In this document: positions 1-64,000 of the stretch, piece by piece
Layout of the letters: the number at the start of each line of letters is the position of its first letter
Numbering within the stretch: position 1 is the stretch's first letter
Origin: Georgenia muralis
Lineage (GTDB): Bacteria; Actinomycetota; Actinomycetes; Actinomycetales; Actinomycetaceae
DNA: 64,000 nt
Assembly: GCF_003814705.1 (NCBI RefSeq)
Contig: NZ_RKRA01000001.1
Coordinates: forward strand, 62,001 to 126,000
Direction of reading: 5' to 3'
The notes under the pieces: generated by a model
The model's input: the letters and a program-made list of their open reading frames with translations, nothing else
What the model was told of the DNA's origin: nothing
Database searches by the model: none
Position numbers and translations under genes: made by a program

Positions 1-185
1 CCGCCGACCTCGCCGAGGCGGGCTCCGTCTCGCCGCGGCCGGACGTCCGCCTCGCCGGACGCGCTCTGCAGACGGCGCTCGACGACCTCGCCGCGCACGC
101 CGCGTCCACGTTTCTCGGGGTGACGGGCGACACCCGGTCCGTGCTCGAGGCCCTCCGGCGCGACCGCGCGAAGCGCCCGCGGTGA
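1..185 (+). CDS. C-terminal end of an unrecognised protein (partial)
   Basis: An open frame enters from the left edge and ends at the TGA at 183-185, giving about 60 residues. The tail is rich in Ala, Arg and Asp and finishes with a basic stretch (RRDRAKRPR). Third-codon positions are strongly G/C, as in the real genes nearby. It converges on ddl, which ends 43 bases further on. No motif is visible and I do not recognise the family; the upstream part would be needed to name it. Confidence 0.5.
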   Translation, partial: ADLAEAGSVSPRPDVRLAGRALQTALDDLAAHAASTFLGVTGDTRSVLEALRRDRAKRPR

Positions 186-228
186 TCGGCCCAGCCCCGC
201 GCGCCGGCGCCGGTTCGCCGGCCGCCCG

Positions 229-1425
229 CTACCGCAGGCCCGCCGGCCGCTCCAGCGCCAGCGAGATGAGCTCGTCGATGAGCTCGGTGTAGCTCAGCCC
301 GGACTTCTCCCACAGCAACGGGTACATGGAGAACGGTGTGAACCCGGGCATGGTGTTGAGCTCGTTGATGACGACGTCGCCGCCGTCGGTGTAGAAGAAG
401 TCCGCGCGTGCGAGGCCCTCACACCCCAGCGCCTCGAAGGCCGCCGCGGCGAGCTCGCGGACCCGGTCGGCCACCTCGCGCGGCAGGTCTGCCGGGGCCG
501 ACATGGTCAGGGCGGCGGTGTCGAGGTACTTCGTCTCGTAGTCGTAGAAGCCGGCGGCCGGCTGGTCGAGGACGATCTCGCCCGGCACCGAGGTGCGCGG
601 CGCGTCGTCGCCGTGGCCCTGGAGGACGGCGCACTCGATCTCGCGGCCGACGATCCCGGCCTCGACGATCACCTTCGGGTCGTGCCGCTGGGCCTCCTCG
701 ACGGCGGCCGCGACGTCCTCGGCCCGCTCGACCCTCGTGATGCCCAGGGACGACCCGGCCCGGGCGGGCTTGACGAACACCGGCAGCCCGAGAGAGGCGA
801 CGGCGTCGAGCGCCGCGGCCGGGTCGGTGCGCCAGGCCCGGGGGGTGATGACGGTGTAGGGCCCCACCGGGAGCCCGTGGCCGGCGAGCACGACCTTCAT
901 GTAGTGCTTGTCCATGCCGACGGCGGAGGCGAGGACGCCCGAGCCGACGTAGCGGGTCCCGGCCATCTCGAGCAGGCCCTGGAGGGTGCCGTCCTCGCCG
1001 TAGGGGCCGTGCAGGAGGGGCAGGACGACGTCGACGGCGGCCAGCTCGTCGGGCACCCGGCCGGGCTCGGCGACGACGAGGGGACCCGGTCGTTCGCCCA
1101 GCGGGACGAGCAGTCGCCCGTCGGCCGGCTGGATCTCGGCACGACCGCCCTCGAGGCGGGCGGGGTCGTCGGCGGTGAGCACCCACTCCCCGGCCCGGGT
1201 GATCCCGATCGGGACGACCTCGTAGCGGTCCCGGTCGATCGCGCGCAGCACGCCCGCGGCCGTGGCGCAGCTGACCGGGTGCTCGCCGCTGCGGCCGCCG
1301 AACAGGACGGCCACGCGGGTCCGGCGGGCACCGTCGGCGGGCGCGCCGTCACGGGCGGGGGCCGCGGCGTCGTCGCGGCGGGGTGCGACGGCCTCGCCGT
1401 CGGGGGTTCTCGCGTCGTTGGACAT
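229..1425 (-). CDS. ddl: D-alanine--D-alanine ligase
   Basis: This cytoplasmic ATP-grasp enzyme joins two D-alanines for the peptidoglycan stem peptide. The 398-residue product has about 35 low-complexity residues, then the N-terminal motif LFGGRSGEH (residues 41-49), the ATP-binding segment FVKPARAGSSLG, and the C-terminal active-site motif NELNTMPGFTPFSMYP. I chose the ATG at 1425. A longer open frame reaches 1590 but would run into the divergent PLP-enzyme gene starting at 1475. The 49-base gap has no Shine-Dalgarno for ddl, so it may be translated without a leader. With murA further right, this is the second cell-wall precursor gene in the first 8 kb. Confidence 0.95.
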   Translation of the reverse strand: MSNDARTPDGEAVAPRRDDAAAPARDGAPADGARRTRVAVLFGGRSGEHPVSCATAAGVLRAIDRDRYEVVPIGITRAGEWVLTADDPARLEGGRAEIQPADGRLLVPLGERPGPLVVAEPGRVPDELAAVDVVLPLLHGPYGEDGTLQGLLEMAGTRYVGSGVLASAVGMDKHYMKVVLAGHGLPVGPYTVITPRAWRTDPAAALDAVASLGLPVFVKPARAGSSLGITRVERAEDVAAAVEEAQRHDPKVIVEAGIVGREIECAVLQGHGDDAPRTSVPGEIVLDQPAAGFYDYETKYLDTAALTMSAPADLPREVADRVRELAAAAFEALGCEGLARADFFYTDGGDVVINELNTMPGFTPFSMYPLLWEKSGLSYTELIDELISLALERPAGLR

Positions 1426-1474
1426 CGGTTGGAGGGTACCCGCAGCGGGCCCCCGGGCCGCATAGCCTGGCCCG

Positions 1475-2641
1475 GTGAGCACCGAGAACCTGCCCGAACG
1501 CCTCTCCCCCGCGACCGTCGCCGTCGCCGCGGGCCGGCCCGACCGTGTCAAGGGTGGCCCGGTCAACCCGGCCGTCGTGCTGAGCAGCACCTACGTCTCC
1601 ACCCGCGAGCCGGGCGGGGAGCTGCTGTACGCGCGCTACGACACCGAGACCTGGCACCCCCTGGAGGAGACGATCGGGGCGCTGGAGGGCTCGGCCCTGC
1701 CGGCGCTGGTCTTCTCCTCCGGCATGGCCGCGATCGACGCCGCCCTCCGCCTCGCCGCCCCGGGGACGGCGGTCGTCGCGCCGCGTCACGCCTATCTCGC
1801 CACCCTGACGGCGGCCCGCGAGCAGGCGCAGCGGGAGGGCTCCGAGGTCCGGCTCGTCGACATCGCCGACACCGACGCCGTCGTCGCGGCCCTGCGTCCG
1901 GCCGACGGTGCCGCCGCGAGCGTGCTGTGGATCGAGTCACCGACCAACCCCATGCTCGAGGTGGCCGACGTGCCCGCGCTCGCCGCCGCCGCGCGCGAGG
2001 CGGGGGCCCTCACCGTCGTCGACAACACCTTCGCCACCCCGCTGGGCCAGCGGCCGCTGGGCCAGGGCGCCGACGTCGTCGTCCACTCGGTGACGAAGTT
2101 CCTCGCCGGGCACTCCGACGTGCTGCTCGGTGCCGCCGTCACCGACGACGCGGGGCTGCGCCGGCGCCTCCACGCCCGCCGGACGACCGGCGGCGCGATC
2201 GCGGGTCCGTGGGAGTCGTGGCTGGCGCTGCGCGGCCTGCGGACCCTGGCCCTGCGGGTCGAGCGGTCGCAGGCCAGTGCGCTCGAGCTCGCGCGGCGGC
2301 TGGAGCGGCACCCCCTCGTGGCCGGGGTCAGCCACCCGGGTCTGCCCAGCCATCCGCAGCACGAGCGGGCGACCGCGCTGATGAACGGGTACGGCTCGAT
2401 CCTCACGCTGCGGCCGGTCGGCGGGGCCGCGGCCGCCGACGCGCTCACGGAGGCGGTGCGGCTCTGGGTGCCGGCCACGAGCCTGGGTGGGGTCGAGTCG
2501 AGCCTCGAGCGCCGCCGTCGCCTGGCGGCCGAGGCACCGACGGTGCCGGAGGACCTGCTGCGGCTCAGCGTGGGGATCGAGGACGTCGAGGACCTCTGGG
2601 CGGATCTCGACCGCGCGCTGCGGCTGGCTCAGCAGGGCTGA
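1475..2641 (+). CDS. Cys/Met metabolism PLP-dependent enzyme (cystathionine gamma-synthase/lyase family)
   Basis: The 388-residue protein is a fold-type I PLP enzyme of the trans-sulfuration family. Visible marks are the N-terminal YARYDTETW segment, the cofactor-phosphate region SSGMAAIDA, the Asp of VVDNTFATP, and the Schiff-base lysine K208 in HSVTKFLAGHSD. Families of this type carry out cystathionine beta- or gamma-elimination, or gamma-replacement on O-acylhomoserine. The sequence alone does not decide which, and no other sulfur gene is nearby. The GTG start is supported by a TAGCCT hexamer at 1463-1468, six bases upstream, the leaderless pattern seen repeatedly in this window. It is transcribed divergently from ddl. 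Confidence 0.88.
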   Translation: MSTENLPERLSPATVAVAAGRPDRVKGGPVNPAVVLSSTYVSTREPGGELLYARYDTETWHPLEETIGALEGSALPALVFSSGMAAIDAALRLAAPGTAVVAPRHAYLATLTAAREQAQREGSEVRLVDIADTDAVVAALRPADGAAASVLWIESPTNPMLEVADVPALAAAAREAGALTVVDNTFATPLGQRPLGQGADVVVHSVTKFLAGHSDVLLGAAVTDDAGLRRRLHARRTTGGAIAGPWESWLALRGLRTLALRVERSQASALELARRLERHPLVAGVSHPGLPSHPQHERATALMNGYGSILTLRPVGGAAAADALTEAVRLWVPATSLGGVESSLERRRRLAAEAPTVPEDLLRLSVGIEDVEDLWADLDRALRLAQQG

Positions 2642-2751
2642 TGCGGTCGCCCGCAGCGCGGCGGTCCCCTAGCGTGGGGGCAGCGGCTCCAGCGACGGAG
2701 CGCCGACGAGGCGACGACGAGGCGGGGTGGGTCCCGGCTGAGGGGGCACGG

Positions 2752-3496
2752 GTGGCGGACGGGAGCAGACGGGCGGTGGCCGCCCTCGCGACGACGGCCG
2801 TCCTGCTGGCGGCGTGCACGGCGACCACCCCCGGTACCTCGAGCCCCGGCGCGAGCAGCGGGCGGACCGCCGAGCCGGCCCCGACCACCGCCCCGTCACC
2901 CACTCCGACCGGGGCAGAGCGCCCCACCGACGGCGGCACGGCGTCCCCGTCCCGCCCGCCCCGACGCGGACGTCCTGCCGGCCGACTACCCCTGGGAGCC
3001 GCGGGCGGACCCCCCGCCCCTGGCGGACGTCGACGTCGCGGGCGAGCCGTGGCTCGGTGGCCTGTCCTCCCTCGACCCCGACGACGGCCTCGAGGTCCCC
3101 GCGGACGGTCCCGGGCCCTACGCCCTCACCGGTGTCGAGATGTACGAGCAGGGCGAGAGCCAGAGCCGCGTGGTCGTGAGCTACGACGGCGACGGGCTCG
3201 CCGGTCTGCTCACCAGCGTCGTCGGGCCCACGGAGCTGCCGCCGGGCGTCGAGGTCCCCGACGGCGTCGACACGGCGTTCGTCCGCATCCCCGGCGCCAC
3301 GGACCCCCTCGGCGGGGACCTGGTCGCCGGTCGGCGCGTGGACGCACCGCCCCTGCGGTACGTCGGCGGGGTCAGCGTCGGCACGCCGGACGAGAACGGC
3401 ACCACCCTCTACGTCGGGCTCCCCGAGGGCACCACGGTCTGGTACGTCGTCGACCACCCCGGCACGCTCGTCATCGTGGCGACCAACCCGGCCTGA
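2752..3496 (+). pseudogene. Lipoprotein with an apparent frameshift
   Basis: A GTG at 2752, preceded by GAGGGGG, opens a lipoprotein signal peptide: basic start (DGSRR), Ala/Leu/Val core, and lipobox LLAAC near residue 23. A Thr/Pro/Ser linker follows. Near 2942-2975 the convincing reading shifts by one base. The frame ending at 3496 then gives a well-composed domain (PADYPWEP, then VVVSYDGDG, FVRIPGATDP, VGLPEGTTVWYVVDHPG) of about 180 residues. The first frame stays open but turns Arg/Pro-rich, as a shadow frame would. Either one base is gained or lost in a GC-rich run, by mutation or sequencing error, or the gene is broken. I do not recognise the domain. The next gene is also a secreted lipoprotein with a similar linker. 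Confidence 0.6.
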
Positions 3497-3642
3497 GGTC
3501 CCACCGGCGCCGCTGCGCAGCTCGCCCCGGACGGTCGCCGGGTCACGATTCGGCCTCGGCCGGTGCTTCGCCGTCCCCCGTGCGGGTGGCGCCTCCTACC
3601 GTGGACGCCAGGGCGGCACGCGCCCGGAGCTGGGAGGCCACC

Positions 3643-4317
3643 ATGAAGCGTTCGACCATTACCGCGACCACAGGCACGGCCCTGCTGCTGGTCCTGACGG
3701 CGTGCGGCGGCGGACCGTCCGAGCCGGCCGCCCCGCCGGCGACGAGCGCCGACGGGACGGGCAGCCCCACGACGGCCGCCCCGTCCCCCACCGCGACCGC
3801 GACCGCGACCGCGACCGCCGGCGGCACGGCCGAACCCGCCGAGGAGACCGACGAGCCGGGCGAGGACGTCGTCTACTCGACCGACGCCCAGAACGATCCC
3901 GAGTGGCCCTCGGGCGGCGGTGACCTGCTGCCCGTGGCCGTGCGCGCGGGCGCCCACGAGGGGTTCGAGCGCGTCGTCCTCGACTTCGAGGGGACCGGGA
4001 CGCCCGGCTGGCGGGTGGAGTACGTCGACGTCGCGATCGAGGACCCGCGCGGGACCGAGATCGACATCGACGGCGACGCGACGCTGCAGGTCGTCGCCAC
4101 GGGGGTGCGGATCCCGGAGGAGGACGAGCTCGACCGGGTGCTGCCCTCCGGCGAGGTCGACGTCGAGGAGACGGACGCGGTCGAGGAGGTCTACGTCACC
4201 GGGATCTTCGAGGGGCAGAACCAGGCCTTCATCGGTCTGGACTCCGAGAGGCCGTTCCGGGTCTTCACGCTGACCGATCCGAGCCGGCTGGTCGTCGACA
4301 TCCAGACCGAGGACTGA
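3643..4317 (+). CDS. AMIN-like domain lipoprotein
   Basis: The 224-residue protein starts at an ATG behind GGGAGG and has a short signal peptide with lipobox LVLTAC, so it is probably anchored outside the membrane. A Ser/Thr/Pro/Ala linker follows and includes a TATATATA stretch encoded by four GCGACC-type repeats (about 3791-3817). The C-terminal 150 residues resemble the AMIN-like domain of actinobacterial lipoproteins, with VAVRAGAHEGFERVVLDFEG at its start and FRVFTLTDPSRLVVDIQ at its end. AMIN-type domains are linked to cell-wall binding; the role here is inferred only. It follows the frameshifted lipoprotein by 146 bases. Confidence 0.8.
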   Translation: MKRSTITATTGTALLLVLTACGGGPSEPAAPPATSADGTGSPTTAAPSPTATATATATAGGTAEPAEETDEPGEDVVYSTDAQNDPEWPSGGGDLLPVAVRAGAHEGFERVVLDFEGTGTPGWRVEYVDVAIEDPRGTEIDIDGDATLQVVATGVRIPEEDELDRVLPSGEVDVEETDAVEEVYVTGIFEGQNQAFIGLDSERPFRVFTLTDPSRLVVDIQTED

Positions 4318-4402
4318 CCGGCGCGGACCGCTCCGGCCACGGCGGTCGCTGCCCGGGTGCGCGGCCGGCCCGGCCTGGGGCCGGCCGACCGCGCCCGGTC
4401 GG

Positions 4403-4609
4403 TCAGTCCAGCCGGAAGCCGATCTTGATCGTCACCTGGAAGTGCTTGATGACGCCCTCCTCGAGATGACCGCGGACGTTGACGACCTCGAACCAGTCGA
4501 GGCCGTGGAGCGTCTCCGAGGCCTTGGCGAGGGCGTTCCGGATGGCGTGGTCGACCCCGTCGGGGGACGTCCCGACGATCTCACTGACCTTGTACGTGTG
4601 GTCGGACAT
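4403..4609 (-). CDS. Dodecin family flavin-binding protein
   Basis: The 68-residue product matches the small dodecin family: HTYKVSEIVGTSPDGVDHAI at the start, then a helix, then GLDWFEVVNVRGHLEEGVIKHFQV. Dodecins form hollow dodecamers that store riboflavin or FMN in the cytoplasm. The tryptophan in GLDWFEV is at the place where dodecins stack flavin. I chose the ATG at 4609 because an AAGGGA-type site precedes it; an ATG five codons earlier is also in frame. Its start overlaps the 3' end of the upstream acyltransferase gene by 29 bases, so the two are probably co-transcribed. Confidence 0.9.
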   Translation of the reverse strand: MSDHTYKVSEIVGTSPDGVDHAIRNALAKASETLHGLDWFEVVNVRGHLEEGVIKHFQVTIKIGFRLD

Positions 4610-5486
4610 GTGCGGTCCCTTCATCGTCTGCGGTGACGCGGTCAGTCTTCACCCGCGACCGCCCGGCGGCAACGGCAGGAGCGAGCGGGGCGCGACCGAG
4701 CACCCGCTGCCGCAGCGCCTGCCGTCGCGCGCGGCGCGCTCGGCGGGCGGCGCGGCGGGCGGCGCGGGCGGCGTCGAACGACGCACGCGGGTCGCCGTCG
4801 AGACGCATGTCGTAGGGCCGGGCCGGCGGTGCCTCGCCGCGGATCTCGGCCAGCTGGTCGGTCACGGCCGCCATGATCCGCGCGCTCGCCACCCGGATGG
4901 CGTCGCCGTCGTCGGCCGACAGCTCGGACAGGTCCACGGGCGGCGCCGCGACGACCATCACCTCCTTGGGCGGGAACGGCCTGAACGACGCCGAGTACCG
5001 CGGCACCACCCGGTGGGCGCCCCACTGCGCGATCGGGACGACGGGTGCCCCCGTGCGCAGGGCCAGGCGCGCCGCCCCTGTCCTGCCCACCATCGGCCAC
5101 AGGTGCGGATCGCGGGTGTGCGTGCCCTCGGGGAAGATGACCACGCACTCCCCGGCCGCGAGCGCCCCCTCGGCCGCCGTCAGCGAGTGCCCCGCCTGCG
5201 CGGTTCCGCGCTCGACCGGGATCTGGCCGAGCGCACGGATCACCCGGCCGAGGAGGGGGATCTCGAAGAGCGAGTCCTTCGCGAGGAACCGCGGCGGGGC
5301 ACCGTGGTCGTAGAGGAAGTGGGCGAGCGTGAGGGGGTCGAAGTTGGACACGTGGTTCGAGACCGCGATGAACCCCGTGGTGGGGAGGTGCTCACCCCCT
5401 CGCCAGCTCCGGCGGGTGCTGGCACGCATGACGGGGAGGATCAGGGCTGCCGCCAGCCGGTAGCCGCGGGACGCTGAACGAGCCAC
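4581..5486 (-). CDS. 1-acyl-glycerol-3-phosphate acyltransferase (PlsC-like)
   Basis: The 301-residue protein belongs to the lysophospholipid acyltransferase family. The catalytic HX4D motif is NHVSNFD (H45, D50) and the glycerol-phosphate binding motif FPEGTH begins near residue 117. It would acylate lysophosphatidic acid or a related acceptor at the inner membrane. The last 60 residues are a basic tail rich in Arg and Ala, and the coding end runs 29 bases into the dodecin gene. The GTG start has TAGCAT at 5493-5498, six bases upstream, which suggests leaderless transcription. Exact substrate is not decidable from sequence. Confidence 0.85.
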   Translation of the reverse strand: MARSASRGYRLAAALILPVMRASTRRSWRGGEHLPTTGFIAVSNHVSNFDPLTLAHFLYDHGAPPRFLAKDSLFEIPLLGRVIRALGQIPVERGTAQAGHSLTAAEGALAAGECVVIFPEGTHTRDPHLWPMVGRTGAARLALRTGAPVVPIAQWGAHRVVPRYSASFRPFPPKEVMVVAAPPVDLSELSADDGDAIRVASARIMAAVTDQLAEIRGEAPPARPYDMRLDGDPRASFDAARAARRAARRARRARRQALRQRVLGRAPLAPAVAAGRSRVKTDRVTADDEGTAHVRPHVQGQ

Positions 5487-5552
5487 GTGGCGATGCTATG
5501 GCCGTCCGCACCCCCGCCGTGGCGGTTCGGACGCCGCCGGCCACCCGTGGTA

Positions 5553-6071
5553 TCAGCGGCTCTCGCGCGCCCTGAGCACCAGGCCCTTGACGTAGGAGGC
5601 CTGCCCGAGGTGCTGGAGGTCGTCGGCGACGACGCTCACGAGCCGCACCCCCAGGGTCACCGGCGGCTGCCAGCTCTCGTCGACCACGCGGTCGAGGTCC
5701 TCCTCGGCGAGGGTGGCCAGGTACTCGCAGGTGCGACGGTGGACGTCGCGGAGGTAGCCGGTGAGGTCGTCGGCGCCGGCCCGGACCTTGGCGACGTCGT
5801 CCCTCGAGTGCCCGTACCCCGTCGAGAGGGCGGGCAGGTCGAGCGCGAAGCGGTCGACCCAGCCGTCGCTCACCCAGGACTGCTCGGTGCCCGCCACGGC
5901 CGACACCTGGGAGTCCTGGCCCCGGGCGAGGTGCCACACCAGCCAGGCGATCGAGTTGGCGTCGGCGTCCGGCCGGCGGAGGAGCTCCTCGGCGGTCAGG
6001 CCGTCGAGGACGCGCTCGACCTCGTCCGGCACCCGGGAGTAGGCCTCGATCAGCAGCTCGGCGGTGTTCAT
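5553..6071 (-). CDS. DinB/DUF664-family protein
   Basis: The 172-residue protein has the four-helix DinB layout: AELLIEAYSRV at the start, a histidine in WLVWHLARGQD, and a second conserved histidine in ADDLQHLGQASYVKG. Such histidines bind a divalent metal. In actinobacteria many relatives are thiol-dependent (mycothiol) S-transferases, but the substrate here is unknown. The ATG is preceded by CAGACT at 6078-6083 with six bases between, and also by GGAG close to the start. It stands alone between the acyltransferase and murA. Confidence 0.8.
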   Translation of the reverse strand: MNTAELLIEAYSRVPDEVERVLDGLTAEELLRRPDADANSIAWLVWHLARGQDSQVSAVAGTEQSWVSDGWVDRFALDLPALSTGYGHSRDDVAKVRAGADDLTGYLRDVHRRTCEYLATLAEEDLDRVVDESWQPPVTLGVRLVSVVADDLQHLGQASYVKGLVLRARESR

Positions 6072-6183
6072 GACTCCAGTCTGGCGCCGTTGCGGCGCCG
6101 CGCCACCGATGTGGCGAGGTACGTGCCGGAGCGGCCGGCCGGCGGACCACGCCGCTGACCGGCCACCGGGGCCAGGTGCCGGC

Positions 6184-7503
6184 TCAGGCGGCGACGAGAG
6201 CGCGCGCGCCGAGGGCCTCGAGCTTGACCTGGAAGTTCTCGTACCCGCGGTTGATGATGTCGATCCCGCTGACCCGGGAGGTCCCCTGGGCGGTGAGCGC
6301 GGCGATGAGGTGGGAGAAGCCGCCACGCAGGTCCGGCACCATGATGTCGGCCGCGCGCAGCGGCGTGGGTCCGGAGACGACGGCGGAGTGGTTGAAGTTG
6401 CGCTGGCCGAAGCGGCACTGCAGCCCGCCGAGGCACTCGCGGTAGATCTGGATCTTCGCGCCCATGCCGCGCAGCGCCTCGGTGAAGCCGAACCGGTTCT
6501 CGTACACCGTCTCGTGCACGATCGACAGCCCGGTCGCCTGGGTCAGGGCGACCACCAGCGGCTGCTGCCAGTCGGTCATGAAGCCCGGGTGGACGTCGGT
6601 CTCCAGGACGATCGAGCTGAGCTCACCGCCGGGGTGCCAGAACCGGATGCCGTCCTCGCGGACGTCGAAGGCCCCGCCGACCTTCCGGAACGTGTTGAGG
6701 AAGGTCATCATCTCCGGCTGGGTGGCCCCGCGCACGAAGATGTCGCCCTGGGTGGCCAGCGCGGCCGACGCCCACGAGCCGGCCTCGATGCGGTCGGCGA
6801 GCGAGGTGTGGCTGAAGCCCCCGAGGCGCGCCACCCCCTCGATCCGGACGGTCCGGTCGGTGTCGACCGAGATGATCGCCCCCATCTTCTGCAGGACGGC
6901 GATGAGGTCCATGATCTCCGGCTCGATCGCCGCGTTGCGCAGCTCCGTCAGGCCGGCCGCCCGCACGGCGGTGAGGAGGGTCTGCTCGGTGGCCCCGACG
7001 CTCGGGTACGGCAGCTCGATCCGCGCGCCGTGCAGGCCCCGCGGCGCCGAGAGGTGGATGCCCTGGGTCCGCTTGTCGACCACGGCCCCGAACTGCCGCA
7101 GGATCTCCAGGTGGTAGTCGATCGGCCGGTCGCCGATCCGGCAGCCACCCAGGTCGGGGATGAACGCCTCCCCGAGCCGGTGCAGGAGCGGGCCGCAGAA
7201 GAGGATCGGGATGCGGCTGGACCCGGCGTGGGCGTCGATGTCGGCGACGTGCGCGGACTCCACGTTGCTGGGGTCGAGGTGGATGACCCCGGACTCCCGC
7301 TCGTGGTCGACGGTGACGCCGTGCAGGCGCAGCAGGTCGGACACGACGTCGACGTCCCGGATGAGCGGGACGTTGCGCAGCACGGACGGTTCCTCACCGA
7401 GGAGGGAGGCGACCATCGCCTTGGAGACGAAGTTCTTGGCACCGCGGACGGTGATCTCACCGTTCAGGGGCGTGCCGCCCTCGATCGTCAGGAGCCCGCT
7501 CAT
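6184..7503 (-). CDS. murA: UDP-N-acetylglucosamine 1-carboxyvinyltransferase
   Basis: MurA transfers enolpyruvate from PEP to UDP-GlcNAc, the first committed step of peptidoglycan synthesis. The 439-residue product shows the N-terminal GAKNFVSKAM (Lys and Asn of the active site), the loop motif GGCRIGDRPIDYH, and the C-terminal DLRGGFSHLIAAL. The loop cysteine (residue 121) is kept. This cysteine is the fosfomycin target and is Asp in mycobacteria. I prefer the ATG at 7503, five bases after GAGG; an in-frame GTG lies two codons upstream. TATCCT at 7575-7580 is a possible -10. The gene is downstream of leuC-leuD on the same strand. Confidence 0.95.
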   Translation of the reverse strand: MSGLLTIEGGTPLNGEITVRGAKNFVSKAMVASLLGEEPSVLRNVPLIRDVDVVSDLLRLHGVTVDHERESGVIHLDPSNVESAHVADIDAHAGSSRIPILFCGPLLHRLGEAFIPDLGGCRIGDRPIDYHLEILRQFGAVVDKRTQGIHLSAPRGLHGARIELPYPSVGATEQTLLTAVRAAGLTELRNAAIEPEIMDLIAVLQKMGAIISVDTDRTVRIEGVARLGGFSHTSLADRIEAGSWASAALATQGDIFVRGATQPEMMTFLNTFRKVGGAFDVREDGIRFWHPGGELSSIVLETDVHPGFMTDWQQPLVVALTQATGLSIVHETVYENRFGFTEALRGMGAKIQIYRECLGGLQCRFGQRNFNHSAVVSGPTPLRAADIMVPDLRGGFSHLIAALTAQGTSRVSGIDIINRGYENFQVKLEALGARALVAA

Positions 7504-7715
7504 ACTCACCTCACCCGGCCCCGGCCGGGCCGGGGCACTGTCTCTGCCCCCGCCCGGGTGGCCAGGGATGCCTCAGGATACGTCGGCCACCGCCGGGCCG
7601 GGCACCCTGAAGCCGTGTCGCCTCGACCACAGACGGATCGACCGCCCCCGGGCCGGGGGGCGCCTGGCCGCGCCCGGTCCCCGGACACGTGGCGGCCGGC
7701 GCCCCGGCGGCGGAC

Positions 7716-8396
7716 TCAGCCGAGCGGTGCGTCCGAGTGGGCGGGCAGGTGGGAGCTGTCGGTGACAGGACGCGCCGCCATGATGTGCGCGGGCGGCAGG
7801 TGCCGGGCCGGCAGCGTCCTGGGCCGCCACGACGCACGCTCACGCTCGTAGGCGGTGATGTCCGGCTCGTTGTGCAGCGTCAGACCGATGTCGTCCAGCC
7901 CCTCGATGAGCCGCCAGCGGGTGTAGTCGTCGATCTGGAACGTGCACTGCACGTCGCCGGCGACGACGGTCCGTGCCTCCAGGTCCACGGTGACCTCGGT
8001 GCCCGGCTCGTTCTCGAGGACCTTCCAGAGCATCTCGGCGTCCTCCTGGGAGATGACGCCGGCCACGAGCCCCTGCTTGCCCGAGTTCCCGCGGAAGATG
8101 TCCGCGAACCGCGGCGCGAGGACCACCTTGAAGCCGTAGTCCTTGAGCGCCCACACCGCGTGCTCGCGGGAGGAGCCGGTGCCGAAGTCGGGACCGGCCA
8201 CGAGCACCGACCCGTTCGCGTACGCCGGTTTGTTGAGGACGAAGCCGGGGTCGCCGCGCCACGCCGCGAAGAGCGCGTCCTCGAAGCCGGTGCGCGTGAC
8301 GCGCTTGAGGTAGACGGCCGGGATGATCTGGTCGGTGTCGACGTTGCTGCGGCGCAGCGGCACGCCGACGCCGGTGTGCTGGGTGAACTTGTCCAT
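7716..8396 (-). CDS. leuD: 3-isopropylmalate dehydratase small subunit
   Basis: LeuD pairs with LeuC to isomerise 2-isopropylmalate to 3-isopropylmalate. In organisms with CimA the same enzyme also handles citramalate. The 226-residue protein has the swivelling-domain motifs [15 protein letters not shown] near the start, [17 protein letters not shown] in the middle and GLDDIGLTL near the end. A GAGGAG precedes the ATG. It starts 13 bases after the leuC stop, so the two form one operon. The last 25 or so residues extend past the usual family end and look non-conserved. Confidence 0.95.
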
Positions 8397-8409
8397 GGTG
8401 GCTCTCTCC

Positions 8410-9840
8410 TCAGGCGCCGACGGCGGTGGTCTGGGCCGGCTCGAGGTCGACCGGGGCGGACAGGGTGCCGCGGACGGCGGTGGCGGCCGCGACGAGCGGG
8501 GACACCAGGTGGGTGCGGCCCCCCTTGCCCTGCCGGCCCTCGAAGTTGCGGTTCGACGTCGAGGCCGCCCGCTCCCCGGGCTTGAGCTGGTCGGGGTTCA
8601 TCCCCAGGCACATGGAGCAGCCGGCGTTGCGCCACTCGGCGCCGAAGTCGAGGAACACCTGGTCCAGGCCCTCGGACTCGGCCTGCAGGCGCACGCGGGC
8701 GGAACCGGGGACGACGAGGACGCGCACGTCGTCCGCCTTCCGGCGTCCCTTGAGCACCTCGGCGACGGCGCGCAGGTCCTCGATCCGCCCGTTCGTGCAC
8801 GAGCCGATGAAGACGGTGTCGACGTGGATGTCGCGCAGCGGCGTCCCGGGGGCGAGGTCCATGTACTCCAGGGCCCGCTCGGCAGCCTTGCGCTCGGACT
8901 CCTCGACGATGTCGACCGGGTCCGGCACGCTCGCCGACAGCGGCAGGCCCTGCCCGGGGTTCGTGCCCCAGGTGACGAACGGCTCGAGGTCGGCGGCGTC
9001 CAGGTCGACCTCGGTGTCGAAGACGGCGTCGTCGTCGGACCGCAGGGTGCGCCAGTACTCCACGGCGGCGTCCCAGTCGGCGCCCTCGGGGGCGTGCGGA
9101 CGGCCCTTGATGTACTCGAAGGTGGTCTCGTCGGGGGCGATCATCCCGGCGCGCGCACCCGCCTCGATGGACATGTTGCAGATCGTCATCCGCGCCTCCA
9201 TCGAGAGGTTGCGGATCGCCTCCCCCCGGTACTCCAGGACGTAGCCCTGCCCGCCGCCGGTCCCGATCTTGGCGATGATGGCCAGGATGATGTCCTTGGC
9301 GGTGGTGCCCTCACGCAGGCGGCCATTGACGTTGATCGCCATGGTGCGGAAGGGCGCGAGCGGCAGCGTCTGGGTGGCGAGCACGTGCTCGACCTCCGAC
9401 GTGCCGATACCGAAGGCCAGGGCGCCGAAGGCGCCGTGGGTGGAGGTGTGGGAGTCGCCGCACACGACCGTCAGGCCCGGCATCGTCAGCCCGAGCTGCG
9501 GGCCGACGACGTGGACGATGCCCTGGTCGGCGTCGCCGAGGGAGTGCAGGCGGATCCCGAACTCCTCCGCGTTGTGGCGCAGCGTCTCGATCTGCGTCCG
9601 GCTGGTCGCGTCCGCGATCGGACGGTCGATGTCCAGCGTCGGGGTGTTGTGGTCCTCGGTGGCGATGGTGAGGTCGGGGCGGCGGACCGGGCGGCCGGCG
9701 AGACGCAGGCCCTCGAACGCCTGCGGGCTCGTCACCTCGTGCACGAGGTGCAGGTCGATGTAGAGCAGGTCGGGCGCTCCGTCGGTTCCCTTGCGCACCA
9801 CGTGCGCGTCCCAGACCTTCTCGGCCAGCGTTCCGCTCAT
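8410..9840 (-). CDS. leuC: 3-isopropylmalate dehydratase large subunit
   Basis: The 476-residue LeuC is an aconitase-superfamily [4Fe-4S] enzyme. The cluster ligands appear as one Cys in [12 protein letters not shown] and two in [10 protein letters not shown]. The N-terminal KVWDAHVV and [19 protein letters not shown] segments are typical of the family. The ATG is preceded by GAGGAGGAG. It is divergent from the IclR regulator gene, with a perfect palindrome in the 100-base gap. In the related LtbR/NdgR systems of actinobacteria that regulator controls leuCD, so similar control is likely here. Confidence 0.96.
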
Positions 9841-9909
9841 CGTGACTTTCTCCTCCTCGACGGCCGGGCTCTTGGCCTGCCCGGCGGGGCACTTCGTCGG
9901 ACACTTGCA

Positions 9910-9926
9910 ATCTCAGTGGCTGAGAT
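9910..9926. promoter_or_regulatory. Perfect palindrome, probable IclR-regulator operator
   Basis: The sequence ATCTCAG-TGG-CTGAGAT is a perfect 7-bp inverted repeat with a 3-base centre. It lies in the divergent gap between leuC (start 9840) and the IclR-type regulator (start 9941), just upstream of CAGTAT at 9929-9934, which sits six bases before the regulator start like other -10 boxes here. A protein bound here could block the regulator promoter and act on leuC. The position matches the leuCD-ltbR gap known to be bound by the regulator in corynebacteria; binding here is inference. Confidence 0.7.
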
Positions 9927-9940
9927 GCCAGTATCGGTCC

Positions 9941-10663
9941 ATGGACAACTCTAGCGGAGTCGGCGTTCTTGACAAGGCCGCCACGGTTCTCGGTGCGCTG
10001 GAGGCGGGGCCCGCCACCCTCGCCCAGCTCGTCAGCGCCACGCACCTCGCGCGGCCGACGGCGCACCGGCTCGCGGTCGCCCTCGAGCACCACCGTCTCG
10101 TCGCCCGCGACATGCAGGGCCGGTTCGTCCTCGGCCCCCGCCTGGCCGAGCTCGCCTCCGCCGCGGGCGAGGACCGGCTCCTGGCCGCGGCCACGCCGGT
10201 CCTCACGGCGCTGCGCGACCACACCAACGAGTCCGCCCAGCTCTACCGGCGGCAGGGCGACCAGCGCATCTGCGTCGCCGCCGCCGAGCGGCCCATGGGG
10301 CTGCGCGACTCCATCCCCGTCGGCGCCACCCTGAGCATGCTGGCGGGTTCCGCGGCGCAGGTCCTCCTCGCGTGGGAGGAGCCCGACCGTCTGCACCGCG
10401 GGCTGCACGGCGCGAACTTCACCGCGACGATGCTCTCGGCCGTGCGCCGGCGCGGCTGGTCGCAGTCGGTGGCCGAGCGCGAGCCCGGCGTCGCGTCGGT
10501 CTCCGCGCCGGTGCGCGGACCGTCCGGCCGGGTGCTGGCCGCCGTCTCCATCTCGGGCCCGATCGAGCGGATGGGCCGTCAGCCCGGCCGGCTCCACGCC
10601 GCGGCCGTCGTCGCCGCCGCGAACCGCCTCACCGAGGTCCTCAAGCGGACCGAGGAGGGCTGA
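9941..10663 (+). CDS. ndgR: IclR-family transcriptional regulator (NdgR/LtbR type)
   Basis: The 240-residue protein has an N-terminal winged helix (about residues 5-60, with LAQLVSATHLARPTAHRLAV as the recognition region) and a C-terminal IclR effector domain. It is divergent from leuCD. In Streptomyces and Corynebacterium the orthologue in this position (NdgR or LtbR) controls leucine and other amino acid genes. I chose the ATG at 9941 because CAGTAT lies six bases upstream; an open frame continues further 5' but crosses the palindrome and most of the leuC promoter. A strong hairpin at 10685-10716 ends the gene. Confidence 0.88.
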   Translation: MDNSSGVGVLDKAATVLGALEAGPATLAQLVSATHLARPTAHRLAVALEHHRLVARDMQGRFVLGPRLAELASAAGEDRLLAAATPVLTALRDHTNESAQLYRRQGDQRICVAAAERPMGLRDSIPVGATLSMLAGSAAQVLLAWEEPDRLHRGLHGANFTATMLSAVRRRGWSQSVAEREPGVASVSAPVRGPSGRVLAAVSISGPIERMGRQPGRLHAAAVVAAANRLTEVLKRTEEG

Positions 10664-10684
10664 GCGACACCGGCCGGGTACGAC

Positions 10685-10716
10685 GAGAGGCTCCCACCGC
10701 GTGGTGGGAGCCTCTC
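10685..10716. terminator. Bidirectional hairpin between the regulator and tRNA-Glu
   Basis: A perfect 14-bp inverted repeat (arms begin GAGAGGCTCCCACC) surrounds a 4-base loop GCGT. It lies 21 bases after the regulator stop and a few bases beyond the 3' end of the leftward tRNA-Glu. It can end transcription from both sides. There is no long T run, which is common in high-GC genomes. Confidence 0.75.
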
Positions 10717-10724
10717 GCTCGTCG

Positions 10725-10797
10725 TAGCCCCGACCGGATTCGAACCGGCGCCGCCGCCTTGAGAGGGCGGTGTCCTAGGCCGCTAGACGACGGGGCC
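10725..10797 (-). tRNA. tRNA-Glu (CTC), copy 1
   Basis: Read on the minus strand it begins GGCCCCGTCGTCTAGCGG. It has anticodon CTC in a CCGCCCTCTCAAGGCGG arm and a TTCGAAT T-loop, then ends CGGGGCTA. The acceptor stem pairs over seven positions with one G-U at the end, and the discriminator would be A. It is identical to the second copy at 10954-11026. gltX, which charges it, lies about 1.1 kb away. Confidence 0.93.
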
Positions 10798-10913
10798 ATG
10801 GCTTCCCTGAGCCTGGACGAGCATACCCGAGCCGTCCGGGCGAGGTCGCGCCCGGCGGCTATGACGCCCGTCACGCCCGCCGGCGGGCCCGGGACGGGCG
10901 ACCCGGAGACGGC

Positions 10914-10945
10914 GAGAGGCCCTCACCGCGTGGTGAGGACCTCTC
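10914..10945. terminator. Hairpin between the two tRNA-Glu genes
   Basis: A 14-bp inverted repeat with one mismatch (arms GAGAGGCCCTCACC and GGTGAGGACCTCTC, loop GCGT) lies nine bases beyond the 3' end of the second tRNA-Glu. It closely resembles the hairpin at 10685-10716 in position, loop and outer arm. This suggests that the tRNA gene was duplicated together with its 3' hairpin, which has since diverged. Confidence 0.65.
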
Positions 10946-10953
10946 GCTCGTTG

Positions 10954-11026
10954 TAGCCCCGACCGGATTCGAACCGGCGCCGCCGCCTTGAGAGGGCGGT
11001 GTCCTAGGCCGCTAGACGACGGGGCC
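10954..11026 (-). tRNA. tRNA-Glu (CTC), copy 2
   Basis: This is the same 73-base tRNA-Glu with anticodon CTC as at 10725-10797. Its 3' hairpin lies at 10914-10945. It is downstream of tRNA-Gln in the leftward tRNA cluster. Confidence 0.93.
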
Positions 11027-11076
11027 CTGACGTGTTGTTCCTGGCTGGACCCTCGCACGTGCCGAAGGTCGGACCG

Positions 11077-11148
11077 CTGGGGTACCAGGACTCGAACCTA
11101 GACTAACTGGACCAGAACCAGTCGTGCTGCCAATTACACCATACCCCA
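11077..11148 (-). tRNA. tRNA-Gln (CTG)
   Basis: On the minus strand it begins TGGGGTATGGTGTAATTGGC. It has anticodon CTG in the arm CTGGTTCTGGTCCAG, a GTTCGAGTC T-loop, and ends TACCCCAG. The seven-base acceptor stem TGGGGTA/TACCCCA pairs perfectly and the discriminator is G, as expected for glutamine. It is the first gene of the leftward Gln-Glu-Glu cluster. Confidence 0.94.
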
Positions 11149-11306
11149 TGGGGGTACGACCGCCGCCGTGCCGCTCGGGCCGGTGGAGGTCGTGCCGTCG
11201 CAGAACACTACCCGAGCGACGTCGCGCCGACCAAACCCGGTACGGCGACTATGACCGACCTCACGCCCCCGCCGCACGGGCGCCCGGGCGCCGCTACCGT
11301 GTCGCC

Positions 11307-11915
11307 ATGGAAGCCGACGACGTCCGGCACGCAGCGCAGTGGCTCGCCGCCGAGCTCCGCGCCCGTCCCGCGGACGACTACGACTACGACGCCCACGCGC
11401 ACGGCCTGGGGTGGACCTGCTGGGCCACCGCCGAGCACGTCCTCGACGACCTCCTCGCCTACGCGCTCCAGCTCGCCGGGCGCGCCCGCGGGGACTACCT
11501 GCCCGTGGACGCCGCCGACGGCGGTGAGACGGTGGTGAGGTCGCGGCGCTCGGCCGGGACGGTCGGGCTCGCGGCGAACCTCGAGGCGATGGCCGAGCTG
11601 CTGGCCGCCCAGGTGCAGGTCGGCGACGCCACCGACCGGGCCTACCACCCGTGGGGGGAGTCGGACCCCGGCGGCTTCGCCGCGATGGGGGTGTGCGAGA
11701 TCGTCGTCCACGGCTGGGACGTCCTCACCGCCCTCGACGACGAGGTCGCCGACCTTCCCGAGGACCTGTGCGCCGGTGTCCTGGCACGCCTCTTCCCCGG
11801 CTCGCCCCACGACCTCGGCAGCGCGCAGGAGGTGCTGCTGTGGCAGACCGGACGCCGCGACATCGCCGGGCTGGGCCGGCTCGAGAGCTGGCGCTGGGAC
11901 GCCACCGTCCGCTGA
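11307..11915 (+). CDS. Maleylpyruvate isomerase-like, mycothiol-dependent-type protein
   Basis: The 202-residue protein has the DinB-fold N-terminal signature of the maleylpyruvate isomerase family: WTCWATAEHVLDDLLAYA, with its metal-site histidine, and CEIVVHGWDVLTAL, with the HGWD motif typical of these enzymes. Members use mycothiol or are uncharacterised; the reaction here is unknown. The ATG is preceded by TACCGT at 11295-11300, six bases upstream, in the leaderless pattern. It converges on gltX with 13 bases between the stops. Confidence 0.78.
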   Translation: MEADDVRHAAQWLAAELRARPADDYDYDAHAHGLGWTCWATAEHVLDDLLAYALQLAGRARGDYLPVDAADGGETVVRSRRSAGTVGLAANLEAMAELLAAQVQVGDATDRAYHPWGESDPGGFAAMGVCEIVVHGWDVLTALDDEVADLPEDLCAGVLARLFPGSPHDLGSAQEVLLWQTGRRDIAGLGRLESWRWDATVR

Positions 11916-11928
11916 CGGCCGGGCGCGG

Positions 11929-13443
11929 TCAGGCGGCGAGGTGCTCGCGCAGGCGCCGCAGACGGACGAGCGTGGCGTCCTTGCCGAGGATCTCCATCGA
12001 CTCGAACAGCGGCGGTGAGACCCGCCGTCCGGTCACCGCCGTGCGCAGCGGCGCGAACGCGAAGCGGGGCTTGATGCCCATGCCCTCGACGATGGCCTCG
12101 CGCAGAACGGCCTCCACCCGCTCCGTGGTGAACTCGGTGATCGGCTCCAGCGCGGCGAGCGAGGCATCGAGGACGTCCCCGGCCTCGGGGCGCAGGGCCC
12201 CGACGGCGTCGGGGTCGAGGACGAGGTCGCCGTCCCCGACGAAGAGGAACCCGAGCATCCCGGAGGCCTCGCCCAGGAGCGTCATCCGCTCCTGGACCAG
12301 CGGTGAGGCGGCGGCGAGCAGCCCCTGCTCGCGCTCGGTGAGGCCGTCGAGCGTGGCCGCCGAGACGAGGCCCTGCGCGTGCAGGTACGGCACGAGCCGC
12401 GCCCGGAAGTCCGCCGCGTCGAGCATCCGCAGGTGGGTGGCGTTGATGGCCTCGGCCTTCTTGAGGTCGAAGCGCGCGGGGTTGGGGTTGACGTCGGCGA
12501 CGTCGAACGCCGCGACCATCTCCTCCTTGGAGAAGATGTCGTTGTCCGGGGAGATGCCCCAGCCGAGCAGCGCGAGGTAGTTGAGCAGGCCCTCGGGGGT
12601 GAAGCCGCGGTCGCGGTGGAGGAAGAGGTTCGACTCGGGGTCGCGCTTGGACAGCTTCTTGTTCCCCTCGCCCATGACGTACGGCAGGTGCCCGAAGACC
12701 GGCATGACGCTCGCGATGCCGAGGTCGAGCAGGGCGCGGTAGAGCACCACCTGGCGGGGGGTGGAGGAGAGCAGGTCCTCGCCCCGCAGCACGTGCGTGA
12801 TGCCCATGAGGGCGTCGTCGACGGGGTTGGTGAGGGTGTACAGCGGGAACCCGTTGGCGCGCACGACGACGAAGTCCGGGATCGACCCGGCCTTGAAGGT
12901 GACCTCCCCGCGGACGACGTCGGTGAAGCTGACGTCGGCGTCGGGCATGCGCACGCGCAGGACCGGCTCGCGGCCCTGCGCGCGGTAGGCGGCCCTCTGC
13001 TCCTCGGTGAGGTCGCGGTCGAACCCGTCGTAGCCGAGCTTGGGGTCGCGGCCGGCGGCCCGGTGGCGCGCCTCGATCTCCTCCGGCGTGGAGTACGACT
13101 CGTAGGCGTACCCCGCCTCGAGGAGCCGGGCGGCGACGTCGCGGTAGACGTCCATCCGCTCGGACTGCCGGTAGGGACCGAACGGTCCGCCCACCTCGAC
13201 GCCCTCGTCCCAGTCCAGGCCGAGCCAGCGCAGGGCGTCCAGGATCTGGTGGTAGCTCTCCTCCGTGTCCCGCTCGGGGTCGGTGTCCTCGATGCGGAAG
13301 ACGAACGTGCCGCCGACGTGCCGCGCGTGGGCCCAGTTGAACAGGGCGGTGCGGATGAGCCCGACGTGCGGGGTGCCGGTGGGCGAGGGGCAGAAACGGA
13401 CGCGGACGGCGGAGCCGGTGGCCGCTGCGGTGTTCTCGGTCAT
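11929..13443 (-). CDS. gltX: Glutamyl-tRNA synthetase
   Basis: GltX attaches glutamate to tRNA-Glu in the cytoplasm. The 504-residue class I synthetase has [13 protein letters not shown] (the HIGH-type motif at 25-28), [15 protein letters not shown], and the KMSKS-type loop KKLSKRD near residue 262. The C-terminal part is the anticodon-binding helical domain. A TAGGCT at 13453-13458 lies nine bases before the ATG. The gene sits beside two tRNA-Glu(CTC) copies and a tRNA-Gln gene. No gatCAB is in this window, so whether it also charges tRNA-Gln cannot be judged here. Confidence 0.96.
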
Positions 13444-13515
13444 GATGGGCCCAGCCTAGTGGCGCCCCGGTCCCGCGGGTCCCGGGGCGGCGTCAGTCCC
13501 GCCGGGCCACCGGCC

Positions 13516-14289
13516 TCAGTCCCGCCGGACCACCGGGTTGCTGAACGAGCCGATGCCCTCGACCTCGACCTCGACACGCTGGCCCACCTCGATCGGTCCC
13601 ACGCCCGCCGGCGTGCCGGTGAGGATGACGTCGCCCGGGAGGAGCGTGAAGATCGAGGAGACGTACTCGATGAGCTCGGGGACCTTGTGCACGAGGTCGG
13701 AGGTGCGCCCGTCCTGGCGCACCACCCCGTCGACGCGCGCCCGTACCGCCAGGTCGGAGACGTCGAGGTCGACGGCGAGGTAGGGGCCGAGCGGGCAGGA
13801 CGTGTCGAAGCCCTTCGCCCGGGTCCACTGCGCGTCGGTGGCCTGGACGTCGCGAGCCGTGACGTCGTTCGCCACGGTGTAGCCGAAGATGACGTCCTGG
13901 ACCTTGGCCGCCGGCACGTACTTGCACAGCCGTGAGATCACGACGGCCAGCTCGGCCTCGTGGTGGACCTCCCTCGACCACGGGGGCAGCACGATGGGGT
14001 CGTCCGGCCCGATGACCGAGGTGTTCGGCTTGAGGAAGACGAGCGGCTCGGCGGGCACCTCGTGACCCATCTCGGCGGCGTGGTCGGCGTAGTTGCGGCC
14101 GATACCGATGACCTTCGAGCGCGGGATGACCGGCGAGAGGAGCCTGACGGTGTCCAGCGCCACCCGCTCCCCCGTCGTCTCCAGTCCCGCGAAGATGGGG
14201 TCGGACCGCAGGACGACGAGCTCGTCGCTGTCCTCGTCGAGGATGCCGTAGCGGGGGTCCTCACCCGTGGTGAACCGTGCGATGCGCAT
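13516..14289 (-). CDS. Fumarylacetoacetate hydrolase family protein
   Basis: The 257-residue protein has the FAH fold motifs KVIGIGRNYADHAAEMG, EVHHEAELAVVI (metal ligands), FGYTVANDVTARD and GDVILTGTPAGVG. The family cleaves or decarboxylates beta-diketo acids with a divalent metal; oxaloacetate decarboxylase and acylpyruvase are common roles. No catabolic partner is nearby, so the substrate is open. ATG at 14289 follows TACGGT at 14297-14302 by seven bases. It is probably transcribed separately from gltX, whose start lies 72 bases downstream. Confidence 0.88.
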   Translation of the reverse strand: MRIARFTTGEDPRYGILDEDSDELVVLRSDPIFAGLETTGERVALDTVRLLSPVIPRSKVIGIGRNYADHAAEMGHEVPAEPLVFLKPNTSVIGPDDPIVLPPWSREVHHEAELAVVISRLCKYVPAAKVQDVIFGYTVANDVTARDVQATDAQWTRAKGFDTSCPLGPYLAVDLDVSDLAVRARVDGVVRQDGRTSDLVHKVPELIEYVSSIFTLLPGDVILTGTPAGVGPIEVGQRVEVEVEGIGSFSNPVVRRD

Positions 14290-14385
14290 GGTCACCACCG
14301 TAGTGCCGCCCGGGCCGGTGGGGTCGGGGGGTCGGTGGGTCGGCCGACTCCGGGTGGTGTGCGCCGTCTCGCCTACGCTTGCGGG

Positions 14386-15336
14386 GTGTCCGCCGACCGC
14401 ACCCTCCCGGCGCCGCTGTGGCGGGCGGCCGCCGCGGCGCACGCCGCACGCGCGGACGCCCTCACCGCGGCCCGTCGGGAACGCGCCGGCCGTGGGCTGA
14501 GCGACCCGGTGGAGGACTTCCTCTTCGAGTACTACCCGCTCCGGCCGGCCCGGCTGCGGCGGTGGCACCCGGGCGCGGGGACGGCGCTGGCCCCGGACGC
14601 CCCCGGTGGCGACCCCGCCGCCCCCGACGACCTCGACGCCCGGTCGCGGTGGCGCTGGCACCATCGGCGAGCGGACGGCTCGGTCACCCTCGACGTCGGC
14701 GCCCTCATGGCCGACCGGGACGACGGCGTCCGCTGGATCCACGACCTCCTCACCCGCACCGCCGCTCGCACGCCGCAGCTCGGGTGCCTGGGGCTGCACG
14801 AGTGGGCGATGGTCTACCGCCAGGAGCGGCACCGGCACCCGTTGTCGCTGCGGCTCGGCCAGTCGGCCACCGACGCGGTGGTCGAGGGGCACCCGCTGCG
14901 GTGCACCCACTTCGACGCCTTCCGCTTCTTCACGGGACCGGCCCGCCCGTTGAACCGAGACCAGCCCGAGCGCGCCACCCAGCCCGCGCTCGAGCAGCCG
15001 GGCTGTCTCCACGCGAGCATGGACCTGCTCAAGCACGCCATGAAGCTGGGACCGGCCTGCCCCGGCGACCTCCTCCTGGACACCTTCGAGCTCGCGCGCG
15101 ACGTCCGGGTGCTCGACATGCGCGCCTCGCCCTACGACGTCGCGGCGCTGGGGCACGACCCGGTCGCCATCGAGATGGCAGCGGGCCGGGCGGAGTACGT
15201 CCGGCTCCAGCGCGGCTTCGCCGAGCGGGCCGCACCCCTGCGGGACCGGCTCCTCGAGGTCACCGGCCGCCTCGTCGCGGCACCGGCCGACGTCGGGGCC
15301 CGGACCGGCGCGCCCGCCCAGGCCACCGGGACGTGA
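14386..15336 (+). CDS. Conserved actinobacterial protein, often labelled 3-methyladenine DNA glycosylase
   Basis: The 316-residue protein belongs to a conserved actinobacterial family usually labelled 3-methyladenine DNA glycosylase. Typical segments are DPVEDFLFEYYPLRPARLRRWHPG, LGLHEWAMVYR, LRCTHFDAFRFFT, and PGCLHASMDLLKHAMKL. I see no helix-hairpin-helix or known glycosylase active site, so the label should not be taken as function. The GTG start has TACGCT at 14374-14379, six bases upstream. The stop overlaps the start of the following permease (GTGA), which suggests coupled translation. Confidence 0.7.
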   Translation: MSADRTLPAPLWRAAAAAHAARADALTAARRERAGRGLSDPVEDFLFEYYPLRPARLRRWHPGAGTALAPDAPGGDPAAPDDLDARSRWRWHHRRADGSVTLDVGALMADRDDGVRWIHDLLTRTAARTPQLGCLGLHEWAMVYRQERHRHPLSLRLGQSATDAVVEGHPLRCTHFDAFRFFTGPARPLNRDQPERATQPALEQPGCLHASMDLLKHAMKLGPACPGDLLLDTFELARDVRVLDMRASPYDVAALGHDPVAIEMAAGRAEYVRLQRGFAERAAPLRDRLLEVTGRLVAAPADVGARTGAPAQATGT

Positions 15337-16595
15337 GCGGGCTCGCCCGCCGTCTCGGCCCGGCGGATGCGGTCGTCATCGGCCTGAGCTCGATGATCGG
15401 CGCCGGCGTCTTCGCGGTGTTCGCCCCGGCGGCGGCAGCAGCCGGCAGCTGGCTGCTCCTCGGCCTGGCGCTCGCGGCCCTCGTCGCCACGGCGAACGCG
15501 ACCTCCACCGCGCAGCTGGCCGCGACCTACCCCACCTCCGGCGGGACGTACGTCTACGGCCGCGAACAGCTCGGACCGTGGTGGGGGTTCGTCGCGGGCT
15601 GGTCCTTCGTGATCGGGAAGACCGCGTCCGCGGCCGCGATGGCGACGACGTTCGCCGCCTACACCGTCCCGGCGGCCTGGCAGCGCCCCGTCGCCGCGGC
15701 CGCCGTCGTCGCCCTCACGGCGCTCGGGCTGCGCGGCATCACCCGGACGGCGGCCCTCGCCCGCGTGCTCCTCGTCGTCGTGCTGCTCGCCCTGGCGGTG
15801 ACGCTCGTCGCGGCACACCTGGGCGCCGGAGCCACCGCGGGGACCGGCGCACCGACGGTCGCCGCGGACCGCCCGGTCGGCCCGATCGGGGTCCTGCAGT
15901 CCGCCGGCCTGATCTTCTTCGCCTTCGCCGGCTACGCCCGCATCGCCACCCTCGGCGAGGAGGTCCGGGACCCCGGGCGGACCATCCCCCGGGCGATCGT
16001 CACCACGCTGGCAGCGGCGGCGGCCCTCTACACCGCCGTCGCGCTCACCCTGCTCGCCGTGCTCGGCCCCGGCCCGCTCGCCGCCTCGCGGGCGCCGCTG
16101 GCCGACGCGGTCGCGGCCGGGTCGTGGGACGCCGCGCTCCCGGTCGTCGGGGTCGGCGCCGCCGCGGCGAGCCTCGGGGCGCTCCTCGCGCTCCTCCCCG
16201 GGATCGCCCGTACGACCCTGGCGATGGCCCGGGAGGGCGACCTGCCCCGCGGGCTCGCGGTCGTCGACCCCCGGCAGGTCCCCCGGCGCGCCGAGCTGAC
16301 GGTCGCGGCCGTCGTCGTCGGCGCGGTCCTCGTCGCCGACCTGCGCGGGCTCATCGGCTTCAGCTCCGCCGGGGTGCTGCTGTACTACGCCGTCGCGAAC
16401 CTCGCCGCCCTCACCCAGGGGAGCGACCGGCGCCGGTACCCGCGTGCGATGCAGGTCCTCGGGCTGACCGGCTGCCTCGTGCTCGTCGCGACCCTCCCCC
16501 CGGCGTCCGTCCTCGTGGGTGTGGGCGTCGTGGCGGTCGGCGTCGCGGTCCGTCTGCTCCGGGGGCGCCGGGCTGGACCTAGGCTCGGTCCATGA
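15333..16595 (+). CDS. APC-superfamily amino acid permease
   Basis: The 420-residue membrane protein has about 11-12 hydrophobic segments. The first shows the APC signature GLSSMIGAGVFAV, followed by TYPTSGGTYVYGREQLGPWWGF between helices 2 and 3 and FFAFAGYARIATLGEEVRDP near helix 6. It probably imports an amino acid or amine with protons. The GTG start overlaps the previous stop by four bases and its own stop overlaps the next start (ATGA), so the three genes form a tight unit. Substrate is not decidable. Confidence 0.88.
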   Translation: MSGLARRLGPADAVVIGLSSMIGAGVFAVFAPAAAAAGSWLLLGLALAALVATANATSTAQLAATYPTSGGTYVYGREQLGPWWGFVAGWSFVIGKTASAAAMATTFAAYTVPAAWQRPVAAAAVVALTALGLRGITRTAALARVLLVVVLLALAVTLVAAHLGAGATAGTGAPTVAADRPVGPIGVLQSAGLIFFAFAGYARIATLGEEVRDPGRTIPRAIVTTLAAAAALYTAVALTLLAVLGPGPLAASRAPLADAVAAGSWDAALPVVGVGAAAASLGALLALLPGIARTTLAMAREGDLPRGLAVVDPRQVPRRAELTVAAVVVGAVLVADLRGLIGFSSAGVLLYYAVANLAALTQGSDRRRYPRAMQVLGLTGCLVLVATLPPASVLVGVGVVAVGVAVRLLRGRRAGPRLGP

Positions 16596-17749
16596 CCCAG
16601 CCGCCGGAGCGCCAGGTGCGGACGGCCGAGCAGGTGACGCCGTCGCCGCCCACGTCCGCGCCCGACGCCCGGTCACGCCTCACCGGCGTGGACGTCGCCC
16701 GCGGTGTGGCGATCCTGGGGATGTTCGTCGCGCACCTCGGCGACGACGGTCCCGGCGGCCGGCACGACCCGGAGTGGTTCGTCGTCGCCGACGGCCGCTC
16801 GGCCGCCCTGTTCGCCCTCCTCGCGGGCGTCTCGCTGGCGCTGGCCAACGGCCGGCGCGTCCCCCCCACCGGCCTCGCGCTCACCCGGGCCCGCGTGGCC
16901 ACCTTCGTCCGGGCGGCGGTGCTGCTCGTCATCGGGGTGGTCCTGGTCGCGCTCGGCACACCGGTGCTGGTCATCCTGCCCGCGTACGCGGTGATGTTCG
17001 CCCTCGCGACGCCGTTCCTCGGGCTGCGCCGTCGGTGGCTGCTGCTCGGGGCGGGGACCGCGGCGGTGGTCTCCCCGACGCTCATCTTCGCCGCCACGAC
17101 ACCGGCGCCGGACGGACGGCCCTCCGTCCTCGCCCGGTTCCTCGGCGCGGCCGACCCGGTCGAGCTGCCGATGGACGAGCTCGTCACCGGTCCCTACCCG
17201 GCGCTGGTGTACCTCGCCTACGTGCTCCTCGGGCTGGCGCTGGGCCGCAGCGACCTCACCCGGGCACGCACCCAGGCCGCGCTGGTGGGCGCGGGCGCGG
17301 CCCTGGCGACGCTGGGGTGGGGCACCTCACGCCTCGCCCAGGACGCCCTCGGCGCCGACGCCTCGCCCCTGGCCCGGCGCCTGGTCAGCGCCGCGGCGCA
17401 CGACGACTCCACCCTCGAGGTGGTGGGCAACTGGGGCAGCTCGCTCGCCGTCGTCGGGCTGCTGCTCCTCCTGACCCGGCCCACGACCTCCGCGGGCCGC
17501 GTGACCGCCGCGGTGCTCTCGCCGGTCGCGGCGGCCGGGGCGATGTCGCTGAGCGTGTACTCCGTCCACATCGTCGCGATCGCGATCCTCGGCAACGACG
17601 TGGTGTGGAACCCCGTGTCGAACGGGGTGCTCGTGACCTTCGTCGTCGTGGCTCTCGCGGGTGCGTGGCTGTGGCGCCGGCTCATCGGCCGGGGCCCGCT
17701 CGAGCGTCTCGTGCGCGGCGCCGTCCACGCGGTCGTCCCCCGCACCTGA
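16592..17749 (+). CDS. DUF418/heparan acetyltransferase-like membrane protein
   Basis: The 385-residue product begins with about 35 polar residues, then RLTGVDVARGVAILGMFVAH, the hallmark start of the acyltransferase-like DUF1624/DUF418 membrane family. About ten hydrophobic segments follow. The C-terminal region has AAGAMSLSVYSVHI, a common pattern in DUF418 proteins. These are thought to move acyl groups across the membrane, but the substrate is unknown. The ATG overlaps the permease stop, yet TAGGCT at 16580-16585 also lies six bases upstream, so an extra internal leaderless start is possible. Confidence 0.78.
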   Translation: MTQPPERQVRTAEQVTPSPPTSAPDARSRLTGVDVARGVAILGMFVAHLGDDGPGGRHDPEWFVVADGRSAALFALLAGVSLALANGRRVPPTGLALTRARVATFVRAAVLLVIGVVLVALGTPVLVILPAYAVMFALATPFLGLRRRWLLLGAGTAAVVSPTLIFAATTPAPDGRPSVLARFLGAADPVELPMDELVTGPYPALVYLAYVLLGLALGRSDLTRARTQAALVGAGAALATLGWGTSRLAQDALGADASPLARRLVSAAAHDDSTLEVVGNWGSSLAVVGLLLLLTRPTTSAGRVTAAVLSPVAAAGAMSLSVYSVHIVAIAILGNDVVWNPVSNGVLVTFVVVALAGAWLWRRLIGRGPLERLVRGAVHAVVPRT

Positions 17750-17785
17750 GGCGGGCGGCGCGGCGGGCGGCGCGTCCGTCGGGCC

Positions 17786-19240
17786 CTACTCGCGGTCGGC
17801 GCGCTCGACGACCTCCACGTCGCGGCGCAGCCACACCTCGGTGGGCAGGTCGCCGGGGAGGTCGTCGTTGCCGACGCCCACGAACGCGGGCCTGCGTCCC
17901 GCCGCGAGCTGCCGCTCGAAGTCCCGCATGGCACCGACGGCCCACCGGCCCAGGAGGAAGAGCGCCACGAGGTTGATCGAGGCCATGAGGCCCATGGCGA
18001 TGTCGGCCAGCGCCCACACGGTCGAGAGCTGGAGCAGGGCACCGATCGCCACCGACGCGATGACGAGCAGCCGCAGCGCGAGGTTACCGGCCCGGCCCGG
18101 CCGGATGAAGTCCATGTTGATCTCGGCGTAGGTGAAGTTGCCCAGGACCGAGGAGAACGCGAAGACGAAGATGAGCAGGGTCATCGGGATCGTCGTCCAC
18201 GTGCCGAGCTCGGCCGCGACGGCGCTCTGGGTGAGGGTGGCCCCGACGGCGTCGGAGGTGGTGCCGGGCTCGTAGACCGCCGGCCCGGCGAGCAGGATGA
18301 GGAACGCCGTCGTCGAGGAGACGACGATCGTGTCGACGAAGACGCCGAGGGACTGCACCAGGCCCTGCTGCACCGGGTGGCGCACGGTCGCGGTGGCGGC
18401 CGCGTTGGGGGCCGAACCCATCCCTGCCTCGTTGGAGAACAGGCCCCGCTTGACGCCGTTGAGGAGCGCGGCGAGCATCCCGCCGGCCGTGCCCGCGAGC
18501 GCCTCGTCGAGGCCGAACGCGCCGGAGACGATCTGCCCGAGGACGCCCGGCAGCTCGGGCAGGTTCAGCGCCAGGACCGCCAGGCCGAGCAGGACGTAGG
18601 CGAACGCCATGACCGGGGCCACGACCTCGGCCACCCGCGCCACGGGGCGGATCCCGCCGAGGATGACCGGGGCGGCGAGCGCGACGAGGAGGACCGCCGT
18701 CACCCAGGTGGGCCAGCCGTGCGCGCCGCCGAGCGTCCCCGCGATGGTGTTGGCCTGGACCATGTTGAACGCCAGGCCGAACGCGAAGATGAGCGCGACG
18801 GCGAACACCAGGCCCCAGCCGCGCGAGCCGAGGCCGCGCTGGATGTAGAAGGCCGGGCCGCCGCGGAAGGTCCCGTCGTGCCAGCGCACCTTGTACATCT
18901 GGGCGAGGGTCGCCTCGACGAACGCCGTCGCCATGCCCAGCAGGGCGATGACCCACATCCAGAAGATCGCGCCCGGGCCGCCGAGGGTCAGCGCGATGGC
19001 GACGCCGGCGATGTTGCCGGTGCCCACGCGCGAGGCGATGCCGATGGCGAAGGCCTGGAAGGAGCTGATGCCGCCCTCGCTGCCACCGCGGGAGCCGGCG
19101 ATCTCGCGCAGGGTGCGGCCGAAGAGGCGGAACTGCACGGCGCGCGAGCGCAGCGTGAAGTACAGCCCCGCGCCGACCAGCAGCGCGATGAGGAGGTAGG
19201 TGTAGAGCACGTCGTTGACGCCGGCGATGAACGCGTCCAT
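17786..19240 (-). CDS. Alanine/glycine:cation symporter family protein (AgcS), copy 1
   Basis: The 484-residue inner-membrane protein has the AgcS signatures FQAFAIGIASRVGTGNIAGV near the N-terminus, GGPAFYIQRGLG, and FSNEAGMGSAPNAAATATV in the middle. Family members import alanine or glycine with sodium. The ATG is preceded by GAGGGGAAG, and TACTCT occurs about 70 bases upstream as a possible -10. A second, clearly related symporter gene follows on the same strand at 19382-20821. The C-terminal tail ends LPTEVWLRRDVEVVERADRE. Confidence 0.92.
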   Translation of the reverse strand: MDAFIAGVNDVLYTYLLIALLVGAGLYFTLRSRAVQFRLFGRTLREIAGSRGGSEGGISSFQAFAIGIASRVGTGNIAGVAIALTLGGPGAIFWMWVIALLGMATAFVEATLAQMYKVRWHDGTFRGGPAFYIQRGLGSRGWGLVFAVALIFAFGLAFNMVQANTIAGTLGGAHGWPTWVTAVLLVALAAPVILGGIRPVARVAEVVAPVMAFAYVLLGLAVLALNLPELPGVLGQIVSGAFGLDEALAGTAGGMLAALLNGVKRGLFSNEAGMGSAPNAAATATVRHPVQQGLVQSLGVFVDTIVVSSTTAFLILLAGPAVYEPGTTSDAVGATLTQSAVAAELGTWTTIPMTLLIFVFAFSSVLGNFTYAEINMDFIRPGRAGNLALRLLVIASVAIGALLQLSTVWALADIAMGLMASINLVALFLLGRWAVGAMRDFERQLAAGRRPAFVGVGNDDLPGDLPTEVWLRRDVEVVERADRE

Positions 19241-19381
19241 CGGGCTTCCCCTCGGGTGGGACCCAGGCGCGGGAGCGCCGTGGCCGGGCGGATCGGGACC
19301 GGGGAAGAGTACCCGCCGGCGGGGCGGGCGGCGCGGCGAGCGGGGCGACGGGCCCCGGACCTGGGACCGAGCGCGCCGCCG

Positions 19382-20821
19382 TCAGTGGCCAGGGGTGCCC
19401 GAGCGGTCCAGGGGCCGGAGCCAGACGTCGCCGGGCAGGTGGCCGGGCAGCGACGGGTGGTCGCGCGCGTCGAAGCGCACCTCGGTCCCGCCGCGCTGCC
19501 CCTCGTAGTCGCGCAGCAGGGCCGCGACCCACGGGGCCAGGCGGACCACCGCGACGAGGTTGACCACCGTGAGGAACGCCATGGCGGTGTCCATGAGCGT
19601 CCACACCGTCTGCAGCGCCAGCACCGCGCCCACCCCGGTGGTGAGGACGACGACACCGCGCAGCACGTGCCGGGCGTGCCGGCCGGCGTGGAGGAAGTCC
19701 ATGTTGACGTCGGCGTAGGCGTACGCCCCGAGGATCGAGGAGAAGCCGAAGAAGAAGATCATCAGCGTCATCGGCCACGCCATCCACGACCCGAGCGTCG
19801 TGGTGACGGCGGAGGTGGTCAGCCCGGCGCCGGCGTCGAGCCCGGTGACGCCCGGTTCGAGCATCCCCGAGGCGAGGATGATGAAGGCGGTCGCGGTGCT
19901 CACCAGCATCGTGTCGACGAACACGCCGAGGGACTGGATGAGGCCCTGGTGCACCGGGTGGGCCACGGTCGCCGTCGCGGCGGCGTTGGGGTTGGTGCCC
20001 ATGCCCGCCTCGTTGGAGAACAGGCCCCGGCGCACCCCGTTGAGGACGGCGGCGACCACGCCCCCGCCGATCCCGGCGAGCGAGGCGTCGAGCCCGAGCG
20101 CGCCGGCGAGGATGTCACCGAAGAACGCCGGCAGCGCGCCCAGGTTGCCCGCGACCACGGCCACCGCGACGGCCACGTAGCCCAGCGCCATGAGCGGGGT
20201 CATGACCTCGGCCACGCGGGCCACCCCGCGCACCCCGCCGAGCACGACGACCCCGGTGAGGACGACGAGCAGGAGGGCGGCGGCCCAGACCGGGACGCCG
20301 TGCGAGCCGGCGAGCGTCGCGGAGATCGTGTTGGCCTGCACCATCGGCATCGCCACGGCCATCGAGGCCACGAGGAGGAAGGCGAAGACCGTCGCCCACC
20401 GGCGCGAGCCGAGGCCGCGCTGGATGTAGAAGGCCGGCCCGCCGCGGAACGTGCCGTCCAGGGCCCGGACCTTGAAGACCTGGGCGAGCGTCGCCTCGGC
20501 GAACGCGGTGGCCATCCCGACGAGCGCGACCAGCCACATCCAGAGGATCGCGCCCGGCCCGCCGAGGATGAGTGCGATGGCGACACCGGTGATGTTGCCG
20601 ATGCCGATGCGGGTGGCCATGCCGATCGCGAACGCCTGGAACGAGGAGATCCCGCCCTCGGCCCCGCGCCGTGAGCGCGTGACGTGGCGGAGCATCTGCC
20701 CGAACAGCCGCACCTGGACCCCGCGGGTGCGCCACGTCAGCCAGACGCCGGCGAGGACGAGGAGCCCGACGAGGGCGTAGGTGTACAGCGCGTCGTTGGC
20801 GGCGCTGAGGGCCTCGGTCAC
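19382..20821 (-). CDS. Alanine/glycine:cation symporter family protein (AgcS), copy 2
   Basis: The 479-residue protein is a paralogue of the preceding symporter. It shares YTYALVG at the start, FQAFAIGMATRIGIGNITGV, GGPAFYIQRGLGSRRW and FSNEAGMGTNPNAAATATV. Both proteins end with a similar cytoplasmic tail (LPGDVWLRPLD here). I chose the GTG at 20821, behind GGAG, because it gives the family-length protein; a much longer open frame runs antisense to the helicase gene. The pair probably arose by local duplication, with differences suggesting separate substrates or affinities. Confidence 0.9.
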   Translation of the reverse strand: MTEALSAANDALYTYALVGLLVLAGVWLTWRTRGVQVRLFGQMLRHVTRSRRGAEGGISSFQAFAIGMATRIGIGNITGVAIALILGGPGAILWMWLVALVGMATAFAEATLAQVFKVRALDGTFRGGPAFYIQRGLGSRRWATVFAFLLVASMAVAMPMVQANTISATLAGSHGVPVWAAALLLVVLTGVVVLGGVRGVARVAEVMTPLMALGYVAVAVAVVAGNLGALPAFFGDILAGALGLDASLAGIGGGVVAAVLNGVRRGLFSNEAGMGTNPNAAATATVAHPVHQGLIQSLGVFVDTMLVSTATAFIILASGMLEPGVTGLDAGAGLTTSAVTTTLGSWMAWPMTLMIFFFGFSSILGAYAYADVNMDFLHAGRHARHVLRGVVVLTTGVGAVLALQTVWTLMDTAMAFLTVVNLVAVVRLAPWVAALLRDYEGQRGGTEVRFDARDHPSLPGHLPGDVWLRPLDRSGTPGH

Positions 20822-20995
20822 GGTGCTCCGATCGGCGGACGACTGGTGCCGGCCCCATTGTGGTCCGGGGTCAGAGCGCCCGGCAGCCGCGCCCGCGGAG
20901 CGGACCCCCGAGGGCCGCGCCGATGGCGGGCATCGGGTGCTCCTCGCCGCCACCGCGCTGGTCCGAGGGCGCGGGGGCGATGAGAGGATCGGGGC

Positions 20996-23638
20996 ATGTC
21001 CACCACCACCGGCGCCGCCCTCAACGTGCTCCTCGACGACCTCGAGGACGCCGCCGGCACCACCCCCGACGCGATCTACGAAGCCTTCACCTCCTGGGCG
21101 GCGGCGTCCGGCCTGCCGCCCTACCCCCACCAGGAGGAGGCGCTGATGTCGCTGGTGGCCGGCGACCACGTCATCCTCGCCACGCCCACCGGCTCCGGGA
21201 AGTCCCTCGTGGCCATGGGCGCGCTGTTCACCGCCCTGGCCACCGGACGCACGGGGTACTACACCGCGCCGCTCAAGGCGCTGGTGAGCGAGAAGTTCTT
21301 CGACCTCGTCGACCTGTTCGGCTCGGCGAACGTCGGCATGGTCACCGGCGACAGCGCCATCAACCCCGGCGCCCCGATCATCTGCTGCACCGCGGAGATC
21401 CTCGCGAACCAGGCGCTGCGCGACGGCGGTGCGGGCGCCGACGGCGACGCCCTCGTGTGCATGGACGAGTTCCACTTCTACGCCGACCCCCAGCGCGGCT
21501 GGGCGTGGCAGGTGCCGCTCCTCGAGCTCACCGGCGCCCAGTTCCTCCTCATGTCGGCCACCCTGGGCGACGTCTCGTTCTTCGCCACGGACCTGCGCCG
21601 CCGCACGGGCACCGACGTCGTCGTCGTCGCCGACGCCGAGCGGCCCGTGCCGCTGACGTACGCGTACTCCGTCGAGCCGATCCAGGACCTCCTGCTCGAG
21701 CTCGTCCAGACCCACCGGTCCCCCGTGTACGTCGTCCACTTCGCCCAGAAGGACGCCGTGGAGCGGGCCCAGTCGCTCACCTCGGTCCAGGTCGCCACCC
21801 GCGAGCAGCGCGACCGGGTCGCCGACGCCCTCGGGGACTTCCGGTTCGGGCCGGGCTTCGGGGTGATCCTCTCCCGGCTGCTGCGCCACGGCGTCGGGGT
21901 GCACCACGCCGGCATGCTGCCGCGCTACCGCCGCCTCGTCGAGCGCCTCACCCAGCAGGGCCTGCTCGGCGTCGTGTGCGGCACCGACACCCTCGGCGTG
22001 GGCATCAACGTCCCGATCCGCACCGTGGTGGTGACGTCCCTGACGAAGTACGACGGCGAGCGGTCCCGCCACCTCACGGCCCGGGAGTTCCACCAGATCG
22101 CCGGGCGCGCCGGGCGCGCCGGGTTCGACACCACCGGCGAGGTCATCGTCCAGGCGCCGGACCACGTCATCGAGAACGCCAAGGCGCTGGCCAAGGCCGG
22201 TGACGACGAGCGCAAGCGCCGCAAGATCGTGCGCAAGAAGGCGCCCGCCGGGGCGGTGAACTGGACCGACAAGACCTTCGAGCGGCTGCGCGACGCCGAC
22301 CCGGAGCCACTGACGAGCCAGTTCCACGTCACCCACACGATGGTGCTGTCCGTCCTCGCCCGGCCGGGCGACCCCGTCGCCGCGATGTACCGCCTCCTCA
22401 CCGACAACCACGAGCCGGAGCGCGAGCGCAACCCCCACCTGCGGCGGGCGGTGGAGATCTACCGGTCGCTGCGCACCGCCGGCGTCGTCGAGCACGCCCC
22501 GGCGTCCTGGCGCCGGGAGCACCCCGGCGAGCCCTACGTGCGCCTCACCGTCGACCTCCCGCGGGACTTCGCCCTCAACGCCCCGCTGTCACCGTTCGCC
22601 CTGGCCGCCCTCGACCTGCTCGACCCCGACCACCCCGACTTCGCCCTCGACGTCGTCTCCGTCATCGAGGCCACCCTCGAGGACCCCCGGCCCCTGCTCT
22701 ACGCCCAGCAGCGCGCAGCGAAGGGCGAGGCCGTCGGCGCGATGAAGGCCGAGGGCCTGGAGTACGACGAGCGCATGGCGCTCCTCGAGGACGTCACCTG
22801 GCCGCAGCCGCTCGCCGAGCTCCTCGGGGCGGCGCTGGTCACCTACCGGCGGACCAACCCGTGGGTCTCGGACTACGAGCTGCACCCCAAGTCGGTGGTC
22901 CGCGAGATGGTCGAGCAGGCCATGACGTTCTCCGAGCTCGTCTCGCGCTACCAGCTCGCCCGCTCCGAGGGGGTGGTCCTGCGCTACCTCACCGACGCCT
23001 ACCGGGCGCTGCGGCAGGTGGTCCCCGACGCCGCCCGCACCGAGGAGGTCGCCGCGATCATCGACTGGCTCGGCGAGCTCGTGCGCTCGGTCGACTCCTC
23101 CCTCCTGGACGAGTGGGAGGCCCTGGCCGCCGGCGCCGCCGCCGCGGCGGGCGCGGTCGCCGTGTTCGACGACACCCCCACCGCCGTGGAGCGGCGCTTC
23201 GGCGCCGCCGCCGACGGCGTCGTGGCGTTCACGCGCAACCGGCACGCGTTCCGCGTCGCCGTGCGCAACGCGCTCTTCCGCCGGGTCGAGCTCGCCGCCC
23301 GGGAGGCCTACGAGGTCCTCGGCCGTCTCGACGGCGACGCCGGGTGGGACGCCGAGCGGTGGTCCGGCACCCTGGACGGCTACTGGCGCGAGTACGACTG
23401 GCTCGGCACCGGGCCCGAGGCGCGCTCGGCCACCCTGGTCGACATCGACGAGCACCCGACCGACGCCGACGTGCCCGACGGCGCCCCGCGCCCGGGGGTG
23501 CGGACCTGGCTGGCGCGTCAGACCTTCGACGACCCGGCCGGGGACCACGACTGGGGCGTCACCGCCCTGGTGGACCTCGACGCCTCGGACGCGGCGGGGA
23601 CCGCCGTCGTCCGGGTCGTGGCCGTGGGGCCGCGCTGA
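20996..23638 (+). CDS. DEAD/DEAH-box helicase with DUF3516 domain
   Basis: The 880-residue protein is a Ski2-like superfamily 2 helicase. The Walker A motif is ATPTGSGKS (about residue 62), the DExH motif is MDEFHFY, motif III is LMSATLGD, and the C-terminal helicase motif is HQIAGRAGRAGFDTTGE. The last 400 residues form the DUF3516 region typical of actinobacteria. It probably unwinds RNA or DNA; the partner is unknown. It is divergent from the symporter and starts 174 bases away. The next gene begins one base after its stop. Confidence 0.92.
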   Translation: MSTTTGAALNVLLDDLEDAAGTTPDAIYEAFTSWAAASGLPPYPHQEEALMSLVAGDHVILATPTGSGKSLVAMGALFTALATGRTGYYTAPLKALVSEKFFDLVDLFGSANVGMVTGDSAINPGAPIICCTAEILANQALRDGGAGADGDALVCMDEFHFYADPQRGWAWQVPLLELTGAQFLLMSATLGDVSFFATDLRRRTGTDVVVVADAERPVPLTYAYSVEPIQDLLLELVQTHRSPVYVVHFAQKDAVERAQSLTSVQVATREQRDRVADALGDFRFGPGFGVILSRLLRHGVGVHHAGMLPRYRRLVERLTQQGLLGVVCGTDTLGVGINVPIRTVVVTSLTKYDGERSRHLTAREFHQIAGRAGRAGFDTTGEVIVQAPDHVIENAKALAKAGDDERKRRKIVRKKAPAGAVNWTDKTFERLRDADPEPLTSQFHVTHTMVLSVLARPGDPVAAMYRLLTDNHEPERERNPHLRRAVEIYRSLRTAGVVEHAPASWRREHPGEPYVRLTVDLPRDFALNAPLSPFALAALDLLDPDHPDFALDVVSVIEATLEDPRPLLYAQQRAAKGEAVGAMKAEGLEYDERMALLEDVTWPQPLAELLGAALVTYRRTNPWVSDYELHPKSVVREMVEQAMTFSELVSRYQLARSEGVVLRYLTDAYRALRQVVPDAARTEEVAAIIDWLGELVRSVDSSLLDEWEALAAGAAAAAGAVAVFDDTPTAVERRFGAAADGVVAFTRNRHAFRVAVRNALFRRVELAAREAYEVLGRLDGDAGWDAERWSGTLDGYWREYDWLGTGPEARSATLVDIDEHPTDADVPDGAPRPGVRTWLARQTFDDPAGDHDWGVTALVDLDASDAAGTAVVRVVAVGPR

Positions 23639-23639
23639 G

Positions 23640-24125
23640 ATGGCGCGGCGCGGCGGTCGGACGCCGGCGCTGCGGGTCCTGACGGAGCGGGGCGTGCCGC
23701 ACACGGTCCACGAGTACCACCACGACCCCTCCGCGCCGAGCTACGGCGCGGAGGCGGCCCAGGCCCTGGACGTCGACCCTGCCCGGGTCCTCAAGACGTT
23801 GCTGGCCCGGGTCGACGGGTCGCTCGTGGTGGCGGTCGTGCCGGTCGCCGGGCGGCTCGACCTCAAGGGCCTCGCGGCCGCGTGCGGCGGCCGGCGCGCC
23901 GTCCTCGCCGAGGCCGCGGACGCCGAGCGCGCCACCGGGTACGTCGTCGGGGGCATCTCCCCCCTCGGGCAGCGCACCGTGCTGCCCACGGTCGTGGACG
24001 TGACCGCCACGGCCTGGCCGACCGTCCTGGTCAGCGCGGGCCGCCGCGGCCTCGACGTCGAGCTCTCCCCCGCCGACCTCGTCACGCTCACCGGCGCGAC
24101 GACGGCGCCGGTGGCCCGGCCGTGA
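23640..24125 (+). CDS. Aminoacyl-tRNA deacylase, YbaK/EbsC (Cys-tRNA(Pro)) type
   Basis: The 161-residue protein has the YbaK fold: TERGVPHTVHEYHHDP at the start, a central ARVLKTLLARVDGSLVVAVVPV with the conserved lysine, then DLKGLAAACGGRR and GYVVGGISPLGQR. Family members hydrolyse mischarged Cys-tRNA(Pro). It begins one base after the helicase stop and its stop overlaps the next start, so it lies in the helicase operon. Confidence 0.88.
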   Translation: MARRGGRTPALRVLTERGVPHTVHEYHHDPSAPSYGAEAAQALDVDPARVLKTLLARVDGSLVVAVVPVAGRLDLKGLAAACGGRRAVLAEAADAERATGYVVGGISPLGQRTVLPTVVDVTATAWPTVLVSAGRRGLDVELSPADLVTLTGATTAPVARP

Positions 24126-24820
24126 GCGACCCCGGCACGAACCGGGGCGCGGCGGCGCGCCGCACCCGACGGGAGGCGCCGGGCCCCCAGGTGCCCGAGC
24201 CGGCCGTGGCGGCCCACCTCGACCAGGTCGGCGTGGGAGGGCTGGGCGCCCTGGTGGTCGACGCGGCGGACCTCACCGGGCTGGACCTCGCCGGGGCCGA
24301 GCTGGCCGAGGTGCAGGTGGAGGCGTCCGCGCTGGACCGGCTGCACGGCGCCGGCGGCCGCTGGCGAGGGGTCACGCTCGTCGACTGCCGCCTCGACGGC
24401 GCGGACCTGGCGAACCTGCGCGCGCAGGACCTGTCCCTCGTGCGGTGCTCGCTGCGCGAGGTGCGGCTCACCGGTGCGCAGCTGGCCGGGGCCCGGCTGC
24501 GCGCCGTCCGTCTCGACGGCGCGCGGGCCTCGCTCACGAGCTGGCGCGAGGCGGTGTGGCAGCACGTCGTGCTGCGCGGCTGCGACCTCACCGAGGCCGA
24601 TCTCACCGGCGCGAGCCTGAGCGACGTCCTCCTGGTGGACTGCGACCTCTCCGGCGCCCAGCTCGCCGGGCTGCGCTGCGAGCGGGTGCGCCTGGAGGGC
24701 TGCCGGCTCAGCGGGATCAGCGGCGTCGGCGGGCTGCGGGGGGCGAGCGTGACCGAGGCGGACGCGTACGCCCTGCTGCCGACGCTGCTGCGGGAGGCGG
24801 GGCTGACCGTCCACGGCTGA
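24122..24820 (+). CDS. Pentapeptide-repeat protein
   Basis: The 232-residue protein has many A(D/N)LXX-type repeats such as ADLTGLDLAGAELAE, CDLTEADLTGASLSDV and CDLSGAQLAGL, which fold as a right-handed square beta-helix. The first 40 residues are basic and disordered. Pentapeptide-repeat proteins include gyrase-protecting DNA mimics (Qnr, MfpA), but many have no known role. The surface here is not obviously as acidic as those proteins. GTG at 24122 overlaps the previous stop by four bases. Confidence 0.85.
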   Translation: MSDPGTNRGAAARRTRREAPGPQVPEPAVAAHLDQVGVGGLGALVVDAADLTGLDLAGAELAEVQVEASALDRLHGAGGRWRGVTLVDCRLDGADLANLRAQDLSLVRCSLREVRLTGAQLAGARLRAVRLDGARASLTSWREAVWQHVVLRGCDLTEADLTGASLSDVLLVDCDLSGAQLAGLRCERVRLEGCRLSGISGVGGLRGASVTEADAYALLPTLLREAGLTVHG

Positions 24821-24856
24821 GGTGCGGGTCGGCCGGGCCGTTGTCAGACTGAGACG

Positions 24857-25690
24857 ATGCCAACCCCCGCGCCCCGCACGTCCGAGGAGACCATCGGCAC
24901 GCGGGACCTCACGTCCTGGCGCTCGAGGCTCGGCCGGGGCCTCCTCGCCCTGGTCGCGTGGGTGGCCCGCCGTCTGCCGGAGCCGCTCCACCGGGCCGGA
25001 CGGTGGTCGATGGCGAACCTCGCCGTCGTCGTCCTCACCGTCCTCGCCGGCGCCACGATGGTCGGGCTCACCGCCATCACGCACACCGTGCAGGAGAGCG
25101 TGGCCGACGAGGACGGCATCACCGTGCTCGACCAGCCCGTCCTCGACGCCGCCGTCGACCTCCGCACCCCCGGCCTCGACGCGGCGGTGACCGCGTTCAC
25201 CGACGTCGGCGGCCCGGTCGGGATGCCGGTGCTGGCGGGCTCCGCGGTGGCCGTCCTCGTCGCCGTGCGCCGCCGGTGGACGCCCGTGGTCCTCACCCTC
25301 GTCGCCGGCGCGGGCTCCCTGGCGATGACGACGGTGGGCAAGGGCTGGGTGGGTCGCATCCGGCCGCCGGCCGAGCTCGCCGTCCCCCCGCTGGAGACCT
25401 CCCCGTCCTTCCCCAGCGGTCACACCCTCAACGCGACCGTCCTGACGGTGGTGATCGTCTACCTCGTCCTGCTGCGGACGACGGCGACGTGGCAGCGGGT
25501 CCTGGCGGTCACGGTCGGGGTGCTGTTCGTGGTCGCGATGGGGCTGAGCAGGGTCTTCCTCGGGCACCACTGGCTCACCGACGTCCTCGCCGGCTGGAGC
25601 CTCGGCCTGGCGTGGGCCCTGGCGGTCATCACCGCCCACCGTCTGTGGGTGACCCTGCGCCGCCGCGAGCCCGCGGCCGACGGCGCCTGA
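24857..25690 (+). CDS. PAP2-family membrane phosphatase
   Basis: The 277-residue protein has the three phosphatidic acid phosphatase motifs: KGWVGRIRPP, SFPSGHT, and SRVFLGHHWLTDV. There are about six hydrophobic segments with the active site facing outward. It could act on undecaprenyl pyrophosphate or a lipid phosphate. The ATG follows CAGACT at 24845-24850 by six bases, so it probably has its own leaderless promoter. Confidence 0.9.
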   Translation: MPTPAPRTSEETIGTRDLTSWRSRLGRGLLALVAWVARRLPEPLHRAGRWSMANLAVVVLTVLAGATMVGLTAITHTVQESVADEDGITVLDQPVLDAAVDLRTPGLDAAVTAFTDVGGPVGMPVLAGSAVAVLVAVRRRWTPVVLTLVAGAGSLAMTTVGKGWVGRIRPPAELAVPPLETSPSFPSGHTLNATVLTVVIVYLVLLRTTATWQRVLAVTVGVLFVVAMGLSRVFLGHHWLTDVLAGWSLGLAWALAVITAHRLWVTLRRREPAADGA

Positions 25691-25712
25691 CCGCCCGGGC
25701 GGCGCGTGCCGG

Positions 25713-26294
25713 TCAGGCCTTCGGCGCCCTGGCCGCCGCCTTGGCGGCGCGCTTGGTCTCGCGCACCCGGGCCAGCGACTCGGCGTCGACGATGTCGGCC
25801 ACCGACCGGTACGCCCCCGCCTCGCCGTAGGCCCCGGCCGCCTCGCGCCAGCCGGGCGCGGCCAGCGCGCGCTGCTTGCCGAGCAGGGCGAGGAAGATCT
25901 TTGCCTTCTGCTCGCCGAACCCCGGCAGCGCCCGGAGCCGGCGCAGGACCTCGGCGCCGTCGGGCTCGCCACGGGTCCACAGCGCCGCGGCGTCGCCGTC
26001 GTAGTGCTCGAGCAGGTAGGCGCTCATGGCCTGGATCCGCCCGGCCATCGAGCCGGGGTAGCGGTGCACGGCCGGCGGGGTGCGGCAGACCTCCGTGAGC
26101 GCCTCGGGGTCCATCCGCGCGAGGAGCTCGGGGTCGAGGGAGCCGAGGCGGTCCCGGAGCTTCCTCGGCCCGGCGAACGCCGTCTCCATGGCGACCTGCT
26201 GGTCCAGGAGCATCCCGACGAGGAGCGCGAGCGGGTCGGTGCTCAGCAGCGCGTCGGCCTCGGGGTCACCGGTGATGTGCAGGTCGTCGGCCAT
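25713..26294 (-). CDS. HhH-GPD-type base-excision repair family protein
   Basis: The 193-residue protein shows the helix-hairpin-helix segment RALPGFGEQKAKIFLALLGKQ and an N-terminal LALLVGMLLDQQVAMETAF region typical of an uncharacterised actinobacterial HhH-GPD family. Such proteins are probably DNA glycosylases for damaged bases. The catalytic Asp and Lys of known glycosylases are not clear here, so activity is open. It converges on the PAP2 gene and lies downstream of the nucleotidyltransferase-like gene with 15 bases between. Confidence 0.83.
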   Translation of the reverse strand: MADDLHITGDPEADALLSTDPLALLVGMLLDQQVAMETAFAGPRKLRDRLGSLDPELLARMDPEALTEVCRTPPAVHRYPGSMAGRIQAMSAYLLEHYDGDAAALWTRGEPDGAEVLRRLRALPGFGEQKAKIFLALLGKQRALAAPGWREAAGAYGEAGAYRSVADIVDAESLARVRETKRAAKAAARAPKA

Positions 26295-26309
26295 GGTCCG
26301 ATCCTGCCA

Positions 26310-27011
26310 TCACCGGCTCGCCGGGGTGGCCGCCGCGGCGCTGACGCCCCCGCGGTGCACGGGCGCGCCCTCCGCCGAGCCGTCGGGCCGGTCCGGGCTG
26401 ACCGCTGCGCTGCCGCCCGGCTCGTCGGCGGGCCCCCGGAGCGCGTCACCGGTCCCGGCGGGTGCGACGGCGAGCCGCTGGAGGAGGAACAGGAAGGCCT
26501 CGGCGTAGGGGTTGCCGGCCACCCGGCCGGCCACCTCCGCCCACTCGACCTGCTCGCGCAGGGCGCGCACCACGGGCAGGAGGTCGGAGAAGTTGCACCG
26601 CTGCTCGGTCAGGACCCGCATCTTCTCGGCCACGACGTCGGTCGCGCGCAGCACCGGCATGGGCACGCCGAAGACGTCGAAGCTGTCAGTGCGCTCGAGC
26701 ATCTCCTCGGTGACGGCGGTCCCGCCGAGCCGGAAGATGAGGTCGACGAGGGCCCCGCCGTGGTGGGCCTTGAAGAGCCAGTTCTCCACGGGGTCCTCCA
26801 CGCGCAGCCCCTCGGTCTCCTCCAGCACCGCCCGGGCCTTCTCGACGTCGTGCTCGCGCACGACGAAGTCGGCGTCGTGGTCGGACTCCGGCGCGCCGTG
26901 GACCCAGGCGGCGAACCCGCCGGCGAGGGCGAAGGGGATCTGGGCGGCCGAGAGCGCGGAGCCGACGATGCGCATGCCCTCGTGCAGCTCGGCGCGGTCG
27001 TGGTCGTCCAT
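26310..27011 (-). CDS. Nucleotidyltransferase-fold protein
   Basis: The 233-residue protein has the polymerase-beta nucleotidyltransferase signature: an AGGFAAWVHGAPESDHDADFVV block containing GG and the D-x-D pair, followed by a third acidic position in LVDLIFR. Similar proteins include AbiEii-like toxins and orphan transferases. No partner antitoxin is next to it, so a toxin role has no support. The C-terminal 50 residues are low-complexity Gly/Ala/Ser. It is divergent from the endonuclease/phosphatase gene, 59 bases apart. Confidence 0.75.
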   Translation of the reverse strand: MDDHDRAELHEGMRIVGSALSAAQIPFALAGGFAAWVHGAPESDHDADFVVREHDVEKARAVLEETEGLRVEDPVENWLFKAHHGGALVDLIFRLGGTAVTEEMLERTDSFDVFGVPMPVLRATDVVAEKMRVLTEQRCNFSDLLPVVRALREQVEWAEVAGRVAGNPYAEAFLFLLQRLAVAPAGTGDALRGPADEPGGSAAVSPDRPDGSAEGAPVHRGGVSAAAATPASR

Positions 27012-27070
27012 GGCAGGGGTCTACACCACCGCGAGCGCCCCCGCACGACGACCGGCACAATGAGGAGGCG

Positions 27071-27901
27071 ATGCGGATCGCGACGTTCAACATCCTCCAC
27101 GGTCGGTCCTTGGCGGACGACCGGGTGGACCTGGCGCGCTTCGAGCGTGCCGTGCGCACCCTCGACGCCGACGTCCTGGCCCTGCAGGAGGTCGACCGTG
27201 ACCAGCCGCGCTCCCACGGCGCGGACCTCACGGCGATGGCGGCCGCGGCCCTCGGCGCACCGGAGCACCGCTTCGTCGCCACGATGCACGGCACGCCGGG
27301 CCTGTGGACCGCGGCGACCGGCGACGAGGCGCCGGAGGCCTCGGTGTACGGCATCGCCCTGCTCACCCGCCATCCCGTGGAGCACTGGCGGGTCCTGCAC
27401 CTGCCGGGCCCGTCCCGCCGGGTCCCCGTCCTCTTCCCGGGCCGCCGCCGGCCCGTGCTCGTCAAGGACGAGCTGCGCACCGCCGTCGCCGCCGTGGTCG
27501 CCGCCCGGGAGGGCACGTTCACCGTCGTCGCGACCCACCTGACGTTCGTGCCCGGCTGGAACGTGGCCCAGCTGCGTCACCTCGTCCGCGAGGTGCGGGG
27601 CCTGCCCCGGCCGCTCGTCCTGCTCGGGGACCTCAACATGGCAGGGGGCCGGCCGGCCCGGTACAGCGGCCTGCGCCCGCTCGTCACCGCCCCGACGTTC
27701 CCGCTGGACCGGCCGGACCAGCAGCTCGACCACATCCTCGCCGACGGGGAGATGACCGTGACGGGCGAGGGCCGGTCGCTCGACCTGGGCATGTCGGACC
27801 ACCGCGCGCTCGTCGTCGACGTCGCCCTGCCCGGACCACCCGCGGCGGGTCCGCGGGAGCCCGGCGGGCACCGAGTGGCCGGGCCGGCGCCGCGTGGCTG
27901 A
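27071..27901 (+). CDS. Endonuclease/exonuclease/phosphatase family protein
   Basis: The 276-residue protein shows the metal-dependent EEP fold: RIATFNILHG at the start, ALQEVDRDQPRS, VVATHLTFVPG, LLGDLNM, LDHILAD and SDHRALVVDV. These match the Asn, Glu, Asp and His residues of the active site. Its natural substrate (nucleic acid, sphingomyelin or inositol phosphate) is not clear. The start has a GAGGAGG just upstream. It overlaps the following gene by eight bases, and no signal peptide is visible. Confidence 0.87.
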   Translation: MRIATFNILHGRSLADDRVDLARFERAVRTLDADVLALQEVDRDQPRSHGADLTAMAAAALGAPEHRFVATMHGTPGLWTAATGDEAPEASVYGIALLTRHPVEHWRVLHLPGPSRRVPVLFPGRRRPVLVKDELRTAVAAVVAAREGTFTVVATHLTFVPGWNVAQLRHLVREVRGLPRPLVLLGDLNMAGGRPARYSGLRPLVTAPTFPLDRPDQQLDHILADGEMTVTGEGRSLDLGMSDHRALVVDVALPGPPAAGPREPGGHRVAGPAPRG

Positions 27902-28667
27902 GCCGGGGCTGGCGGACGTCGTCGCGCGCCTGCGCGCCGCGGGCAGCGTCTTCGCCGAGGAGGAGGCGGCGCTGCTCCTGGCCGCCGCACCCACCGCGGC
28001 CGAGCTCGAGGAGACCCTGGGACGCCGGGTGGCCGGCGAGCCGCTCGAGCTCGTGCTCGGCTGGGTCGACCTCGAAGGGGTGCGGGTCGCGCTCGAGGCC
28101 TCGGTCTTCGTCCCGCGCCGCCGGTCGGGCCTGCTCGTGCGGGAGGCCGCGCGCCTCGCCCGCTCCCCCGCGGTCGTGGTGGACCTGTGCTGCGGCTCGG
28201 GCGCCCTCGGTGCCGCACTGCTCGCTCGCGTGGGCGGGCTCGACCTCCACGCCGCGGACGTCGACCCCGCAGCCGTGCGGTGCGCGCGCCGCAACCTCGG
28301 CCCGACGGCCACGGTGCACCGCGGGGACCTCTTCGCGGCGCTGCCGCGCGAGCTGGCCGGGCGGGTCGGGCTCGTCCTGGCGAACGCGCCGTACGTCCCC
28401 ACCCGGGAGATCGCGACGATGCCGCCGGAGGCACGCGACCACGAGCCGCTCGTCGCCCTCGACGGCGGTGCGGACGGGCTCGACGTCCACCGCCGCATCG
28501 CCGCGGACGCCGGTGCCTGGCTCGCCCCCGGTGGCCACCTCGTGCTCGAGACGAGTGCCCGGCAGGCGGCGCGCACGGCCGCCCTGGTGGCGGCGGCGGG
28601 GCTGGCCGCCCGGGTCGTCCGCGACGCGGACCTGGACGCGACGGTGGTCGTCGGCACCGCTCGCTAG
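27894..28667 (+). CDS. Putative protein N5-glutamine methyltransferase (PrmC/HemK-like)
   Basis: The 257-residue protein has a class I SAM-methyltransferase fold: VVDLCCGSGALGAALLA is the SAM-binding motif I. The catalytic NPPY position reads NAPYVP. The change of the first Pro to Ala is seen in a paralogous actinobacterial group distinct from true PrmC. A basic YggS-type gene follows 10 bases later. The GTG start lies inside the previous gene. Substrate is not known. Confidence 0.83.
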   Translation: MAEPGLADVVARLRAAGSVFAEEEAALLLAAAPTAAELEETLGRRVAGEPLELVLGWVDLEGVRVALEASVFVPRRRSGLLVREAARLARSPAVVVDLCCGSGALGAALLARVGGLDLHAADVDPAAVRCARRNLGPTATVHRGDLFAALPRELAGRVGLVLANAPYVPTREIATMPPEARDHEPLVALDGGADGLDVHRRIAADAGAWLAPGGHLVLETSARQAARTAALVAAAGLAARVVRDADLDATVVVGTAR

Positions 28668-28677
28668 GGTGCCAGGG

Positions 28678-29418
28678 ATGGACGAGGACCTCCCCGCGCG
28701 CCTCGCGGCCGTGCGCGACCGGATCGCCGGCGCCTGCGCCGCCGCCGGCCGCGACCCCGGCGAGGTCCGGCTCCTGCTGGCGGTCAAGACACAGCCGGTG
28801 AGCGCGATCCTCGCGGCGCTCGGCGCGGGGGCGGACCTGCTCGGGCACAACCGCGCCCAGGAGCTCGAGGCCACCGGCCCCGCCCTCGACGCACCGGGGG
28901 TGCCGCGGCACGAGATGCACTTCATCGGTCGCCTGCAGACCAACAAGGTCAACCAGGTGCTGCGGTGGGCCACCTGCGTCGAGACGGTCGACTCGGCCCG
29001 CCTGGCGGAGCGTCTCGACCGGGCGGTGGCCGCCGGCACGGGGGCCGACGGGACCCCGCCCGGAGCGCTCGACGTCCTCGTCCAGGTCAACACCTCCGGG
29101 GAGGACACCAAGTCGGGCGTGGACCCCGGCGGCGCGCTCGCGCTGGCGGCCCTGGTGGGCGGGCTGCCGCACCTGCGCCTCGGCGGCCTCATGACCGTCG
29201 GGGCCCGCTCCGCCGACCCCGACGTCGTGCGGCGCTCCTACGACCTCCTGGCCGAGGTGCGCGCGGCGGTGCTCGCCTCGGGCGAGCCCGGCACCTCCGG
29301 GGCCACCGAGCTGAGCATGGGGATGAGCGGGGACCTCGAGCCCGCCGTCGCCGCCGGCGCGACGATCGTCCGGGTGGGGACCGCCGTCTTCGGCGCCCGC
29401 GATCAGGGCACCCGGTAG
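28678..29418 (+). CDS. YggS-family PLP-binding protein
   Basis: The 246-residue protein has the single-domain alanine-racemase-like barrel of the YggS family: LLLAVKTQPVSAI with the PLP lysine, LGHNRAQEL, HFIGRLQTNKVN, VLVQVNTSGEDTKSG, and ELSMGMSGDLEPAV near the end. YggS proteins keep PLP levels balanced and affect amino acid and keto acid pools. The ATG has TAGGGT at 28665-28670, seven bases upstream. It usually lies near ftsZ; here it is away from that cluster. Its 3' end overlaps the convergent lplA-like gene by 16 bases. Confidence 0.92.
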   Translation: MDEDLPARLAAVRDRIAGACAAAGRDPGEVRLLLAVKTQPVSAILAALGAGADLLGHNRAQELEATGPALDAPGVPRHEMHFIGRLQTNKVNQVLRWATCVETVDSARLAERLDRAVAAGTGADGTPPGALDVLVQVNTSGEDTKSGVDPGGALALAALVGGLPHLRLGGLMTVGARSADPDVVRRSYDLLAEVRAAVLASGEPGTSGATELSMGMSGDLEPAVAAGATIVRVGTAVFGARDQGTR

Positions 29419-30452
29419 GTCCACTCCGGCGCGAGGAACTTGCTGTGCACGAGCTCCTCGGCCCGGTCGAGCTCCGCAGCCCGGTAGTCCGACTCCTGCG
29501 TGCGGTACCGGCCCCGGAAGTGGTCGAGGAAGGAGTCGATGATCGCCTCGCGCGAGAGCCCGGTCTGCGAGCGCATGGGGTCCACCCGCTTGTTCGCGCT
29601 GCGGATCCCCTTGTCGGAGAGCTTCTCGCGGCCGATGCGCAGGACGTCGAGCATCTTGTCGGCGTCGATGTCGTAGCTCATCGTCACGTGGTGCAGCACG
29701 ACCCCGGAGGCGAACCGCTTCTGGGCGGCGCCGCCGATCTTGCCCTGGTCCGAGGCGATGTCGTTGAGCGGGACGTACCGCGCCCGCACCCCCACCTCCG
29801 CGAGCGCACCGAGCACCCAGTCGTCGAGGAAGGCGTAGGAGCGCTCGAAGCTGAGCCCCTCCACCAGGGACTCGGGGACCACGAGGGAGTAGGTGATGCA
29901 GTTCCCGGCCTCCATGAACATCGCGCCACCGCCGGAGATCCGGCGCACCACGGACATGCCGTGCCGCTCGAGGGCCTCGGTGTCCACCTCGTTGCGCACG
30001 GACTGGAACGAGCCGATGACCACCAGGGGGGCGTCCCACTCCCAGATCCGCATCGTCGGGCCGCGGCGCCCGGCGGCGACCTCCTCGGGGATCACCTGGT
30101 CGAGGGCGACGTGCATGGCGGGGTGCATCGGGCCGCCGTGGATGACGTCGAAGGTGTGGTCCGACCAGCTGGTGGCGTGCCCGAGGGCGCGGCGCACCGC
30201 GATGCCCACCGCCTCGGGGGTGAAGCCGACGAGGCTCGCGCCGGGGCGCAGCGACCGGGTGATGGCCGCGGCGAGGTCGTCCGCCGACGCCGTGACGGGC
30301 GCCCCGTCCAGGGCTCCGTTGATGTCGTCCAGGGCGGCGTCGGGCTCGAGGAAGAAGTCTCCCGAGAGCCGTGCGCCGCTCAGGCGCTCCTCGACGACGT
30401 CGACGTCGACCGCGACGAGCTTGCCGCCGGGCACCTTGTACTCACCATGCAC
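29403..30452 (-). CDS. Lipoate-protein ligase family protein with N-terminal accessory domain
   Basis: The 349-residue protein has the catalytic biotin/lipoate ligase domain in its C-terminal two thirds: RRISGGGAMFMEAGN, then LNDIASDQGKIGGAAQKR with the active lysine. The first 90 residues (HGEYKVPGGKLVAVDVDV and GDFFLEP) resemble the accessory domain that follows the catalytic domain in Escherichia coli LplA, so the order appears swapped. It would attach lipoyl groups to 2-oxoacid dehydrogenase subunits. The GTG start has TAGGGT at 30460-30465, seven bases upstream. It follows cimA after 35 bases. Confidence 0.82.
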   Translation of the reverse strand: MHGEYKVPGGKLVAVDVDVVEERLSGARLSGDFFLEPDAALDDINGALDGAPVTASADDLAAAITRSLRPGASLVGFTPEAVGIAVRRALGHATSWSDHTFDVIHGGPMHPAMHVALDQVIPEEVAAGRRGPTMRIWEWDAPLVVIGSFQSVRNEVDTEALERHGMSVVRRISGGGAMFMEAGNCITYSLVVPESLVEGLSFERSYAFLDDWVLGALAEVGVRARYVPLNDIASDQGKIGGAAQKRFASGVVLHHVTMSYDIDADKMLDVLRIGREKLSDKGIRSANKRVDPMRSQTGLSREAIIDSFLDHFRGRYRTQESDYRAAELDRAEELVHSKFLAPEWTYRVP

Positions 30453-30487
30453 GGCGACCACCCTATCGGCGCGGCCGGGGCAGCCTC

Positions 30488-32119
30488 TCAGCGCGGCTCG
30501 ACGCCGTGGTGGAGCAGACCCCAGGTGACGGCCTCGGTCAGAGCCTCCCAGCTCGCCTCGATGATGTTCGTCCCCACCCCCACGGTGGACCAGCTGCGCA
30601 CGGAGTCCGACGTCTCGATGAGCACCCGGATGGTCGCGTCGGTGCCCTGCTGGGTGTCGAGGATGCGCACCTTGTAGTCGATGAGCTCGAAGTCCTCGAT
30701 CTCGGGGTAGGTGCCCACGAGCGCGGCGCGCAGCGCGTGGTCGAGGGCGTTGACCGGACCGTTGCCCTCCCCGGTGCTGACCATCCGCCCGTGGCCCGTG
30801 CGCAGCTTCACCGTCGCCTCGGAGTCGACGGTGCCGTCCCGCCCGGGCCGGTGCTCGACGAAGGTGCGCCAGCTCTCGACCTCGAAGTAGCGCGGTGCCC
30901 TGCCGTCGAGCTCCTCGCGCAGCAGGAGCTCGAAGGAGGCGTCCGCGGCGTCGAAGGTGTACCCCTGCGCCTCGGCGTCCTTGACCCGTTGGGTCACGCG
31001 TCCCAGCAGCTCCGAGCGCCCGGACAGGTCGAAGCCGAGCTCGCGGCCCTTGAGCTCGATCGACGCCCGCCCGGCCATCTCCGAGACGAGCATGCGCATG
31101 TCGTTGCCGACGGCGGTGGGGTCGATGTGCTGGTAGAGGTCCGGGTCGACCCGGATCGCGGAGGCGTGCAGTCCCGCCTTGTGTGCGAAGGCCGACGCAC
31201 CCACGTAGGGCTGGCGGCCGTACGGGCTGATGTTGGTGATCTCCGAGACGGCGTGGGCGACGCGGCTGGCCTCGGCGAGCCCGGCCCCGTCCAGGACCGG
31301 CGTGTCGAGCTTGAGCTGGAGGTTCGCGACGCAGGTGAGCAGGTCGGCGTTGCCGGTCCGCTCGCCGTACCCGTTGACGGTGCCCTGGACGTGCCCGGCG
31401 CCGGCGGCCACCGCGGCGAGGGTGTTCGCGACCGCGCAGCCGGAGTCGTTGTGCGCGTGCATCCCCAGCCGCCCGGTCGTCGCGGCCCGGACCTCGCCGA
31501 CGACCTGGGCGACCCAGTCGGGCAGCATCCCGCCGTTGGTGTCGCACAGCACGACCGTCTCGGCCCCGGCCTCGAACGCCGTCCGCACGCACCGCAGGGC
31601 GTAGTCGGGGTCGAAGCGGTAGCCGTCGAAGAAGTGCTCGGCGTCGACGACGACCTCCCGGCCCAGGCCCACGAGGTGGCGCACGGTCTCGCCGATCATC
31701 CGCAGGTTCTCCTCGCCGGTGGTGCGCAGCGCGCGCTCGACGTGGCGCACGTCGCTCTTGGCGACGAGGGTGACGACCGGCGCCTCGGACTCGACGAGGG
31801 CGCGCACCTGGGCGTCCTCCGCCGGCAGCGCGCCGGGCTTGCAGGTGGCCCCGAAGGCGGCCAGGCGTGCGTGGCGCAGGTCGAGCTCCTTGGCGGCCCG
31901 GGCGAAGAACTCGGTGTCCTTCGGGATCGCGCCCGGCCAGCCACCCTCGATGTAGTCCACGCCGAGCTCGTCGAGCAGGGCGGCGATGGCGAGCTTGTCC
32001 GCGACGGAGAGGTTCATCCCCTCCTGCTGGGCGCCGTCGCGCAGCGTCGTGTCGTAGACCTGGACCGTCGTGGCCGGGCCGGCGCTCGGCGCGGCGGGGG
32101 CGGCTGCGGTGCTGGACAT
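30488..32119 (-). CDS. cimA: Citramalate synthase
   Basis: CimA condenses pyruvate and acetyl-CoA to citramalate, making 2-oxobutyrate for isoleucine without threonine. The 543-residue protein has the HMG-CoA-lyase-like barrel: [46 protein letters not shown] and [12 protein letters not shown]-terminal LeuA-type regulatory domain follows (about residues 400-530), where isoleucine usually inhibits. GAGGAG precedes the ATG. LeuCD and LeuB, present in the window, act on the product. The leader upstream has an attenuator and a Leu-Ile-Ile peptide. Confidence 0.92.
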
Positions 32120-32236
32120 GTGAACTCCTCGAGGGCCGGTCGGGCGACGTGGTCCCAGCTCGTTCCGGCGGCGGTGGTGCCGGTACCGGTGCTGCCGGTC
32201 CTCCCCGGCAACCGTTGCCGGGTGGTCCCCAGCAAC

Positions 32237-32292
32237 AAAAAAACCTCCCGGGGTACGGGAGGTTGCGCATCGGGCGGGTGTGCCTGATGCGC
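32237..32292 (-). promoter_or_regulatory. Attenuator of cimA: hairpin plus intrinsic terminator
   Basis: On the minus strand a GCGCATC/GATGCGC hairpin (32265-32271 with 32286-32292) is directly followed by a 9-bp stem AACCTCCCG...CGGGAGGTT (32242-32264) and seven T residues (32237-32243). The terminator lies between the leader peptide and cimA. The 5' arm of the first hairpin starts at the leader stop codon. I could not identify a clear competing antiterminator fold, so the switching details are uncertain. Confidence 0.75.
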
Positions 32293-32321
32293 TAGCCGAT
32301 AATGAGCTGGGACTGCGTCAC
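32292..32321 (-). CDS. Leader peptide MTQSQLIIG for cimA attenuation
   Basis: A GTG start gives nine residues, MTQSQLIIG, ending in TAG. Three of the nine are consecutive branched-chain residues (Leu-Ile-Ile), which fits ribosome stalling when leucine or isoleucine is scarce. A CACACT at 32329-32334 lies seven bases upstream, a weak match to the leaderless -10 pattern. A hairpin and an intrinsic terminator follow immediately. I infer ribosome-mediated control of cimA by branched-chain amino acids. Confidence 0.65.
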   Translation of the reverse strand: MTQSQLIIG

Positions 32322-32478
32322 GTCCGCCAGTGTGCCACATCGCCGGCGGCGTGTGGACGGGTGCGCCCACATCGTGGACCGGCAGGGTGGCCCCCGTGCC
32401 TACGCCCGGCCGAGCGCCCGGTCGGGGACAGGCGGAGTCGCCGAGCGCCTCGCCGGACCCCACGAGAGGGCTGCGGGG

Positions 32479-33636
32479 TCACACGAGCCGGTACATCCAC
32501 TCGTGCGGGTCCGGACGGCGGCCGTACTGGATCTCGGTGAGCGTGCCGTAGAGCTCGCGCGTGGTCTCCCCCGGGGCGCCGTCGGCGACCGTGACGTCGA
32601 AGTCGGCGCCGGCGAGCCGGCCGATCGGCGTGATGACCGCGGCCGTCCCGCAGGCGAAGAGCTCGCGCACCGCCCCGGAGCGGATCTGCTCGAGCAGGGC
32701 CGTGAGGGTGATCGTCTCCTCGCGGACCTCCCGCCCGGCGTCGCGCAGGAGCTGCAGGATCGACCCGCGGGTGCCGCCCTCGAGGATGGTGCCCGTCAGC
32801 GCCGGGGTGCGCACCGCGCCGTCGGCGTCGACGACGACGACGTTCATCCCGCCCAGCTCCTCGAGCTGCGTGCCGGTGGCCGCGTCGAGGAAGCACACCT
32901 GCTCGAACCCCTTGGCGTAGGCCTCCTGCTGGGGCAGGAGCGACGCGGCGTAGTTGCCACCGGTCTTGGCCGCACCCGTCCCGCCGGGGCCGACACGGTG
33001 GAAGTCCTGCGAGACCCAGATCGAGACCGGGGTGAAGCCGTGCGGGAAGTACGGGCCCACGGGCGAGGCGATGACGAGGTAGTCGATCTCGTGCGCGGCC
33101 CGGACCCCGAGGAAGGCCTCGGTCGCCACCATGAACGGGCGCAGGTAGAGGCTCGAGCCCTCGGAGCCGGGCACCCAGCGCTCGTCGGCCGCCACGAGCG
33201 CGGCGAGCGAGCCGACGAAGTCCTCCTCGGGCAGCTCGGGCAGGGCCAGGCGACGGGCGGAGGCGTTGAACCGGGCGGCGTTGAAGCCGGGCCGGAAGGT
33301 CCAGACCGACCCGTCGTCGTGCCGGTAGGCCTTGAGCCCCTCGAACACCTCCTGGCCGTAGTGGAGCACGGCGGCGGCCGGGGAGATCGTCAGCGGCCCG
33401 AAGGCCTCGGTGCGCCGGTCGTGCCAGCCACGCTCCGGCGTCCAGCGGGCGCGGCCCATGTGGTCGGTGAACGCGACCCCGAAGGAGAGCTTGCCCATGA
33501 CCTCGCCGTGCGCGTCGGCGGCGGCCGGGGCCGCGTTGGGGGTCAGCGGGAACCGCTTCGCCACCTCCGCGGCGGGCGGGAGCTGGGCGGCGGAGAGCCC
33601 GGTGAGGGTGGCGACCTGCTCGGACGAGGTGCTCAT
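32479..33636 (-). CDS. ilvE: Branched-chain amino acid aminotransferase
   Basis: IlvE transfers the amino group between glutamate and the 2-oxoacids of Val, Leu and Ile. The 385-residue protein is fold-type IV PLP: HYGQEVFEGLKAYR and FNASARRLALP in the N-terminal half, the lysine in GAAKTGGNYAAS, EELGGMNVVVVD, and TLTEIQYGRRPDPHEW at the end. I chose the ATG at 33636, preceded by an AGAAGG site. It starts 133 bases after leuB and ends about 160 bases before the cimA leader peptide. Confidence 0.94.
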   Translation of the reverse strand: MSTSSEQVATLTGLSAAQLPPAAEVAKRFPLTPNAAPAAADAHGEVMGKLSFGVAFTDHMGRARWTPERGWHDRRTEAFGPLTISPAAAVLHYGQEVFEGLKAYRHDDGSVWTFRPGFNAARFNASARRLALPELPEEDFVGSLAALVAADERWVPGSEGSSLYLRPFMVATEAFLGVRAAHEIDYLVIASPVGPYFPHGFTPVSIWVSQDFHRVGPGGTGAAKTGGNYAASLLPQQEAYAKGFEQVCFLDAATGTQLEELGGMNVVVVDADGAVRTPALTGTILEGGTRGSILQLLRDAGREVREETITLTALLEQIRSGAVRELFACGTAAVITPIGRLAGADFDVTVADGAPGETTRELYGTLTEIQYGRRPDPHEWMYRLV

Positions 33637-33769
33637 GGTGACCTTCTCGGCTGGGATCAGTTCTCGGGGACGACGGTAGCGCCGCCCGGCCCGTCGCCGC
33701 GGTCGGCGGACGGGCCCGGTGCTCGGCGGGCGGTGACGGGTGCGCGCGCCGGGGGCAGCGGCGCGCGCG

Positions 33770-34813
33770 TCAGGACCGTACTCGGGCCGCCAGCGCGTCG
33801 CCGACCTGCGAGGTCGACCGGGTCGTGCCGTCCCGGCCGGCGATGTCCGCGGCGACGGCATCGGAGATCCGGCGCGCCTCGTCGCCGAGGCCGAGGTGCT
33901 CGAGCAGGAGCGCGACCGAGAGCACCGTGGCGGTGGGGTCGGCCTTGGCCTGGCCCGCGATGTCCGGGGCGGAGCCGTGGACCGGCTCGAACATCGACGG
34001 CGTCGTCCGGTCGGGGTTGATGTTCCCCGAGGCGGCCAGCCCGATGCCGCCGGTGATGGCGGCGGCCAGGTCGGTGAGGATGTCGCCGAACAGGTTGTCG
34101 GTGACGATGACGTCGAACCGGGCGGGGTCGGTGACGAGGTAGATCGTCGCGGCGTCGACGTGGGCGTAGTCCACCGCGACGTCGGGGAACTCGGCCGCGA
34201 CCGCCTCGACGGTGCGCCGCCACAGGTGGCCGGCGTGGACGAGCACGTTGTGCTTGTGCACGAGGGTCAGCTTCTTGCGCGGCCGGGCCTGGGCGCGGGC
34301 GAAGGCGTCGCGCACCACCCGCTCGACGCCGTAGGCGGTGTTGACCGAGACCTCGTTGGCCACCTCGTGGGGGGTCCCGGCGCGGATCGCGCCGCCGTTG
34401 CCCACGTAGGGGCCCTCGGTGCCCTCACGGACGACGACGAAGTCGATCTCGCCCGGGCGGGCGAGCGGCGTGGGCACACCCGGGTAGAGCGTGGAGGGAC
34501 GCAGGTTGACGTAGTGGTCCAGCGCGAAGCGCAGCTTCAGCAGCAGGCCGCGCTCGAGCACGCCCGAGGGCACCGAGGGGTCGCCGATCGCGCCGAGGAG
34601 GATCGCGTCGTGGTCGGCGATCGCCTCGAGGTCCGCGTCGGTGAGCGTCTCGCCGGTCCGGTGCCAGCGGGCCGCGCCGAGGTCGAACGGGGTCTGCTCG
34701 ACCTGGACGTCGGAGCCGTCGAGCACGGCGCCGAGGACCTTCAGACCCTCCGCGACCACCTCCGGGCCGATGCCGTCCCCTGCCACCACCGCGAGCCTGA
34801 TCGTGCGCGTCAT
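33770..34813 (-). CDS. leuB: 3-isopropylmalate dehydrogenase
   Basis: LeuB oxidises and decarboxylates 3-isopropylmalate to 2-oxoisocaproate and also the methylmalate made via CimA. The 347-residue protein has [16 protein letters not shown] at the start, [29 protein letters not shown], and [20 protein letters not shown], the NAD and metal segments of the family. The ATG follows TAGGTT (34820-34825) by six bases, so leuB probably has its own leaderless promoter. A strong palindrome separates it from ilvC. serA, often found here in relatives, is absent. Confidence 0.95.
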
Positions 34814-34873
34814 GCTGCGAACCTACCGGCGTTGTCCACCACGTGATACCTCAGTCTCATGAATTGGAACGGG

Positions 34874-34903
34874 GCGGCGCCGCCCCGGCCGGGGCGGCGC
34901 CGC
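34874..34903. terminator. Perfect GC palindrome between ilvC and leuB
   Basis: A perfect 15-bp inverted repeat without a loop (arms begin GCGGCGCCGCCCCGG) lies 11 bases after the ilvC stop. It probably ends or slows transcription from ilvBNC, allowing leuB to use its own promoter. There is no T run. Confidence 0.6.
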
Positions 34904-34914
34904 GACCGACCGGG

Positions 34915-36021
<1,107 letters not shown>

Positions 36022-36546
36022 TCACGCGGTCCGGACGGCCCGCTCCACCGCCCGGTCGGTCATCGAGCGCGACCCCCGGGCGATGGCGACAGCGCCGGAC
36101 TGGACGATCTCACGGATGCCGTGCGGCTCGAGGGCGGTGAGCAGGGCGCGGATCTTGCCGTCGCCACCGGTCGCCTCGATCGTCACGGCGTCGGGAGCGA
36201 CGTCGACGACGTGCGCGCGGAAGAGCTCGACGACCTGCAGGACGGCAGTGCGGGAGGCGTCGTCGGCGCGCACCTTGACCAGGAGGAGCTCGCGCTGGAC
36301 GGAGGAGTCCGGCTCGAGCTCGACGATCTTGAGCACGTTGACGAGCTTGTTGAGCTGCTTGGTCACCTGCTCCAGCGGCAGCTCGGCGGCGTCGACGACG
36401 ACGGTGATCCGGGAGATCTCCGGGTGCTCGGTCGGCCCCACCGCCAGGGAGTGGATGTTGAAGGCGCGTCGGGCGAACAGGGCCGCGACGCGGGTGAGCA
36501 CGCCGGGCTTGTTCTCGACGAGGACCGAGAGGGTGTGCTTGCTCAT
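36022..36546 (-). CDS. ilvN: Acetolactate synthase small (regulatory) subunit
   Basis: IlvN binds IlvB and confers valine feedback control. The 174-residue protein has an N-terminal ACT domain (LSVLVENKPGVLTRVAALFARRAFNIHSLAVGPTE, first 40 residues) and a C-terminal domain ending ARGSRSMTDRA. AGGAG precedes the ATG, which lies 13 bases after the ilvB stop, so the two are made together. Confidence 0.96.
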   Translation of the reverse strand: MSKHTLSVLVENKPGVLTRVAALFARRAFNIHSLAVGPTEHPEISRITVVVDAAELPLEQVTKQLNKLVNVLKIVELEPDSSVQRELLLVKVRADDASRTAVLQVVELFRAHVVDVAPDAVTIEATGGDGKIRALLTALEPHGIREIVQSGAVAIARGSRSMTDRAVERAVRTA

Positions 36547-36559
36547 GGGTGGCTCCTGC

Positions 36560-38416
36560 TCACTCGTCGCGGTCCCACGCGGGGGTGATGCCCCGCGCGT
36601 ACTGGATGTCGTCGTTGCCGACGCCGGCGGCCACCATCGGCCAGACCATCGCGTCGCGGCTGACGACGAAGTCGATGACGACCGGGGCGTCGTTGATCTC
36701 CATCGCCTTGCGGATGGTGTCGTCGATGTCCGCGGCGGACTCGCACCGCAGGCCGACGCAGCCGTAGGCCTCCGCGAGCTTGACGAAGTCGGGGATGTGC
36801 TTGGTCTCGTGCCCGGTGTGCAGGTCGGTGTGCGAGTAGCGGCCCTCGTAGAAGAGGGTCTGCCACTGCCGCACCATCCCCAGCGAGGAGTTGTTGATGA
36901 GGGCCACCTTGATGGGGATGCCCTCGAGGGCGCAGGTCGCCAGCTCCTGGTTGGTCATCTGGAAGCAGCCGTCGCCGTCGATGGCCCACACCGTCGCGTC
37001 GGGCCGGGCCGCCTTCGCCCCCATCGCCGCGGGGATCGCGTAGCCCATGGTGCCCAGCCCACCGGAGTTGAGCCACGTGCGCGGGTTCTCGTAGCTGATG
37101 AACTGGGCCGCCCACATCTGGTGCTGCCCCACGCCGGAGGCGTAGATGGCGTCCGGGCCCGCGATCTCGCCCAGCCGGGAGATGACGTGCTGGGGCGCGA
37201 TGAGGCCGTCCTCGGTGGGGGTCCAGCCCAGGGGGTAGCGCTCGCGCAGCTCGTCGAGCTGCTGCCACCACCGGCCCAGCTCGGGTCGGCCGTACTGCAC
37301 GTGGGCTGCCGCGAGCTCGCTGACGAGCTCGGTCGCGACCTCCTTGAGGTCACCCACGATCGGCACGTCGGCCGTGCGGTTCTTGGAGATCTCCGCGGGG
37401 TCGATGTCGGCGTGGACGATCTTCGCCCGGGGGGCGAAGCTGTCCAGCCGGCCCGTCACGCGGTCGTCGAAGCGGGCGCCGAGGGCGACGATGAGGTCGG
37501 CCATCTGCAGGGCCGCGACGGCCGGGACCGTGCCGTGCATGCCGGGCATGCCCAGGTTCTGCTGGTGGGAGTCCGGCACCGCGCCGCGTGCCATGAGCGT
37601 CGTGACCACCGGCGCGCCGGAGAGGTTGACGAGCTCGAGCAGCTCCGGCGACGCGTTCGCCCGGATGGCTCCGCCACCGACGTAGAGCACGGGCCGGCTG
37701 GCCGTGGCCAGGAGCCGGGCGGCCTCGCGGACCTGCCGGGCGTGCGGCTTGGTGACGGGGTGGTACCCGGGCAGGTCCATCTGCGGCGGCCAGACGAACG
37801 TCGAGGCTGCCACCTGGGCCGACTTGGCGATGTCGACGAGCACCGGACCGGGCCGGCCCGTGGACGCGATGTGGAACGCCTCGGCGATGCGTGCGGGGAT
37901 CTCGTCGGCGTCGGTGACGAGGAAGGAGTGCTTCGTCACGGGCATCGTCGCCCCGACGATGTCGGCCTCCTGGAACGCGTCCGTGCCGATCATCGCGGCA
38001 CCGACCTGGCCGGTGATCGCGACGACGGGCACGGAGTCCATGTTGGCGTCGGCGAGCGCCGTGATGAGGTTGGTGGCCCCGGGGCCGGAGGTCGCCATGC
38101 AGACGCCGACCTTGCCCGTGGCCGCCGCGTAACCCGTGGCCGCGTGGCCGGCTCCCTGCTCGTGCCGCACGAGGATGTGGCGCAGACGCGTGGAGTCGTA
38201 CAGCGGGTCGTACGTGGGCAGGATCGCGCCGCCCGGCATCCCGAAGATGGTGTCGACGCCGAGCTCCTCGAGGGCGCGGACGATGTTGCGAGCACCGGTA
38301 GAGGGCTCGGAGATCCGCTCGCGCTCGGGCGGGGCGACGACCGGGGCCGGACGGACGGGGACCGTTGCGGTCGTGGCTGCGGGACGCGGGGGCGCCGGGT
38401 GCGGTGCCTTGGCCAT
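36560..38416 (-). CDS. ilvB: Acetolactate synthase large (catalytic) subunit
   Basis: IlvB is the thiamine-pyrophosphate enzyme that joins two pyruvates, or pyruvate and 2-oxobutyrate. The 618-residue protein has a Pro/Ala-rich start, then [15 protein letters not shown], the catalytic glutamate in [14 protein letters not shown], and the ThDP motif [15 protein letters not shown]. Two adjacent ATG codons occur; I chose the second (38416), six bases from AGGAGG. Its leader carries a strong attenuator with the peptide MHHLVVVPGRAARR. Together with ilvN and ilvC it forms one operon. Confidence 0.96.
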
Positions 38417-38477
38417 CATGAGCCTCCTGGGGGCGGTACTGCATCGAGGGTGGTGCTCGGGTCCTGCCGCGGACATG

Positions 38478-38552
38478 AAAAAACCCCTCGCCCCCGTCCG
38501 CGGGGGTGCCGAGGGGCGCGCGCAGCGTCGTCGTCAGCGACGGGCTGCGCGC
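38478..38552 (-). promoter_or_regulatory. ilvB attenuator: antiterminator and intrinsic terminator
   Basis: On the minus strand, GCGCGCAGC (38544-38552) can pair with GCTGCGCGC (38518-38526) to form a first hairpin. A terminator follows: arms CCCCTCG-GCA-CCCCCG and CGGGGG-CGAGGGG, loop CGGA, then six T residues (38478-38516). The extended 3' arm of the first hairpin shares its C run with the 5' arm of the terminator, so the two compete. A ribosome paused on the Val codons leaves the first hairpin free, while one that reaches the stop masks it. This is the classical attenuation arrangement. Confidence 0.85.
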
Positions 38553-38578
38553 CCGGGAACTACTACGAGGTGGTGCAT
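38534..38578 (-). CDS. Leader peptide MHHLVVVPGRAARR of the ilvB operon
   Basis: The 14-residue peptide has Leu-Val-Val-Val at positions 4-7 and ends with TGA inside the first hairpin of the attenuator. The valine codons are GTA GTA GTT, in a genome where third positions are almost always G or C, so their use is striking. The ATG follows TATGGT (38586-38591) by seven bases, in the leaderless pattern. It is likely the sensor of charged tRNA-Val and tRNA-Leu for the ilvBNC operon. Confidence 0.85.
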   Translation of the reverse strand: MHHLVVVPGRAARR

Positions 38579-38585
38579 GGCACAC

Positions 38586-38614
38586 ACCATAGCCCGGACC
38601 GCGCCCGCGGTCAC
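38586..38614 (-). promoter_or_regulatory. Promoter of the ilvB leader
   Basis: On the minus strand GTGACC (38609-38614) and TATGGT (38586-38591) are separated by 17 bases. The -10 lies seven bases before the leader-peptide ATG, which places the likely first transcribed base at or next to that codon. Confidence 0.6.
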
Positions 38615-38911
38615 GCCACACCGCAGTTGTCTCATATGGTGGATCACGGAGCCAGATGGTGGACGGTTGTTCACCGCTCCGGTATCACCGCGGGGACGCC
38701 GCGCGCAGGCCGCGACCGGCCTTGGGGTCATCGCATGACCGCTCACCGGGCGGCGTCGCCGCGCGCCGGTGGCGTCCCCGACCGGCTGGGTCGGCGCGCC
38801 GGCCGACGGGCCTGAGTGGCGATCGGCACACCGCGTTTGTGACCTCCGCCCACTGCCCGTCCCGGCTGCACGGCACTAGGTTGCGTCTAGGACCGACCCC
38901 GGGGAGCCGAC
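38615..38911. other. Gap between the ilvB promoter and the exchanger gene
   Basis: About 300 bases without a convincing gene. A GGGGAG site just before 38912 serves the exchanger. Less GC-rich stretches with ATATGGT and AGATGGT words occur upstream of the ilvB promoter and might bind a regulator, but I see no clear palindrome. Confidence 0.4.
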
Positions 38912-40492
38912 ATGCAGGCAGTCTTCACGACCCTCGCAGAGCAGCCGCTGCTGCTCCTCTTCGGAGTGCTGGGGGTCGGAGCCGTCATCGGCCGGATCTC
39001 CGTCCGGGGCATCTCGCTCGGTGCGGCCGCGGTGCTCTTCAGCGCCATCGGGGTCACGGCGTGGGCCGACTCCTACGGCACGGCGGTGGAGATACCGGAG
39101 GTGGTGGGGTTCCTCGGCCTGGCGGTCTTCGCCTTCGTCACCGGCATCACCTCGGGTCCCAACTTCTTCCACACCCTGCGCACCGCCTGGCCGGTGATGC
39201 TTGCCGTCGCTGCCGTCCTCGTCGCGGGAGCCGCCACGGCGGTGGGCCTGGGCCGCGGCCTCGGCCTCGGCGCCGAGACGATCGCCGGGACCTTCGCGGG
39301 CGCGCTCACCAACACCCCCGCCCTCGCCGCGGCGGGCGGGACACCGGCGGCCACGGTGGGCTACGCCGTCTCCTACCTGTTCGGCGTGCTCGGCATGCTG
39401 GCCCTGACCACGCTCGCCCTGCGCTCCAGCGCCACCGACACCGACGCCCCGGCACCGGTCGTCGACGTCACCCTGCGGGTGGACACGGAGGCTGAGCCCA
39501 CCGTCGCCGACCTGCGCAGCAGGCACGGTGGCCAGCTGCTCTTCTCCCGGATCCGACGGGAGGAGACCGGACCCGCCGAGAGCGTGCCGGACGACACCGT
39601 GCTCCACGCGGGCGACGTCATCACCGTCGTCGGGCCGACCACCGAGATCGAGACGCTCACCGCCGAGCTCGGCCACCGCTCCTCCCACGACCTCATGCTC
39701 GACCGCTCGCACCTGGACTTCCGGCGGATGACGGTCTCCGACCCTCGCCTCGCCGGCCGGACGGTCGGCCAGCTGGGCCTCGAGACCAGGTTCCACGCGA
39801 CAGTCGCGAGGGTGCGGCGCGGGGATGTCGACATGGTGGCAACCCCCGACCTCGTCGTCCAGATGGGCGACCGGGTCCGGGTGGTCGCGCCGACCACGCG
39901 GATGAACGAGGTCACGCGGTACTTCGGGGACTCCGCGCGTGGCCTCTCGGACATCAACCCCGCGGCGTTCGGCCTCGGTCTGCTCGTCGGCCTCCTCCTC
40001 GGTGAGATCCCGATCCCCGTCCCCGGCGGTGGGACGTTCTCGATCGGCGCTGCGGCAGGCACCCTCATCGTCGGCCTGGTCATGGGACGCATCGGCCGGA
40101 TCGGTCGGGTCGTGACCGCTCTGCCCTACACCGCTTCCATGGTGCTCTCCGAGTTCGGGCTGCTGGTCTTCCTCGCCTACGCCGGGACCAAGGCCGGCTC
40201 GCTCATCACCGACGCCTTCACCTCCGGCGACGTGGTCGCCATCTTCGTCCTCGGACTCGCGACCACGCTCGTGGTCGGCGTCGGGACCTTCACCGTCCTG
40301 CGTTGGGGCTTCCACAGCGGCGGCACCCGCCTTGCGGGGATCCTCGGGGGGACGCAGACACAGCCGGCGCTCCTCGCCTACGCCAACGGTCGTACCGGCC
40401 ACGACCCCCGGGTCGCGCTCGGATACGCCCTCGTCTACCCCACCGCCATGGTGGTCAAGATCCTCCTCGCACAGGTCCTCGGCGGGCTCTGA
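38912..40492 (+). CDS. Aspartate:alanine exchanger (AspT/AAE) family transporter with TrkA-C domains
   Basis: The 526-residue membrane protein has an N-terminal block of about five helices, two central soluble TrkA-C-like domains (about residues 190-350, VPDDTVLHAGDVITVVG and VQMGDRVRVVAP), then a second block of helices ending LGYALVYPTAMVVKILLAQV. The segments GTFAGALTNTPALAAA and LAGILGGTQTQPALLAY are inverted-repeat motifs of the family. It probably exchanges amino acids or dicarboxylates. GGGGAG precedes the ATG. It converges with the leftward rRNA operon. Confidence 0.85.
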   Translation: MQAVFTTLAEQPLLLLFGVLGVGAVIGRISVRGISLGAAAVLFSAIGVTAWADSYGTAVEIPEVVGFLGLAVFAFVTGITSGPNFFHTLRTAWPVMLAVAAVLVAGAATAVGLGRGLGLGAETIAGTFAGALTNTPALAAAGGTPAATVGYAVSYLFGVLGMLALTTLALRSSATDTDAPAPVVDVTLRVDTEAEPTVADLRSRHGGQLLFSRIRREETGPAESVPDDTVLHAGDVITVVGPTTEIETLTAELGHRSSHDLMLDRSHLDFRRMTVSDPRLAGRTVGQLGLETRFHATVARVRRGDVDMVATPDLVVQMGDRVRVVAPTTRMNEVTRYFGDSARGLSDINPAAFGLGLLVGLLLGEIPIPVPGGGTFSIGAAAGTLIVGLVMGRIGRIGRVVTALPYTASMVLSEFGLLVFLAYAGTKAGSLITDAFTSGDVVAIFVLGLATTLVVGVGTFTVLRWGFHSGGTRLAGILGGTQTQPALLAYANGRTGHDPRVALGYALVYPTAMVVKILLAQVLGGL

Positions 40493-40660
40493 CGCGACTT
40501 CACCGAGTGATCGGGTGAACTCCGGTCTGGAGACTCGTCGCCGAGCCCGGCCGCGCGCACAACGGTCGAGCAAGCCTGCCCTCGGGCACGACGGTCGCCG
40601 AGGCGAGCCTGCCCTGTGGAGAACAGACTCCCGGCGACCGTCCCTGGGTCAGGAATGCAG

Positions 40661-40690
40661 AAAGGCCACACCCTTTCGGGTGTGGCCTTT
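40661..40690 (-). terminator. Terminator of rRNA operon A
   Basis: A perfect 13-bp stem (AAAGGCCACACCC with GGGTGTGGCCTTT, loop GAAA) lies eight bases beyond the 5S gene. The GAAA tetraloop and outer T run on the minus strand fit an intrinsic terminator. Confidence 0.9.
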
Positions 40691-40698
40691 CCACAATG

Positions 40699-40817
40699 GT
40701 GTTCGGCGGTGTCCTACTCTCCCACACAGTCTCCCGTGCAGTACCATCGGCGCTGAGGGGCTTAGCTTCCGGGTTCGGAATGGGACCGGGCGTTTCCCCC
40801 TCGCTATGACCGCCGTA
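40699..40817 (-). rRNA. rrf: 5S ribosomal RNA, operon A
   Basis: The minus strand reads ACGGCGGTCATAGCGAGGGG at the 5' end, contains CCGAACCCGGAAGCTAAGCC, and ends GGACACCGCCGAACACC. These are typical 5S segments, and the length is about 119 bases. Ends are estimated by pairing of the terminal stem. Confidence 0.93.
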
Positions 40818-40962
40818 ACTCTGTCGAGTTGTCGCAACCGTTCCGTCACCCCGTGACCACCAGCTGGCCCCCGTGTGGGGGTGTGGTGGGTGGGGTGCCG
40901 GGGTGCGTTACCCGGGAACCGTACAGTGGACGCAAGCAGCTGTTTGATGCTTTGTGTTGTGG

Positions 40963-45892
<4,930 letters not shown>

Positions 45893-46398
45893 AAAAACAC
45901 TCGCCAAACCACACCCAAAAGCGCGGCCGACAAACCATACGAAGAGCACACCCCCAACCCACCAAAGCAGGCCAAGAGCAAACCCATGACTACACACACC
46001 CAGACCCAACCGGGGGCCAGGACCAGGCGCGATAACCAAAACAAAACAAAGACCCCAGACACCACAACCAACCCCCCCACCCACAAAAAGCAGGAAGACC
46101 AGCCACGACACCCAGAATCAAATGGCATCAAAAACTTGGCACACTGTTGAGTTCTCAAGAAACAGACACACACCACCCAGACCCGAAACAACCCCCGGAC
46201 CCGAACTGGGGCAACCTCTCTAACTTATACCCCCCACCGCACCCAGTCAACTTCACCAGTCTCCCAGCTCCATCGACCGAACCACGCCGGCCAGGCACCC
46301 CACCAACGACCGCAGCACAACACCACGAACCGAAGAGGGAAAGTCCCGCGGGAACGGCCACCATCACGGTGTCCGTACCTCCCTGGCGGGACTCAGAA
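45893..46398 (-). promoter_or_regulatory. rRNA operon A leader with inner promoter P2
   Basis: The leader before 16S is G/T-rich on the transcribed strand. TTGACT (46245-46250) and TAAGTT (46222-46227), 17 bases apart, form a likely inner promoter. Further on, TTGAGAACTCAACAGTGTGC with a following AAGTTTTT (46130-46158) is a conserved actinobacterial rRNA leader word probably used in processing or antitermination. Confidence 0.65.
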
Positions 46399-46428
46399 AT
46401 ATTAAGCAGCCCCCACCCCCACCGTCAA
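46399..46428 (-). promoter_or_regulatory. rRNA operon A outer promoter P1
   Basis: On the minus strand TTGACG (46423-46428) and TAATAT (46399-46404) are 18 bases apart. This is the strongest sigma-70-type promoter in the window and lies about 510 bases before 16S. An identical copy precedes operon B. Confidence 0.75.
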
Positions 46429-46528
46429 ACCCACCCACCATGGCCTACACCACACCCCCACCACCCAGCCGCCACACGCCACCCGACCGCCCCCCCACAC
46501 CACCCGAACGAGGCGAGCGGGAGTGCGA

Positions 46529-46559
46529 CAGCGCCCCACCCGAGTCGGGTGGGGCGCTG
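46529..46559 (-). terminator. Terminator after ilvD
   Basis: A perfect 13-bp inverted repeat (CAGCGCCCCACCC...GGGTGGGGCGCTG, 5-base loop) lies 40 bases after the ilvD stop and before the rRNA operon A promoters. It would keep ilvD transcripts out of the rRNA operon. Confidence 0.78.
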
Positions 46560-46599
46560 GGGAGGTGCGTCGGCGACGGCCGGGGCCGGCGTCGCGTCC

Positions 46600-48306
46600 C
46601 TACTCGAGGATCGCTCCCCGGGAGGCCGAGCGGACGAGCTTGGTGTACTTGCCGAGGACGCCCTTGGTGTACCGGGGCGGCAGCGGCTGCCAGCCGTCGC
46701 GGCGACGGGACAGCTCGGCGTCGTCGACGAGAAGCTCGAGGCGACCACCGGCGACGTCGAGCCGGATCTGGTCGCCGTCCTGGATGAACGCGATGGGACC
46801 GCCGTCGACCGCCTCGGGGGCGATGTGTCCCACGCACAGACCGGTGGTGCCACCCGAGAACCGGCCGTCCGTGAGCAGCAGGACGTCCTTGCCGAGGCCG
46901 GCGCCCTTGATGGCGCCGGTGATCGCGAGCATCTCGCGCATGCCCGGCCCACCCTTGGGCCCCTCGTACCGGATCACGACAACGTCCCCATGACCGATCG
47001 TGCCGTTCTCGAGCGCGTCCATCGCAGCCCGTTCGCGGTCGAACACGCGCGCGCTGCCCTCGAAGACGTCGGACTCGAAGCCGGCCGACTTCACGACGGC
47101 GCCCTCGGGAGCGAGCGAGCCGTGGAGGATCGTGATGCCACCGGTCGGGGCGATCGGGGTCGACGCCGCGCGGAGCACCTTCCCGTCCGGTGCGGGCGGG
47201 TCGAGCTTCTCGAGGTTCTCCGCCACGGTCTGGCCCGTGACCGTCATGCAGTCACCGTCGAGGAGGCCGGCGTCGAGCAGCGACCTCATGACCACCTGGA
47301 TGCCACCCACCCGGTCCACGTCGTTCATGACGTAACGGCCGTAGGGCTTGAGGTCGGCGAGGTGGGGCACCTTGGCGCCGATGCGCCGGAAGTCGTCGAG
47401 GGTGAGGTCGACGTCCGCCTCGTGGGCGACGGCCAAGAGGTGGAGAACCGCGTTCGTCGAACCGCCGAAGGCCTGGACCACCGCGATGGCGTTCTCGAAC
47501 GCTGCCTTCGTCATGATGTCGTGGGAGGTGATGCCCTGCCGGAGCAGCTCCACCACGGCCTCCCCGGCCCGTCGGGCGGCGGCGTCGCGGCGCCGGTCGG
47601 CCGACGGCGGGCTGGCCGAACCGGGGATCGACATGCCGATCGCCTCGGCGACCGTCGCCATGGTGTTCGCCGTGTAGTAGCCACCACAGGCACCCTCACC
47701 GGGACAGATCGCGCGCTCGATCCGCTCGAGGTCCTCGGTGCTCATGAGGCCGCGGGAGCAGGCTCCGACCGCCTCGAACGCATCGATGATGGTCACGTCC
47801 TTCTCGGTGCCGTCCGAGAGCTTGACCCATCCCGGCATGATGGTGCCGGCGTAAATGAAGACGCTCGCCAGGTCGAGCCGCGCCGCTGCCATGAGCATGC
47901 CGGGAAGCGACTTGTCACAGCCGGCGAGCAGGACCGATCCATCGAGGCGCTCCGCCTGCATGACGGTCTCGACGGAGTCGGCGATCACGTCCCGCGAGAC
48001 CAGCGAGAAGTGCATCCCCTCGTGCCCCATCGAGATCCCGTCAGAGACCGAGATGGTCCCGAACTGGAGGGGATACCCGCCACCTGCGTGGACACCGTCC
48101 TTCGCGGCCTGCGCCAGCCGGTCGAGGGAGAGGTTGCAAGGAGTGATCTCGTTCCAGGAGCTCGCGACGCCGATCTGGGGCTTGGCGAAGTCCTCGTCAC
48201 CCATACCCACCGCTCGAAGCATGCCGCGCGCGGCGGTGGCCTCGATGCCATCCGTGACCGTGCGGCTACGGGGCTTGATGTCCGGGCCGGTAGCTGTGTC
48301 ATCCAT
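46600..48306 (-). CDS. ilvD: Dihydroxy-acid dehydratase
   Basis: IlvD is the Fe-S dehydratase that makes the 2-oxoacids of valine and isoleucine after IlvC. The 568-residue protein shows [56 protein letters not shown] (the three cluster cysteines) and [26 protein letters not shown] (48314-48319) lies seven bases before the ATG, so it is leaderless. The gene lies between two rRNA operons, away from ilvBNC. An IS has landed 149 bases upstream and duplicated the promoter and first codons. Confidence 0.96.
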
Positions 48307-48455
48307 GCGACTGAGTCTAGAGCGACCCGCTTCCCCCGCTGCGCATGTGGTCGAGCGTCGGACACCGGCACGGGCTAACCGGCGCGGCGCCCTTCGGCGC
48401 GTGGGCGCGATCAAGGCCCGGGCTGGCATCGGTGTCCGCTGGGCGTGACGTCCGA
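48285..48455. repeat. Left copy of the long target duplication
   Basis: These 171 bases, from GGCCGGTAGCTGTGTC to GGGCGTGACGTCCGA, recur unchanged at 50244-50414 on the other side of the IS. They hold ilvD codons 1-7 and about 149 bases upstream, including its -10 box. One base at the edge is ambiguous, so 172 bp is also possible. Confidence 0.92.
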
Positions 48456-50243
48456 CCTGAGTTTGGTCACCGCGTCGCGCTGCGGGATCGCGTAGTTCGT
48501 TGACCTGCGGTGATGGGAGCGTGGGAGGCGGTTCTGAGGCACTAATTGGTGCTCTACCGTGGGGTTTGTGGCGTGGATCCGGCGGGTGCGGACGGCCTCG
48601 GGGGCGACGGCCGTGCAGATCGCTGAGTCCGTTGGGGGTCGTCGGCGGATCGTCGTGCACGTCGGGTCGGCGCATACCGAGGCCGAGCTCGGGCTGCTCG
48701 TCGAGCGGGCGCGGGAGCTGCTGGACGACCCGGGCCAGGACCAGCTCGACCTCGGCCTCGAGCCGGCGGCGCCCAGAACGACGCTGATCGGCCGGCCCGG
48801 AGTGGCGGCTCTCTTCGGCGAGCCGGGCTCCCCGGTACAGGAGCGGCGGGGACCGGTCGCACCGCCCCGGGTGGTGGCGACCTCCTCTCGGGTGCTCTAC
48901 GACGCACTCGCCGCGGTGTTCACCGATCTGGGGTTCGACGCCCTGGGCGATGAGGTGTTCCGGGACCTGGTGATCGCCCGGATCGTGGAGCCGACCTCGA
49001 TCCTGGACACCGCCCGGGTGCTGACCGACCTCGGCGTGAGGCCGGCGAGTGAGAAGACGATGCGCCGCACCCTGGCCCGGGCCGCGGCCGGCGAGGGGCC
49101 CGGCGCCTACCGGGACAAGGTCGCCGCGTTGTGCTTCACCCACGCGGTGACCAGCGGTGACGTCTCGCTGTGCTTGTACGACGTGACGACGTTGTACTTC
49201 GAGGCGGAGAAGGAGGACGACCTGCGCAAGGTCGGCTACTCCAAGGAACGCCGCGTCGACCCGCAGATCGTCGTCGGCCTGCTCGTCGACCGGCACGGGT
49301 TCCCGCTCGAGATCGGCTGCTACGAGGGCAACCAGGCCGAGACCGCCACGATCGTGCCGATCGTCAAGCAGTTCCAGGACCGGCACGGCGTCGAGGACAT
49401 GGTCGTCGTCGCCGACGCCGGGATGCTCTCGGCGGGCAACCTGGCCGCTCTGGAGGAGGCGAACCTGCGCTTCATCGTCGGCTCCCGGGTGACCAAGGCA
49501 CCGCTGGACCTGGCCTCGCACTTCCGCTGGCACGGGGACGCGTTCACCGACGCCCAGGTCATCGACACCCTCACGCCCCGGACCGGGCGGCACCGCAGCG
49601 AGAACAACGAAGCGGTCAAGGTCGAGCCGATCTGGGACCGTGACCGCCACCCTGGGTCGTGGCGGGCGGTCTGGGCCTACTCGGCCAAGCGGGCGGCGCG
49701 GGACGGGAAGACGTTGACGTTGCAGGAGAACCGGGCCCGCGCGGTCATCGCCGGGGAGAAGGCCACCCGGACCCCGCGGTTCGTCAAGACCACCGGTGAC
49801 GCGCGCAGCCTGGACGAGGCCGCCCTCGCCAGGGCGCGGCGCCTGGTCGGGCTCAAGGGCTACGTCACGAACATCCCCGCCCGGCTGATGCCCGCGGGTG
49901 AGGTCATCGGGTCGTACCACGAGCTCTGGCACGTCGAGCAGTCGTTTCGGATGTCCAAGACCGATCTGGCCGCCCGGCCCATGTTCGTTCGAACCCGGGA
50001 CGCGATCGAGGCCCACCTGACCATCGTGTTCACCGCACTGGCCGTCTCCCGCGAGGTCCAGGCCCGCTCTGGGCTCGCGATCCGCAACGTCATCCGCCAG
50101 CTCCGGCCGCTGCGCTCAGCGACCATCACGGCCAACGGCGCCACCCAAACCATCCCGCCGCACATCGACCCCGACCGACGGACCATCATCGACGCCCTCA
50201 CGACCGGGAAAACTCAGGCACTAAGCGAATGACCGAACTCAGG
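48456..50243 (+). mobile_element. IS1634-family insertion sequence with long target duplication
   Basis: The element is 1,788 bp. Its ends are CCTGAGTTTGGTCA on the left and, inverted, CCTGAGTTCGGTCA on the right (13 of 14 match). One transposase gene fills it. The flanking repeats are 171 bp and identical. The related mycobacterial IS1549 is known for unusually long and variable target duplications, which supports assignment to this group. Identical flanks suggest a recent insertion. It lies between the rRNA operon B terminator and ilvD. Confidence 0.92.
48559..50232 (+). CDS. IS1634-family transposase
   Basis: The 557-residue DDE transposase shows [20 protein letters not shown] with the first Asp, [14 protein letters not shown] with the second Asp, and [17 protein letters not shown] with the catalytic Glu. 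The last fits the Y-(2)-L-(3)-E-(6)-K pattern of the IS4 superfamily. The frame is intact, so the element may be active. A GTG start at 48559 gives the full protein. The stop lies 11 bases before the right end. It is transcribed opposite to ilvD. Confidence 0.93.
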
Positions 50244-50265
50244 GGCCGGTAGCTGTGTCATCCAT
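50239..50265 (-). pseudogene. Duplicated ilvD start: 8-codon remnant
   Basis: The right target duplication carries the ilvD ATG and first codons. The frame reads MDDTATGP and then hits a TGA made at the IS edge. Its TAGACT box (50273-50278) is intact, so this start could still be transcribed into the IS, antisense to the transposase. Confidence 0.85.
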
Positions 50266-50414
50266 GCGACTGAGTCTAGAGCGACCCGCTTCCCCCGCTG
50301 CGCATGTGGTCGAGCGTCGGACACCGGCACGGGCTAACCGGCGCGGCGCCCTTCGGCGCGTGGGCGCGATCAAGGCCCGGGCTGGCATCGGTGTCCGCTG
50401 GGCGTGACGTCCGA
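50244..50414. repeat. Right copy of the long target duplication
   Basis: This repeats 48285-48455 exactly, including the ilvD promoter on the minus strand. Beyond it, 50415-50496 holds a short G-rich spacer with no gene before the rRNA operon B repeat. Confidence 0.92.
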
Positions 50415-50512
50415 GAAGGAGGGACGCCTGGGAGGGGGTCGGGGGGCGCAGGCGGGAGTGCATCAAGGGCCGGCCCGTTCGGGCGTGGCCAGCTCATGGG
50501 TCGGGAATGCAG

Positions 50513-50542
50513 AAAGGCCACACCCTTTCGGGTGTGGCCTTT
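50513..50542 (-). terminator. Terminator of rRNA operon B
   Basis: The same 13-bp GAAA-loop hairpin as after operon A lies just beyond the 5S gene. It now separates operon B from the duplicated ilvD promoter and the IS. Confidence 0.9.
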
Positions 50543-50550
50543 CCACAATG

Positions 50551-50669
50551 GTGTTCGGCGGTGTCCTACTCTCCCACACAGTCTCCCGTGCAGTACCATC
50601 GGCGCTGAGGGGCTTAGCTTCCGGGTTCGGAATGGGACCGGGCGTTTCCCCCTCGCTATGACCGCCGTA
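50551..50669 (-). rRNA. rrf: 5S ribosomal RNA, operon B
   Basis: The sequence is the same as the operon A 5S gene. Ends are estimated from the terminal stem. Confidence 0.93.
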
Positions 50670-50814
50670 ACTCTGTCGAGTTGTCGCAACCGTTCCGTCA
50701 CCCCGTGACCACCAGCTGGCCCCCGTGTGGGGGTGTGGTGGGTGGGGTGCCGGGGTGCGTTACCCGGGAACCGTACAGTGGACGCAAGCAGCTGTTTGAT
50801 GCTTTGTGTTGTGG

Positions 50815-55743
<4,929 letters not shown>

Positions 55744-56249
55744 AAAAACACTCGCCAAACCACACCCAAAAGCGCGGCCGACAAACCATACGAAGAGCAC
55801 ACCCCCAACCCACCAAAGCAGGCCAAGAGCAAACCCATGACTACACACACCCAGACCCAACCGGGGGCCAGGACCAGGCGCGATAACCAAAACAAAACAA
55901 AGACCCCAGACACCACAACCAACCCCCCCACCCACAAAAAGCAGGAAGACCAGCCACGACACCCAGAATCAAATGGCATCAAAAACTTGGCACACTGTTG
56001 AGTTCTCAAGAAACAGACACACACCACCCAGACCCGAAACAACCCTCGGACCCGAACTGGGGCAACCTCTCTAACTTATACCCCCCACCGCACCCAGTCA
56101 ACTTCACCAGTCTCCCAGCTCCATCGACCGAACCACGCCGGCCAGGCACCCCACCAACGACCGCAGCACAACACCACGAACCGAAGAGGGAAAGTCCCGC
56201 GGGAACGGCCACCATCACGGTGTCCGTACCTCCCTGGCGGGACTCAGAA
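55744..56249 (-). promoter_or_regulatory. rRNA operon B leader with inner promoter P2
   Basis: TTGACT (56096-56101) and TAAGTT (56073-56078) are 17 bases apart, as in operon A. The only leader difference seen is T at 56046 instead of C, 27 bases after the -10. Confidence 0.65.
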
Positions 56250-56279
56250 ATATTAAGCAGCCCCCACCCCCACCGTCAA
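56250..56279 (-). promoter_or_regulatory. rRNA operon B outer promoter P1
   Basis: TTGACG (56274-56279) and TAATAT (56250-56255) with an 18-base spacer, identical to operon A. Confidence 0.75.
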
Positions 56280-56513
56280 ACCCACCCACCATGGCCTACA
56301 CCACACCCCCACCACCCAGCCGCCACACGCCACCCGACCGCCCCCCCCACACCACCCGAACGAGGCGAGCGAGTCGTGGCGCCACTTCCCGAGCACCGGC
56401 AGACGTCGCCCGTGACGCCGGTGGTCGCGGTGTCCCGCACCCGTGGAGCTGGCTTCGCGTGGACCGAGCACGAGTCGACCTCCGGTGGGCCGGCGGATGA
56501 GGTCCGGTCCGCA

Positions 56514-56547
56514 ACGACGCGACCCCCCGGCCGGGGGGTCGCGTCGT
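56514..56547. terminator. Perfect palindrome after lldP
   Basis: A perfect 17-bp inverted repeat without a loop (arms begin ACGACGCGACCCCCCGG) lies 36 bases beyond the permease stop. It would end the leftward permease transcript before the rRNA operon B promoters. The 140 bases to its left, up to the rRNA repeat, hold nothing I recognise. Confidence 0.75.
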
Positions 56548-56583
56548 CGGTCGAGCAGCCGGCCGTGAGGCGGCCGGACGGGG

Positions 56584-58401
56584 TCAGATCTTCGCGAGCT
56601 GCAGCTCCTTGTTGTCGACCTGCGGGGCGGTCCAGAGCTTCCGCGCGACGACAGCGAGGACGAGGTAGACCGCGACGAAGAGGACGAGGCCGATGTTGAG
56701 GCCGATCCCGAAGATCCACATGTACGCGATGGCACCTGCGGCCAGCACGTAGTAGGTCATGGGGATGATGGTCTTGCGGATGAGGTCGCCCTCGCGGCCG
56801 AGGAGGCCCACCGTGGCTGCGGCGGCCACGATGTTGTGGATGGCGACCATGTTGCCGGCCGCGCCACCGACGGCCTGGGCGGCCACGACGGTCTCGGGGC
56901 TGGACGCCCCGATCCCCTCACCGGTGGAGAACTGGAACAGCGAGAACATCATGTTCGACACCGTGTTCGACCCCGCGACGAACGCGCCGAGCGCGCCGAT
57001 GGTCGGGGCGATGACGGGCCAGTTCTGCCCCATCAGATCCGCAGCGCCCTCGGCGAGCGTGAGCGGCATGGAGTTGTACCCCGAGTCGTTGAAGTTGGTC
57101 CCGGAGTTGATGAAGATCCGGACGAGCGGCAGGGCCGTCAGCAGCGCGAAGGCCGCCCCGAGCAGCTGGCCGCTGGCGACCTTCCAGGACGCGGCGATCT
57201 TCTTGCTGTTCATCCGGTGCAGCACGTAGGTGATGAGGATCGCGAGCAGGAAGATGGCGCCCGGGGAGTACAGCAGGTCCATGTTCTGCGAGATGCCCGA
57301 GCCGAAGATGTCCTGGACCTTGATGACCGCCGGACCCGTGAGGAACGCCTTGACGGCGGGGATGTTGCGGGTGATGAGGAGCAGCGCGGCGACGATGACG
57401 TAGGGCGCCCACGCCCGGGTCATCGACATCCGCTTGGTGAGGTGCGACGCCTCCTCAAGGGGGTCCACGGTTCCCATCCACCGGGGGCTCCACCGCTCCC
57501 GCGGCGGGAAGTCCCAGACGTCCTTGGGCATGAGGAAGCCCTTGGACGAGGTGTACATGACCACGACCAGGCCGATGAACCCCCCGAGCATGGAGGGGAA
57601 CTCCGGGCCCAGCAGGTAGGCGACCGCCAGGTAGGGCAGGATCATGGCCAGCGCGGCGTAGAGCGCAAAGGGGGCCACGGCGAGGCCGGCTCGGAAGTCG
57701 CGCTTCTCGCCGAAGAAGCCGGTCATGAGCGTCACCATGAAGAGCGGGACGAGCAGGCCCACGATGGCGTGGATCGTGGCCACCTGGGTGGCCGTGTGCG
57801 CGATGAACTCGCTCTGGTCCAGGCCGAGAGCCCCCGCACGTGCGGCGGCGTTCTCGACGAGGGTGCCGTCGGTGCCCGACAGGCCCGTGCCGATGCCGAC
57901 GTTCATCGGCGTCCCGACGGCGCCGAAGCTCACCGGGGTGGACTGGATGATCAGACCCGCCATGACCGCCGCCATGGCCGGGAAGCCCAGCGCGAGCAGC
58001 AGGGGCGAGACGACGGCGGCCGGCGTGCCGAAGCCGGCGGCGCCCTCGATGAAGGAGCCGAAGAGCCAGGCGATGATGATGACCTGGATGCGACGGTCCG
58101 CACTGATCCGGGTGAAGCCGGCCCGGATGGTGTCCAGGGCTCCGCTCTTGGTGATGGTCTCGAGCAGCAGCAGCGCCCCGAACACGATCCAGAGCAGCCC
58201 GATGGCGATGAGGACGCCCTGCACCGTCGAGGCGGCGATGGCGTTCCAGCTCATCTGCCAGACCGCCGCGGCGATGATCACCACGGCCACGAGGCCGACC
58301 GGCATGGCGTACTTGGCCGGCCAGCGGAATCCGATGAGGAGCGTGCCGACGATGATGATCGGCAACGCTGCGAGTAGTGCCAGTACAGCTAGGTTGTCCA
58401 C
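56584..58401 (-). CDS. lldP: L-lactate/glycolate permease (LldP/GlcA family)
   Basis: The 605-residue membrane protein has about 12-14 hydrophobic segments. Family motifs are [40 protein letters not shown] and [19 protein letters not shown]. It imports lactate or glycolate with protons. The neighbouring glcDEF and malate synthase genes favour glycolate. The GTG start follows GGGAGG by four bases. A 414-base gap with a palindrome separates it from glcF, so it may have its own regulated promoter. Confidence 0.9.
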
Positions 58402-58439
58402 GAGCCCTCCCAGGGACCGGCACCCTCGCCGGTCATGTC

Positions 58440-58452
58440 CGTGAATTTCACG
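58440..58452. promoter_or_regulatory. Palindrome in the lldP promoter region
   Basis: CGTGAA-T-TTCACG is a perfect 6-bp inverted repeat, 38 bases upstream of the lldP start. It is nested in a wider TCCGT...ACGGA repeat (58438-58459). The area is AT-richer than its surroundings, with CATAGT and TATCGT as possible -10 words. A GntR/FadR-type regulator such as LldR or GlcC is a natural guess, but no regulator gene is visible here. Confidence 0.5.
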
Positions 58453-58459
58453 ATACGGA

Positions 58460-58815
58460 AACTATGGTTCACGTACCGGAGTAACGACAGGACAGTAGTC
58501 CGCATCACACCGCGAGGGCAATACCCCAGACGAGTTCCGATAACAAGGGTCGCAGGGCTGCCCGCGTCAACCAGGACGAGTCGGGCGGGGAGGGGGAGAA
58601 CGTTGCGGCGGGCGGCGGACGGCTGCCCCCGCAAGCGCGCCGGTGCAGGGGTGCCCCCGGCGGGCGCACGCCGAGGGCGAGCCAGGGGGCACGCCAGAGC
58701 CACCCGGCTCGCCAGGAAGGGCGAGAACGCGGGCACGCCGAGGAGCGGCGCCGCTCACGCGACGCCGCTCAGGCCAGGGTCGGCGCTCAGGGTGCCGATC
58801 CGCTCTGGGCCGGGA
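58460..58815. other. Gap between lldP promoter and glcF
   Basis: About 350 bases without a convincing gene. The left part is AT-richer and may hold the lldP promoter. The right part, about 58560-58815, is very GC-rich with short repeats and only shadow frames. Confidence 0.4.
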
Positions 58816-60336
58816 TCAGCCGCACCCACCTGCGCCGCAGGCGCACGTCCCGCACCCGCCGCCCGCCGCGTCCGCGGCGGCCGGGACCGCCTCCGGCGCG
58901 GGTCCCGCGCCGAACCGGCCCACCTTCGGCCGGGTCGGGTCCTTGCGCGGCGGGTTCTCCAGGAGTGTCTGGACCGGCAGCCCGCGCAGCGACGCGTCGA
59001 GCACGAGGATCATGTGCGCCGTCGCCATGTGCTTGCCCTGGCGCCCGAGGGCGTCGGTGATCTGCAGCAGGCACCCGGGGTTGGACGTCACGAGCAGCTC
59101 GGCCTGGGTGGCCGCGACGTTCGTCGCCTTGCGGTCGCCCAGCTCGCGGGCCGGTTCGGGACGCACGAGATTGTAGATGCCGGCAGACCCGCAGCACAGG
59201 TCGCCGTCGGCGATCTCCTTGAGCGACAGCCCGGGGATCCCGCGAAGGAGCTGACGGGGCTGCGCCCGCACCCCCTGGGCGTGCGAGAGGTGGCACGCGT
59301 CGTGGTAGGCGATCGTGACGGGCAACGGGTGCCGCTGCGCGACCGGACCGAGCTCGACGAGGATCTCGGAGATGTCGCGGACCTTGTCCGAGAACGCCCG
59401 CGCACGCTCGGCGTAGGCGGGGTCGTCCGCGAGGAGGTGCGCGTAGTCCTTCATGGTCGAGCCGCAGCCCGCGGAGTTGACCACGATGCGCTCGACGCCG
59501 GCGTCGCTGAACGCGTCGATGAGGGCACGGGCGTACCGCAGGCCCTCCTCCTCGCGCCCGGCGTGGACGGACAGCGCCCCGCAGCACTCCTGCGCGGGCG
59601 GGGTGACGACGTCACAGCCCTCGAGGTTGAGCACCCGCACCGTGGCGGCGTTGACCCCGGGGTAGAACTCGCGCTGGACGCAGCCGAGCAGCATCCCCAC
59701 GGTCATCCGGCGGGGCCCCTTGGCGGGCATGACCTCCGGGATGCGCACCTGGCGCTGCACGGGCGGGGCGATGGCCTCCATCGTGGCCAGCGTCGGGGAG
59801 ATCCGCTCCAGGACGCCCGAGCCGCGGACGAGCCTGGACAGCCCGCTGCGCTGGTACAGGGCCAGCGGTCCGCGCATGAGCCGGAGCCGGTCCGGCCGGG
59901 GGAACAGCGCGAAGATCGCCTCGCGGACGGCCCGCTCCCCCACCGAACGGTGCTGCGAGCCGCGCCGCTGCACCTGCTGGCGCGTGGCCTCGATGAGCTT
60001 GTCGTACTGCACGCCCGAGGGGCAGGCCGTCACGCACGCCATGCACCCGAGGCAGTTGTCGATGTGCTCGACCATCGACGGGCTCATCGGCTCGCCCTCG
60101 AGCCCCTCCTTCATGAGGTAGATGCGCCCACGCGGGGAGTCCATCTCCTCGCCCCACAGGTTGTAGGTGGGGCAGGCCGGCAGACAGAACCCGCAGTGCA
60201 CGCAGTCGTCGATGAGCTCGCGAGCGGGCGGGTGGTGGTCGTCGAAGGCGGCGAGCCCCAGCACGTCCGGCAGCGTCGTGCCCGACTGCGCCGGCTCCGC
60301 CGACCCCATGGTCCCCTTCGTCGCGTCGACGCTCAT
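58816..60336 (-). CDS. glcF: Glycolate oxidase iron-sulfur subunit (GlcF type)
   Basis: The 506-residue protein has two [4Fe-4S] motifs, CVHCGFCLPACPTY and CLGCMACVTACPSGV, in the first 110 residues, and two CCG-type domains with CCGALSVHAG and CCGSAGIYN. It passes electrons from glycolate oxidation to the respiratory chain. The ATG overlaps the glcE stop (TGATG). The last residues are an unusual tail with four Cys, CGTCACGAGGCG, absent from well-known GlcF proteins as far as I recall. Confidence 0.9.
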   Translation of the reverse strand: MSVDATKGTMGSAEPAQSGTTLPDVLGLAAFDDHHPPARELIDDCVHCGFCLPACPTYNLWGEEMDSPRGRIYLMKEGLEGEPMSPSMVEHIDNCLGCMACVTACPSGVQYDKLIEATRQQVQRRGSQHRSVGERAVREAIFALFPRPDRLRLMRGPLALYQRSGLSRLVRGSGVLERISPTLATMEAIAPPVQRQVRIPEVMPAKGPRRMTVGMLLGCVQREFYPGVNAATVRVLNLEGCDVVTPPAQECCGALSVHAGREEEGLRYARALIDAFSDAGVERIVVNSAGCGSTMKDYAHLLADDPAYAERARAFSDKVRDISEILVELGPVAQRHPLPVTIAYHDACHLSHAQGVRAQPRQLLRGIPGLSLKEIADGDLCCGSAGIYNLVRPEPARELGDRKATNVAATQAELLVTSNPGCLLQITDALGRQGKHMATAHMILVLDASLRGLPVQTLLENPPRKDPTRPKVGRFGAGPAPEAVPAAADAAGGGCGTCACGAGGCG

Positions 60337-61580
60337 CAGATACCTCCCACGAACCGGCCCGGCGCGAGGTTGCGTCCGGGGTCGAGCTGTTCCTTGATGC
60401 CACGCATGAGGCCGAGACCGGCCACCGGCCCCCACACGTCCAGCCCGTCGCGCAGCTCGGCCGGAGCAGTGAGGACGACGACGGTGCCCTCCCGCGGGCT
60501 CGGCGCCGCCGCGCGCAGGTCCGCCAGCACCCCGGCGACGGCGTCCGGCGCCGGGGCCGTGAGACCGGCGTGGAGCACGCCGAGCGCGCTGCCGCGCAGC
60601 GCGACGGACGCACCGTGGCGCTCCTCGCTCGAGCGCGCCGCGGCGAGGAGGTCCGCGACACCGGTGAGGGTGGCGGTGGCCTTGGCGGTCACGTCCCCGC
60701 CGGGCAGGCGCGCCCACCACGACGGCGGCTCACCGATCTCGCCGCCGACCAGGGCGACGGTCTCCTCGGCGCGCGCGGCCACGGCCTCCTCGGTGCCCTC
60801 CAGGAGCACCGCGACCGTGGCCTCGTCGCTGCCTGCGGGGCGGTCGATCTCCACCGCGGCGGGGGCGAGCCGGGAGGCGACGACGGTGCGCGCGAGCTCG
60901 GCCGCCTCGGCGAGCGGAGCGGTGCGCAGGACGAACCGGCGGGCCGGTCGCACGGGGTGGAGGCGGAACGCCGCGCGCACGATGACCCCGAGGGTGCCGT
61001 AGGAGCCGGTCATGATCTTGGCCAGGTCGTACCCGGCGACGTTCTTGACCACCTTGCCGCCCGACGTCGCCACCGTGCCGTCCGCCAGGACGACCGTGGT
61101 GCCCAGGACGAGGTCGCGCAGGGCGAGACGCTGGAGCCGGCGCGGCCCCGTCGCGGCGGTCGCGAGGGCGCCGCCGATCGTCGAGCCGGCCTCGAGGCGC
61201 TCGCGCGGCACGTCCGCCACGAGCTCCTGCCCGGCCCGGCCGACCTCCTCCTGGAGGTCCTTCAGCGCCAGCCCCGCCTCGGCGACGACGACGAGGTCGC
61301 CCGCCTCGTGCTCCACCAGGCGGTCCAGACCGCGTGTGTCCAGGATGAGGTCGACCCGCTCGGGCGGGACGCCCCACGTCAGCGCCGTGCCCGCCCCGCG
61401 GGCGACCGTCACCAGGCCCTGCCCGGTGGCCTCGCGCAGGAGGGCGGAGGTCGCCTCGACCGAGGTGGGCCGGGCGACGGCGGCGGCGGTGACGCCGTCG
61501 ACGGTGTCGGTGTCCTGCGCGGGGCGGACCTCGCCCGCGCCGTCGAGGCTGCGGGCCAGCGTGGTGATGTCGATGCTCAT
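60336..61580 (-). CDS. glcE: Glycolate oxidase FAD-binding subunit (GlcE type)
   Basis: The 414-residue protein has the FAD-binding type 4 fold with VARGAGTALTWGVPP and LEAGSTIGGALATAATGPRR, then GGKVVKNVAGYDLAKIMTGS, a GlcE hallmark. It forms the glycolate oxidase with GlcD and GlcF. The ATG at 61580 shares a base with the glcD stop (TGATG), so the subunits are translationally coupled. The middle third is Ala-rich and diverges from other members. Confidence 0.9.
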   Translation of the reverse strand: MSIDITTLARSLDGAGEVRPAQDTDTVDGVTAAAVARPTSVEATSALLREATGQGLVTVARGAGTALTWGVPPERVDLILDTRGLDRLVEHEAGDLVVVAEAGLALKDLQEEVGRAGQELVADVPRERLEAGSTIGGALATAATGPRRLQRLALRDLVLGTTVVLADGTVATSGGKVVKNVAGYDLAKIMTGSYGTLGVIVRAAFRLHPVRPARRFVLRTAPLAEAAELARTVVASRLAPAAVEIDRPAGSDEATVAVLLEGTEEAVAARAEETVALVGGEIGEPPSWWARLPGGDVTAKATATLTGVADLLAAARSSEERHGASVALRGSALGVLHAGLTAPAPDAVAGVLADLRAAAPSPREGTVVVLTAPAELRDGLDVWGPVAGLGLMRGIKEQLDPGRNLAPGRFVGGI

Positions 61581-63040
61581 CAGAAGACCTCCGCCAGTCC
61601 GGCTTCCTGCAGGGGGTGGGCGCCCTGGTGACGACCAGGACGCTCGCCGCACAGCCGCGGCGTGGGGAAGACCTTCCCCGGGTTGGAGATGCCGGCAGGG
61701 TCGAAGGCGCACCGCACCGCCTGCATGGTGGCCAGGTCGTCCTCGGAGAACATGCGCGGCATGTACTTCGCCTTGTCCGAGCCCACGCCGTGCTCACCGG
61801 TGATGGACCCGCCGTTGGCGATGCACAGGTCGAGGATGCCGCCGGCGACCTCCTCGGCCCGCTCTGCCGCGCCCTCCTCGGCGTCGTCGAAGAGGACGAG
61901 GGGGTGGAGGTTGCCGTCCCCGGCGTGGAAGACGTTGGCGACCCGGACCCCGCGCTCGGCGGACATCTGGGCGATCTCGCGCAGCACCTTCGGCAGCGCG
62001 GTGCGCGGGATGACGCCGTCCTGGACGATGTAGTCGGGGCTGATCCGCCCGACGGCGGCGAAGGCGGACTTGCGGCCCTTCCAGATGAGGGCGCGCTCGA
62101 CGTCGTCGGCGGCGACCCGCACCTCGAAGGCACCGGCCTCCTGGCAGTGGCGCACCACCTCGTCGAACTCCCCCTCGACGTCCGCGGCCGCGCCGTCGAG
62201 CTCGACGACGAGGACGGCCCCCGCGCCGGCGGGGTAGCCGCAGTGGACCGCCTTCTCGGCGGCCTCGATGGCCAGGGCGTCCATCATCTCGATGGCGGCG
62301 GGGATGACGCCCGCGGCGATGATCGCCGAGGTGGCCGCCCCGGCGTCGTCGGTAGAGGCGAACCCGGCGAGGATCGTGCGGACGTCCTCGGGCAGGCGGG
62401 TCAGGCGCACGGTGGCGGCGGTGACGATCCCGAGGGTGCCCTCGGAGCCCACGAGGGCACCGAGCAGGTCGTAGCCCGGCGGGTCGGGCGCCTTGCCGCC
62501 GATCTCGACGAGCTCCCCGCCCGGGGTGACGAGGTCGAGCCCGGTGACGTGGTTGGTCGTGAAGCCGTACTTCAGGCAGTGGGCGCCGCCGGAGTTCTCC
62601 GCGACGTTCCCGCCGATGGAGCACACCGACTGGCTCGAGGGGTCGGGCGCGAAGTAGTAGCCGTCGGGCGTCGTGGCCTGGGTGAGGCGGAGGTTGATGA
62701 CGCCGGGGTCGACGACGGCGCGCTGGTTCGCCGCGTCGATCTCGCGGATCTCGCGCATCTGGGACATCACGACGAGCACGCCCTCCGCGCGGGGCAGCGC
62801 CCCGCCGGACAGGCCCGTGCCGGAGCCGCGCGCGACGAACGGGACCCGCAGGTCCGCGCAGGCGCGCACGGCCGTCGCGACGTCGGCCGCGTCACGGGCC
62901 AGGACCACCAGGCCGGGGACCACCTTGTACTGGGCGAGCCCGTCGCACTCGTAGGTGCGCAGCCGTTGACGGTCGGTGATGACCTGCTCGTCGCCGAGCT
63001 CGGCGGTGAGCCGGGCGGTGACCTGCTGCAGCGGGTCCAT
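61580..63040 (-). CDS. glcD: Glycolate oxidase FAD-linked catalytic subunit (GlcD type)
   Basis: The 486-residue protein has the FAD motifs VARGSGTGLSGGALP and SVCSIGGNVAENSGGAHCLK, and the C-terminal FAD-oxidase domain with NVFHAGDGNLHPLV and GGSITGEHGVGSDKA. It oxidises glycolate (or D-lactate) to glyoxylate (or pyruvate). AAGGAGG lies five bases before the ATG. It opens the glcDEF operon, downstream of malate synthase. Confidence 0.93.
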   Translation of the reverse strand: MDPLQQVTARLTAELGDEQVITDRQRLRTYECDGLAQYKVVPGLVVLARDAADVATAVRACADLRVPFVARGSGTGLSGGALPRAEGVLVVMSQMREIREIDAANQRAVVDPGVINLRLTQATTPDGYYFAPDPSSQSVCSIGGNVAENSGGAHCLKYGFTTNHVTGLDLVTPGGELVEIGGKAPDPPGYDLLGALVGSEGTLGIVTAATVRLTRLPEDVRTILAGFASTDDAGAATSAIIAAGVIPAAIEMMDALAIEAAEKAVHCGYPAGAGAVLVVELDGAAADVEGEFDEVVRHCQEAGAFEVRVAADDVERALIWKGRKSAFAAVGRISPDYIVQDGVIPRTALPKVLREIAQMSAERGVRVANVFHAGDGNLHPLVLFDDAEEGAAERAEEVAGGILDLCIANGGSITGEHGVGSDKAKYMPRMFSEDDLATMQAVRCAFDPAGISNPGKVFPTPRLCGERPGRHQGAHPLQEAGLAEVF

Positions 63041-63141
63041 GGCAGCCTCCTTGGTGCCTGCTCCCCGTCCGGGGAGGGGTCGTCACGGGCCCGGGAGTGC
63101 CGGGCCCGCACCCGCCGGCGACAGCCGGTGGGGCCGTGCGG

Positions 63142-63168
63142 GGCGCGGCGGGGAGCTCCCGCCGCGCC
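63142..63168. terminator. Hairpin between aceB and glcD
   Basis: An 11-bp perfect stem (GGCGCGGCGGG with CCCGCCGCGCC, loop GAGCT) lies 34 bases after the malate synthase stop. It may end or reduce transcription into glcD, whose own promoter is not evident. The stretch 63041-63201 otherwise holds only GC-rich repeats. Confidence 0.55.
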
Positions 63169-63201
63169 CGTGCGGCGGGGCCTGTCCCGCCGCGGTGCGG
63201 T

Positions 63202-64000
63202 CTACGGCATCCGCTCGTAGGCCGGGAGGGTGAGGAAGTCGGCGTAGTCGTCGGCGACGGCGACCTCGAGGAACGTCTCCTTGGCGCGGTCGTAGTCCGC
63301 AGCCTCGCCCGGGAGCTTGGCGATCTCCTCGGCGACGATCCGGTCGATGAGCTCCCGGGTCACCTTGTGCCCGGTGTCGGCGAGGGTGACGTCGTTGTGG
63401 AGCCACTGCCACACCTGCGAGCGTGAGATCTCGGCGGTCGCGGCGTCCTCCATGAGGTTGAAGATCGCCACCGCGCCGAGCCCCTCGAGCCACGCCTTGA
63501 GGTACTGGATGCCGACGGAGATGTTGTTGCGCAACCCCGCCTCGGTGACGTCGCCGGGGGTGGCGGAGACGTCGAGGAGCTGGGCCGCGGTGACGTGGAC
63601 GTCCTCACGCTTGCGGTCGAGCTGGTTGGGCCGGTCGCCGAGCTTGTCGGTGAAGACCTCCTTGCACAGCTCCACCATGCCGGGGTGGGCCACCCACGAG
63701 CCGTCGAAGCCGTCCTCGGCCTCGCGGGTCTTGTCCGCGCGCACCTTCTCGAAGGCCGCGGCGTTGACCTCGGGGTCCTTGGAGGGGATGAAGGCGGCCA
63801 TGCCGCCGATGGCGTGGGCGCCGCGCTTGTGGCACGTGCGGACGAGCAGCTCGGTGTAGGCCCGCATGAACGGCACCGTCATGGTCACCGCGTTGCGGTC
63901 GGGGAGCATGAACTCCTCGCCGCGGGTGCGGAAGGACTTGATGACGGAGAACATGAAGTCCCACCGTCCGGCGTTGAGGCCCGCGGAGTGCTCGCGCAGC
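63202..64000 (-). CDS. aceB: Malate synthase A (partial, C-terminal part)
   Basis: The frame enters from the right edge, so the start is missing; about 265 residues are visible. Motifs are LNAGRWDFMFSVIK, MRAYTELLVRTCHKRGAHAIGGMAAFIP, and SWVAHPGMVELCKEVF, with the C-terminal NISVGIQYLKAWLEGLGAVAI. It condenses glyoxylate with acetyl-CoA to malate in the glyoxylate shunt. Next to glcDEF it would consume the glyoxylate made from glycolate. Confidence 0.95.
   Translation of the reverse strand, partial: LREHSAGLNAGRWDFMFSVIKSFRTRGEEFMLPDRNAVTMTVPFMRAYTELLVRTCHKRGAHAIGGMAAFIPSKDPEVNAAAFEKVRADKTREAEDGFDGSWVAHPGMVELCKEVFTDKLGDRPNQLDRKREDVHVTAAQLLDVSATPGDVTEAGLRNNISVGIQYLKAWLEGLGAVAIFNLMEDAATAEISRSQVWQWLHNDVTLADTGHKVTRELIDRIVAEEIAKLPGEAADYDRAKETFLEVAVADDYADFLTLPAYERMP

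What the first reader, a model, noticed from the sequence alone, without database searches (positions are those of the whole stretch)
48285..50414. Insertion sequence flanked by an identical ~171-bp target duplication
The IS at 48456-50243 has 14-bp inverted ends and is bordered by two identical direct repeats of 171 (or 172) bp. Most insertion sequences duplicate 2-14 bp. The transposase belongs to the IS1634/IS4 superfamily, whose mycobacterial member IS1549 is known for long, variable duplications. Here the duplicated segment holds a promoter and gene start, so transposition itself copies regulatory DNA. The perfect identity suggests a recent event.
Basis: partly seen in the sequence, partly recalled or inferred. 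Interest (0 to 1): 0.85.

Follow-up and report, generated by a model that had tools for sequence, protein, structure and literature searches.

The report
Jumping gene with long target duplications
A bacterial jumping gene of a known family copies anywhere from a few to several hundred bases of its landing site, seemingly because its two ends can choose their landing points separately, which makes a mechanism left open in the literature testable.

Summary
A 1788-bp IS1634-family element (48456-50243) lies between exact 171-bp direct repeats, upstream of ilvD in a Georgenia genome. A sister species has the empty site with one copy, so the repeat arose with the insertion; two more sites agree. 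Two other copies in this genome have 32- and 30-bp duplications. Long, variable duplications are known for IS1549 and IS1634, so this is a new member of a known kind; a 2008 review says no mechanism had been proposed. Among 123 curated relatives, 75 have long duplications (23-738 bp where measured without gaps), 16 have 4-5 bp, 2 have 8 or 11 bp and 30 have none. Near-identical copies in one genome make both 5-bp and long ones, so within this clade the element does not fix the length. In long insertions both junctions carry the same one-end target motif (about CG^TSNNA), independent of each other; 5-bp targets look like two such motifs overlapped. Best explanation: the two ends mostly integrate separately, tens to hundreds of bp apart on opposite strands, and the host copies the segment between. 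Site choice is shown statistically; the chemistry is inferred. Whether copies without duplication are deletions is unresolved.

The parts
48456..50243 (+). Insertion sequence of the IS1634 family, 1788 bp
   Evidence: TIRs and TSD; two more full copies in the genome (100% and 99.0% identical)
48285..48455 (.). Left copy of the 171-bp target duplication (22 nt of ilvD plus 149 bp upstream)
   Evidence: exact repeat; one copy per locus in sister genome G006
50244..50414 (.). Right copy of the 171-bp target duplication
48456..48469 (+). Left terminal inverted repeat CCTGAGTTTGGTCA
50230..50243 (-). Right terminal inverted repeat CCTGAGTTCGGTCA (13 of 14 match)
48559..50232 (+). Transposase, 557 aa; D208, D286 and E460 conserved in 99-100% of 112 aligned proteins (window included); Y453, L456, E460, K467 (YREK motif without the R)
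   Evidence: the names DDE and YREK for these positions are read from the review's spacing
48534..48545 (+). Left subterminal direct repeat CTGAGGCACTAA, 78 bp in from the left end
50213..50224 (+). Right subterminal direct repeat CTCAGGCACTAA, 19 bp from the right end
48451..48455 (+). Left-end target site TCCGA (T at -5, A at -1) just before the left junction; the next bases of the empty site, GA, do not match the CG of the motif
   Evidence: motif statistics
48283..48285 (+). Right-end target site CG^G at the start of the duplicated segment (has the CG of the motif but not the T)
   Evidence: motif statistics
46600..48306 (-). ilvD, dihydroxy-acid dehydratase, reading frame complete
   Evidence: frame; TIGR00110 709.9 bits (cut-off 618.15) for 46604-48306
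50553..50669 (-). 5S rRNA gene, end of the rRNA operon on the other side of the insertion

Best explanation
This is a recently active IS1634-family insertion sequence whose two ends need not insert as one unit. Each transposase-bound end recognises its own short target site, about 5'-CG^TSNNA on the strand it joins. When two such sites overlap head to head (CG^TCNGA^CG) both ends insert 5 bp apart and leave an ordinary 5-bp duplication. More often in this clade the two ends join opposite strands at separate sites 23 to several hundred bp apart. The host then copies the intervening target segment by strand-displacement synthesis from the two nicks, leaving the IS between long direct repeats; here 171 bp. 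Shown: IS, TSD, origin of the TSD with the insertion, variable length from near-identical elements, equivalent and independent site choice at the two ends, scarcity of 12-22 bp duplications. Inferred: separate strand transfers on one duplex, strand-displacement repair, and limitation of length by the repair tract or a tether.
For: Empty sites with one copy of the segment in the sister genome at 3 of 3 loci compared: window 171 bp, L012 30 bp, L015 224 bp. Own-genome copies: 171, 32, 30 bp. 123 curated elements: 68 with TSD of 23-738 bp, 16 with 4-6 (15 of 5, one of 4), 2 with 8 or 11, 37 with none by ungapped calling; 7 of those 37 have gapped, displaced or degenerate long repeats. Near-identical elements in one genome make both kinds: G443, IS 99.5-99.6% identical with open frames of 520 aa in the two checked, 5, 72 and 96 bp; G518, identical IS, 11, 75 and 341; G598, identical transposases, 5 and 322. 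In the long class both junctions show T at -5 (29/66 and 34/67, about 12 expected each), G or C at -2 (60/66, 53/67), A at -1 (33/66, 31/67), C at +1 (35/66, 42/67), G at +2 (34/66, 38/67); binomial p 6e-3 for the weakest, otherwise 9e-4 to 1e-9; A at -1 on one side does not predict it on the other (Fisher p 0.48). A matrix trained on right-end sites places real left-end sites at the median 89th percentile of 200 neighbours (mean 0.79), and the reverse 90th (mean 0.77) (n=64). No helical phasing (p 0.735). 12-22 bp: 0 observed, 7.1 expected from the exponential or 6.3 from a flat density, with 148 of 148 planted repeats recalled.
Against: No biochemistry. 30 of 123 elements have no TSD; if the two attacks were fully free in order, about as many target deletions as duplications would be expected, and I could not find out whether these 30 are deletions (uninformative). 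The partner half-site 5 bp away is also slightly better than its neighbours at long junctions (percentile 0.63 and 0.59), which could mean a full 5-bp complex sat at each site, although T at -5 is itself part of the one-end motif. On the tree the kind of duplication needs 34 changes against a shuffled mean of 36.4, as low in 18 of 200 shuffles, so weak clustering is not excluded. Two of the mixed examples have blemishes: the G025 5-bp copy carries a 1-base indel that shortens its open frame to 400 of 523 aa, and the G598 5-bp copies are 138 bp longer than the long-duplication copy (in L203 an extra copy of the 3' end with an N beside it). Genome survivors are filtered by selection: a long duplication can leave a complete copy of a gene edge, so the excess of long ones may be inflated. 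The 12-22 bp gap bounds were set after seeing the data. Lengths fit a lognormal (KS p 0.88) as well as an exponential (0.50), so the shape proves no mechanism. The window's own sites match the motif only in part.
Confidence: 0.62

Rival explanations
1. The two ends attack the two sister duplexes behind a replication fork (one end each), guided by binding of the transposase to the sliding clamp; the recombinant sister carries the long duplication and the other a deletion.
For: An IS1634-family transposase binds the beta clamp, and a variant with tighter binding transposes more (PMC4549789, abstract and passages). It too predicts independent one-end sites and variable length.
Against: For the clamp-binding element studied, the figure legend lists one six-base sequence per copy, which it calls inverted repeats and I read as 6-bp target duplications. 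No clamp motif was tested here. Inter-sister distances need not be limited to a mean of about 110 bp above a floor of 23.
Confidence: 0.2
2. Two ordinary 5-bp insertions of the same IS a short distance apart, followed by unequal recombination between the two copies.
For: It gives the same final anatomy and would also leave target motifs at both junctions.
Against: It predicts the 5-bp target signature at each junction. C at -4 is in 15 of 16 short targets (0.94) but in only 47 of 133 long junctions (27/66 and 20/67), near background. It needs two close insertions per event, yet long duplications are the majority.
Confidence: 0.06
3. Each element subtype has its own fixed mode (long-duplicating and short-duplicating elements).
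For: The distant branch (under 37% identity) shows mostly 5 bp: 8 copies with 5 bp and 1 with 43 bp when ends must match 12 of 14. Geobacillus ISGka5 gives 6 bp (PMC8024623).
Against: Inside the actinobacterial clade identical or near-identical elements make both. In the distant branch a looser end search also finds exact repeats of 336 bp (L225) and 122 bp (L164), so long ones occur there too.
Confidence: 0.05
4. The target already held the repeat and the IS landed between the copies.
For: None found.
Against: The sister genome carries one copy at the three loci compared; lengths and sequences differ from site to site.
Confidence: 0.01

Closest known systems
IS1549 (Mycobacterium smegmatis) and IS1634 (Mycoplasma mycoides)
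   Same: IS1634 family; long, variable direct repeats, 8-514 bp depending on the copy (PMC2266710, passages)
   Different: Their primary papers were not held, so target motifs and ends could not be compared. The window element is from Georgenia, and its relatives here show 5-bp and long duplications from one element.
IS1634-family members with short repeats (Acidiphilium IS1634-1 to -3, Geobacillus ISGka5)
   Same: Same family by name; the 5-bp outcome of the window's relatives resembles theirs
   Different: ISGka5 made a 6-bp direct repeat (PMC8024623, passages); six-base sequences are listed for the Acidiphilium copies, called inverted repeats there (PMC4549789, legend). No long duplication in the passages read.
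Restriction-modification units inserting with long target duplications (order of 100 bp)
   Same: Long variable target duplication on insertion of a mobile unit (PMC3874152, passages)
   Different: A restriction-modification unit, not an IS; no transposase is named in the passages read
Non-LTR retrotransposons (LINE-type target-primed reverse transcription)
   Same: Variable duplication lengths from two separately placed nicks (recalled, not from a call)
   Different: RNA intermediate and reverse transcriptase (recalled); analogy of outcome only

Membership tests
IS1634 family | Transposase above the curated IS1634 model cut-off | tested here: met
   NF033559 394.2 bits against 100
IS1634 family | Size 1500-2000 bp | tested here: met
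   1788 bp; range from PMC2266710 Table 1
IS1634 family | Ends C-----YT | tested here: met
   CCTGAGTT at both ends; consensus from PMC2266710
IS1634 family | DDE triad with an incomplete YREK motif (R usually missing) | tested here: met
   D208, D286, E460; Y453-L456-E460-K467, L in place of R
IS1634 family | Target duplication of the family: 5-6 bp, or long and variable as in IS1549 and the namesake IS1634 (PMC2266710) | tested here: met
   By the long variable alternative only: the window copy has 171 bp and does not meet 5-6 bp; 16 of 123 relatives have 4-5 bp
Long-duplication group (IS1549/IS1634 behaviour) | Long repeats of different length at different copies of one element | tested here: met
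   171, 32, 30 bp in one genome
Long-duplication group (IS1549/IS1634 behaviour) | Duplication absent from the empty site | tested here: met
   3 of 3 loci
Long-duplication group (IS1549/IS1634 behaviour) | Sequence kinship to IS1549 itself | not tested
   IS1549 sequence and paper not at hand

The most novel reading that the evidence does not exclude
One DDE transposase works in two interchangeable modes: a coupled mode that joins both ends 5 bp apart at a palindromic site, and an uncoupled mode in which two separate end complexes, kept at least about 23 bp apart by their own footprint, each pick a half-site and the host replicates the target instead of the transposon. Target duplication length would then report repair or tether length and not enzyme geometry, and the no-TSD insertions would be the opposite-polarity (deletion) outcome of the same reaction.
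Probability: 0.4. Interest if true: 0.8.

Novelty: new member of a known kind. Interest (0 to 1): 0.55.

Why it matters
A fixed target duplication is usually read as the fixed spacing of the two active sites of a transposase. A clade in which near-identical elements make both a 5-bp and a widely variable duplication breaks that rule. The review read here says no mechanistic model had been proposed for the variable size (PMC2266710, passage). The one-end motif, the scarcity of 12-22 bp duplications and the mixed copies of near-identical elements give that question concrete, testable predictions. In practice, IS annotation that expects short repeats would overlook these target duplications.

Tried and rejected
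Helical phasing of duplication length: none. GC-shifted duplicated segments: no difference from flanks (mean +0.003, p 0.57, n=64). Fixed length per element: rejected inside the clade. Two insertions plus recombination: disfavoured. Target deletions at the no-TSD copies: not resolved. The L057 left flank matched only its own genome among 9 searched. L214 shares sequence with another IS copy of its genome and looks chimeric. The L323 right flank is conserved in relatives, but its left flank matched none of 11. Plasmid empty sites for L266, L267, L268 and L271: none seen in the rows listed; one row for L266 (H81) covers parts of both sides and was not followed. Translated fragments flanking no-TSD copies pointed to repeats missed by ungapped calling in L109, L111, L132 and L211; one search confirmed them. 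No structure prediction was run.

Rows dropped before the counts: 292 tblastn chains; 51 without a TIR call; 241 called, 183 unique by flanks; 155 with at least 200 bp on both sides and length 1500-2150; 123 after length 1590-1830, TIR at least 11 of 14 and identity at least 37%. Automatic hold wrong ends and were superseded. One search shows L110 with no duplication because it took a second element at that locus, which lies at the contig edge; the counted L110 element has 111 bp. Of the 7 repeats found by gapped comparison, L120 and L185 are displaced on the left side, L092 lies in a repetitive stretch with Ns, and L111 has an indel. L214 is counted among the 30 without TSD but left out of the 29 scored.
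Full report
WHAT IS THERE. The window lies in a single-contig 4.14-Mb genome. Its closest transposase relatives among named contigs are in Georgenia, and unnamed same-genus genomes carry the same loci (L056 and L017, L057 and L038), which is how I name the genus. At 48456-50243 sits a 1788-bp insertion sequence with 14-bp imperfect inverted ends, between two identical 171-bp direct repeats. Its single gene is an IS1634-family transposase with conserved D208, D286, E460 and an R-less YREK motif, as the review describes for that family (PMC2266710, passages). The insertion lies between ilvD and a 5S rRNA gene. The repeat holds the first 22 nt of ilvD and 149 bp upstream of it, so the complete ilvD keeps its own first 149 bp upstream.

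THE REPEAT CAME WITH THE INSERTION. The sister genome G006 has ilvD and 5S rRNA joined with one copy of the segment; it holds this region at two loci, each with one copy. The site rebuilt by joining the window's flanks aligns to it in one piece. So do two more cases: a 224-bp duplication in G006 that is single in the window genome, and a 30-bp one in the window genome that is single in G006. In the 7 other same-genus genomes the spacer was too diverged to align across. The window genome's other two full copies have 32 and 30 bp. One of them is 100% identical to the window copy over 1788 bp, so transposition is recent.

A SURVEY OF RELATIVES. 241 had both ends called, 183 were unique, 155 had room on both sides, and 123 passed the final filter. 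Ungapped calling gives 68 duplications of 23-738 bp, 16 of 4-6 bp (15 of 5 and one of 4), two of 8 and 11 bp, and 37 with none. Gapped comparison finds long repeats in 7 of those 37, against 0 of 60 swapped-flank controls; some of the 7 are displaced, degenerate or in repetitive sequence. That makes 75 long, 16 short, 2 in between and 30 without. Lengths of the 68 have median 92. An exponential (mean 114 above 20 bp) and a lognormal fit about equally, and there is no helical phase. No duplication of 12-22 bp was seen where 6 to 7 would be expected, and the caller finds 148 of 148 planted ones; the bounds were chosen after looking.

ONE ELEMENT, TWO OUTCOMES. Near-identical copies in one genome make both kinds. 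The cleanest cases are G443 (IS 99.5-99.6% identical: 5, 72 and 96 bp) and G518 (identical IS: 11, 75 and 341 bp). G598 has identical transposases with 5 and 322 bp, but its 5-bp copies are 138 bp longer. G025 has 5, 64 and 365 bp, but its 5-bp copy has a shortened frame. By contrast, three copies in G324 all have 5 bp. On a tree of 112 transposases the kind of duplication is not clearly clustered (34 changes; shuffled mean 36.4; as low in 18 of 200). In the distant branch, below 37% identity, 8 copies have 5 bp and 1 has 43 bp when the ends must match 12 of 14; a looser end search adds exact repeats of 336 and 122 bp (L225, L164). Two of those 5-bp copies are in the window genome itself, so the host alone does not force long duplications.

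EACH END PICKS ITS OWN SITE. In long insertions the two junctions lie far apart, yet both show the same motif in the same orientation relative to their own IS end: T at -5, G or C at -2, A at -1, C at +1, G at +2, that is about CG^TSNNA on the joined strand. A at -1 on one side does not predict it on the other, and a matrix trained on one end finds the sites of the other. The short targets look like two of these motifs overlapped, TCNGA with C at -4 in 15 of 16; long junctions lack that C (47 of 133). So long duplications are unlikely to be two ordinary 5-bp events stitched together by recombination.

MECHANISM. The simplest reading is that the two ends are joined to opposite strands at two separate sites, each with its own end complex, and that repair synthesis displaces and copies the strands in between. 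A lower limit near 23 bp fits two complexes side by side. The fall-off with length fits a limited repair tract or tether. Both of these are inference. A replication-fork version, with one end joined to each sister, is the main rival: a relative's transposase binds the sliding clamp (PMC4549789, abstract and passages), although short six-base repeats are listed for that element. The copies without any duplication still sit on better-than-neighbour half-sites at both ends (n=29), so they could be the opposite-polarity outcome, target deletions, or products of recombination between copies. I could not tell which.

A FURTHER FEATURE. The elements carry a subterminal direct repeat ending in CACTAA, most often starting 84-86 bp from the left end and lying 15-20 bp from the right end. 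The hexamer is present in the left 150 bp of 101 and in the right 80 bp of 96 of 123 elements; its reverse complement in the same stretches is found in 13 and 0. Among 93 elements with one hexamer on each side, the four bases before it agree more than expected: 10 of 21 distinct pairs are identical, against a mean of 1.2 and a maximum of 6 in 5000 shuffles; common descent is not removed by that control. A transposase binding site is my guess. Its direct, asymmetric layout is unlike the symmetric inverted ends.

WHAT IS KNOWN. IS1549 and IS1634 were reported to make repeats of 8-514 bp, and the review states that no mechanistic model had been proposed (PMC2266710, passages). Their primary papers are not held and I did not read them. 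In the open library I saw no title or abstract proposing a one-end model (search listings; passages of seven papers), but most subscription papers are missing from it. The element is therefore a new member of a known kind. What this work adds is the survey, the mixed outcomes of near-identical elements and the one-end motif.

Noticed in passing
48534-48545 and 50213-50224; relatives: Subterminal direct repeat ending in CACTAA at nearly fixed distances from both IS ends, with neighbouring bases that agree between the two sides.
   Followed up: partly
G000:C1:3023714-3027278 (L011): A different IS1634-family element with a 5-bp duplication (TGAGT) ends exactly where the 32-bp duplication of the second window-type copy begins.
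   Followed up: no
L120, L185: Long repeats whose left copy lies 48 or 201 bp away from the IS left end while the right copy is flush; L092 looks similar but lies in a repetitive stretch with Ns.
   Followed up: partly
window 40701-45893 and 50553-55744; G006:C1:2814470 and 2822311: ilvD lies between two rRNA operons with equal model scores; the sister genome G006 has two ilvD-rRNA copies about 7.8 kb apart.
   Followed up: no
29 no-TSD elements: Elements without any duplication still have better-than-neighbour half-sites at both junctions (mean percentiles 0.76 and 0.87).
   Followed up: partly
G003:C3:91307-98067 (L020, L042): Two IS copies about 5 kb apart share the 12 bases before the left junction but differ on the right, as after recombination or a local duplication.
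   Followed up: no
L203 (G598:C1:274000-281300), L204: Two 1784-bp copies are 138 bp longer than L317 of the same genome; in L203 the extra is a second copy of the 3' end next to an N, perhaps an assembly join.
   Followed up: partly
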